NCBI GenBank assembly: GCA_020247395.1
Contig: JADCJC010000001.1
Coordinates: 1-42,834 of the forward strand
Source of the DNA: Rhodocyclaceae bacterium
Lineage (GTDB): Bacteria; Pseudomonadota; Gammaproteobacteria; Burkholderiales; Usitatibacteraceae
Direction: 5' to 3'
DNA length: 42,834 nucleotides
The notes beneath the pieces are model-generated. The model saw only the letters and a program-made list of their open reading frames with translations, did no database searches and was not told the origin of the DNA. Position 1 is the stretch's first letter; each line of letters begins with the position of its first letter. Both the position numbers and the translations under genes were made by a program. Shown piece after piece: positions 1-42,834 of this stretch.

Positions 1-255
1 ACCGATGGTCGCAGTGACAGATTGCGCCAAGGCCGCAACGGGGGTAAGGCTCAGCCAGATGAGGCAGAGCAAGCCAGTAAATGCTTGAGAGATGTTCGCC
101 GGGGCGACCGAATGAGCCCGGCTCGTCGTCTGGCCTGACCGCTGCCGCCTTGATTGTCGGGAATCCGCGTAGACGCTACGCGTTTGGTTGAACGGTTGCC
201 GCAGCACCGGGGGCGCATAAGCAGTCACATCATCTCGCGTTGGGCTCATCGTCAT
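1..255 (-). CDS. N-terminus of an exported protein, cut by the window edge
   Basis: An open frame of 85 codons starts at ATG 255 (a second ATG lies at 249) and stays open to base 1, so only the N-terminus is present. After about 54 polar, Arg/Ser/Gln-rich residues comes a hydrophobic stretch (FTGLLCLIWLSLTPVAALA) that ends in an AxA-type signal peptidase I site followed by QSVTATIG. This looks like a Sec signal peptide with an unusually long N-region, so a start closer to the hydrophobic core cannot be excluded. No strong ribosome site is visible; AAGAAG lies just before ATG 255. The protein should be periplasmic, outer-membrane or secreted. The mature part is missing and I do not recognise the family. 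A promoter and a long leader can be proposed upstream (to about 547). Confidence 0.6.
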   Translation of the reverse strand, partial: MTMSPTRDDVTAYAPPVLRQPFNQTRSVYADSRQSRRQRSGQTTSRAHSVAPANISQAFTGLLCLIWLSLTPVAALAQSVTATIG

Positions 256-517
256 GGCTTCTTATTGACTCTCATTGTTTTTTTCTGATTGGACTCTCAC
301 TGCACCCCATTGGTGCGAACATCAACCACTGCAGCTGGGTGGCGCTTCACGTCTCGCGTGCCGCCAGAAACCGGGGCTTTTTGGTTCACGATGCTTGCAT
401 CCGATGCTGCCTGACAGGTTGTAGGGATTCTTCCTACGTAGCGACTACCACCAAATAGACGTAGTTTGCAGCGATAAGTTTGTGATTTTCATATGGTTTC
501 AGTGTGAATTTATGTAA

Positions 518-547
518 ATTATCTGAATGTAATCAAACTGTTAGCAA
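518..547 (-). promoter_or_regulatory. Candidate sigma70 promoter for the exported-protein gene
   Basis: On the minus strand TTGCTA (547-542) is followed after 18 bases by GATAAT (523-518), inside the most AT-rich stretch of the gap (about 470-560). The predicted start near 511 would give a 5' leader of about 255 bases. Both boxes match the consensus only partly. Confidence 0.35.
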
Positions 548-1231
548 TCTTGGTTGTGGTAGTTAATGGATGCACCATCTAGCCTGCCGTGATCGCTCAC
601 CGGAACGTATACGATGCGCCTAGCCAGAACTAGAAGCTGCGATATTGACGGTAGGTCACACACGGGGGCGCGAAGCAACCGCCCCTCTACACGTTGAATT
701 CGGTCTCTCATCCAGGTTGGCATTTGGCAAAGATGGGCGTGAATGGTCGAGGTATCGACCTGTCACCAACGATCCGGGGCGAGACGTAAATTGGGATAAG
801 CCCCACCCACAGCCCCTGCCCTGCCGAATCGGCAAATGCAGGCGGCAACAGAGCTGCAACTTTCTATTCGGCTTCAGCCTGCAAGGGCCACCGGACACGC
901 CAACGGGCGCTGCGCTGGACGGTGCGTTGGCGGATCATGCGCGTACTCGCTGGGTTCGGTCAAACACCCGAATTGGCGGTGCAACCGTGTCTTGCAGCGT
1001 GCACTTGGCCTCTGGTATCGCCACATCCGCGCGGTTGTCCGCCCACGCGCCTTTGAGTTCGCCGGTTTCCAAGGTGGTGACCAGTTCACGATGCTTGCTG
1101 TAATTCGCAAGTACATCGAACAACAGCAGACGCCGCATTAGACTCGAAATTAAAGACAAGGAAGGCATCGCCCTCCGCGCTTACACCGCGCCATAAATGG
1201 CGAGGTTTTGCGCGCACATCGGAAAAAAACT

Positions 1232-1287
1232 CGTTTATCCACGGATGTTTTCAGCACTTTTTACCGCGAAACGCCCGTGGATAAACG
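1232..1287. repeat. Perfect 13-bp inverted repeat containing DnaA-box-like cores
   Basis: CGTTTATCCACGG (1232-1244) is repeated perfectly in inverted orientation at 1275-1287, with a 30-bp spacer. Each arm contains TTATCCACG, which matches the DnaA box TTATNCACA at eight of nine positions. The two boxes face each other. It could be a DnaA-binding pair, another dimeric protein site or simply a hairpin. No poly-T run follows, so it is not an evident intrinsic terminator. Confidence 0.5.
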
Positions 1288-1321
1288 ACTCTCAATTTCA
1301 GTCGATTTGCGGTCGGGCAAT

Positions 1322-1354
1322 CATCCCGACGGGGCAGAGGTTCCCGTCGGGATG
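1322..1354. repeat. Perfect 12-bp hairpin downstream of ftsZ
   Basis: CATCCCGACGGG (1322-1333) pairs with CCCGTCGGGATG (1343-1354) across a 9-base loop. It lies about 230 bp beyond the ftsZ stop and could mark the end of the dcw transcript. It lacks a T-tract on either strand (only TTT on the plus side), so a standard intrinsic terminator is doubtful. Confidence 0.4.
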
Positions 1355-1582
1355 TTTCGATTACACACATCTGCCGACCTGCACACCACGCCACCAAGCG
1401 CGGCGACTACTACAGTGGCAAACGCTACATCTAACACCCGGACTTGGGGGGCAGAAATTGTCGCGAGCAGCTCTCGAACTAGGCGCACCGCATCGAGTGA
1501 CCGCAATGGACATGACGTCCATGAGGATCCCGAACGAGGAGCGACAACGTGCGTGAGTTGTGCAGCAAATCTACATCCCTAG

Positions 1583-2779
1583 TCAGTCGGCTTGCTTGCG
1601 CAGGAACGCCGGAATATCGTAAGTATCCATGCCGGATGATGCCAGCGCCGACACGGTGACGTCACGACGCCGACGTGTTACCGCAGGTGTATCAAGCTCC
1701 GTATAGTTGATCGCACCGGCAGGTGTCGATTGTGGTGCACCAATGGCGTCATCTGTGCCCGTTTTTGCGTAACTGTGCTGCATAACCGGTGCCGAATAGA
1801 CCATCTGGGGTTGGGGCTTGGCGATACGACCACCCAAACCGGTCGCCACAATCGTCACACGTAACGCGTCACCCAAGGCCTCATCAAACACCTGACCAAA
1901 GATTACCGTGGCATCTTCCGCAGTGAAGCTGCGGATGGTGTTCATCACTTCATGCACTTCCTTCAATTTCAAGGATTTGGATGCCGTGATGTTGACCAAC
2001 ACGCCACGTGCGCCGGTGAGGTTCACGTCTTCGAGCAGAGGTGAAGCGGCAGCACGTTCAGCCGCCACTTGTGCGCGGTCCGCACCGGTTGCCGTCGCCG
2101 AGCCCATCATCGCTACCCCGTTTTCCGACATTACCGTGCGTACGTCGGCAAAATCAACGTTGACCAAGCCGGGGCAGTTGATGATTTCTGCGATACCGGC
2201 CACCGCGCCATGCAACACATCGTTCGCTGCACGGAAGCCGTCTTCAAAGGTCGCGTCTTCACCCAACACTTCCATCAGCCGATCATTTGGGATGATGATG
2301 AGGGAATCGACGTTCTGCTTGAGCGCTTCAATACCAAGTTGCGCGGCCTTCATGCGTTTACCTTCAAACGCAAATGGCTTGGTCACGACTGCGACCGTCA
2401 GTACGCCCAATTCACGCGCCACTTCTGCGACGATCGGTGCGGCACCGGTGCCTGTGCCGCCGCCCATGCCGGCGGTAATAAAGAGCATGTCGGCCCCCTG
2501 GATCAGCTCCGCGATGCGTTCCCGGTCTTCAATGGCTGCTGCGCGACCGATTTCAGGGTTTGCACCCGCCCCCAGACCACGCGTGACGGCGCCGCCCAAC
2601 TGCAAAACGGTACGTGACTGGTTGCGCTTCAACGCTTGCGCGTCGGTGTTGGCACAAATGAATTCAACGCCCGCAACACCATTTGAGATCATGTGATCAA
2701 CCGCATTACCGCCGCAGCCTCCCACACCGATCACTTTGATGACCGCTTCTGGCTCAGTGTTATCCAATATTTCTATCAT
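1583..2779 (-). CDS. ftsZ: Cell division GTPase FtsZ
   Basis: 398 aa tubulin-like GTPase that polymerises into the Z-ring at midcell. The start is ATG 2779 (MIEILDNTEP), preceded by AGAGGAGA at good spacing; the frame is open 48 codons further upstream but that part lies across the ftsA end and is not conserved-looking. The signature GGGTGTG stands at about residues 106-112, the T7-loop-like NVDFADVRTVM in the middle, and a variable Pro/Thr-rich linker precedes the conserved tail YDIPAFLRKQAD, which binds FtsA and ZipA-type partners. Last gene of the dcw cluster, 46 bp after ftsA. Length and motifs are normal. Confidence 0.98.
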   Translation of the reverse strand: MIEILDNTEPEAVIKVIGVGGCGGNAVDHMISNGVAGVEFICANTDAQALKRNQSRTVLQLGGAVTRGLGAGANPEIGRAAAIEDRERIAELIQGADMLFITAGMGGGTGTGAAPIVAEVARELGVLTVAVVTKPFAFEGKRMKAAQLGIEALKQNVDSLIIIPNDRLMEVLGEDATFEDGFRAANDVLHGAVAGIAEIINCPGLVNVDFADVRTVMSENGVAMMGSATATGADRAQVAAERAAASPLLEDVNLTGARGVLVNITASKSLKLKEVHEVMNTIRSFTAEDATVIFGQVFDEALGDALRVTIVATGLGGRIAKPQPQMVYSAPVMQHSYAKTGTDDAIGAPQSTPAGAINYTELDTPAVTRRRRDVTVSALASSGMDTYDIPAFLRKQAD

Positions 2780-2825
2780 GGTGGTGCTCTCCTCTGCTTG
2801 GTGGAACAACTCAAAAAATACAACG

Positions 2826-4058
2826 CTAAAAATTGCCTTTGAACCAACTTGCCATACGTTCAAGAACGGATTTGAAATTGCTGCTGTGTAAGCGCACGTG
2901 ATCATCACGTTTGCGCTGCTCAACGCCGGTCAGCAACAAACCGACGGCGGTGGAAAATCTGGGGGTGCGCACCACTTCGGCGAGCCCGCCTGAATAAACC
3001 GGTACACCCAGTCGTACGGGCATGTGAAACACCTCTTCGCCGAGCTCGACCATGCCTGCCATGCTGGCGCTGCCGCCGGTCAACACGATGCCGCTGGACA
3101 ACAACTCTTCAAAGCCGCTGCTGCGCAGCTCACGTTGAATCAGCGCGTAGAGCTCCTCGACCCGCGGCTCGATGACTTCGGCGAGCGTCTGGCGAGACAT
3201 CTGGCGCGGACTGCGATCCCCCACGCCCGGCACTTCGATGACGTCATTGACGCTTGCAATCTGGCGCAGCGCACAGCCATAGGCCATCTTGATATCTTCC
3301 GCATCCTTGGTCGGTGTACGCAGAGCCATGGCGATGTCATTGGTGATCTGATCACCGGCAATCGGGATAACCGCGGTGTGACGAATCGCCCCGCCGGTGA
3401 ACACCGCAATATCGGTGGTGCCGCCACCGATGTCGACCAAACAGACTCCGAGATCTTTTTCATCGGCCGATAACACGGCGATGGAAGACGCCAGCGGCTG
3501 CAACACGAGATCACGCGGCTCAAGTCCGCAACGCCGCACACACTTCATGATGTTCTGCGCCGCACTGACGGCACCCGTGACGATGTGCACTTTCACTTCT
3601 AGTCGCACACCACTCATACCGACCGGTTCACGCACATCTTCCTGACCGTCGATGATGAATTCCTGAGTAAGAATATGCAGAATCTGCTGGTCCATTGGGA
3701 TGTTCACCGCTCGCGCGGTCTCCACCACACGATCAACATCGAACTGTGAAACTTCGCGGTCTTTAATGGCCACCATACCGTGCGAGTTGAAGCTCTTGAT
3801 GTGGGAGCCGGCGATACCGGTAATCACATCCCTTATCTTTACGTCGGCCATCAGCTCGGCTTCTTCCAACGCGCGCTGAATGCCCGATACCGTGTCTTCG
3901 ATGTTTACCACCACGCCTTTTTTCAATCCACGCGATGGATGCTGACCAATACCCAGCACGTCAAACGTGCCCTCAGCGGTCAACTCGGCGACAATCGCGA
4001 CGATCTTCGATGTGCCGATATCGAGCGCCACAATCAGATTCTTGGTTTCGCGGTTCAT
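2826..4058 (-). CDS. ftsA: Cell division protein FtsA
   Basis: 410 aa actin-family ATPase that ties FtsZ filaments to the inner membrane and activates septal synthesis. It begins MNRETKNLIVALDIGTSKIV, where DIGTSK is the phosphate-1 motif; DIGGGTTDIAVF (phosphate 2) and VLTGGSASMAGM (adenosine) follow. The C-terminus RMASWFKGNF forms the amphipathic membrane-targeting helix. I chose ATG 4058 because GGGAA lies six bases before it; an ATG four codons upstream (4070) has no such site. It sits 46 bp downstream of ftsQ and 46 bp upstream of ftsZ. Confidence 0.97.
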   Translation of the reverse strand: MNRETKNLIVALDIGTSKIVAIVAELTAEGTFDVLGIGQHPSRGLKKGVVVNIEDTVSGIQRALEEAELMADVKIRDVITGIAGSHIKSFNSHGMVAIKDREVSQFDVDRVVETARAVNIPMDQQILHILTQEFIIDGQEDVREPVGMSGVRLEVKVHIVTGAVSAAQNIMKCVRRCGLEPRDLVLQPLASSIAVLSADEKDLGVCLVDIGGGTTDIAVFTGGAIRHTAVIPIAGDQITNDIAMALRTPTKDAEDIKMAYGCALRQIASVNDVIEVPGVGDRSPRQMSRQTLAEVIEPRVEELYALIQRELRSSGFEELLSSGIVLTGGSASMAGMVELGEEVFHMPVRLGVPVYSGGLAEVVRTPRFSTAVGLLLTGVEQRKRDDHVRLHSSNFKSVLERMASWFKGNF

Positions 4059-4104
4059 GGCTTTTCCCATCTTTCGAATTCAGCAAATTCAGTACAGTGG
4101 TAAC

Positions 4105-5040
4105 TCATGCTGCTGGTTTCCTGGCTGGTGCAGGCTTTGTCAATTTGCCGCCCGCTGCGAGCGCGTTGACGTGGCGAATCGTAAGGCCGGATTGATAACG
4201 CAAATCAACGACGGCGTCGGCAACTTGCAGCGCCGCCAAACCAGGGTAACTGTGAATAAACCGGGCCATGCGTTCATCAACATCAGCACGACCCAATTCG
4301 AGCACGACGCCGTTATCGAGTTTCACTTGCCAAGCGCGGCGCGGCGTCATCACGATCGACCTCGGCGAGCGGCCAATTGTTGCCAGCGGTGCCTGCAGCG
4401 CGGCGTACCGGGTTAGTACTTCAAAGGACGATCCCTCCGGCCCGGCGAGTTTTGGCAACTGGTCGCGCCTCTCATCGGCGATGGTTGCGGTAAAGACATC
4501 ACCAAAACTATTCACTAGTGTTGACGTCTCGATAGTTTGTGAATCATCGGTTGCATCGGCAACCCAGCGCGCAACGGGTTTGTGCTCCTCAATTACCACC
4601 ACAATGGTAGAAGGAAATTGTCGGCGGACGGTTGCCTTGCGCACCCATTGCACCTGCTTCACAATTGATGCCAACCCAACCAAATCTAGTTGCAGCATCG
4701 ATGCTCCACTTGTGGTGAGCGCGTTTGCCACACGCTTCAATGCTTCGTCATCGACCTCCGTTAGCGTGGTATTGGTTGCACTGACGAACACCACCCGTTC
4801 AATCGGCAGGCTGTTGCCAACCTCCGGTAGTGCTCCAAGTGCGAACCACATCAGCGCTGCAGCCACGATCATGGCCACGATTGCAGCGCCAAGCACCACC
4901 ACACGCCGATTACGGAAAGGCACATCGGCCGACTGTTCCGGGCGAAGGCCCACACGACCCGCCACACGTGCCCCACCCGTACCGCGACGTAGAGCGGCAA
5001 GCGGCGATATGCGACCGGATGTGTGATCGCCGGCCATCAT
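4105..5040 (-). CDS. ftsQ: Cell division protein FtsQ
   Basis: 311 aa bitopic membrane protein of the divisome, partner of FtsL and FtsB. A basic N-terminus (residues 1-45, RTGGARVAGRVGLRPEQ) precedes one transmembrane segment (VVVLGAAIVAMIVAAALMWF), a POTRA domain beginning near IERVVFVSATNTTLTE, and the periplasmic beta domain. The C-terminus is Lys/Pro/Ala rich. The start ATG 5040 overlaps the ddl stop as ATGA; a second ATG follows directly at 5037, and the frame is open 12 codons upstream inside ddl. Sequence conservation in this family is low, so the call rests on topology, POTRA-like sequence and cluster position. Confidence 0.95.
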   Translation of the reverse strand: MMAGDHTSGRISPLAALRRGTGGARVAGRVGLRPEQSADVPFRNRRVVVLGAAIVAMIVAAALMWFALGALPEVGNSLPIERVVFVSATNTTLTEVDDEALKRVANALTTSGASMLQLDLVGLASIVKQVQWVRKATVRRQFPSTIVVVIEEHKPVARWVADATDDSQTIETSTLVNSFGDVFTATIADERRDQLPKLAGPEGSSFEVLTRYAALQAPLATIGRSPRSIVMTPRRAWQVKLDNGVVLELGRADVDERMARFIHSYPGLAALQVADAVVDLRYQSGLTIRHVNALAAGGKLTKPAPARKPAA

Positions 5041-5963
5041 TGGTTGCACCTTGCGAGCGAGAGGAGACGAACACACAGGTCTGGGTAACTCAGCCCAACT
5101 GCCCGTGCAGCCATCGGCACCAGCGAGTGCCCCGTCATCCCCGGCGAGGTATTCATCTCCAAAAATGCGTAGCTGCCATCTGGCCGGAGAATCAAGTCGG
5201 CACGCCCCCAGCCGGAGCAGCCCAGTACACGGAAGGCGCGCAGCGCCATCAAACGAATTTCATCCTCCAACGCCGCACGCACACCCGCTGGACAGTGATA
5301 ACGCACGTCCTCTGTGAAGTATTTGTTGGCGTAGTCATACTTGCCCTCCGGTGCCTCGATGCGAACCAACGGCAGTGCGTCATCGCCGACAATGGCTGCG
5401 GTCAACTCCTGGCCAGCGATGAATTGCTCGGCGATGACCAGCGGGTCCAGTCGTTGCGCCAAGCTGAAGGCTGCCGGAAATTCGCCGGCAATATTCACCT
5501 TCGACACACCAATGGAAGAGCCTTCTCGTGCCGGTTTGACAATCAATGGCAGGCCAAGATCGTCAAGCACACGACTCGGGTCGCTGTCTGCACCCAGCAC
5601 GTGATAACGCGGCGTTGGAATGCCTGCGGCTTGCCAGACCAGTTTGGTCCGCCACTTGTCCATCGCCAGTGCGCTCGCCATAACCCCAGAACCGGTGTAA
5701 GGAATCTTCAGCGTTTCCAAAACGCCCTGTACGGTTCCGTCTTCGCCGAAGCGGCCGTGCAAGGCGACAAAGACGCGATCAAATTTTTCTCGCGGCAAAT
5801 CAAAAATGCAATGAATGGCAGGGTCGAAGGCGTGCGCATCAACACCCTTCTCCTTTAACGCCGCGAGGACGCCGCTGCCCGACAGCAACGAAATCTCGCG
5901 CTCGCTGCTGGGGCCGCCCATCAACACGGCAACCTTGCCCAAAGATTGCACGTCAACAGTCAC
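5037..5963 (-). CDS. ddlB: D-alanine--D-alanine ligase
   Basis: 308 aa ATP-grasp enzyme that joins two D-Ala for the peptidoglycan pentapeptide in the cytoplasm. It begins VTVDVQSLGKVAVLMGGPSS at GTG 5963; this gives the usual family length (about 306), and the further 15 codons up to ATG 6008 lie in repeat-derived sequence. Visible motifs are GGPSSEREISLLSG (N-terminal substrate loop), PLIVKPAREGSSIGV (ATP lysine and Ser-rich loop) and EMNTSPGMTGHSLVP (metal- and substrate-binding end). It overlaps ftsQ by four bases. On its upstream side the junction with murB is 384 bp long because of inserted repeats, which is unusual for this operon. Confidence 0.96.
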   Translation of the reverse strand: MTVDVQSLGKVAVLMGGPSSEREISLLSGSGVLAALKEKGVDAHAFDPAIHCIFDLPREKFDRVFVALHGRFGEDGTVQGVLETLKIPYTGSGVMASALAMDKWRTKLVWQAAGIPTPRYHVLGADSDPSRVLDDLGLPLIVKPAREGSSIGVSKVNIAGEFPAAFSLAQRLDPLVIAEQFIAGQELTAAIVGDDALPLVRIEAPEGKYDYANKYFTEDVRYHCPAGVRAALEDEIRLMALRAFRVLGCSGWGRADLILRPDGSYAFLEMNTSPGMTGHSLVPMAARAVGLSYPDLCVRLLSLARCNQ

Positions 5964-6347
5964 GCTGATTTCCCACAAAGTTAGTTGCCATCCCGAGCAG
6001 CGCTTCATCAGTGAGGGATCTCATCCCGTCGAACGCGCGGCACGCCATTGGTGAGCGCCTTGCTTGTATTGATCCGGCAACTAAATATGAATAATTAAGA
6101 AAACCCCGCTCCCGCGAAGGCGGGAGCCGAATATAGGAATCTGCCGCGATAAATAAAATTGGGTTCCCGCCTATGCGGGAACGGGGATGGCTGATGTGGT
6201 TTTCCATATTTAGTTGCCGCATAAGTTGCACCGGATGAAATTCCGAATTAACACTTAGGTCATGTCTAACATTGGCCGTTGTTTTCCGGCAAAAATGCCT
6301 GAAGAAGTCCGCCAACAATAGTGTTTCGTTTCTTATCAATGAAGCGC
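5964..6347. other. Enlarged murB-ddl spacer without a gene
   Basis: 384 bp separate the murB stop from the ddl start, whereas most neighbouring junctions overlap by 1-8 bases. The spacer contains the MITE-like element at 6075-6219 and a further copy of TTAGTTGCC at about 5983-5991, which is inverted relative to the left end of that element. A minus-strand frame (5953-6351) spans the whole spacer but its translation looks like noncoding sequence. I see no promoter that would clearly restart transcription of ddl. Confidence 0.6.
6075..6219. mobile_element. MITE-like element with 15-bp terminal inverted repeats
   Basis: CGGCAACTAAATATG (6075-6089) is repeated perfectly in inverted orientation at 6205-6219, bounding a 145-bp element. 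Inside lie two hairpins of the same type, CTCCCGCGAAGGCGGGAG (about 6109-6126) and TTCCCGCCTATGCGGGAA (about 6164-6181), placed so that the whole element is an imperfect palindrome. It carries no coding capacity. I see no obvious target-site duplication in the immediate flanks (TGATC on the left, CATAA on the right). It is therefore a nonautonomous miniature element or a compound palindromic repeat; the mobilising transposase is not in the window. Confidence 0.6.
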
Positions 6348-7277
6348 TCACGCCATCTCTCCAACAATCCGGACTTCCTGAATGAGTTCTACGCCTGTTT
6401 TTTCACGCACCGTGTCACGCATGTGATCGATCAAGCTTTCAATGTCCTTGGCGCTTGCGCCACCGAGATTGACGATGAAGTTCGCGTGTTTCAGCGATAC
6501 CTGCGCGCCACCAATGGTGTGTCCCTTTAGTCCGCAGGACTCGATCAGGCGCGCGGCATGGTCTCCCGGGGGATTGCGAAAGGTTGAGCCAGCATTGGGT
6601 TTGTCGAGCGGTTGTGATGCCATACGTTTGGCCAGCAACTGTTTGATGCGCGTCTGCGCTGTTTCTGCATTCCCCGCTTGAAAACGGAACCGCGCCGCAA
6701 CAAACAGCTCCTCACGATCTGCCACAAGTGTCTCAACGTGCCGATAGCCAATATCAAAGTCGGCAGCAGTCCGGGTATGAATGACGCCGCGTCGATCAAG
6801 TGTCTGGCAATCGACCACTTGCTGCCATGTTTCGGTGCCATAACATCCCGCATTCATGGCAAGCGCACCACCGATGGTGCCCGGCACGCCAGCCAACCAC
6901 TCGGCACCCGCGAGGTGATTCCTCGCTGCAAACTTGGCTACATGTGGGGACGCCGCACCTGCACCTGCCACGACGATATGTTTATCACTTGCGTCCAACG
7001 CTATGCCGCCGAGCGTTGGCGTGGTGAGGATGACCGTTCCGTGGTAACCGCCATCGCGCACCAGCAAGTTACTCCCCAGCCCGAGCATGAGAATTTTTTC
7101 GCTCGGCGCAATGGTTGGCAAAAATGCGCGCAGGTCTTCGAGATCGGCTGGCTTGAAGAATGTTTTGGCAGTGCCGCCGGCGCGCCACGATACATGTTTT
7201 GCCATGGATTCGTTATGGCGAACTTCGCCCCTGATCGCAACCCTCACACCGGGCATCCGTGTTGCTGTTGCCATCAT
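6348..7277 (-). CDS. murB: UDP-N-acetylenolpyruvoylglucosamine reductase MurB
   Basis: 309 aa FAD enzyme that reduces UDP-GlcNAc-enolpyruvate to UDP-MurNAc with NADPH. The FAD-binding region shows [14 protein letters not shown] and the later [20 protein letters not shown], and the catalytic serine lies in NAGSTFRNP. The length fits the shorter MurB type. Start ATG 7277 overlaps the murC stop as ATGA. In E. coli murB lies elsewhere; having it between murC and ddl is common in beta- and some gammaproteobacteria. The downstream junction to ddl is enlarged by repeats. Confidence 0.97.
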
Positions 7278-8692
7278 TCGCCGCCCCCGATTCCAGCGAG
7301 AGCGGGTGCGACACCGCTAACGGAGCCCGCGCCCATGGTAATCACCACGTCACCCGCCTTTACTCGGGCACGAATGGCGTCAGGAATCTCGGCAGGTGTT
7401 GCAACAAAGTGTGGCTCGACCTTCCCCGCCACCCGCATGGCGCGCATCAGCGCCCGTCCGTCGGCCGCCACAATCGGTGCCTCACCTGCGGCATACACGT
7501 CTGCGAGCACCACTTCGTCGGCGGTCGACATCACCTTGACGAAGTCCTCAAACAAGTCACGGGTGCGTGTATAACGATGCGGTTGAAATGCGAGAAGCAA
7601 CCGGCGACCGGGAAATGCACCGCGCGCTGCCGCGAGCACCGCCGCCATTTCCGCCGGATGGTGCCCATAGTCATCGATTAAGGTAAACGTGCCAGTGTTG
7701 TTTTCACCACCACAGGCAATTTCGCCGTATCGCTGGAATCGTCTGCCGACACCGCCAAAACCTGCGAGCGCACGGGCGATGATGGCATCTTCGACGCCAA
7801 TCTCGCGCGCAATCGCAATCGCCGCGAGCGCGTTCAATACATTGTGTGTCCCGGCGAGATTCAGCTCACAGTCGAGCACTTTTTTGTCGCCGCTTCTACC
7901 GGACGCGGAGGTGGCGGTGAAATGCATACGGCCATTCGCCGCACGGACGTTGACCGCACGAAGATCCGCGCCTTCGTTGAAGCCATAAGTACGCACCGGT
8001 TTCGTCAAACGCGGCACAATTGCTCGAACATTCGGATCATCTGCGCAGACCACCGCAAGTCCATAAAACGGCAGGTGTTCCAGAAACTCAACAAACGCCG
8101 ACTTCAATTTCGCGAAGTCGTGATGGTAAGTATCCATGTGATCCTGATCGATGTTGGTCACCACCGCCATGATGGGTTGCAGATACAAAAAAGACGCGTC
8201 GGATTCATCTGCCTCAGCGACCAAGTATTCGCCGCTACCAAGCTTGGCATTTGTGCCTATCGAATTCAGACGGCCACCGATCACGACTGTTGGATCAAGG
8301 CCAGCTTCGGCCAACACATGCGAGATGAGTGACGTAGTTGTCGTTTTGCCGTGGGTGCCGGCAACGCCAATACCCTGTTTGAATCGCATCAACTCAGCCA
8401 ACATCATGGCGCGCGGTATCACCGGAACCTGCGCAGCCTTTGCCGCGACGGCTTCAGGGTTGTCGGCCTTCACCGCGCTAGATATCACAACAACATCGGC
8501 GCCGACAATATTGCTGGCTGCATGCCCTATCAGCACTTTCGCCCCCAATGACTTGAGACGCTTAACGGTCGCGCTGTCGGACAAATCGGAGCCACTCACG
8601 GAGTAGCCCAAATTGAGCAGCACCTCGGCGATACCTGACATGCCGGTGCCGCCAATGCCGATGAAATGGAGATGTTTGACTTTATGTTTCAT
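7274..8692 (-). CDS. murC: UDP-N-acetylmuramate--L-alanine ligase MurC
   Basis: 472 aa ATP-dependent ligase that adds L-Ala to UDP-MurNAc. The N-terminal Rossmann motif [17 protein letters not shown] is followed by the ATP loop [13 protein letters not shown] and the central-domain motif [15 protein letters not shown] place the start at ATG 8692 ([10 protein letters not shown]), preceded by TAAGG seven bases upstream; the frame continues 22 codons further up, but into duplicated sequence. Two further copies of this start stand upstream, at 8819 and at 8957. The functional start therefore lies about 260 bp beyond the murG stop instead of overlapping it. Confidence 0.97.
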
Positions 8693-8957
8693 GCCAAACC
8701 TTAACTGCTGCGGCATTGGTGGCGGCGCGCAGCATGCGCGCAGAGCCGCCCCAAGCAATCGGCTTGCGATTGCGGCGTAAACCTGCGATGAAATGGAGAT
8801 GTTTGACTTTATGTTTCATGCCAAACCTTACCTGCTGCGGCATTGGTGGCGGCGCGCAGCATGCGCGCAGAGCCGCCGAATACTCAACCCCGGCAATCGT
8901 CTCGCGATTGCGATCCACACATGTGATGAAGTGGAGATGTTTGACTTTATGTTTCAT
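8653..8957 (-). repeat. Tandem repeat of the murC start region, three copies
   Basis: The sequence coding for [10 protein letters not shown] begins at 8957, 8819 and 8692, giving repeat periods of 138 and 127 bp. Ahead of the two inner copies stands nearly the same block of about 60 bp, ending in TAAGGTTTGGC and containing a GC-rich hairpin (GCGCGCA paired with TGCGCGC, flanked by GGCG and CGCC). Each unit also carries a small inverted repeat of the type GCAATCG...CGATTGC. The outermost copy differs from the others by one synonymous change (CAC for CAT). The repeats provide the murC ribosome site. Confidence 0.85.
8682..8957 (-). other. 91-codon upstream frame formed by duplicated murC starts
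   Basis: ATG 8957 overlaps the murG stop (ATGA) and begins with the same [11 protein letters not shown] as MurC. The frame reads through a second copy of the same start (8819, in frame) and ends at TAA 8684-8682, eleven bases inside the functional murC, which lies in another frame. It may be translated after murG and could hand ribosomes on to murC by stop-start coupling, or it may only be debris of the duplication. Everything between the [11 protein letters not shown] copies has no recognisable domain. Confidence 0.4.
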
Positions 8958-10054
8958 GCCAACGCTCCACACACATCAGCACACGCACGCGTTGCCTCGG
9001 GTTTGCCGAGCGAGCGTGCGACGTTAGCCATCAGAACGGCTTTGCCTCTTGTAAACGAAACTATTTTTTTCGCAAGCCCGTCAGCAGATTCGGTCTTCTG
9101 ATCTACCAACACACCCGCTCCAGCGTTGGCCAAAAACTGGGCGTTTGCGAGTTGCTCCTCTGCAACAAACCAAGGCAGCGGAATGAGAATGCTGGCAACC
9201 CCGGCAGCGGCAAGCTCGGCAACCGTGATAGCGCCTGCCCGACAAACGATGACGTCACACCAAGCGTACATCGCCGCCATATCCTCGATAAACGGCTTCA
9301 CCTCCGCTTGTACGTTCACGCGTCGATAGGCTTCCACCAACTCCGCATAATTTTTCTCGCCCGATTGATGGACAATCTGCGGCCGTTGGCCCGCAGGGAT
9401 GATCGCAATGGCAGCGACGATCAAGTCATTCATCGTTTTCGCGCCGAGACTGCCGCCGACGACCAGCAGACGCAGCGGACCGCCGCGTCCGGCGGAGCGT
9501 TCGCTCGGCGGGGGTAACTTCGTAATGTCTTCCCGCACCGGCGTGCCAAGCCATTCCACACGATTCGGCTTGGGCAACAGCCTCGCGATGCGGTTGTGCG
9601 GAACTTGGTCAAAGGCGTCGGGAAATCCTACCAACACACGGTCCGCAACTAGCGCAAGTGCACGATTGGCGAGCCCGGCGTGCGCACCTGGCTCATGCAC
9701 CACCAATGGTTTACCGAACAGTACCGCCATCATGCCGCCGGGAAAGGCGATATACCCTCCCATCGAAATCACGACATCCGGCTTCACGCGGCGCAATACC
9801 GAGAGCGATTGCCAGAATGCACGTAACAACACAAGCGGCAATGTCAGCCATGCTGCTTTTCCCTTGCCGCGCACACCCGACATCGCCACGACCTCTATCG
9901 GGTAGCCAACCTTGCCCACAAGTTTGTGTTCCATGCCGTTCGGGGTTGCGAGCCACACGATACGAAAGCCGCGCGTTTCGAGTACTTGTGCAATAGCGAT
10001 TCCCGGATAGATGTGTCCGCCGGTGCCCGCAGCCATGATGAGCGCTGTCTTCAT
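8954..10054 (-). CDS. murG: Lipid II synthase MurG
   Basis: 366 aa GT-B glycosyltransferase on the inner face of the membrane; it transfers GlcNAc from UDP-GlcNAc to lipid I, making lipid II. Visible are the N-terminal glycine loop [15 protein letters not shown], the acceptor-side region [25 protein letters not shown] and the UDP-binding part [15 protein letters not shown] with [14 protein letters not shown]. The start ATG 10054 overlaps the ftsW stop (ATGA). Its own stop overlaps ATG 8957, a duplicated copy of the murC start, which suggests the ancestral murG-murC overlap was there. Confidence 0.97.
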
Positions 10055-11256
10055 CCCCTCAGCACCCCCTTGCGCGCAGAGACCGAAGTGGCACGATTCT
10101 CAAAATCAATTCTGAGCAGCACGGCAACCGCGACACAATTCATCAATACACCGGTGCCGCCGAATGACAGAAACGGCAGCGTTAATCCCTTTGTCGGCAA
10201 CAAGCCCATGTTCACACCCATGTTGATAAAGGCCTGAACCGAGAGCCAAACGCCGATGCCTTGTGCGACCAAGGCCGCAAAGTAGCGTTCGCGCATCATT
10301 GCCTCGCGACCGACCATAAACGTGCGATAAACAAACGTGACAAACAATGCCATTACGACCGCGATGCCGACAAAGCCTAACTCTTCACCGATCACTGCCA
10401 ACAAGAAATCCGTGTGTGCCTCAGGTAGGTAGAATAGTTTTTCGACAGACGCACCCAGCCCGACGCCAAGCCACTCGCCTCGGCCGAAGGCGATTAATGA
10501 ATGTGAGAGTTGGTAACCCTTGCCAAACGGATCAGCCCAAGGATCCATAAATCCGAGGATGCGCTGCAGGCGATACGGTGATGACACAATGAGCACCACA
10601 CACGCGCCCGCCAGCAACACTAATAATGTGGCGAACACTCGCCAGTTGAGCCCGCCCAAGAATAGGATCGACATGGCAATCGAAGTGATGACTACCAACG
10701 CGCCAAAATCGGGTTGCCGCAACAAAAGAGCCGCCATAAAGACCATCACCGAGAACATCGGCAGGAAGCCTTTTTTGAAGTCATCCATAAATGCGGCTTT
10801 GCGGACCGTGTAGTCAGCGGCATAAATCACGGTAAGTAGCTTCATCAACTCTGAAGGCTGCATGGTCACGAAACCCAAGTTGATCCAGCGACGCGAACCG
10901 TTCACCATATTGCCAATACCCGGGATGAGAACGAGCACCAGCAACAGACCGCCTGCCATAAACAAAAAAGGAGCCGCGCGCTGCCATAACGCCATGGGAA
11001 TTTGAAAAACCACGATTGCGGCCATCACGCCGACGATCAAGTAGGCACCGTGGCGCAGCAGAAAGTAGGTTCCGCGATAACCGGTTGCTTTCATGGTTTC
11101 GGCCGTCATGATTGACGCTGAATAAACCATCACAAAGCCGATTGACAACAGCAACACGACGCTCCAAAACAAGACGAGGTCGACTGGCGCGCGCGAGGTC
11201 GCTTTTCCCGGCCTGGCATCACGTTGAAACATCCCTGTCTTGATGGCGCTAAGCAT
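10051..11256 (-). CDS. ftsW: Septal peptidoglycan glycosyltransferase FtsW
   Basis: 401 aa SEDS-family polytopic membrane protein, the glycosyltransferase that works with FtsI at the septum. About ten hydrophobic segments are visible, the first [21 protein letters not shown]. Family landmarks include [39 protein letters not shown]-like sequence with [20 protein letters not shown], and the end [21 protein letters not shown] 11256 overlaps the murD end by eight bases and has GAGGAG seven bases before it, so I prefer it over ATG 11232. Confidence 0.97.
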
Positions 11257-12646
11257 TGCGATGCTCCTCGCTCATTACCACCGACTGCGCCAATGACGAA
11301 ACCGAAGCGGCAAACACGTCACCGCGATGTTTGTAGTTGTTGAACATGTCGAAACTCGCACACGCCGGGGACAACAACACCGTATCACCCGCGACTGCCT
11401 GGGCATAAGCCATACGCACGGCCGCATCCATGTCACCGGCTTGCAAACAAGGCACTTGGGAGGCGGCAATTGCCGAGCGAACTTGCTGCGCAGACCTGCC
11501 GATCAACACCACGGCCTTTGCCGACCGCCTAATCGGCTCCACCAGCGGGGTGAAGTCCTGTTGTTTACCTTCGCCACCGGCAATCAGAATGGTGGGAGTC
11601 GTCATGCCATTCAACGCAGCCACGGTGGAGCCAACGTTGGTGCCTTTGGAATCATTCAGAAACGTGACGCCATGAATCACCGCGACCAGTGCGCTGCGAT
11701 GTGGCAGCCCGGCGAAGGACTTCAGTCCTCGCGATGCCTTCCTCAAATCGACACCGATCGCATCGCAAAGTGCAAATGCCGCCAGCGCATTGGCGGCGTT
11801 GTGTAAACCAGCGACGGGCAACTCTGCTAACGGCATCAACCGCGCTGAACCACGAGCCAGCCAGCCATCGACCAATCCAAAATTTTTCTCTTTGGTTGGT
11901 CGATCCAAGCCGAAACTCGCACACTCACAGCGTGATTCTTTCATCGACATGGAAACTGCATCGTCACGATTGACGATTTGGCGTGTCGCATGCAAAAAAA
12001 TCCGCTGCTTGGCAGCGGCATAAGCTTGCATGGAATCATAACGATCCAAATGATCCTGCGAAAGATTCAGCATGGTAGCAGCATCAAGATGCAATGAAGA
12101 TGTCGTTTCCAGTTGAAAGGACGACAGCTCGATCACGTACACATCCGGCTGCCCGGAGGCCTCGGCTATCGCGAGCGCATCCAACACTGGCAGACCGATA
12201 TTGCCGGCCACGACCGTCTGCAGGTCGGCGGCGGCGCACATCGCACCCGTCATTGCGGTCACTGTCGATTTCCCATTTGAGCCAGTAATGCCAATCACTT
12301 TCGGTTTCGTTCCTGTTATTTCATTTTGTTTCCACGCAAAAAGCTCGATGTCCCCAACGAACTTTTTCCCCGCCGCAATGGCCCTCTTGATGGCCGGGTC
12401 ACACGCGGGCCCCGTAACGGCCACGCCCGGGCTTGCAACAACGAGTTCGGCGTCGCCAAAGAGGCTGTCGGTCCAGCCTCCGGTGACAAGCTCACAACCA
12501 AGCGCTCTGATTGCATCGGCTCCGGGAGGTCGGTCTCTGCTATCGGCGATTCGCACACGAGCACCCATTCTTCGGAGGTGGCCGACGACGGAGAGGCCGG
12601 TGTCACCCGCGCCAAGAACAAGTACGCTTTTTTCATGCCAGCTCAC
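11249..12646 (-). CDS. murD: UDP-N-acetylmuramoyl-L-alanine--D-glutamate ligase MurD
   Basis: 465 aa Mur ligase that adds D-Glu in the cytoplasm. It begins at GTG 12646 ([20 protein letters not shown]), with GAGG eight bases upstream; no in-frame ATG is better placed. ATP loop [14 protein letters not shown], the motif [10 protein letters not shown] and the C-terminal [20 protein letters not shown] are all present. The gene is separated from mraY by 267 bp of duplicated mraY sequence and spacer, whereas the other Mur genes nearby overlap their neighbours. Confidence 0.97.
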
Positions 12647-12913
12647 TCCCCTGACCTCTTTGCATCGTTAATCCGCCAGACCCGCCTATTGACGGGCAGT
12701 TCGAGGCACTTTCACTCGAAACCTTCCGCCAATCGGACACTTTCAAATTTCGTTACCGCAACTTCAATGTCGACAACCCAAACAACACCAGCATCATCGT
12801 GATGATCCAAAAGCGCACGACGTGCGCGTTCTGGTCTCCGCCGCCCTCCGGACTTAACATCGCTTCGCGAGTTAGCGTCGCCCAAACCTTCACGTCATGC
12901 GCCCATATTTCTT
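12647..12913. other. Enlarged mraY-murD spacer
   Basis: This 267-bp spacer contains the second copy of the mraY end (12753-12822), about 100 bp of unexplained sequence between the copies, and a short hairpin region near 12690-12720 (CCCGCC...GGGCAG on the plus strand). I see no independent gene. A minus-strand frame (12753-13001) reads across both copies but is only the shadow of mraY joined to the duplicate. Confidence 0.6.
12753..12822 (-). repeat. Second, synonymously recoded copy of the mraY 3' end
   Basis: Minus-strand bases 12822-12753 encode [20 protein letters not shown] followed by LR and a stop, exactly the end of MraY, whose own copy is 161 bp upstream (12914-12983). The first about 46 bases are identical. 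The last nine codons, from the Gly codon to the stop, differ at nine positions and every change is synonymous: GGA/GGG, ACG/ACA, CTG/TTG, AAA/AAG, CTC/TTG, AGA/CGG, TGA/TAA (mraY copy first). The duplicate has no start of its own. This pattern suggests that both ends were once the selected terminus of a mraY gene. Confidence 0.9.
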
Positions 12914-13999
12914 TCATCTGAGTTTCAGCGTCGACAATCCAAACAACACCAGCATCATCGTGATGATCCAAAAGCGCACGACGACCTGGTTTTCTTTCCA
13001 ACCTTTTAGTTCGTAGTGATGATGCAGCGGAGCCATGCGGAATACGCGTTTGCCCGTCAGCTTGAATGACGCCACCTGAATCATCACGGAAAGTGTTTCC
13101 ATCACAAACACCCCGCCCATGATGATCAGCACAATTTCCTGTCGGCAGATCACCGCCACCAACCCAAGTGCACCGCCGAGTGCCAGCGCACCGACATCGC
13201 CCATGAACACTTCGGCGGGGTATGCGTTAAACCACAGAAAGGCAAGCCCTGCGCCGGCAATCGCGCCGCAAAAAATCGCGAGTTCGCCGGCCCCGGCGAT
13301 ATGTGGCACACCAAGGTAAGTCGCAAAGACTTTGTTACCGGCGACGTAGGCAAAGATGGCGAGCGCCGATGCAACCATCACAGTGGGCATGATGGCCAGG
13401 CCATCAAGGCCATCGGTTAGATTCACGGCGTTAGAAAAGCCCACTACCATGAACCAACCCAGGACGATGAAGCCGATGGCACCGAGTGGAATCGCCACCG
13501 TCTTGAAAAACGGTACGATCAAATCGGTCTGCTGCGGCAGGTTGGCGCGGAACGCTAGGTAGGACAGAGCCGCAGCCGCAATTACCGTCTGCCAGAAGAA
13601 CTTTGATTTAGCGGAAAGTCCTTTGGAATTCTTGTGTACCACCTTGCGGTAATCGTCAATCCAGCCGATCGCACCAAACCCGACGGTGGTGACCAGACAA
13701 GCCCACACGTAACGATTGCTCAGATCTCCCCATAGCAGCGTAGTCACAGTAACCGCAGTCAGAATGAGCGCGCCACCCATGGTGGGAGTACCGGCCTTCA
13801 CTAGATGCGTTTGGGGGCCATCGCTACGCACCGACTGGCCAATCTTCATCACCGTTAATTGACGAATCATCCACGGCCCGATGACAAATGAGATCACCAG
13901 CGCGGTCATCGATGCCAGCACGGTGCGCAGCGTAATGTAGCTGAACACGTTGAATGCCCGCACGTCTCTACCCAACCACTCGAAGAGTTCGAGCAACAT
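12914..13999 (-). CDS. mraY: Phospho-N-acetylmuramoyl-pentapeptide-transferase MraY
   Basis: 361 aa polytopic membrane enzyme that moves phospho-MurNAc-pentapeptide onto undecaprenyl phosphate, forming lipid I. Landmarks are [33 protein letters not shown] (with the paired Asp), [25 protein letters not shown] and the [13 protein letters not shown] loop. ATG 13999 overlaps the murF stop by one base (TAATG). The C-terminus (GLSTLKLR) uses the codons AAA CTC AGA TGA, while a downstream duplicate spells the same residues differently. Length is normal for the family. Confidence 0.98.
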
Positions 14000-15384
14000 T
14001 AGTGAACTCCTTTCGCCGGCTTGATTTGTGCAGAATCCACTAGCGCATAAACGACACGCTCCATTCGCATAGAGCGCGAACCCTTGATCAGTACCGTTGT
14101 GTTGGCGTCGAGCGTCGGCTTCAAGGTGGCAACCAGTTCGTCAAAGCTCGCCATGTGTACCGCACCCGCGCCAAAGCCTGAGCAGTACTCACGCGCAAGC
14201 TCGCCAAGCGCAAACAGCCCATCAACTCGCGCCATCTTTGCCTCCTTTCCGATTTCTGCATGCATCACAGCCGCGTCTTCTCCTAGCTCCGCCATATCGC
14301 CCAGCACCAGCAATCGCTTGCCCGGCAGCTTCGCCAGCACATTGATGGCAGCACGCATCGAATCCGGATTGGCGTTATAAGTGTCATCGATGATGGTGGC
14401 AAAATTGTGGTTGACGTAGCGCCGCAATCGGCCATCGACCCCTGAAAACTCTGCGAGCCCGGCGGCAATCGTCGGCAGCGAAACACCTAGCGCAAAGGCG
14501 CCGGCGGCAGCCGCGATGGCATTGCGTTGATTGTGCTCACCCATCACCTGCAAGCCGACTTCCGCAGTCCCGACTGCCGTATGCAGCGTCAATCCGGCTT
14601 GTGTGAGTTCGCCACGCACTTCGGCTGAGGGTGCCGTGCCGAAGGTTACGATGCGTCTGTTGTTCCCGACGAGACACCGCCAGTAGTCGGCGTATTGGTC
14701 GTCGATGTTGATGCAGGCAACGCCGTCGTCGCGCAGTCCAGCGTAGATTTCGCCCTTTGCCTGCGCAATTGCCTGCCGCGATCCGAGCTCACCAATGTGC
14801 GCAGTTCCCGCCATGATGACCAGCGCCACATCGGGCACGGCCAAGCGCGTGAGATAGTCAATTTCGAAGAGGTGGTTCATACCCATCTCAAGCACTGCGG
14901 CGCGATGACGACAATCCAAGCGCAACAACATGTGCGGCAATCCGATGTTGTTGTTCAGATTGCCATCAGTCGCCAGCACCCCGTCGGCACCGCCCACGTG
15001 TTTCGCCATAACCGACCGCAGCATCTCTTTAACAGTTGTCTTGCCGTTGCTGCCGGTCAGGGCAATGATGGGCAGCGTAAAACGGCTGCGCCAGTACTGC
15101 GCGAGAGCGCCGTAGGCCAATATGGTGTCGCCGACGATAATTTGTGCGAGATCGGTTGGCATCAGGCGCGAGACCAACGCCGCCGCCGCACCACGTTGTC
15201 GAACTTGTTCGAGAAACTCATGGCCGTCAAAGGTCGGCCCCTTAAGTGCAACAAACAACTCGTCGGCTGCAATCGAACGGCTGTCCGTGGACACACCGGC
15301 GAATGTGGTTCCGATATTCTTGGCATGCAACGCTGCACCCAACACGCGCGCACAATTTGCGAGTGTCATCGTCGCGCCGCTCAT
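13999..15384 (-). CDS. murF: UDP-MurNAc-tripeptide--D-alanyl-D-alanine ligase MurF
   Basis: 461 aa Mur ligase that adds the D-Ala-D-Ala made by Ddl to the UDP-MurNAc-tripeptide. It shows [19 protein letters not shown] in the N-terminal domain, the ATP loop [30 protein letters not shown] and the C-terminal [18 protein letters not shown] 15384 overlaps the murE stop as ATGA; the frame extends six codons further to 15402 inside murE, which I reject in favour of the overlap start. Confidence 0.97.
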
Positions 15385-16922
15385 TTCGTGCGCCCCTTCC
15401 ACACCCCCAGCGCTTCGAGAGAAACCTCAACGTCACTGAAGTGTTGTTTGGTCTCACCAATAACTTGGTAGCTCTCGTGCCCCTTGCCTGCGACAAGCAC
15501 CACGTCATTTGCCGCGGCCAGTTCAAGCGCCTCAAAAATTGCCTGGCGCCGATCAACGACCTTGTGATGCGGTGCCGCACCGATGCCGGCCCCAATATCG
15601 GCAAGTATCTTGGCCGGATCTTCCGTGCGCGGATTATCCGAGGTCAGTAGTGTGAAATCGGCGTAGCGTCCGGAGATGGCACCCATCAGCGGGCGTTTGC
15701 CGGTATCGCGGTCACCGCCGCAACCAAACACGCAAATCAAGCGGCCTTTGTCTGGCATGATCGCGGAGACGGTGGAAAGCACTTTTTCCAGCGCATCCGG
15801 CGTATGAGCGTAATCGACGACCACCAGCGGTTTGTTTGCCGCGTTGATCGCTGCGCGGACTTTTTGCATACGGCCAGTCACCGGCGCTAAGCGGCCAGCA
15901 ATCGACGCCGCAGTGGCGATGGCAACACCACTAGCCTTCAGACAGCCAATCACCGCCAGCAGGTTGCTTGCGTTAAATGCGCCAAGGATATCTGTTTCAA
16001 CCTGCGCCTCATCCGTCGTCAGGCCGTTTGCATCTAGACTCTGCACCTTGAAACTGAGCCCTGCGGAGGTGACAGCAATATCGTGTGCAATCAAGTTTGC
16101 GAACTTGATGCCGGTCTTGGTTGCATACCGAATCACATCGACACCACGCCGTTCCGCACGACCTGCGAGCTCGCGCCCAAATGGGTCATCCACGTTTACC
16201 ACTGCGGTCTTTAGCCCGCGCAGCGCGAATAGTTTTGCCTTGGCTTCGCCGTAGGCTTCCATCGTGCCGTGGTAGTCGAGATGATCACGCGTCAGGTTGG
16301 TAAACACCGCCACATCGTATTTAACATCCGACACACGACCCTGATCGAGTCCATGACTGGAAACTTCCATCGCGCACGTTGCCGCACCGGCAGTCACGAA
16401 GTCACGCAGGTAGCGCTGTAGCAAAACAGCGTCCGGTGTTGTGTTGTCCGCAGTGGTGAGTGCGCCCAACAGACCGTTGCCGATGGTACCAAACACCGCG
16501 CTGCGCCGACCGGCCATTTCCAGCGACTGCGCAATCCATTGTGAAACAGAAGTTTTGCCGTTGGTGCCGGTCACACCCACCATCCACAACTCATTTGACG
16601 GATGGCGGTAGACGTGGGCACCAATGGCACTGGCAAATTGTTTGAGATTTGTCACTGCGACATGAGGAACTCGCCAGGCATCGTTCCAGTGAAACTCGCC
16701 GGTAGCTTCATACATAACGGCTGACGCGCCGCGTGTTATGGCGTCGTCAATAAACACTCGCCCATCATGCACCGCGCCAGGATAGGCTAGGAAAATACTG
16801 CCGAAGCGCGCGTCTCGCGACGCGGCAGTGGCGTGTTCTACTCTTGCAGGCAGTTGATCGATCGCCTGAATGACAGCGCGCAAATTGGTGAGGGGGATTG
16901 GCTGGATACCAGTGGCCTTCAT
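15381..16922 (-). CDS. murE: UDP-MurNAc-L-Ala-D-Glu--meso-DAP ligase MurE
   Basis: 513 aa Mur ligase adding the third peptide residue. The ATP loop is GVTGTNGKTSVSQWIA. The motif TSDNPRTEDP carries DNPR, the signature of meso-diaminopimelate-specific MurE, so a Gram-negative-type direct DAP wall is expected. HGLDQGRVSDVKYDVAVFTN and GCGGDRDTGKRPLM are further landmarks. ATG 16922 overlaps the ftsI stop by four bases (ATGA). Length is typical. Confidence 0.97.
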   Translation of the reverse strand: MKATGIQPIPLTNLRAVIQAIDQLPARVEHATAASRDARFGSIFLAYPGAVHDGRVFIDDAITRGASAVMYEATGEFHWNDAWRVPHVAVTNLKQFASAIGAHVYRHPSNELWMVGVTGTNGKTSVSQWIAQSLEMAGRRSAVFGTIGNGLLGALTTADNTTPDAVLLQRYLRDFVTAGAATCAMEVSSHGLDQGRVSDVKYDVAVFTNLTRDHLDYHGTMEAYGEAKAKLFALRGLKTAVVNVDDPFGRELAGRAERRGVDVIRYATKTGIKFANLIAHDIAVTSAGLSFKVQSLDANGLTTDEAQVETDILGAFNASNLLAVIGCLKASGVAIATAASIAGRLAPVTGRMQKVRAAINAANKPLVVVDYAHTPDALEKVLSTVSAIMPDKGRLICVFGCGGDRDTGKRPLMGAISGRYADFTLLTSDNPRTEDPAKILADIGAGIGAAPHHKVVDRRQAIFEALELAAANDVVLVAGKGHESYQVIGETKQHFSDVEVSLEALGVWKGRTK

Positions 16923-18745
16923 CCGCGATCCTTCGGGGCCACAGCCACTTGCGTTGTCGAAAAAGGCGTCACCAGCGGCGTTAGCGGCTGTTGCGGCGAA
17001 ACCACCACGCTAGCCGATGAGGCAGGGTTGACGGGCGTACGCCCCGCATCAACCAACGCCGGTGCATCCGGCTGTACGCCCGCCATTCGTAGCGCCTGCG
17101 CCATCACATTTGAGAACACGGGTGCCGACACTTCACCACCATAAATCTTGCCAGCGGCAGGCTCGTCGATGGTGACGGCCATGATGAATCTTGGATTGGA
17201 CGCCGGCCCATAACCGACAAATGAGGATAAATACAATGACTGCGAATAGTGTCCGTTCACCAACTTGCGCGCAGTGCCAGTCTTGCCGGCAACGCGGTAG
17301 CCGGGTACCTGCCCCTTGGACGCAGTGCCACCTTGCTGGGTCACCGTCTCAAGCATCGCCGCCATCGTTTTGGCCGTCGCCGCTGACAGCACCTGTTTGC
17401 CGATGACGTCAGTCTCGCGCTTGCTGAAAGTCACTGGTAACAACACGCCATCGTTAGTAAACAGTGTGTAGGCCCGCGCTATTTGTAACGCAGATACAGA
17501 CAGGCCATAACCATAAGACATGGTCGCCTGTTCTATCGGCTTCCAGGTCTTAGCTGCGCGCAATTTGCCGCTGACCTCGCCGGGGAACCCAGTGCGTGGG
17601 CTGCTACCAAACCCTAGGTCGCTGTAGAGGCTCCATAGAGTCTCGGAGGGCAACTGCAACGCCATCTTGGCTGTGCCAATGTTTGACGACTTCTGGATGA
17701 TTTCCGCCACCGTCATCTGCGCTTGTGGATGAGTATCGGTAATCACATGACCCCCGACCGATAACCCGCTGCCGGTGATAATCACTGTCGAGGGTTTAAC
17801 GATGCCCGCCTCCAACGCCGCTGCGACGGCAAATGGTTTGAAGGTGGAGCCCGGTTCGAAGCTATCGGCCACACTGCGATTACGCATTTGCGCGGGCTTG
17901 TAGGCGGCGCGATTGTTCGGGTTGAAGTCGGGCATATTGACCAACGCCAGCACTTCTCCCGTCTTCGCGTCGAGCATCACCAGTGCGCCGCCCTTGGCGC
18001 GGTTGCTTTCCACCGCGGCCTTTAACTCGCGGTGCGCAAGAAACTGGAATCGTTCGTCGATCGAAAGTTTTAGTGGTTTGCCCTCCCGCGGTACCTTCAG
18101 GCTTTCCAAATCCTCAACAATGCGCCCCTTACGATCCTTGATGACGCGCCGCTGGCCTGGCACCCCCGCCAGTACGTCCTGTTGCGCAAGCTCAATTCCC
18201 TCCTGTCCCTGATCCTCCATGCCGGTGAAACCAATCACGTGCGCAGTCACGTCTCCGGCGGGGTAAAAGCGGCGGTACTCTCGTTGCTGGAAGACGCCTG
18301 GCGTCTTTAGCGCCATCACCCGTGCAGCTTGTTCCGGTGAAAGCTGACGTTTTAGCCAGACAAAATTTTTGTCTTTATCGGCAAGGCGGTCTGTAACCAA
18401 TTTCTTGTCGAGATTGAGTGCTGCGGCGAGTTTAGTGATCGCCTTCTCGTCCAAATCCACGTCCGCCGGGCTCGCCCAAATCGACTCGACTGGTGTTGAG
18501 ATGGCGAGGGGCTTGCCATTGCGATCAAGCACTGCGCCGCGTGACGCCGGCATGTCGACTACTCGAACGAAGCGGGATTCACCCTTTGCCTGCAAGAAAT
18601 CATTATTCAGGCCTTGCAGATAAAACGCGCGGCCAAATAGAAGGGCAAAAAGCGCGAGGCAACCCAGCAGTGCCAGGCGAGATCGCCAGCCTTCAAGCTT
18701 TAAGCGCAGCTCCGGCGCTTGAATTTTTTTGCTGGTGTAGTTCAT
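16919..18745 (-). CDS. ftsI: Septal transpeptidase FtsI (PBP3)
   Basis: 608 aa class B penicillin-binding protein that crosslinks septal peptidoglycan with FtsW. A short cytoplasmic N-terminus and a transmembrane segment (LALLGCLALFALLFGRAFYL) precede the pedestal domain (RGAVLDRNGKPLAIS). The transpeptidase motifs are SFEPGSTFKPF (SxxK), KSSNIGTAK (SxN) and AGKTGTARK (KTG). A Pro/Ser/Val-rich tail of about 50 residues follows. ATG 18745 overlaps the ftsL stop as ATGA; the 14 codons upstream of it lie inside ftsL and are rejected. Confidence 0.97.
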   Translation of the reverse strand: MNYTSKKIQAPELRLKLEGWRSRLALLGCLALFALLFGRAFYLQGLNNDFLQAKGESRFVRVVDMPASRGAVLDRNGKPLAISTPVESIWASPADVDLDEKAITKLAAALNLDKKLVTDRLADKDKNFVWLKRQLSPEQAARVMALKTPGVFQQREYRRFYPAGDVTAHVIGFTGMEDQGQEGIELAQQDVLAGVPGQRRVIKDRKGRIVEDLESLKVPREGKPLKLSIDERFQFLAHRELKAAVESNRAKGGALVMLDAKTGEVLALVNMPDFNPNNRAAYKPAQMRNRSVADSFEPGSTFKPFAVAAALEAGIVKPSTVIITGSGLSVGGHVITDTHPQAQMTVAEIIQKSSNIGTAKMALQLPSETLWSLYSDLGFGSSPRTGFPGEVSGKLRAAKTWKPIEQATMSYGYGLSVSALQIARAYTLFTNDGVLLPVTFSKRETDVIGKQVLSAATAKTMAAMLETVTQQGGTASKGQVPGYRVAGKTGTARKLVNGHYSQSLYLSSFVGYGPASNPRFIMAVTIDEPAAGKIYGGEVSAPVFSNVMAQALRMAGVQPDAPALVDAGRTPVNPASSASVVVSPQQPLTPLVTPFSTTQVAVAPKDRG

Positions 18746-19068
18746 TTCGCTGCCCCGGCTGGCGCAGACGCGGGTGGTGCGGCCCAAGACGTGGACGATT
18801 TCGCCGACCGGTCGAGAGTTACCATGACAGTTCGCTTCGGATCCGGCAAGGTCATGGACAATTCACGCGACGCCCTTTGCTCGATCCGTTTGTGTGTTCC
18901 GAGTGTCTGACTCTCGATTTGTAGCTCGCGCCATTCCTGATCGAGTTTTGCCTCACGGTCTTTTTCCGATTGCAAGTCAATGAATGCCTTACGCGCCTGA
19001 TGCTGTGAGGTCACAACCGACAGCGCACAACATACCAACACCACGAGCAACAGGAGGTTTAGGCGCAT
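18742..19068 (-). CDS. ftsL: Cell division protein FtsL
   Basis: 108 aa bitopic protein of the FtsQLB complex. One transmembrane segment at the very N-terminus (LNLLLLVVLVCCALSVV) is followed by a short periplasmic coiled coil (DLQSEKDREAKLDQEWRELQ) and an Ala/Pro-rich tail. It lies between rsmH and ftsI, the conserved place for ftsL. ATG 19068 overlaps the rsmH stop by one base (TGATG); GTG 19071 is an equally possible start, giving one extra residue. The family is poorly conserved, so topology and position carry the call. Confidence 0.93.
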   Translation of the reverse strand: MRLNLLLLVVLVCCALSVVTSQHQARKAFIDLQSEKDREAKLDQEWRELQIESQTLGTHKRIEQRASRELSMTLPDPKRTVMVTLDRSAKSSTSWAAPPASAPAGAAK

Positions 19069-20000
19069 CACTGCGAGACTCCCGTGCGCTCGGCCACGCG
19101 CATGACGGCGGACCGCGCACGCGGATTCGCGGCGACTTCCGCGTCACTCGCTTTAACGGCGCGACCTACTAGGGCGAGCGTGGCTTGGTTGATTTCATTC
19201 GCGCGGATTGGGAAATCGGAGGGGAGCGAATCCTTGCGTGATGCAGACTGCATGAAGCGCTTGACGATCCGGTCTTCCAAAGAATGAAAACTGATTACCA
19301 CCAACCTACCTCCGACCGCCAGACGCGACACCGCCTGCGGCAACATCGTTTCTACTTCTTCAAGCTCTTGATTGATGAAAATCCGAAGAGCTTGAAACGT
19401 GCGGGTCGCTGGATTGAAGCCCGGCTCGCGTGTGCGGACGGTTTCACCCACGAGTTTGGCAAGCTCGCGCGTCGTCCGTAGACGTCCGGGGCCCCTTGCC
19501 GCAACAATCTTTCTTGCAATGGCCTTAGCAAACCGTTCTTCACCATAGCGCCAGATGACCTCCCCTATTTCTTGTTCGTCTGCTCTCGCCAACCAATCCG
19601 CCACCGTCACGCCTTGTGTCTGATCCATCCGCATATCAAGCGGCGCATCAAACCGAAACGAAAACCCCCTTTGCCCATCATCGAGCTGCGGCGAGGACAC
19701 GCCTAAGTCCGCCAACACACCATCAACTTTTTCAACGCCTGAATCGTCGAGCACCCGCTTGAATTCACTCATCGACGCGTGGTGCAACGTAAACCTTGGA
19801 TCACTGATGTCACACGCGTCAATCGCGGCGACATCGCGATCAATTGCAATCAGCCTGCCTTGTCCTCCCAACGTGTTGAGGATAAGACGTGAATGTCCGC
19901 CCCTGCCAAATGTGCAATCGACATACGTGCCGTTTTCACGAATACGGAGGGCCGACACCGCTTCATGGAGGAGAACGGTGGTGTGGAGGCTTTCATTCAC
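19068..20000 (-). CDS. rsmH: 16S rRNA (cytosine(1402)-N4)-methyltransferase RsmH
   Basis: 310 aa SAM-dependent methyltransferase (formerly MraW) that methylates N4 of C1402 in 16S rRNA. It begins [20 protein letters not shown] at GTG 20000, with AGAGGG just upstream; the frame stays open 33 codons more into mraZ, but the chosen start gives the family length. SAM-binding [16 protein letters not shown] and later [18 protein letters not shown] and [13 protein letters not shown] are diagnostic. RsmI, which modifies the same nucleotide, is encoded at 25110-26024. Confidence 0.97.
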
Positions 20001-20008
20001 CCGACCCT

Positions 20009-20452
20009 CTAGAGAGAGAAGTTCTCTGTGCCTGGCGGCAACCCGGCGGCGCCCGAGGTGAGGGCGGCAATTTGCTCGTTCCAAGCGGTCAACGACCACA
20101 CTTCAAAGTGGGTTCCTTGGCCGACGAACATGATTTGCTTCTCAATTCCCGCGAAGCTGCGGAGCTCTGGCGACAACAAAATACGGCCAGCGTTATCGAG
20201 CGTGGTGTTCTCCGCAAAACCGATCAGCATGCGCTTCCAAACCGACGCGGTTGCATCGAGCGACGGGAAGGTCATCACGCGGCTACGAATCGGCTCCCAA
20301 TTCGCTTCAGGATAGAGCAACACACACTTGTGCGGATGCGCGGTCATGACCAGCTTGCCCGCAGACGGTGCCGCCAAGGCCTCGCGGTGTTTCACCGGCA
20401 CGGCGAGACGGCCCTTCGCGTCGAGATTAATCTGTGAAGCACCCTGAAACAC
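20009..20452 (-). CDS. mraZ: Transcriptional regulator MraZ
   Basis: 147 aa DNA-binding protein with two SpoVT/AbrB-like repeats, seen as [16 protein letters not shown] and [15 protein letters not shown]. It represses the dcw operon in E. coli by binding ten-base-spaced boxes upstream of its own gene. The start is GTG 20452 ([20 protein letters not shown]) with GAGG eleven bases before it. It is the first gene of the cluster, eight bases before rsmH. Matching boxes are present at 20581-20605, so autoregulation is likely. Confidence 0.97.
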
Positions 20453-20580
20453 GTCTGCAAATCCTCAAAAAAACGTTGTCATGCCGCAAAGCCAGAGGGG
20501 GTCGATTCTGGCTACCGATGATTCGCCAGACCCTGGCCAGACCCCGGTCGCACACCAAACGGCCGAAAAAAGCAGGAAAA

Positions 20581-20605
20581 ATACCTTTATTCCCACTTTT
20601 CACCA
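20581..20605 (-). promoter_or_regulatory. Candidate MraZ operator boxes
   Basis: On the minus strand three pentamers stand exactly ten bases apart: TGGTG (20605-20601), TGGGA (20595-20591) and GGTAT (20585-20581). MraZ boxes of other proteobacteria are TGGG-type direct repeats with five-base spacers. They start a few bases after the predicted transcription start, a position suited to repression. Confidence 0.6.
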
Positions 20606-20614
20606 CTTGTGGAC

Positions 20615-20643
20615 ACTATAGGCAAACAAAAACCTGCGGTCAA
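20615..20643 (-). promoter_or_regulatory. Sigma70-type promoter of the dcw operon
   Basis: TTGACC (20643-20638) and TATAGT (20620-20615) on the minus strand are separated by exactly 17 bases, close to consensus at both boxes. Transcription would start near 20608, at the first MraZ box. The -35 box is the loop of a perfect 7-bp hairpin (20631-20650). Confidence 0.7.
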
Positions 20644-20663
20644 GCAGGTTTTTAAGATTTTTT
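20631..20663 (+). terminator. Hairpin with T-runs enclosing the dcw -35 box
   Basis: AACCTGC (20631-20637) pairs with GCAGGTT (20644-20650) across the 6-base loop GGTCAA; on the plus strand TTTTTAAGATTTTTT follows. It has the form of an intrinsic terminator on the plus strand and also has TTTTTGTTT on the minus side. No gene upstream on the plus strand obviously needs it, so it may stop antisense transcription from the dcw side toward the TSUP gene. Confidence 0.45.
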
Positions 20664-20723
20664 CTTTATGGTTCAGGGACTTAGCGTGTTTTGTTGATGC
20701 GAAATAACCTGTGGAAAACTCCT

Positions 20724-20751
20724 TTGATAATTAATGAGATAGCCTTAATAC
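20724..20751 (+). promoter_or_regulatory. Candidate promoter of the TSUP gene
   Basis: TTGATA (20724-20729), 16 bases, then TAATAC (20746-20751) on the plus strand, in an AT-rich patch. It would start a transcript near 20758 with a leader of about 135 bases. Supported only by box similarity. Confidence 0.35.
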
Positions 20752-20894
20752 CTAAAGTAACTTCGTAGGAATTTTGCTGAAAAATCAGGCAATTACTGTA
20801 ATTTTATACATAAATCTGGCCTGCTTGGCTTTTGGGCCTACAGGCACAGTCGCTCCGCGCACGAGATCGCCATTTACCTCGGCGTCGCCGGATA

Positions 20895-21746
20895 ATGCTT
20901 TTCCGTCCTTACGCATCCAACTTGCCGCTACACAGATCCGTGGATTTTGACTTCTCCCGCGCCGCCGGCATTTCACTCGCCTCGTGGTCCTTCGCCGCAC
21001 TACTAGCCCTCGCATTTTTTGCCGGACTCGTTGACTCCGTCATCGGTGGCGGCGGGCTCATTCAAGTGCCGGCGCTGCTGGTGTTTCTCCCCGGTGCGCC
21101 CGTGGCAACCATATTCGGCACAAACAAAATCGTTTCGTTCGCGGGTACATCGGTGGCGTTGGCAAAAATTTCGCGGGCCGTTGCGATCCCATGGAAGACG
21201 GTGTTGCCCGCCGCATTGATCGCGGCAATATTTGCATTCATCGGCGCGCGTGCCGTGACGATGATTGATCCGAAGCTGTTAAAGCCGATCATCCTGTTAC
21301 TGTTGATTGGCGTTGCGATTTACACCTTTATGCGCAAAGACTTCGGTGCCCTGCATCAGCCAAAGTTTGCACAGTCGCACGAACGATTGGTTGCCGTTCT
21401 CGTCGGCGTGGTGCTGGGTTTTTACGAAGGTTTTTTCGGCCCCGGAACGGGCAGCTTCTTGATCTTCGCTTTTGTTGGTCTGTTGGGCTTTAACTTTTTG
21501 ACTGCATCAGCCTCAGCGAAGGTGGTCAACATCACCACCAACATCGCGGCAACGGCGTGGTTTGCGTGGAGCGGTAACATCCTTTACAAACTTGCCATCC
21601 CGATGGCGGCTGCCAATATCGCTGGTGCCTGGGTCGGCGCACATCTTGCGGTTAACCGCGGCAGCGGTTTTTTACGCGTATTTTTCTTGTGTGTGATCAC
21701 CGCGTTGATGTGCCGTTTTGGATGGGACATCTACACGTCACGCTAA
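20895..21746 (+). CDS. TSUP family membrane transporter
   Basis: About 283 aa membrane protein of the TauE/SafE (TSUP, DUF81) family, whose studied members export or import sulfite, sulfoacetate, sulfate and related organic anions; the substrate cannot be told here. Seven to eight hydrophobic segments are visible. The two diagnostic half-repeats are FFAGLVDSVIGGGGLIQVPA and later GFYEGFFGPGTGSFLIF. ATG 20895 is chosen, but the ribosome site is weak and the frame is open upstream to a TTG at 20832. Codons before about 20960 are basic and poorly typical, so the true start could be later. It converges with rnpB. Confidence 0.85.
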   Translation: MLFRPYASNLPLHRSVDFDFSRAAGISLASWSFAALLALAFFAGLVDSVIGGGGLIQVPALLVFLPGAPVATIFGTNKIVSFAGTSVALAKISRAVAIPWKTVLPAALIAAIFAFIGARAVTMIDPKLLKPIILLLLIGVAIYTFMRKDFGALHQPKFAQSHERLVAVLVGVVLGFYEGFFGPGTGSFLIFAFVGLLGFNFLTASASAKVVNITTNIAATAWFAWSGNILYKLAIPMAAANIAGAWVGAHLAVNRGSGFLRVFFLCVITALMCRFGWDIYTSR

Positions 21747-21754
21747 GCTGGAAA

Positions 21755-22070
21755 GTGGAAGCCCACCGATAGGCCGGATTCTGTTACGCCCCTTGGCTCG
21801 CGCCTTGGGGTATGACAGTCATTCATCTCGAACGTACGTTACCGTACGCCTCTAGCTACCTACCCGCAGGCTCCGCGAGCAACATCAACGCCTGCCTATT
21901 TGGTATTGCTCCGAGTAGAGATTGCCCGTTTCACCTGGAGTTAACCAGCTCGTCTCTGTTGCTCTAATCCTCACCTCGCGGTGGATGGGCGTTACCCACT
22001 ACTCTGCTCTGTGGAGTCCGGACCTTCCTCTATGCAACGAGTACACAGCGACTGTCTGGTGAGCTTCCGC
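21755..22070 (-). ncRNA. rnpB: RNase P RNA (bacterial type A, compact)
   Basis: Catalytic RNA that trims the 5' leader of tRNA precursors. P1 pairs GGAAGCTCACC (5') with GGTGGGCTTCC (3'). Conserved stretches on the minus strand are CAGACAGTCGC, GAGGAAGGTCCGGACTCCA, CAACAGAGACGAG, GGTGAAACGGG, CAATACCAAATAGGCAGG, GAGATGAATGACTGTC and ACAGAATCCGGCCTATCGG. P13 and P14 of the E. coli RNA are absent, P12 shrinks to CTGG/CCAG and P3 to a 5-bp stem with a 9-base loop. The length is about 312 nt, shorter than the 377 nt of E. coli. Ends are estimated from P1. Betaproteobacteria often keep rnpB next to mraZ. Confidence 0.95.
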
Positions 22071-22074
22071 GCAA

Positions 22075-22080
22075 ATTATC
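22075..22080 (-). promoter_or_regulatory. Likely -10 box of rnpB
   Basis: GATAAT (22080-22075, minus strand) ends six bases before the expected 5' end of the RNase P RNA, the right distance for a -10 element. No convincing -35 box is visible at 16-18 bases. Confidence 0.45.
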
Positions 22081-22140
22081 CCATGCGCAAGTTACAAGCT
22101 GGCAGCGTTGTCGAAATCGAACCGAAAAGGAAATTCGTGC

Positions 22141-23061
22141 TTACCTAGGCGCTGCTTCACGCAGCGCTCGCATACCATCGCTGTAGTTGATGTCAATTAA
22201 GGGGATAAATCCTTCGTACGCTGCGAGTTTTCCGGCACGCTCCATTATCCACATCGCTAAGTCGAGAACGTGTCCATTCTTTTCTTTGATCGCGGACTTC
22301 GATACATAGATATACAGAACCCTTGCGAGTTTTGAGTATGACTCGTTTAGCACGGCCTCACGGGTCGGCGAGATTGCACCACGCCCAAAATTTACCGGCA
22401 CTTTCCACACCGCGATGCGGCTGTCCGATAACGCACCGAGCGAAACGAATCCGATCGCGCTTGGATCGTTGGCAACCATCTTGGCCACTTCTAGGTGATC
22501 TTTGTCGGTTTTTGCATCCGGGCGGACAAACCCTCTCATGCCGTGAACAACATTGCCAAAAAAAGCGTTTGTCCCCGATTTTGGATCTAGCGAGATCACG
22601 GTCAGCGGGGCATCCGGCAAGGTCGCGCGAACTTGCGACCACCGCGTCACTTTGCCCACGCTTTCTGGGGAAAATATCAATCTCAGTTCAGCTAGGGAGA
22701 GTTCGCTTATGAGCACTCGTGAGGGATGTGCAATGACCGCGATGGCATCAAATGCAATCGGCAACTCAACATATGCGACACCTGCTTTCTGGCAGCGTGC
22801 AACGGTTTCACTATCCATGATCGTTGAAGCTAGCGCCATTGCAACCCGCCCTTCACAGAGATCCTTAAAGCCTTGTGAAGTCCCACGAAAATCGGTCGTC
22901 ACCGCGACGCCCTTGCCAGGCCCACGTGCGTATTGCGACAGGGCGTTTTGTGCGAGGGATTCCATCGTATCGGAACCAGAAATCTTGATTTGGGCTGCTA
23001 GCGCTTGCCCGAAACTAAAAAGGAGTGCGATTACGCACACTCCACGTATCATCAAATACAT
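22141..23061 (-). CDS. PstS-like periplasmic phosphate-binding protein
   Basis: 306 aa type II periplasmic binding protein, related to PstS/SphX. ATG 23061 has a perfect AGGAGG nine bases upstream, which decides against the 39 extra codons of the open frame. A signal peptide (VCVIALLFSFGQALAA) ends at an AxA site. The mature protein starts KISGSDTMESLAQNALSQYA, and DFRGTSQGFKDLCEGRVAMALAS and DPKSGTNAFFGNVVHG match the phosphate-contact loops. No permease or ATPase gene is adjacent, so it may act with transporter genes elsewhere or in sensing or attachment. No Pho box was recognised in front of it. Confidence 0.85.
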   Translation of the reverse strand: MYLMIRGVCVIALLFSFGQALAAQIKISGSDTMESLAQNALSQYARGPGKGVAVTTDFRGTSQGFKDLCEGRVAMALASTIMDSETVARCQKAGVAYVELPIAFDAIAVIAHPSRVLISELSLAELRLIFSPESVGKVTRWSQVRATLPDAPLTVISLDPKSGTNAFFGNVVHGMRGFVRPDAKTDKDHLEVAKMVANDPSAIGFVSLGALSDSRIAVWKVPVNFGRGAISPTREAVLNESYSKLARVLYIYVSKSAIKEKNGHVLDLAMWIMERAGKLAAYEGFIPLIDINYSDGMRALREAAPR

Positions 23062-23264
23062 TTTGTCTTCCTCCTGTTGATGCGCGACGAATGCCGCATG
23101 CGCACTCGTGATCCGCGTTAAACGAGCGGCAGTCGGAGCGTAATAATAAACTTTACTGCTCGGAGGGGGCTCCGCCAAACTTGTCCTAAATCAACAATCG
23201 CGCGGCAAACAGGTGAAACATTGTGAACTCTCAACATAAGCCGGCAAGCGAACAGCCGAACCCA

Positions 23265-24059
23265 TCAGCGCCGATAACCTGCGCAAAAGTAGGAAGCATT
23301 TTCGTAGAAGGCCGGCATCTCGTTGCGCACATCCCACCCAGGGATCCCGAGCAACGGCAACGGGGCAAGATTACGCGAGGACGCGAGGTTTACCGAGCTC
23401 GCGAGCCAGTTTGCCGCAGCGGCATCGAGGTCGGAATCAATTGGCTGCGCGAGCAACATCGCTTTGGCGGTAAGCCCGATGAACGGGGCGACCGATTTCT
23501 CTAGAAGACCATGGCCGACTAACAGAAATCTCATGTTGTTAACTACATCGCAACGACGAGAAACAAATAGTTCACGCCAGCGAAAATCGCGAATCATTCT
23601 AAGTAGTGCGGTGTCCTCACTGACGACGATCACGCCGCTCTCATCAAACATCGTCAATACGTCACGCGGCGTCGAGCGCGCCTTTGCTCCGTGCGTTAGA
23701 TCGCGCTGCATGAGGAACACGTGTCCCGCATTGATAGCGCTCTTCAGCTTAGGACATGACAACCACTGCAAGGCGTTAAACAGGTCGTGTCGGTTGTCGC
23801 GCGTTGGGATCGTACCGCGCTCGGCAATCAGCGTTTCGTAGTGCATCGCGCCGCCATTGACAATCGGTGGCGCGAACACAATCGGTCGACCGTACGAGTT
23901 GCACAGACCGCGCCGCTCGGCCATGGAATTTAGCGCGTCTAGAGACGGCCACTCATCGACGGGTAACTCATTGGCGGCAGCGCGAATCGCAGCAAAGAGG
24001 GGGGCGTCTAACTGCCTCCGAATCTCGTGCCAGCTATCCCGGCTCAGGCCATCCGCCAC
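23265..24059 (-). CDS. DUF3025 domain protein
   Basis: 264 aa protein of unknown function. The family hallmark is around residues 73-110, HYETLIAERGTIPTRDNRHD then LFNALQWLSCPKLKSAINAG, with further conserved FDESGVIVVSED and LLVGHGLLEK. No signal peptide or membrane segment. The start is GTG 24059, overlapping the pyrC end by 16 bases, with AGGTGAAGAG just upstream. DUF3025 next to pyrC is a frequent betaproteobacterial arrangement; the function is not known to me. Confidence 0.85.
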   Translation of the reverse strand: MADGLSRDSWHEIRRQLDAPLFAAIRAAANELPVDEWPSLDALNSMAERRGLCNSYGRPIVFAPPIVNGGAMHYETLIAERGTIPTRDNRHDLFNALQWLSCPKLKSAINAGHVFLMQRDLTHGAKARSTPRDVLTMFDESGVIVVSEDTALLRMIRDFRWRELFVSRRCDVVNNMRFLLVGHGLLEKSVAPFIGLTAKAMLLAQPIDSDLDAAAANWLASSVNLASSRNLAPLPLLGIPGWDVRNEMPAFYENASYFCAGYRR

Positions 24060-25075
24060 GTCAGCTCTTCACCTGCGCGCAGCGGTACAAGCCCCGACTC
24101 CATGAACGGCACTTCGTCCGGGATGCGCCACTTGGTTTTGTGTAGCGTGACTGTGCCGGTGTTGCGGGGTAGCCGATAGAAGTCAGGGCCGTAAAAACTT
24201 GCAAAGGCTTCCAGTTTATCGAGCGCGCCAGCCGTTTCAAACGCCTCGGCGTACAACTCCAAGGCGTGTAATGCCGAGTAGCAGCCGGCACTGCCGCAGC
24301 AGGCTTCTTTTGCGTTCTTGGTATGCGGCGCACTATCGGTGCCGAGAAAAAACATTGGATTACCGGATGTCGCTGCTTGCACCAGCGCCAGCCGATGTTC
24401 TTCACGTTTCAAAATTGGCAGACAGTAAAAATGCGGGCGAATCCCGCCTTTAAAAATTGCGTTGCGACTGAACAGCAAATGCTGCGGCGTGATGGTGGCA
24501 GCCACATTGTCACTCGCTGCCAACACAAACTTCACCGAGTCTGCCGTTGTAATGTGTTCGAGCACGATGCGTAGTTTTGGGAAGCGCTGCACCAACGGCA
24601 TCAGATGTTTTTCTAGAAACACTTTTTCGCGGTCAAACACGTCAATATCGTCCCCGGTCACTTCGCCATGCAGCAGCAGTGGCAGATCAACCTGCTGCAT
24701 TGCTTCAAACACCGCGTCACATTTTCGAATGTCGGTGACGCCGGAATCAGAATTGGTCGTGGCACCCGCCGGATAATATTTGACCGCTTTAACAAAAGCC
24801 GATGCCTTCGCTGCAAAGATGTCTCCCGCTGAGGTGTTGTCAGTCAAATACAATGTCATCAGCGGTTCAAAGTTCATGTCCGACGGAACTGCCGCCAAGA
24901 TACGGTCGCGATATGCGGCAGCGTCCGCAACTGTGCGAACCGGCGGCTTTAAGTTCGGCATGATGATCGCCCGCGCGAATTGCCTCGCCGTATGCGGCAA
25001 CACTGCGGCCAAGGCGGCTCCGTCACGAACATGCAGGTGCCAATCGTCGGGTCGGGTGATGGTAAGTGATTGCAT
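24044..25075 (-). CDS. pyrC: Dihydroorotase PyrC
   Basis: About 343 aa zinc amidohydrolase that closes N-carbamoyl-L-aspartate to dihydroorotate in pyrimidine synthesis. The motifs are ITRPDDWHLHVRDG (metal His pair and substrate Arg), AVKYYPAGATTNSDSG (carbamylated Lys), LLLHGEV, LEHITT (metal His) and FLGTDSAPH (catalytic Asp). I chose ATG 25075 (MQSLTITRPD) because it fits the family start and lies downstream of a perfect TATAAT at 25099-25094; ATG 25093 would add six residues and ATG 25132 would run into rsmI. Confidence 0.95.
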   Translation of the reverse strand: MQSLTITRPDDWHLHVRDGAALAAVLPHTARQFARAIIMPNLKPPVRTVADAAAYRDRILAAVPSDMNFEPLMTLYLTDNTSAGDIFAAKASAFVKAVKYYPAGATTNSDSGVTDIRKCDAVFEAMQQVDLPLLLHGEVTGDDIDVFDREKVFLEKHLMPLVQRFPKLRIVLEHITTADSVKFVLAASDNVAATITPQHLLFSRNAIFKGGIRPHFYCLPILKREEHRLALVQAATSGNPMFFLGTDSAPHTKNAKEACCGSAGCYSALHALELYAEAFETAGALDKLEAFASFYGPDFYRLPRNTGTVTLHKTKWRIPDEVPFMESGLVPLRAGEELTWRMA

Positions 25076-25109
25076 ATGAATTTGCACATCCATATTATAG
25101 AAGTGTGCG

Positions 25110-26024
25110 CTAACCTTCCGCTGATTCATCACGAATTTGCAGCGCTAAGTCGTAAACCGTGTTCTTCTTTTCACCCGTCAGTTGTACCGCCATCGCCACG
25201 GATTGTTTGACTGGTAACTCGGCAAGCAGGATTCGCAAGGTGCGCTCCAGTGTTGCCGCTCCAAGCTCTTTTGCCTCATTCGCCGCGTCCTGATTGGGCT
25301 TTGTTAGCACGAGAACAAACTCCCCGCGCTGCTGATTGCTGTCGCTTTCGAGCCAGCCAACCGCGTCCGCGAGAGGCAGCCGTTTGATGATTTCAAACTT
25401 CTTTGTGATCTCTCTGCAGATGACAATCTGGCGGCTAGCGCCGAACACCGCCGCAATATCGGTCATCGACTCAACAATCCGATGCGGCGACTCGTAGAGC
25501 ACGACTGGATAACGAAGCGCATAAAGCGCCGCCAACGCGCGCTTTCGTTCACCGGCCTTGGCCGGCAAGAAACCGTGAAACAGGAAGCCGGCCTCGCCCT
25601 CCCCGCTAGCCGATACTGCCGCGACCACCGCCGAGGCACCTGGTATCGGTACCACCTTCAAATTCGCGGCATGGACGGCTGCGACCACCCGTGCGCCTGG
25701 ATCGCTGATCGCAGGGGTGCCGGCATCGGTCACAAGCGCCACACTCTTGCCCTCTGTGATGAGCTTGACGACACCACCTGCCGCTTGCTGCTCATTGTGG
25801 TCGTGTACCGCGATCAGCCGGGCTTTGATAGCGTAGTGACCCAATAGCGACTGTGCATTCCGCGTGTCCTCGGCGGCGATTACATCCGCGTGCCCGAGCA
25901 CATTGAGCGCGCGATCAGAGATGTCGCGGAGATTACCGATGGGAGTGGCCACCACATATAATGCGGCTTCGAGCTTTACCTCTTGTTCTTGGGACTCGAT
26001 TCCTTCGTTTTGCATGGGTGGCAT
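25110..26024 (-). CDS. rsmI: 16S rRNA (cytidine(1402)-2'-O)-methyltransferase RsmI
   Basis: 304 aa SAM-dependent methyltransferase of the tetrapyrrole-methylase fold (YraL). It shows LYVVATPIGNLRDISDRALN, IAAEDTRNAQSLL, VTDAGTPAISDPGARVV and GEFVLVL. It acts on the same nucleotide as RsmH of this window. The start is uncertain among TTG 26027, ATG 26024 and ATG 26015, none with a strong ribosome site. It stands head to head with the lpoA-like gene with almost no space between the starts, so each promoter must lie inside the other gene or the other start must be later. Confidence 0.95.
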   Translation of the reverse strand: MPPMQNEGIESQEQEVKLEAALYVVATPIGNLRDISDRALNVLGHADVIAAEDTRNAQSLLGHYAIKARLIAVHDHNEQQAAGGVVKLITEGKSVALVTDAGTPAISDPGARVVAAVHAANLKVVPIPGASAVVAAVSASGEGEAGFLFHGFLPAKAGERKRALAALYALRYPVVLYESPHRIVESMTDIAAVFGASRQIVICREITKKFEIIKRLPLADAVGWLESDSNQQRGEFVLVLTKPNQDAANEAKELGAATLERTLRILLAELPVKQSVAMAVQLTGEKKNTVYDLALQIRDESAEG

Positions 26025-26030
26025 CAATCA

Positions 26031-27383
26031 ATGGCTCTGGTTCTGAATTCGAGTAACGGCACCGAATCTACCGCCTCGCCCAGACCGACTCCGGCGGGGC
26101 GCGTCATTGAGTGTGCGCCATTGATGCTTTCGGTGCTACTGGCGACAATGCCAATATCCGCAGTATCGCAAGAAAAGCCGGTAGCGCCGCATAAGACGAG
26201 TGACGCACCCGCGCCACTTATTGTCGCTCCATCGGCGGCCGCGAATACCATGATACCCGCCCCTACCGCATCCGGCTCGAAGGAGAGTGGGTCGACCAAG
26301 CTCGCGGCAGAGGCACCCCCGGCCGAGAAACTAAAAGTGATCGCGCTCATTCTGCCACTTTCGTCAAAAGTACTTGGCAAAGCGGCTGAAGCGGCCAAAG
26401 CTGGTTTTCTCACCGCCGCCGAGTTAAGCGGTAAAACGCAGTTCGAGGCGCGTGTGTATCTGGCCGAAGACGAAGCAAATTCGATGGCGTTGCTTTATCG
26501 TAAGGCTGTAACAGAAGGCACCGTGGCAGTTGTGGCCGGTTTGACGCGTGACGGCGCGACCATTGTTGCGCGGGAATCCGGATTTTTGCCCACGCTGGCG
26601 CTGAACACGCCGGCAGATCTGAGTCGTGCAGACGCCAATAACTTCTTCTACATAACGCTTTCACTCGACTGGGATGCAAGACTCGCCGCGCGCGCAGCGG
26701 CCGCCGACGGGTTTCGCAATGTCGCGATTGTGGTGAGTAACGCATCTCTGGCAAAACGCACACAAGAGGCGTTTGAAAAGGAATGGCTCAAGCTTGGCGG
26801 CACTGTTGCCACACGCATCCTCTTTTCCGGTGACTTGGACGACGCGCCGAAAGTAAGGACAGCGATGGAGAAATCCGACGCCGCCAAGGCAGATGTCGTT
26901 TTCCTCGCTGCCGACATGTCAGTTGCGCGTTTTGCGCGCCCCTACCTGCCGCAGGGCCTGCCAGTTTTTGCCACAGCGCAGACATTTGACCCGCGCGCCG
27001 GTGCGGTAGAAAACCTCGATCTTGATAGCGTTAAGTATCCGGAGATACCGTGGTTCGCTGAGCGCGATCGCGCTGCCGTAATTGCGTATGCGAGACCGCA
27101 AGACGGGATGCCGACCGAGTATGAACGGCTCTACGCATTGGGTATCGACGCTTGGCGGATCGTTTATGCGTTGGTCGACACGGCCGCCAACGCCCAGACC
27201 AATAAAGCAGCCGGTGTCACGGTTGTTTCTACGGTGCCGGTGCGAAGCAACGCCAAGCAGCCGTTTATGCCGATTGATGGGGTTACCGGTCGCATCACAC
27301 TTGAGGGCAACCAGTTCTTGCGAGCACTACCGCTTGTCGAAATGCGCGACGGCCGACCGCAGGTCGTCAAGCTGGCAGACTAG
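26031..27383 (+). CDS. lpoA: LpoA-like penicillin-binding protein activator
   Basis: About 450 aa from ATG 26031 (GGTGG nine bases before), with ATG 26124 as an alternative directly before the hydrophobic core. The region LMLSVLLATMPISAVSQEK looks like a signal peptide. An Ala/Pro/Ser-rich linker follows (to about residue 100), then a periplasmic-binding-type domain beginning KLKVIALILPLSSKVLGKAA and ending with FMPIDGVTGRITLEG, typical of LpoA (YraM), which activates PBP1A. Position between rsmI and yraN matches E. coli. Oddly, no lipobox cysteine follows the signal, whereas LpoA is an outer-membrane lipoprotein. It also lacks an evident N-terminal TPR domain. Confidence 0.8.
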   Translation: MALVLNSSNGTESTASPRPTPAGRVIECAPLMLSVLLATMPISAVSQEKPVAPHKTSDAPAPLIVAPSAAANTMIPAPTASGSKESGSTKLAAEAPPAEKLKVIALILPLSSKVLGKAAEAAKAGFLTAAELSGKTQFEARVYLAEDEANSMALLYRKAVTEGTVAVVAGLTRDGATIVARESGFLPTLALNTPADLSRADANNFFYITLSLDWDARLAARAAAADGFRNVAIVVSNASLAKRTQEAFEKEWLKLGGTVATRILFSGDLDDAPKVRTAMEKSDAAKADVVFLAADMSVARFARPYLPQGLPVFATAQTFDPRAGAVENLDLDSVKYPEIPWFAERDRAAVIAYARPQDGMPTEYERLYALGIDAWRIVYALVDTAANAQTNKAAGVTVVSTVPVRSNAKQPFMPIDGVTGRITLEGNQFLRALPLVEMRDGRPQVVKLAD

Positions 27384-27420
27384 TTGCGGCTACGCGACCG
27401 ACATTACGGGAATTAAGATA

Positions 27421-27771
27421 TTGACGACCAAGACGTCAGGTGACGCCGCCGAGCGGTTCGCCGAACAATTTCTTCTCGCGCGGAACTTGAAGACAGTGGT
27501 ACGCAACTACCGCTGCCGATTTGGCGAGATCGATCTCATCATGCAAGACAGCGGAACGCTTGTATTTGTCGAAGTGCGAATGCGCGCCTCTAGCCACTTC
27601 GGCGGAGCAGTCGGCAGCATTCATGCCAACAAACAACGACGCCTGATTGCGACAGCGCAGCACTATCTCGCAGGCCTACGCCACAATCCACCTTGTCGCT
27701 TTGATGCCATACTAATGAACGAGTTGGACAATGCCAGCGTCGAATGGATCAAGGATGCCTTCGGCGCTTGA
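27421..27771 (+). CDS. yraN: YraN family endonuclease-like protein
   Basis: 116 aa protein of the YraN/UPF0102 family, which has a restriction-endonuclease-like fold; its cellular role is not settled. Characteristic parts are GDAAERFAEQFLLARNLKTV, NYRCRFGEIDLIMQD and LVFVEVRMR, giving the E...D...ExK-like acidic set (with Arg in place of the usual Lys). The open frame continues far upstream but in sequence belonging to the lpoA-like gene. The best start is TTG 27421, with GGGA about nine bases before it, 37 bp after the previous stop. Confidence 0.88.
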   Translation: MTTKTSGDAAERFAEQFLLARNLKTVVRNYRCRFGEIDLIMQDSGTLVFVEVRMRASSHFGGAVGSIHANKQRRLIATAQHYLAGLRHNPPCRFDAILMNELDNASVEWIKDAFGA

Positions 27772-27832
27772 GAGGCAAAGGCGCGGTGGATGGCCTTGCT
27801 TGAGACACTTATCCCTACTTGCAGGAGAGAAA

Positions 27833-28414
27833 ATGAAACGATTGTTGATGTTGGCCGGGTTGGTGGCGTCGGTGGTAATGCTGCAAGGTTGTTTTCCCAT
27901 CGTGGCGGTCGGTGTCGGTACAACCGCGCTTGTGGTCGACGACCGTCGTTCAACCGGCTTTTATGTCGAAGATGAGAACATCGAGTGGAAGGCGCGGTCG
28001 ATCATCATTGACCGCTTTAAGGATGCCCATGTCAACGTGACCAGCTTCAATCTCAGTGTATTGCTCACCGGTGAAGTATCCGATGAAAAAATGAAAGCTG
28101 ACATTGGCGAAGCGATCCGCAAGATTGGTAGCGTAAAGAACGTGACCAATGAGTTGACGGTCGGGGGAAAATCCTCACTCGCCGCAAGATCAAACGATAC
28201 CCTGATCACCACCAATGTCAAAACGCGTTTCCTCGGCGCGAAGGGTTTCTCGTCGAACCACGTCAAGATTGTGACCGAGGCGAGTGTGGTCTATTTGATG
28301 GGCATTGTCACCAAAGAAGAGGCGGATGCGGCAACTGAAGTTGCGCGTACCACCTCCGGCGTTTCACGCGTGATCAGGGTATTTGAGTATGTCGACAAAG
28401 CGCCGACACGCTAA
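27833..28414 (+). CDS. dolP: Dual BON-domain lipoprotein DolP (YraP)
   Basis: 193 aa. ATG 27833 has AGGAGAG just upstream. The signal peptide LLMLAGLVASVVMLQGC ends in a lipobox, so the mature protein is lipidated at Cys. Two BON domains follow: first at about residues 45-115 (SIIIDRFKDAHVNVTSFNLS...VKNVTNEL), second at about 125-190 (LITTNVKTRFLGAKGF...VSRVIRVFEYVD). In E. coli DolP sits in the outer membrane at division sites and supports envelope integrity. The order lpoA-yraN-dolP matches E. coli except that diaA, normally between yraN and dolP, is absent (61-bp gap). Confidence 0.92.
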   Translation: MKRLLMLAGLVASVVMLQGCFPIVAVGVGTTALVVDDRRSTGFYVEDENIEWKARSIIIDRFKDAHVNVTSFNLSVLLTGEVSDEKMKADIGEAIRKIGSVKNVTNELTVGGKSSLAARSNDTLITTNVKTRFLGAKGFSSNHVKIVTEASVVYLMGIVTKEEADAATEVARTTSGVSRVIRVFEYVDKAPTR

Positions 28415-28427
28415 CCTAAACCTTGTA

Positions 28428-28619
28428 TCAACCTAGTGCGCGGGCGATCTTGTCGGTCGCGGTGCCCACACGTACAATGGAGACGTGTCCGCCCCTCTTC
28501 GCCAAGTCCGCCCACTCGCGACGGTTTTTGCATTCATTCGATAGTGCAGCTGGGGTTCGACGGGCGTTTCCAGCCATTTTTGCCTGAAGATGCCCGACAC
28601 TTGGTGCGCTTGTCTTCAT
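28428..28619 (-). CDS. Possible 63-aa protein at the end of the lipid operon
   Basis: Small open frame seven bases after the NTF2-like gene, with AGAGG five bases before its ATG (28619). The product is basic and polar (includes ECKNRREWADLAKRGGHVSI) with no signal, membrane segment or known family. The position and ribosome site favour a gene; the lack of any recognisable similarity argues for caution. Confidence 0.35.
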   Translation of the reverse strand: MKTSAPSVGHLQAKMAGNARRTPAALSNECKNRREWADLAKRGGHVSIVRVGTATDKIARALG

Positions 28620-28626
28620 GCAGCCT

Positions 28627-29052
28627 CTACGCCATCCGCTGTTTGAGCGCGCGCATTATGCTACCAATCAACGGCAGTTGTTCATAAAGCTCACCTGCTG
28701 CGTCCCAATAATCGCGATGTGACAAGGCGCGACCGTCGACCGCAAAACGAATCAGCGAAGTGCCGTGAATGGTGCGTTTCAGCGACGGTTTGAGCGCCTT
28801 GATACGAAAACTAAAGTCCCACACCAGCAGCGCGCGGTTATCCTGCTCGATGGTTTCGGTGATAACAAACTTGGGGTCGAGTAGTCGCACAAACATGTCG
28901 TCAAAAATGTGTTTGATCGCCGCCTGCCCTTGCACCTTGTTGAAAGGGTCTTGGAATATCGCATTTTCGGTGTAAAACTCTCCCAGCCGCGCCACATCGG
29001 CGGCGGTAAGATTGTTCCAGTACGAGACAAATCGCTTCAGTGGCGTGGGCAC
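28627..29052 (-). CDS. NTF2-like (SnoaL-fold) protein
   Basis: 141 aa small alpha+beta barrel protein. LKRFVSYWNNLTAADVARLG and EFYTENAIFQDPFNKVQG are typical of the nuclear transport factor 2/SnoaL fold, and LLVWDFSFRIKALKPSLKRT with HRDYWDAAGELYEQLP completes it. Members are small-ligand binders or isomerases; no substrate can be told. It follows the SDR gene by eight bases and this pairing recurs in the same lipid-modifying gene set of other bacteria. Confidence 0.85.
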   Translation of the reverse strand: MPTPLKRFVSYWNNLTAADVARLGEFYTENAIFQDPFNKVQGQAAIKHIFDDMFVRLLDPKFVITETIEQDNRALLVWDFSFRIKALKPSLKRTIHGTSLIRFAVDGRALSHRDYWDAAGELYEQLPLIGSIMRALKQRMA

Positions 29053-29060
29053 GGGGCAAC

Positions 29061-29840
29061 TTAGAGTTTGGTCGATTTCTTGATTGTCGGAAAATACAAC
29101 GAATACGGCAGATGACGCAAGGTTTTGAGCATGTTGGTGAAGCGTTTCGGGAAATGTATTTCAAATTCGCCTTTGGCGAACCCCTTTTCAATTTCCAGCG
29201 CGGCTGCCTCAGGGGTGATGATAGAGGGCATTTCAAAGTCGTTCTTGTCCGTCATCGGTGTTTTCACAAAACCCGGATTGATTACGTAGATATCAAGCCC
29301 CTTGTCTTTCAAGTCAAGGTACAACGTTTCCGCCAGATTAATCAGCGCCGCTTTGGTTGGCCCGTAAACAAGCGACTTTGGCAGACCACGGTACCCCGCA
29401 ACTGAAGATACCAGCGCGATACCCCCAGCCTTGCGTTTCATGAGGGTCGGAATCACCACTGACAGGCCATTCATAAAGCCGCCCCAGTTGATATCGATCA
29501 TCTGCTGGGCAACTTTCAGATCAAGCTCCCAGGCACGCATCGCGGTGTAGTCGCCCGCCATAAAAACCACCAAATCGTAACCGTCCCACTTGGCAATCAA
29601 TTCGGCCTCAGCTGCCTTGATAGTGTCTACCTTGGTGATGTCAAGCGGCAGCGCAAGCGCACTATTCTTCCCGAAGCGCGTCACCATTGCGGCCAACTTG
29701 TCGGCGCTACGCGCAGAGACAGCGACCTTGGCACCCCGTGAGTGCAATCGTTCAGCCAGAGCTGCGCCGATGCCTGTGGAGGCACCGATGATCCAGACGC
29801 GTTTGGATGACCAGTCGGTGATCTTGTTATTCAGACTCAT
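29061..29840 (-). CDS. Short-chain dehydrogenase/reductase
   Basis: 259 aa classical SDR. The cofactor loop is GASTGIGAALAERL, the NNAG-like position reads FMAGDY, the catalytic Ser lies in ALVSSVAGYRG and the Tyr-Lys pair in YGPTKAA. NPGFVKTPMTDKN closes the core. NADP preference is suggested by SARSADK after the second strand. The C-terminal 40 residues are basic and amphipathic (RFTNMLKTLRHLPYSLYF), fitting a membrane-associated lipid or ketone substrate. Within the operon it is nine bases after the DUF3833 gene. Confidence 0.9.
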   Translation of the reverse strand: MSLNNKITDWSSKRVWIIGASTGIGAALAERLHSRGAKVAVSARSADKLAAMVTRFGKNSALALPLDITKVDTIKAAEAELIAKWDGYDLVVFMAGDYTAMRAWELDLKVAQQMIDINWGGFMNGLSVVIPTLMKRKAGGIALVSSVAGYRGLPKSLVYGPTKAALINLAETLYLDLKDKGLDIYVINPGFVKTPMTDKNDFEMPSIITPEAAALEIEKGFAKGEFEIHFPKRFTNMLKTLRHLPYSLYFPTIKKSTKL

Positions 29841-29849
29841 AAAGGCTTT

Positions 29850-30410
29850 CTACCGCTTGCGGAAAAAAATGTTGATCTCGGCGAACTTGATGCCGAACTT
29901 GGTCATCACAGTCTGGTTGGCGAGTGTTTTGTCATCAACAAGCCACATCCAGTCATCCATATTGACTTCGTAGCTTCCCTGCTCGGGCGGCAAGCGCAGC
30001 ACGTAATTCCATTGCAGCGCGTTACCGCTCGCCGCACCGCTGGCTACGCCGACTACGTCGCCTGCTGTACCAATATACCGATCGCCATCCTTGCGAAGTT
30101 TCCAGATACGCTTTTCTGTCTTGCCATCCGACCACTTGAACGATTCATCAAGTGTGCCGTCGTCGCCGCTCCATGTACAAATGATTTCAACATACATACG
30201 CCTGACCACTTTGCCCGAGCGGTCCTTCACATAACCCCAGCCATCCACCGTGCCGCTGAAGTATTGGCGTAAATCCAGCGTGGGTTTCTCCTGCGCATAG
30301 TCGGCAGGTTTGGGGGCCGATGCACAGCCTGACATCAACGTCACCAGCGCGACTGCGAACCACATTTGCCAATTTGAGAAATACTTCAACGTCGCATTCT
30401 TGGAGTTCAT
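29850..30410 (-). CDS. DUF3833 lipoprotein
   Basis: 186 aa. The N-terminal segment MWFAVALVTLMSGC is a lipoprotein signal with lipobox (LMSGC). The mature part shows the DUF3833 pattern: LDLRQYFSGTVDGWGYVKDR, ESFKWSDGKTEKRIW, GVASGAASGNALQWNYVL and NQTVMTKFGIKFAEI. The fold is lipocalin-like by pattern, and the function is unknown. ATG 30410 overlaps the MFS stop as ATGA. The family is often encoded with CFA-type methyltransferases, which suggests a role in carrying or reaching lipid substrates at the outer membrane. Confidence 0.88.
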   Translation of the reverse strand: MNSKNATLKYFSNWQMWFAVALVTLMSGCASAPKPADYAQEKPTLDLRQYFSGTVDGWGYVKDRSGKVVRRMYVEIICTWSGDDGTLDESFKWSDGKTEKRIWKLRKDGDRYIGTAGDVVGVASGAASGNALQWNYVLRLPPEQGSYEVNMDDWMWLVDDKTLANQTVMTKFGIKFAEINIFFRKR

Positions 30411-31759
30411 GGATTTACTCGCTGCGCGAAGGGAACAGCGCCACCAGTTTTGGCGACACTTCTAACAAACGGTGAGTGCAGCAACGCCGCAGCCGCAATG
30501 GCTTTCAACACACACGGCAGCAACGCATAGATCGCCGCAAGGTAGGTGAGGGATTGGCCGGAATTGTTCGCTTGCGGCACATATCCCAGCAACGCCAGTG
30601 AAGGTAACGCGATACCAGCCGCCAACGCCAGATTCATCTTCGTCACCAAGTTCCAAAGGCCGAAATAGGAACCCTCGTTTCTGCCATGGCCCGCGCGCTC
30701 ATCGTCATCAATCACATCCGCCAATATCGACGGCGGTAGCGCCAAGTCTGCGCCTAATCCAAGACCGGACAACACACAGATAATGCCAAAAGCCACGACA
30801 TCACCAGCGCCCAACATGAATGCCCAGACGAAGGCGACTATCGACACGAGCATACCGACCAGCCACGCGCGACCTTTGCCGATACGCGCCGACAGCCAAA
30901 CCCACAGGGGCATGCCAGCCGCGCCGGCCGCGAAGTAGGCAATTAGGAATACGGCAGCCTGCGCCGGTGCCTTGATCACGTCCTCGATAAAGAACAGCAC
31001 CAATGTCGCGGGGATTGATGCCGCGATGCCGTTAAACACAAACACCAGCAAGAGGCTTTTGAAGCGCGTGTTCTTTAGCGGCAACAACATATTCGAAAAC
31101 GCGCCTTTGCTCACTGTCGAAACCCGTGTATGCGGTGGCGGCGACAACCACACGGTTAACGCCGCCATCACCAACACAAACGGAATGAAGATCATGGCAA
31201 AGATCGCATAGCCCTCGCGTGGTCCGTATTGGTTCGACAACAGCTGCGGCAAGGCTGCAGCAAGGAACACCCCGATGAGCCCGAAGCCCTCACGAAACGA
31301 GACCACACGCGTTCGTTCCACTGGATCGTCAGAAATTTCCGCGCCGTAAGCCTGATAACTGATTTGCAGCATCGAGAATGCCGTGTAGACCAACAGCAGC
31401 ATGATGACCAGCCACCACATCATCATGTTGGTGGGCAAAATGGGTGGGTTGAATAAACCAAGCATCGACGCGGCGAGCAACGGCGCGCCTGCAATCACCC
31501 AGACAAAACGACCCCATTTTGAATGGCGGGTGCGATCGCTCCAGTAGCCAAGCAGCGGGTCTTGTACGGCATCAAATACTCTTGCCGCGAGCAGCAACCC
31601 GCCGATGGCTGTCAGGCTCACGCCAATCACGTCGGCGTAAAACTTTGGCACGTTGACGTAAATTGGTAACGCCGCCATCGCCAGCGGAATCGAGGCGAGT
31701 GAGTATGCGATTAACCGCCAGGTGCTTGTCCTGGCTTGGACGATTGGGGAAGATGACAT
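30407..31759 (-). CDS. MFS_2 (GPH-type) transporter
   Basis: 450 aa with about twelve transmembrane segments. The loop DAVQDPLLGYWSDRTRHSKW followed by GRF is the signature of the glycoside-pentoside-hexuronide:cation symporter subfamily, and the second half contains DVIDDDERAGHGRNEGSYFG. Homologues in eukaryotes (MFSD2) carry lysophospholipids, and in this operon a lipid or lipid precursor is a more likely cargo than a sugar; this is inference. It starts 11 bases after the chalcone-isomerase-like gene and overlaps DUF3833. Confidence 0.88.
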   Translation of the reverse strand: MSSSPIVQARTSTWRLIAYSLASIPLAMAALPIYVNVPKFYADVIGVSLTAIGGLLLAARVFDAVQDPLLGYWSDRTRHSKWGRFVWVIAGAPLLAASMLGLFNPPILPTNMMMWWLVIMLLLVYTAFSMLQISYQAYGAEISDDPVERTRVVSFREGFGLIGVFLAAALPQLLSNQYGPREGYAIFAMIFIPFVLVMAALTVWLSPPPHTRVSTVSKGAFSNMLLPLKNTRFKSLLLVFVFNGIAASIPATLVLFFIEDVIKAPAQAAVFLIAYFAAGAAGMPLWVWLSARIGKGRAWLVGMLVSIVAFVWAFMLGAGDVVAFGIICVLSGLGLGADLALPPSILADVIDDDERAGHGRNEGSYFGLWNLVTKMNLALAAGIALPSLALLGYVPQANNSGQSLTYLAAIYALLPCVLKAIAAAALLHSPFVRSVAKTGGAVPFAQRVNP

Positions 31760-31770
31760 GTCAGGCGCGT

Positions 31771-32328
31771 CTATTTTCCGCCCAACAGCCGCTCACGCAG
31801 ACGTGGTTCGCTGGTTTTTTCCGACAGCCAGATGCCAAAAAATGCCTTGGCAAACTCGGGGTCGGGCACCGCCGCGATAAACTTCTCGCGCGAGTAGAAA
31901 CGCGCCTCCTTGCCCGGCACCGATACACCGACCAGCGTGTCACCTTGTTTTACATCGGGAAACACTTTGGTCATTATTTCGGTCCATCGCTTGAGTTTTG
32001 CCTCATCGGTGTAACCAATCTTGCGCATCTCTTCCGCGCTGCGTCTGGCGATGTCCGCCCCCTTCAAGCCCAGATCGTAGACAAGCTCCAATGCAAAAAA
32101 TTCATCGTCACGATGTGGCCGGTCTGACGTCCATAGGCGAATGTCATAAACCTTCAAACCAAAAAATCGCATCACTGCCTCGCCACGACGCGTGAGGGTT
32201 TTGTTGCCCAGCACGTCAGCACTGATCGGCGCGGGAAGACCGGCGGATTGTGCCTCAACCAGTGTTGTCAATAGCCCGAGGATTGCGACCACCCCGGCGG
32301 TGACTTTCCAAAAATTCAGTGAACTCAT
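31771..32328 (-). CDS. Chalcone-isomerase-like exported protein
   Basis: 185 aa with a signal peptide (VTAGVVAILGLLTTLVEA, AxS-like site before QS). The mature part, GEAVMRFFGLKVYDIRLWTS and ELVYDLGLKGADIARRSAEE, with GISVPGKEARFYS-like sequence, matches the bacterial chalcone isomerase-like family. These are thought to bind fatty acids rather than isomerise flavonoids. Periplasmic. ATG 32328 overlaps the methyltransferase stop (ATGA). Confidence 0.85.
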   Translation of the reverse strand: MSSLNFWKVTAGVVAILGLLTTLVEAQSAGLPAPISADVLGNKTLTRRGEAVMRFFGLKVYDIRLWTSDRPHRDDEFFALELVYDLGLKGADIARRSAEEMRKIGYTDEAKLKRWTEIMTKVFPDVKQGDTLVGVSVPGKEARFYSREKFIAAVPDPEFAKAFFGIWLSEKTSEPRLRERLLGGK

Positions 32329-33572
32329 AAAACCCCCAATCGTTCATGTTTGACTCGCGTGAGCATGATCTGCATCACGTCAGTTCGACCGGATTCAAAC
32401 CCCGCCTCGCAGTAACAAAGGTAGAAGCGCCATATCTGCAGAAACTTCTCATCAAACCCAAGCGGCTTGATTTGTTCCGCTTGGGCATTGACACCTTGCA
32501 GCCAGCGACGCAGCGTCTCGGCGTAGTCTTTGCCAAACAGATACGGTTCGCCAGCTTCGAGCCCGGCATCGTTTGCGTCGGAAACAAAACGTTTTACGGG
32601 TGCCAGCATGCCGCCCGGGAAAATGTACTCACGAATAAAGTCACTAGTGGCCCGGTAGCGCGCAAATGCGGCTTCATCGATGGTGATGGTCTGCACCACC
32701 GCTCTGCCGCCCGGTTTCAGACGGTCATGCACGGCCTTGAAATAGGTTGGCCAGAAGCGTTCACCAACGGCCTCAAACATCTCGATGGATACAACGTGAT
32801 CGTAATGCGCGGTCACATCGCGATAATCGATGAACTCGAAGCTTGCCTTGTCGGCGATACCCGCCGCCGCAATACGTGTTTTTGCAAACGCGAGTTGCTC
32901 GCGTGAAAGCGTGATCCCGTGGACCTTGACCCCGCGGGTTTTAGCCGCGTGTTCTGCAAACCCGCCCCACCCGCAGCCGACTTCTAGGATCGTCTCGCCC
33001 AGCTTAGGATCAAGCAGTTGCAAAATTCGTTCGTACTTGGCCGTCTGAGCGATGTCCAACGGCAGCGTGTAGTCGCCGGAGAATATCGCGGCCGAGTAGG
33101 TCATGGTAGGATCAAGCCACAGCTTGTAGAAGTCGTTCGACAGATCGTAATGCGCAGAAACGTTTCTCTTCGATCCGCTGCGTGTGTTGCCGCGTAGCAG
33201 GTGTTTGAGCCGGAAGAACCATGCGACCAAAGGCTTGCCGTAAAATACTTTTTCCAATGCCCGCTGGTTGAGCGCGCAGAGTGTCAAGAAAGCGGTGAGA
33301 TTGGAGGTAAACAGTCGGTGATCCCTGTAACACTCAGCCAGACCGATCTCGGCAGACTTCAGCACCTCCTTGGCGACATCCCAGTCAGCAAAACGAAGAT
33401 CGGCATGCGGACCATCATGAACCCCTTTGAAGGTTGTAGTGTTTCCCTCCGGCGAGGTGAAGGTGAGTACACCCGTATCGATGTTGGTTAACACCCGATA
33501 AAGCAGCTTGGCTGATGCGGGCAAGTGCCCGGGGAGTGTTTCGTTAGCGGCGGGGTATTCTTGGATTGACAT
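32325..33572 (-). CDS. Cyclopropane-fatty-acid synthase-type methyltransferase
   Basis: 415 aa SAM-dependent methyltransferase acting on unsaturated acyl chains of phospholipids. NVSAHYDLSNDFYKLWLDPT, MTYSAAIF, ILEVGCGWGGFAEHA (SAM loop), GITLSREQLAFA, EMFEAVGERFWPTYF and YIFPGGMLAP are all family landmarks. The start ATG 33572 is preferred; the frame continues to a TTG at 33605. The product could be a cyclopropane, a methyl-branched or a furan-precursor fatty acid, and the neighbouring oxidoreductases favour more than a simple cyclopropane. Confidence 0.93.
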   Translation of the reverse strand: MSIQEYPAANETLPGHLPASAKLLYRVLTNIDTGVLTFTSPEGNTTTFKGVHDGPHADLRFADWDVAKEVLKSAEIGLAECYRDHRLFTSNLTAFLTLCALNQRALEKVFYGKPLVAWFFRLKHLLRGNTRSGSKRNVSAHYDLSNDFYKLWLDPTMTYSAAIFSGDYTLPLDIAQTAKYERILQLLDPKLGETILEVGCGWGGFAEHAAKTRGVKVHGITLSREQLAFAKTRIAAAGIADKASFEFIDYRDVTAHYDHVVSIEMFEAVGERFWPTYFKAVHDRLKPGGRAVVQTITIDEAAFARYRATSDFIREYIFPGGMLAPVKRFVSDANDAGLEAGEPYLFGKDYAETLRRWLQGVNAQAEQIKPLGFDEKFLQIWRFYLCYCEAGFESGRTDVMQIMLTRVKHERLGVL

Positions 33573-33626
33573 ACGCGCTTGAATGCGATTCGGATAGTGG
33601 GACAATCGGGACGGGTGTAGTTTCGG

Positions 33627-34409
33627 TTACGGGTAGCTACGAGTAGTCGGCAAACTTGGCGGCTCGGGTTTTGCAAAAAACGGCACACTCTTCCTCCACA
33701 GCTTCCACGCCTGCCAGTGTATGCGGGCGACTACACCAAGGGTCATGAGCGGAAACGTTAAGAAAGTGGCGATCGCGCTGACGGCGGTGAGCGGCTGTGG
33801 CGTGCCGTTAATGGTGGTGACAATCAATTTGTCTTCATCCCCATTGCCATCGTAGTGATCAATCTGTGCGAATGCGCGTCCGGCGTCTTGCTCAAACCGA
33901 AAGCGATAGTAGCCGCGAATTTCACAAAACGGCGACACGTGGAATACCTTGCGCGCAACGAGCCAATCGGATGTCAGGATCGGCTCACCATTTCCGTGGG
34001 CAATAAGATAGTTGTGGCGCTCGCCGAAGGTATTACTCACCTCGCAAATAGCCGCGCGCATGACGCTCATCTTATCGTAGCAGAAGTAAATCGAAATCGG
34101 ATTAAAAACATACCCAAGCAGACGTGGAAAGGTCTGCAACACAATTTCACCGTCGGCAGCCGTTAATCCGTTCGTTTCCAGTAGCGCCCGCGCCCATTGC
34201 TCAACACTCGTCCCATCGCGTGCGCCATAGTCGTTGGTGTGGAGCGAAAGAAGGTTAAAGCGATCCACAGAGAACCAGCGGTTGCCTGCGGCCTTCCACT
34301 GCGATAGCGGCAGTCGTAGAAAAAAAACACCGTAAGAAAACTGGTGCGTTGCTGGGCGTAAGCGCCGATGCATCACTCTGCCCAGGCAAATTTCGGCCAG
34401 AAAGCGCAT
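33627..34409 (-). CDS. DUF1365 protein
   Basis: 260 aa, family of unknown biochemical function. The conserved pieces are GRVMHRRLRPATHQFSYGVF, FPRLLGYVFNPISIYFCYD, EVSNTFGERHNYL and KVFHVSPFCEIRGYYRFRFE. There is a hydrophobic stretch near residues 215-230 but no signal peptide. It lies five bases after the FAD protein and 54 bases before the methyltransferase, the usual order in this gene set. Confidence 0.9.
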   Translation of the reverse strand: MRFLAEICLGRVMHRRLRPATHQFSYGVFFLRLPLSQWKAAGNRWFSVDRFNLLSLHTNDYGARDGTSVEQWARALLETNGLTAADGEIVLQTFPRLLGYVFNPISIYFCYDKMSVMRAAICEVSNTFGERHNYLIAHGNGEPILTSDWLVARKVFHVSPFCEIRGYYRFRFEQDAGRAFAQIDHYDGNGDEDKLIVTTINGTPQPLTAVSAIATFLTFPLMTLGVVARIHWQAWKLWRKSVPFFAKPEPPSLPTTRSYP

Positions 34410-34414
34410 CTTGT

Positions 34415-35788
34415 CTACAAACCCGCGAGTGAGAGTGAATCATCGACGCCGGGATAGGGCGATGATAGGTCGTTTGCAGCAGGAGTATTTGTCTCCCATG
34501 GGGTTTTAGCACCCAGTGCGCGAGCAACCGCAATGCCCGACATCAAACCATCCTCATGAAAACCGTAACGCGTCCACGCGCCTGCGAACCAAGTGTTGTT
34601 AGTGCCTTGAAGTTTGCGCAGGTCACGTTTTGCGCCGACACTTTCCGGTAGGAATAGCGGATGATCGTAACTGATGGTCTTGATCACTTTTGCCGGGTCT
34701 ATTGTTTGCAAAGGATTCATGGTGACCATAATCGGCGAGGTGAACGGCAGTGTTTGCAGCTTGTTAAGCAAGTACGTCAAGGACACCGGCGAATCATTTT
34801 GGCTCGATGGATGTTTGAAGGCCGCGTGGTAATTCCATGATGCCCACGCGCGTTTTCGGTCGGGTAACAGTGCCCGGTCTGTATGCAACACGGCGGTGTT
34901 GGGGAGGTAACGAATCGCACGCAACACGCGACACTCATCCGCGCTGGGATCGGCCAGCAATGCCAGCGACTCATCGGAGTGACCTGCCATCACGACGTGA
35001 TCAAACATTTCCTCGCCTGATGCCGTGATGATACCGACACCATTGGATTTTCGCCGGATGGCGCTAATCTTGGCGTTTAGTCGGATATCGTTGAGTTGCG
35101 CACGTAGTCTCTCCACGTAGTGACGCGCACCGCCTTTGACAGTCCGCCACTTCGGCCTGTTGTTAACTGAGATCAGTCCGTGATTTGCGCAGAAGGTGAT
35201 GAACGTGGCGAGCGGAAAATTTGCAATTTGTTTAGTTGGTGTCGACCAGATACAGGCGGCCATCGGCACCAAGTACCAGTCACGAAATGCCCTACCGAAT
35301 CGGTGTGTATCGAGATACTCTCCGAGCGTTCCAGACAATTTGGCCTTGTGTGCCGACATCTCCATCGCGGCCTTATTGAATCGAAGCAGATCCCACAGCA
35401 TACCGAGAAACGCGGGCTTGAACAGATTGCTCGGCTGCGCAAACACGGTGAAAATGTCATCTGAACCGCACCACTCGAGACGACTTCGCCCACTCGAGTC
35501 GGTCAGCTTGATTCCGAATGACATGTCTGATTGCGCCGTCTGGACACCGAGGTGCTGCAGCATCTGAATAAAGTTCGGATAGGTCCACTCGTTGAACACC
35601 AGAAAGCCGGTATCAACCGGGAAACTTTTACCGTCGACGTGGACATCAATGGTATTGGTATGACCACCAAGGTAGTCGTTTTTTTCAAAAAGCGTCACCT
35701 GCGGTGCGGATGCCAATGACGAGTGCTTGGACAAAAGCCATGCACACGACAACCCCGAAATTCCTGCTCCAACCACAGCAATCTTCAT
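34415..35788 (-). CDS. FAD/NAD(P)-binding amine-oxidase-like oxidoreductase
   Basis: 457 aa flavoprotein with N-terminal dinucleotide loop MKIAVVGAGISGLSCAWLLS and GGHTNTIDV, related to amine oxidases, phytoene desaturases and COG2907. MAACIWSTPTKQIANFPLAT and WFAGAWTRYGFHEDGLMSG are typical of the subfamily found beside DUF1365 and CFA-type genes. It is first in the operon, with TAGGA eight bases before ATG 35788. It probably oxidises or desaturates the acyl chain before or after methylation; this is inference from neighbours. Confidence 0.9.
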   Translation of the reverse strand: MKIAVVGAGISGLSCAWLLSKHSSLASAPQVTLFEKNDYLGGHTNTIDVHVDGKSFPVDTGFLVFNEWTYPNFIQMLQHLGVQTAQSDMSFGIKLTDSSGRSRLEWCGSDDIFTVFAQPSNLFKPAFLGMLWDLLRFNKAAMEMSAHKAKLSGTLGEYLDTHRFGRAFRDWYLVPMAACIWSTPTKQIANFPLATFITFCANHGLISVNNRPKWRTVKGGARHYVERLRAQLNDIRLNAKISAIRRKSNGVGIITASGEEMFDHVVMAGHSDESLALLADPSADECRVLRAIRYLPNTAVLHTDRALLPDRKRAWASWNYHAAFKHPSSQNDSPVSLTYLLNKLQTLPFTSPIMVTMNPLQTIDPAKVIKTISYDHPLFLPESVGAKRDLRKLQGTNNTWFAGAWTRYGFHEDGLMSGIAVARALGAKTPWETNTPAANDLSSPYPGVDDSLSLAGL

Positions 35789-35868
35789 TGACTGTTCCTA
35801 CCTTGCGGATGAAATCAAAACTTGACGATTTGGCAGTTTGCGCAACACGTGGCACAATCTGCTTTACC

Positions 35869-35898
35869 ACTATAGTCATTTTGTGACCAGTTAGTCAT
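35869..35898 (-). promoter_or_regulatory. Candidate promoter of the lipid operon
   Basis: On the minus strand ATGACT (35898-35893), 18 bases, TATAGT (35874-35869). The -35 box lies inside the palindrome at 35884-35897, so a repressor bound there would block it. The -10 box is good, the -35 box only partial. Confidence 0.45.
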
Positions 35899-35917
35899 TA
35901 CTTGAACTTAAAAGTTC
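35875..35917. promoter_or_regulatory. Candidate TetR operators between the divergent genes
   Basis: TGACCAGTTAGTCA (35884-35897) has TGAC/GTCA arms, and a further GTCA half-site lies at 35875-35878. A second, perfect palindrome GAACTTAAAAGTTC stands at 35904-35917. Both sit between the divergent lipid operon and tetR gene, the normal place for TetR-family sites controlling both directions. Confidence 0.5.
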
Positions 35918-35935
35918 TTTTCCGGTCGATTAAAC

Positions 35936-36568
35936 ATGTTGGCGCTGAAGACTCCCTTTAAAAAACAACAGTTTGAAGCGCGCGAGGAAGCCATCCTCGA
36001 TGCCGTAAACCGACTGCTGTCCGAAAAGGGCTTCGACCTGATGACCATGGACGATGTCGCCGATGCAGTTGGCGTGGCAAAAGGCAGTTTATACAAACAT
36101 TTCTCATCCAAAGAGCGCTTGGCCGCAGCGGCCATGTCGCGACTGCTCTCTCAGACGCTCGATGTACTCGATGGGTTTCCCGAACAGTGGACGGCAGGGC
36201 GGCGGCTGGAGGAGATCTTGCGCTGGACACTTCAGCACCGATTGCGCGGCGGGGTTCCGCATCTACCCTCGACGCGCGGCGCATTTCAGCGCGCGCTGAT
36301 GATGAACATCGAGTATCTGGCGTTGGCGTTAAAGGTGAACAAACGTTTTTACGCATTGGCCGCAGAAGCGAGAAGGAGCGGCGAGATTAGCGCGCTTTTT
36401 GGCGATGATGTTGTGGTCTACACGTTGTACGCGAGATCTTGTGATCCAACGCTAGAGTTTCTGCAAAAGGCGGGCGCGCTGAAGGACGATCAAATTGTGG
36501 AAGCCATGGTGCAGACCACTTTCGGCGGCTTGCGTGCGAGACTAGACCAGCCAAGTTCATCAAATTGA
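35936..36568 (+). CDS. TetR/AcrR family regulator
   Basis: 210 aa. The N-terminal helix-turn-helix lies at about residues 15-62 (EAILDAVNRLLSEKGFDLMT, MDDVADAVGVAKGSLYKHFS, SKERL), followed by an all-helical ligand and dimer domain without recognisable ligand motif. No Shine-Dalgarno sequence precedes ATG 35936, so weak or leaderless translation is possible. Divergent from the lipid operon with operator-like palindromes between them, so it likely represses the operon and itself, with a fatty acyl compound as a plausible inducer. Confidence 0.9.
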   Translation: MLALKTPFKKQQFEAREEAILDAVNRLLSEKGFDLMTMDDVADAVGVAKGSLYKHFSSKERLAAAAMSRLLSQTLDVLDGFPEQWTAGRRLEEILRWTLQHRLRGGVPHLPSTRGAFQRALMMNIEYLALALKVNKRFYALAAEARRSGEISALFGDDVVVYTLYARSCDPTLEFLQKAGALKDDQIVEAMVQTTFGGLRARLDQPSSSN

Positions 36569-36663
36569 CATGGCCACATGCTCAAATCAACCAATAGACT
36601 CCTGTCATCAATATCCACTATCCCGACACTAACGCAATAGCGACTACCCAAAGACCAATCACT

Positions 36664-37524
36664 ATGCTTTATCCCGACCTCTTCTCTGATTTAGAAAAAT
36701 CCCGGTGGAACATGGCCAGCGACATTCCGTGGAGCACATTCGACGGCACCAAGCTGACCGACGAACAGGCGATCACGATCAAGATGAACGCCATCACGGA
36801 ATGGTCGGCGCTACCGGCAACTGAAATGTTTTTGCGCGACAATCAACACGACAGTGACTTCTCCGCGTTTATGTCCATTTGGTTCTATGAGGAACAAAAA
36901 CACTCGCTGGTGTTGATGGAGTATCTCAAGCGTTTTCGTCCCGACATGGCTCCGACCGAGGAAGAGTTACACGCTGTGCGTTTTCCGTTTGACCCGGCAC
37001 CCGCACTAGAAACGTTGATGCTGCACTTCTGCGGTGAAATCCGTTTGACACAATGGTACCGTCGCGCCTCGGAATGGCACACCGAGCCAGTCATCAAAAA
37101 AATATACGAAACGATTTCCAAAGACGAAGCCCGCCACGCCGGCGCGTATATGCGCTACATGCGACGTGCGATGGAAAAAGTCGGCAGCGAAGCGAAACTT
37201 GCATACGCAAAAATCGGCCTCCTAATGGCGAGTGCCGGGAAAGCGGGTAAGCCACTTCACCCCACCAATCTGCACGTCAATCAATCGATGTTTCCAAACG
37301 ACACGGTGCAGTCCAAGCTGCCTGATCCTACCTGGCTTGAGCGTTGGCTCGACACTCAGATTCAGTTCGACAAAGTGTGGGAGGCACGAGTTATCAACGG
37401 CATTCTCAAACAGCTATCCACTTTGTTTGACCGTACCTTTGAATCCACCGCAGACCTCAATCGCTTCCGCAAGGAGCTGATTGCAGGCATGAAGACGCCC
37501 CCGGTTGCGCCTGCCGCTGCCTAG
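36664..37524 (+). CDS. Diiron protein related to acyl-ACP desaturases
   Basis: 286 aa ferritin-like four-helix protein. The full diiron ligand set is visible: Glu46 (in ITEWSALPATEMF), Glu77-x-x-His80 (WFYEEQKHSL), Glu125 (FCGEIRLTQWY) and Glu155-x-x-His158 (SKDEARHAGAY). This spacing is that of soluble fatty acyl desaturases. The substrate could be an acyl-ACP or acyl-CoA and the product the double bond needed by the methyltransferase nearby; that link is inference. It is 95 bp after tetR on the same strand. Confidence 0.85.
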   Translation: MLYPDLFSDLEKSRWNMASDIPWSTFDGTKLTDEQAITIKMNAITEWSALPATEMFLRDNQHDSDFSAFMSIWFYEEQKHSLVLMEYLKRFRPDMAPTEEELHAVRFPFDPAPALETLMLHFCGEIRLTQWYRRASEWHTEPVIKKIYETISKDEARHAGAYMRYMRRAMEKVGSEAKLAYAKIGLLMASAGKAGKPLHPTNLHVNQSMFPNDTVQSKLPDPTWLERWLDTQIQFDKVWEARVINGILKQLSTLFDRTFESTADLNRFRKELIAGMKTPPVAPAAA

Positions 37525-37573
37525 GCCACGCGTTCTTTGCACAGCCGTATGGCGCGCATAGTGGCAAAATGAC

Positions 37574-38062
37574 ATGATGCGCCCTGAATTTGAACGCAAG
37601 ATTTGCCCGCCGGACGAGATAACCACCCGTGTGGCCAGCCTCGCGAGCCCGGTGGTGTTTACCAACGGCGTATTCGATGTGCTGCATCGCGGCCATGTCA
37701 CCTATCTCGCGCAGGCGCGGGCATTGGGCGCCTCACTGGTGGTCGCACTCAACAGCGACGCGTCAGTCAAACGTTTGGGTAAAGGAAGTGACAGGCCGAT
37801 TAATCTCCTTGAAGACCGCATGGCAGTCATCGCCGCGCTGGAGAGTGTTTCCCTGGTCACTTGGTTTGAAGAGGACACACCGATTGCCCGGATACTTGCA
37901 TCGCGCCCGCAAGTCTTGGTCAAAGGCGGCGATTGGACCGTCGACAAAATTATAGGTGCGCCCGAAGTCGCCAGCTGGGGGGGCAAGGTCTACTCAATTG
38001 CGTTCCAGCACGAACGTTCCACGACAGCGATGCTCGCAAAGATTCGTGGCGACTTGAAATGA
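37574..38062 (+). CDS. rfaE2: D-glycero-beta-D-manno-heptose 1-phosphate adenylyltransferase
   Basis: 162 aa nucleotidyltransferase corresponding to the C-terminal domain of HldE. It makes ADP-heptose for the LPS inner core. VVFTNGVFDVLHRGHVTYLA holds the HxGH motif, and ALNSDASVKRLGKGSDRPIN and VLVKGGDW are diagnostic. The kinase domain is not fused, as in many betaproteobacteria. A second ATG follows at 37577. It overlaps the next gene by four bases. Confidence 0.94.
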   Translation: MMRPEFERKICPPDEITTRVASLASPVVFTNGVFDVLHRGHVTYLAQARALGASLVVALNSDASVKRLGKGSDRPINLLEDRMAVIAALESVSLVTWFEEDTPIARILASRPQVLVKGGDWTVDKIIGAPEVASWGGKVYSIAFQHERSTTAMLAKIRGDLK

Positions 38063-39468
38063 ACGCGCCAGACAATGCCGTCGATCTGATCGAACAACTT
38101 CGCTCTGTGGTTGGTGCCAACGCCATACTCACCGAGCCCGCTGATATGGCGGGCTATCTTACCGACTGGCGCGGCAACTTTACTGGCCGGGCGCTGGCCG
38201 TTGTGCGCCCTGCCAACACCGCAGAAGTCGCCGCATTGGTAAAGATCTGCGCGTCTGCCGCAACCCCCATCGTGCCACAGGGAGGCAATACCGGGCAAGT
38301 CGGTGGCAGTGTGCCTGATGCCAATGGTCGGGCAATCGTCATGTCACTGAACCGAATGAACCGCATTCGCGCCATCGACACGGATAGCGATACACTAACC
38401 GCCGAGGCGGGTGTAATACTGCAAACCGTGCAAGCTGCCGCCGATGACGCCGACCGTTTGTTTCCGTTATCCCTCGGCGCAGAAGGTAGCTGCACCATTG
38501 GCGGGAACTTGGCAACCAACGCGGGCGGCACCAATGTCCTGCGTTATGGCAACGCGCGCGATTTGGTGTTGGGGCTTGAGGTTGTGACACCCAAGGGCGA
38601 CATCTGGGACGGCCTGTCGGTACTGCGTAAAGACAACACCGGTTACGATATAAAGAATTGGTTTATCGGCTCGGAGGGCACACTCGGCATTATTACCGCC
38701 GCCTCGCTCAAGCTATACCCCAAACCACAAACCCGGGCAGTCGCGTTAGTGGCAGTTGAGAATCCTGCGAATGCGGTGCAATTGCTCAATCGTATCAAGC
38801 GTGCATTCGCGGATCGTCTGGTCGGGTTTGAAATCATTTCGCGCGTTTGTCTGGATTTGGTCTTGCGCCACATCCCGAACACCCGTGAGCCATTCGCCAC
38901 CCCACAAGCCTGGCAGGTACTAATTGAGATCAACGACTCACGCGCTGACGCGCCAATCGGCGAGTGGATGGAAGCGGAATTGGCGGCCTCGTTTGAAGCA
39001 GGCGAGGCGATTGACGCAGTCATTGCGATTTCAGAGACGCAAATCATTGAGTTATGGCGGCTGCGCGAGCAAATCTCTGAGGCGCAGCGCCTCGAAGGCA
39101 AGAATGTTAAACACGATATCTCGATTCCAATCTCCAAGATCCCGGCTTTTCTGCATGCGTGTGACGCAGCGTTGGTGAAGGCGTTCCCCGAAATTTCGTT
39201 GGTGTGCTTCGGTCATTTAGGAGACGGCAATTTGCACTACAACTGCGGAATACCCACGCAGGGCCTTACGAACGCAGCCGAAATCAACAAGATTGTTTAC
39301 GCCCATGTGGATCAGTTTGGCGGCTCTATCTCGGCAGAACATGGCATTGGCCAACTCAAACGTGCCGAATTACCGATGCACAAATCACCAGTTGCCCTCG
39401 ATCTCATGCGCGCAATGAAAGCTACCCTCGACCCGCATAACTTGATGAACCCGGGCAAAGTACTTTAG
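38059..39468 (+). CDS. FAD-binding oxidase of the GlcD/D-2-hydroxyacid dehydrogenase family
   Basis: 469 aa, BBE/VAO-type flavoprotein. The FAD domain carries PIVPQGGNTGQVGGSVPDAN, LGAEGSCTIGGNLATNAGGT and GSEGTLGIITAASL; the C-terminal FAD-oxidase domain carries CFGHLGDGNLHYN and SISAEHGIGQLKR. This pattern fits D-2-hydroxyglutarate or D-lactate dehydrogenases rather than GlcD proper. ATG 38059 overlaps the rfaE2 stop (ATGA); the 42 codons further upstream overlap rfaE2 and are rejected. Confidence 0.92.
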   Translation: MNAPDNAVDLIEQLRSVVGANAILTEPADMAGYLTDWRGNFTGRALAVVRPANTAEVAALVKICASAATPIVPQGGNTGQVGGSVPDANGRAIVMSLNRMNRIRAIDTDSDTLTAEAGVILQTVQAAADDADRLFPLSLGAEGSCTIGGNLATNAGGTNVLRYGNARDLVLGLEVVTPKGDIWDGLSVLRKDNTGYDIKNWFIGSEGTLGIITAASLKLYPKPQTRAVALVAVENPANAVQLLNRIKRAFADRLVGFEIISRVCLDLVLRHIPNTREPFATPQAWQVLIEINDSRADAPIGEWMEAELAASFEAGEAIDAVIAISETQIIELWRLREQISEAQRLEGKNVKHDISIPISKIPAFLHACDAALVKAFPEISLVCFGHLGDGNLHYNCGIPTQGLTNAAEINKIVYAHVDQFGGSISAEHGIGQLKRAELPMHKSPVALDLMRAMKATLDPHNLMNPGKVL

Positions 39469-39680
39469 TCCGAGGAACTGCCAAAAAAACACGTCGCCCT
39501 AGCGTAGGTCGGGTCTCGCCCACCGTAATCCATTTTCATGGCCAAGGACTGGATTCCAGCCAAGCGACCAAAACAGCACCGAATGACAGCAAGTTTGCGG
39601 TTTTGGAGAATTTCGCCTTGGAAAAACCCTAGCATCTATGGGCATCTTCACATCAAAATGCCCCAAGATGGCCGTTGATA
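39469..39680. other. Convergent spacer with a short hairpin
   Basis: The 212 bp between the two convergent stops hold a short imperfect hairpin (GGTCGGG...CCCACC near 39507-39525) of the kind often scattered in proteobacterial spacers. No T-tract terminator or gene is visible. Confidence 0.4.
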
Positions 39681-40415
39681 CTAGCGTTTGGTTTTTGCCG
39701 AATCAGTCGGTGCAGCAGATGGCGGCGCAGTCTGGGTTGTCCCCGCGGACGTTGCCGTTGGCTCCGGGCAATCTGCCCCCTTCAACACACTCGCTTCGAA
39801 GTCGCGTTGCATCAACGCCACCTTGCCGATAACTCCGGCGTCTGGCGCGCGAATCGTGAACACCGTCTCTTTGGTCTGCGGATTTTTTGGCATGATGGAG
39901 ATACCCGCGACCAGATTCGCCGCTTTTGTTGCCATCTCCGCAACAACCCGCTTCGCAGCATCCTCGGTCGAAAACAAACCAAGAGACACACTGTTATCCG
40001 CCATAACAAGTACGTCCTTGATATTCTCCTTCCTTAGAGTAGCAACCAGCTTATCGGCGGACTTGCGGTCACGCTGTACAGGCAGTACGACTGCAAAGCG
40101 GGTGAACTCTTCAATGTTCTTAAGATCAAGACGGTCAGCCAGCGCCATCGCACCAAGTAACATTTGCGCGCGCTGTGCGTCGGCTGGCTTCACTGATAGC
40201 TGCAAACAAGAGGTCGAGTTCAAGGACTCAACAAGTTTCTTGGCAAGAAGCGCTTCACCCTGCGCCTTTGCCGGATCGGTAATGGACAACACTTTGAGTG
40301 CATCACGATTTACCTCCACGCCCAAACCTTCGCGCGGCTGAGTCGACGTCAGGTAGATATGCCCTGCGAGCGCCAGATTTGCCACGAGCAACAGAAAAAA
40401 AATAAAACGCGCCAT
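39681..40415 (-). CDS. SPOR-like membrane-anchored protein
   Basis: 244 aa. ATG 40415 starts MARFIFFLLLVANLALAGHI, a single N-terminal membrane anchor. A region at about residues 105-170 (RFAVVLPVQRDRKSADKLVA ... NSVSLGLFSTEDAAKRVVAE) resembles the degenerate SPOR domains of the proteins encoded after birA-coaX in betaproteobacteria. The tail is Ala/Pro/Thr-rich. If the domain is functional it would bind denuded septal peptidoglycan. The domain call is moderate, and the position after birA supports it. Confidence 0.7.
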   Translation of the reverse strand: MARFIFFLLLVANLALAGHIYLTSTQPREGLGVEVNRDALKVLSITDPAKAQGEALLAKKLVESLNSTSCLQLSVKPADAQRAQMLLGAMALADRLDLKNIEEFTRFAVVLPVQRDRKSADKLVATLRKENIKDVLVMADNSVSLGLFSTEDAAKRVVAEMATKAANLVAGISIMPKNPQTKETVFTIRAPDAGVIGKVALMQRDFEASVLKGADCPEPTATSAGTTQTAPPSAAPTDSAKTKR

Positions 40416-40532
40416 GATTTCGTCTTTGATTATGTTTTTGCCGCGCCCGCGCATTGACTAGGCAGTGCTCGTTATCGTCATATGCCAGCATCGCAATTGT
40501 AAATCCGAAGTCGTCCTAACCGATACCGCACC

Positions 40533-41534
40533 TCAGCTGTGACGTATCGAAATCTCTGCCGCCGTCAGCCGGAGACGAGCGCCGTCGCGTTCCACAACCA
40601 GCGCTCCGTCCTCACTGACATCAAGCACCTTCGCAACAAACGACTCTGTCGCACCGTTCACGTCGACCCAGCAACCCTGATGCGCATGCAGCGCCCGCCA
40701 CTGGTCGCTGAGTGAACCAAAGCCACCGCGCTGAAACTGATCCAACACCGCAACGAGCTGGACAAGGATGGCTGGCAGTAAGACATTACGATTCAGCGCG
40801 GGCGACGCAACCGCCGTATCCGCACTCTCCGTTGCCAAGTCTGTGACTGGCTGATCGATCGCAAGCTTAATCGACTCAGGTAGCCGAACATTCAAGCCCA
40901 CGCCGATGACCGCAATCATCGGACCAAGCATATCGCCTTGCGTTTCAATGAGGATGCCGCCGAGTTTTTTGTCATCCACAACGATATCGTTGGGCCACTT
41001 CAGTTCGGCATCTATCCCCAAGGCGCGTAATGCATTGGCGACAGCCAGCCCCACCGCCAGTGACAGCCCGCCTAGTGACGCCGCGCCGATCTCAAAACGC
41101 CACAAAAGTGAAAACGTGAGTGAAGCACCGAGCGCCGATTTCCAGACACGCCCGCGGCGGCCACGTCCGGCGGTTTGCAGCTCGGCTGCAAGACAGGTTC
41201 CCGATACGGCACCGGATGCTGCTTGATTCAATAACTCGGTGTTGGTGGAATCGATCACATCCGCCAGCCGTAGATCAAGGCGATGCGCGCTCGACCCCAT
41301 GCGTTGACGAATCACATCAATGTCGAACAGTTGCAGCGGCTCGGCAAGCCGATAGCCACGTCGGGTCAACGAGAAAACTTGTACGCCAAGGTTATTCACC
41401 TCTTTCAGCGCATCCGAGATTGCGCTGCGCGATACACCATGTTTCTCCGCCAATTCCGCACCCGAAATGAAACGCTCGGCAGATAACTCACGCAGCAACG
41501 TGAAAGTCAGCGGGCGAACATGCAACTCAGCCAT
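40533..41534 (-). CDS. birA: Biotin--[acetyl-CoA-carboxylase] ligase / biotin repressor BirA
   Basis: 333 aa bifunctional protein. An N-terminal winged helix (about residues 7-62; SGAELAEKHGVSRSAISDAL) is followed by the ligase domain with the adenylate loop AAELQTAGRGRRGRVWKS, LKWPNDIVVDDKKLGGILIE and GVGLNVRLP, and by a small C-terminal SH3-like domain (FVAKVLDVSEDGALVVERDG). It biotinylates the carboxylase carrier protein and may repress biotin genes. It lies eight bases after the HAD gene. coaX, which usually follows birA in betaproteobacteria, is missing. Confidence 0.96.
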   Translation of the reverse strand: MAELHVRPLTFTLLRELSAERFISGAELAEKHGVSRSAISDALKEVNNLGVQVFSLTRRGYRLAEPLQLFDIDVIRQRMGSSAHRLDLRLADVIDSTNTELLNQAASGAVSGTCLAAELQTAGRGRRGRVWKSALGASLTFSLLWRFEIGAASLGGLSLAVGLAVANALRALGIDAELKWPNDIVVDDKKLGGILIETQGDMLGPMIAVIGVGLNVRLPESIKLAIDQPVTDLATESADTAVASPALNRNVLLPAILVQLVAVLDQFQRGGFGSLSDQWRALHAHQGCWVDVNGATESFVAKVLDVSEDGALVVERDGARLRLTAAEISIRHS

Positions 41535-41542
41535 GTTCGGCT

Positions 41543-42415
41543 TCAGGATTGTTCAGATTTACACGCGGCGACTTCCTCCGCGTACGCAATGCCTGCAATC
41601 ACCGAATCGAGCAGCAGCCGTACCCGCGCAGCCAGCTTACTCGTCGCGCGATAATCCGCCGGCGCAATGAAGTCGACTCGGCCCGCATCAAGCAGCCCCA
41701 TACAGATTTGTTTTGTCTTTGGCATCTTCGGGTTGTAGACCGCCACCGCATGTCCGCCACTCTTTTTCGCCAATGCCATCGACGGCACATCGGTCATGCC
41801 ATCGCCGAGATAAATCATGTTTGAAAATGGAATAGGACGCCGCTCTTCAGGCATGTGCTCGTTGATGGACTCGGACAACAGTTCCCTGCCTTTGTTGATA
41901 CGAAACAAAAACTGCGTCTTTGACGTATCCGTGATTAGCAGCTTGGGGAAAGTCGCAATGCCGTATTGATTGAAATGGTATTCAGACGCGTAGATTTGTT
42001 TGAAGTGTTTGCGAATTGACACGCCTTCCAGAATCTCTTTTTGCCCCGCCGAGATGATGTAATGCTGCACGCGAACGCGCCCACCGCTGCGTTCATTGAT
42101 ATACGCATCAATCTGCGGGAACCAGGTTTCCACACCGGGAAAGTACTTGATGCGTTTTGCCATCAACGCGAAGTCATCGCGCGTGACCTTGACGTCGTCA
42201 TGTTTGTACAGCTTTTCCATCATCAGCCGCATATACGTTAGCATCGGGTCAGATCCGGTCTCGCGCGCTTCTTTGTGCACCTGCGCCCAGAACTCCTCAG
42301 GCTCGACACCGATCTTCGGCAACACGGTGTATTCCTGCATGGGCTGCGGTGACAACGTACCATCGAAGTCGTAGACGATGGCGATGGTGTTTTGGAAAAA
42401 GGGCTTTTTGCTCAT
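41543..42415 (-). CDS. HAD family phosphatase
   Basis: 290 aa haloacid-dehalogenase-type hydrolase. Motif I is AIVYDFDGTLSPQ (nucleophile and acid Asp), motif II YIISAGQKE (Ser), the Lys of motif III probably lies in TDTSKTQFLFRINKG, and motif IV is MIYLGDGMTDVPSM. The extended insertion between motifs I and II (EFWAQVHKEARETGSDPMLT) is typical of a group of uncharacterised HAD proteins; the substrate is unknown. ATG 42415 lacks a good ribosome site. It is probably co-transcribed with birA. Confidence 0.9.
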   Translation of the reverse strand: MSKKPFFQNTIAIVYDFDGTLSPQPMQEYTVLPKIGVEPEEFWAQVHKEARETGSDPMLTYMRLMMEKLYKHDDVKVTRDDFALMAKRIKYFPGVETWFPQIDAYINERSGGRVRVQHYIISAGQKEILEGVSIRKHFKQIYASEYHFNQYGIATFPKLLITDTSKTQFLFRINKGRELLSESINEHMPEERRPIPFSNMIYLGDGMTDVPSMALAKKSGGHAVAVYNPKMPKTKQICMGLLDAGRVDFIAPADYRATSKLAARVRLLLDSVIAGIAYAEEVAACKSEQS

Positions 42416-42704
42416 TAGGCGAGTTTAACGCGATGCGATGCCATACCCAATATCGGCAGCAGGGAACGATCACGGTGCGACGACAGGAAGGCAAACTACT
42501 GACCCAAAGCGGCGGTACCGATTTCCCGAAAAGCGGACGTGCTTTAGTGGTGATGAGCATTATCCGAAGTGTGGCACTTAGCTCGTCTTGTTTCTTTGCG
42601 GGCTGAGTTCGTTCATCAAGGCGCCACCCTTGTGGTTGTTCGCCGGGTAGACACTTGTTTATCAACCGTCTCCGCCCTGATCAACCGCCGCTTGGCCGTT
42701 ATGC

Positions 42705-42834
42705 CTACTTGCCGACGACTGCCAACAACGCTTTCGGATTAGTTCGCGCTATCGTCAAAAGGGTACGCGCCGCGCCACTGGGCTGCTTGCGACCTTGCTC
42801 CCATCCCTGAAGCGTGCGCACTGACACACCTAGC
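42705..42834 (-). CDS. C-terminus of an XRE-type (HigA/NadS-like) antitoxin, cut by the window edge
   Basis: The last 42 codons of a minus-strand gene are visible, ending at TAG 42707-42705. They read LGVSVRTLQGWEQGRKQPSG followed by AARTLLTIARTNPKALLAVV, the recognition helix and tail of helix-turn-helix antitoxins that pair with RelE/HigB-type toxins (the W-E-x-G-R-x-x-P-x-G pattern). The toxin would be expected just upstream, beyond the right edge. The remaining spacer to the HAD gene (42416-42704) shows no gene. Confidence 0.75.
   Translation of the reverse strand, partial: LGVSVRTLQGWEQGRKQPSGAARTLLTIARTNPKALLAVVGK

Follow-up and report, generated by a model that had tools for sequence, protein, structure and literature searches.

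A doubled mraY 3′ end in a Rhodocyclaceae genome: probable insertion of a dispersed mobile DNA hairpin that enters bacterial gene ends

Why should the 3′ end of mraY be present twice, side by side, in a bacterial cell-wall gene cluster, with the second end still encoding the protein? The window analysed here, i.e. the whole 42,834-nucleotide stretch of Rhodocyclaceae DNA, carries a cell-wall and division cluster comprising murC, murG, ftsW, murD, mraY, murF, murE and others, as read from their translations; among these genes, identity was tested by profile for mraY alone. An earlier note had placed a second mraY 3′ end on the reverse strand, 161 bp beyond the first. Repeat comparison confirmed this, giving a start-to-start distance of 161 bp (Table 1). 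The identical stretch it described was also present, at 45 nt (12939-12983 vs 12778-12822) instead of about 46. The recoded tail behind it differed, as claimed, at nine bases, all synonymous and including a TGA/TAA exchange of stop codons, but these fell in seven of the last 20 codons rather than nine, with no amino acid changes. The repeats at mraY and murC were the only exact repeats of at least 16 nt, on both strands, in the 42.8-kb window, which excludes a chance origin for the mraY repeat. MraY was 99% identical in the closest named relative, the Rhodocyclaceae bacterium isolate M042S1SP1A13QC MAG (JADCIX010000034.1). Taken together, the evidence below makes it likely that the doubled end reflects a single insertion of a mobile DNA hairpin, non-coding and with a core of about 55-70 nt.

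Table 1 Features of the window (positions on the whole stretch) and of three further model matches in the same genome. R2 and R3 are covariance models described in the text.
Feature	Position	Strand	Evidence
mraY, functional copy with newly made 3′ end	12914..13999	(-)	TIGR00445, 434 bits (cut-off 192); ORF of 361 aa
Functional mraY 3′ end, part present twice	12914..12983	(-)	repeat family D1
Left inverted arm GGGCGCATGACGTG, weak in the window copy	12891..12904	(-)	fold of 12810-12930
Core DNA hairpin, two stem-loops on a common stem with internal GA loop	12824..12891	(-)	R2 66.6 bits, R3 61.7 bits (core in the training set of both)
Right arm, the start of the displaced copy, pairs with left arm	12811..12824	(-)	fold
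Displaced, original mraY 3′ end, 19 aa and stop still encoded	12753..12822	(-)	sequence repeat
Original mraY-murD spacer, 110 nt tested	12643..12752	(-)	match to G003, G008
murC 5′ end in three copies where murG meets murC, separated by GC-rich hairpins	8660..8970	(-)	repeats 127 and 138 bp apart
C59, 5′ end of glutathionylspermidine-synthase-like gene			R3; gene below curated cut-off
C35, 3′ end of acyl-CoA-dehydrogenase-like gene			R3; gene below curated cut-off
C82, 3′ end of xerC-like gene			R3; gene below curated cut-off

Searches for MraY covered 61 genomes, and those for its last 38 residues covered 399 order genomes, among them that of the window. A second mraY end occurred in 17/399 order genomes, again counting that of the window. 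This number was 19/399 before closer inspection, which excluded G321 (L051), where the doubled end was an assembly join across an N run, and G374, where the second match was an unrelated partial one. These 17 genomes, together with G012 from the 61-genome search, formed the 18-genome mraY set. Unit length ranged from 147 to 185 bp across this set and was identical (161 bp) in the window's genome (G000) and G012, which belongs to the same genus. The 161-bp unit of G012 and the second end in 17/399 genomes make an assembly error unlikely. The spacing between the two ends was 87-125 bp, and all 18 inserts folded as a hairpin, in many cases containing an internal GA loop and a pair of inner stem-loops. 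Within the genus g18, the element was present at mraY in G349 and G169 and there was none at this site in G041, G293, G264 and G375. Inspection by eye of one further locus (L026, G020) showed mraY followed directly by an apparent ftsW, with murD missing between them.

The core between the two mraY ends is quasi-palindromic and about 70 nt long. Because MAFFT aligned the central part of 16 cores poorly, two class alignments were used instead. Covariance models R1 and R2 were built from mraY cores, and R3 from 64 hits; the first models were trained on mraY copies that had been found via their duplication. R1 or R2 matched 17/18 mraY inserts, 15 of them training sequences; G072 and G164 lay outside the training set yet were matched, and G281 was unmatched. 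Cores were G+C-rich in most model matches, and no base reached 60% in any of the first five columns of alignment A5.

Searches with R1 in nine genomes and R2 in 11 revealed copies far from mraY. Doubled 3′ ends surrounded the hairpin at hypD, atpG, gap, sucC, alanine transaminase and ftsA, and doubled 5′ ends at accC, murG and nuoD as well as tRNA-Ser (host genes named by NCBIfam above the curated cut-off, tRNA genes by ARAGORN). A bamE-like end at L087 was not confirmed by NCBIfam. Four hairpin units stood in tandem at the atpG 3′ end and three at that of gap. The same host gene was entered repeatedly: the nuoD start at eight loci in four families, four of these loci (L258, L259, L267, L268) being one nuoD site in one genus; the alanine transaminase end at L115, L263 and L277, in three families; and the murG start at L118 and L272. 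Several individual loci are recorded here as separate observations. L165, L166, L167, L168 and L169 held tandem arrays of three to four identical or near-identical units of 74-143 bp, each with a hairpin. The 5′ part of a tRNA-Ser gene was duplicated around the hairpin in L168 (5420-5711), that of a tRNA-Leu gene in L270 (1501-1574), and an element lay beside tRNA-Phe in L262. At L264 (G069, 1501-1574) the element sat inside mpl with in-frame read-through, by eye adding about two dozen residues before the ATP-binding motif. That at L306 (14935-15000) lay within a larger inverted repeat AACAGGCCGTTGAAAAAC, possibly another mobile element.

With R3 at E ≤ 1e-4, matches occurred in 118/399 order genomes (55/158 genera), in scans whose strict filters lose weak matches and of which the order scan scored at most 12 candidates per genome. 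In a class-wide sample scanned with the same strict filters the number was 2/369, namely the window's genome and G118, both within the order. A blastn search of plasmids and phages with a composite core gave no match. In viral contigs, an exact pattern found seven stretches, two with R3 matches; these hairpins, on IMG/VR contigs L319 (9337-9402) and L320 (4511-4586), may be host-derived.

With R3 at E ≤ 1e-4 the window's own genome showed four copies, that at mraY and three others at gene ends. C59 and C82 showed the flanking repeat by DNA score; C35 did not, and showed it at the protein level (14/16 positions identical, stop included). The C59 insertion was also present in G003 and G012. The segment of 101 bp between the mraY copies, proposed for a search of the same genome, thus had further copies by structure model and none by DNA similarity, which returned chance-level matches only. 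Within the window, 4 kb away from mraY, is the triple murC start, which the earlier note did not mention. Its region 8710-8759 gave a weak R3 match (14.0 bits, E 0.014, filters off), and it is probably a degenerate second member of the hairpin family.

The elements were arranged as a gene end, then the hairpin and then the original gene end, often with a short inverted arm ahead of the hairpin, and most elements examined lay between two direct copies (about 20-70 bp) of the host gene end. A direct repeat with an ungapped score of at least 16 flanked 37/46 elements, 15 of which were mraY sites discovered via duplication, in comparison to 3/276 random positions in the same loci. Amongst the 31 non-mraY elements found by structure, which include the orthologous L113, L117 and L120, neighbouring pairs in L132 and L126 and single members of tandem arrays, 22 had the repeat (3/276 controls). 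The other nine had no flanking repeat at the score used; L102 and L127, negative by DNA score, showed it at the protein level. A second set, from a later search, gave 14/23 versus 0/138 controls, with L257 tested at the wrong position.

The inverted arm was less general. Counted on the left only, it reached a score of at least 11 in 13/44 elements versus 9/264 controls, and in 7/29 without the mraY sites; 31/44 fell below this score, and a better-of-two-sides count was 15/44, two of these passing on the right side only. At mraY, an exact reverse complement of 8-16 nt of the gene was found in the first part of the insert in 15/18 genomes, its source lying 56-79 nt upstream of where the stop codon ends. 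Where the two mraY copies differed at this source, the arm agreed with the functional copy (G072, G043). No such arm was found in G000, G300 and G357 among the 18 inserts checked. In the window, the longest exact complement between the left arm and the functional copy was 5 nt (ungapped score 7), and the fold of 12810-12930 included a stem of 14 pairs, wobble pairs counted, between 12891-12904 and 12824-12811 (z -3.0). Junctions can be written as ..|ANAA t R, arm, H, ANAA t R.., where t denotes a short stretch of the target, R what remains of the gene end, and H the hairpin, and read GCC/ACT then ANAA. Because the search expression required A or C at position 1 and A at position 3, it dictated part of the right-junction motif, and the junction evidence is position 4, which was A in 23/27, together with the match to the target; 27/43 junctions aligned at 13/18 or better. 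Immediately before the site stood G in 12 cases and C in 11, with one nuoD site contributing several of the latter.

Short imperfect hairpins with many copies invite comparison to REP-type palindromes, mobilised by RAYT or another Y1 (HUH) transposase. The core does form a short, imperfect hairpin at the DNA level, one strand of which has unpaired bases; the junctions would be compatible with single-strand chemistry of the IS200/IS605 type, and PF01797 was found in 13/20 element-rich genomes (at least five R3 matches in the order scan). However, PF01797 was absent from 7/20 element-rich genomes, including the single-contig G174 and G381, the figure being also 7/20 for element-free genomes (no match at the strict filters). 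IS200/IS605 elements make no larger target duplications, according to PMC2817692, whereas most elements here had direct repeats of about 20-70 bp. Among 30 Y1 loci, none had a clear element closer than about 1.5 kb (best E 0.033, R1 and R2). We therefore consider mobilisation of this kind unlikely.

A second explanation, raised from the window alone, was that recombination with the mraY of a relative left both ends side by side, without any mobile element. The character of the displaced ends gives it some weight. Across the 18 genomes, the two mraY ends differed at 119 codons, 110 synonymously and nine nonsynonymously. Neutral tandem duplication followed by decay was rejected on this count, as about 76% of random single changes would be nonsynonymous, and the earlier argument that a synonymous-only pattern does not fit a decaying dead duplicate thereby held over 18 genomes. 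In ten genomes, including that of the window and the related pairs G349/G169 and G000/G012, the copies differed at 7-13 bases with no amino acid change; the protein-based search favours protein-conserved copies, but this alone is insufficient to account for those ten. In 11/18 genomes, the displaced end was nearer to the functional end of some other genome than to its own, weak evidence given that the best of 133 ends was taken. Outside mraY, synonymous changes apart, the start codon (ATG/GTG) was the sole difference in 6/8 nuoD rows, and hand-framed 3′ ends showed 0-2 changes, the valid rows omitting the misaligned L115 and the self-compared L169 and that of L271 spanning two codons.

Against this stand the hairpins of all 18 inserts, matched by R1 or R2 in 17 (15 in training), and the presence of the same core between the doubled ends of other genes. 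In addition, fresh-looking cases had identical copies: the mraY ends of G074 agreed at 60/60 positions, and four gap copies were identical from ANAA to stop. The proposal that the inserted end arrives already recoded did not survive these cases, in which the insertion carries the host's own end; divergence therefore came later, or by allele exchange. Pure recombination at mraY is refuted as a full account and has, as such, a very small probability, although it is the likely source of the synonymous differences. Details of individual genomes are consistent with this role. G349 and G169 shared 94/101 positions of the element and 56/60 of the functional end, in comparison to 49/60 of the displaced end and 85.3% of the mraY body, which fits a module of functional end plus hairpin that may have moved between species by homologous recombination, leaving the native end behind. 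The two ends within G074 and within G117 were alike (60 and 58 of 60), with 54 and 52 between the genomes, as under gene conversion. The change in the window from 45 identical bases to a diverged tail resembles the edge of an exchange tract. Most simply, displaced ends keep their protein sequence through continual recombinational exchange. Since hairpins between direct repeats promote deletion, deletion between the two ends should be frequent; it would be lethal where the displaced end of an essential gene is broken, and selection may therefore also keep that end intact.

The relatives also indicate which mraY end is the older. The 110 nt after the displaced end matched the spacer in two of nine insertion-free relatives of the genus, G003 and G008 (local score 28 against each; shuffled maxima 17 and 18), and were unmatched in the seven others tested. 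The sequence after the functional end matched only the element-bearing G012. The displaced stop overlapped an apparent murD start in G359, G281 and G319 (by eye), and at murC the first copy overlapped the murG stop. The flank and these overlaps imply that a new gene end was placed in front of the old one. Comparing relatives to find the ancestral terminus, as had been suggested, thus pointed to the displaced end through G003 and G008 and gave no match in 7/9.

The integrase of integrons recombines folded single-stranded hairpins, and the element could accordingly be an attC site scattered by such an enzyme. TIGR02249 scored over its cut-off in 13/20 element-rich genomes, with partial matches in G047 and G120. 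However, the difference from element-free genomes (9/20) was small, and matches in G172, G381, G127, G300 and G116 were far below cut-off. An initial attC detector, set too stringently, returned no site; a relaxed one found attC-like sites in 7/12 intI regions and none in shuffled sequence, and these had a different layout, with R boxes outermost. R3 gave one clear match in the 12 regions, at L306, away from its attC-like site. An attC origin is hardly probable on these grounds, and no linked or universally shared enzyme emerged among the Y1 and integron integrase candidates in the genomes examined.

Covariation in the cores concerns the molecule that folds. Across 47 distinct aligned cores, 90.7% of cells paired, in comparison to 70.0% in shuffled sequence, and 17/23 pairs were changed on both sides (182 cells vs 56 in shuffles), though an alignment fitted to the model favours pairing. 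Of 982 cells, 868 were Watson-Crick, 23 G-T and 21 A-C, showing no wobble excess. An RNA structure should tolerate G-U far more than A-C, and the near-equality of G-T and A-C therefore argues for a single-stranded DNA hairpin rather than RNA; it points to a DNA strand, or to a DNA-level process perfecting palindromes. Rfam gave two sub-threshold matches in 8500-13300, neither at the mraY element, and none there at gathering score. The most improbable explanation is thus an RNA structure downstream of mraY (terminator, attenuator or sRNA) maintained for a regulatory role. Stable folds of some copies and the compensatory changes speak for it; against it stand the lack of a wobble-pair excess, 16 related loci in which Rfam matched nothing up to E 5, and hosts that include 5′ as well as 3′ gene ends and tRNA genes.

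The mobile hairpin is therefore our preferred explanation: a widespread and apparently undescribed family that enters the ends of important bacterial genes. In outline this upholds the earlier suggestion of an insertion that restores the gene end, now extended to a dispersed hairpin family at many genes, in which the far copy is the original. The order of the unit is t-R-t′-H-t-R; at mraY, the copy joined to the gene body is functional and the far copy the original end. From the end products alone, the following order of strand events can be proposed. The element would move as folded single-stranded DNA. A nick in one target strand, before the A-rich ANAA site, would expose an end to which H would be attached by one of its own ends. 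Strand displacement from the free 3′ end would then re-copy t and R, generating the direct repeat and preserving the gene. The new strand might next switch to the displaced strand and copy t backwards, which would form the arm, until copying stopped at the foot of the hairpin and ligation followed. Recombination of the two ends with each other, and with relatives that lack the insertion, would afterwards keep the displaced end coding, and deletion between the repeats could restore the empty site. Whether this amounts to a new mode of DNA mobility, in which a protein-less single-stranded hairpin is joined at one end and the target is re-copied behind it with an inverted arm, we regard as evenly balanced.

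If true, insertions into essential genes would be harmless and reversible, which would have let the family reach about a third of a bacterial order. Essential genes would be expected to stay free of small repeats; here insertions recur at the ends of genes such as mraY, nuoD, atpG and gap and of tRNA genes, and the genes remain unbroken because the insertion itself brings a spare end. Should the strand model hold, it offers a simple route for DNA hairpins to multiply without a protein of their own and a testable account of partial gene duplications that are easily missed in annotation. Displaced, protein-intact ends would form a natural record of recombination at essential genes.

No description of the hairpin family was found in the open-access full-text literature searched. 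Its relation to known systems, as far as the parts of the cited papers drawn on describe them, is as follows. YPAL / RU-2 of Yersinia is likewise a small mobile palindromic repeat with internal inverted repeats and target duplications of variable size (3 to 26 bp), but is about 168 bp long, lies between genes and occurs in other taxa; those parts of PMC2229807 mention neither restoration of a gene end nor an inverted target copy. Rickettsia palindromic elements (RPE) are palindromes inside protein and RNA genes (PMC2229807), comparable to the mpl insertion at L264. They are fused into the gene in that account, whereas the hairpin family usually duplicates, and thus restores, the gene end. MITEs have TA-ended terminal inverted repeats and are A+T-rich (PMC2229807), unlike the mostly G+C-rich cores and their GCC/ACT-ANAA junctions. 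REPs resemble the family as short imperfect hairpins acting at the DNA level in many copies per genome, but carry a GTAG/GTGG head 5′ of the palindrome (PMC2817692), and the family has no conserved head. It differs further from REP/RAYT in its long flanking duplication and in having no associated Y1 gene seen.

The attC site has R″/R′ boxes (RYYYAAC/GTTRRRY) outermost and occurs in cassette arrays. It shares with the family a folded single-strand DNA hairpin with unpaired bases, and differs in box order and junctions, the sole R3 match near intI lying away from the attC-like site. Integrative elements that restore the ends of tRNA or protein genes are kilobases long and encode an integrase. 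The hairpin insert is about 100 nt (87-125 bp at mraY) and has no integrase, yet like these elements it is inserted at a gene end, with a new end joined to the gene and the original displaced to the far side.
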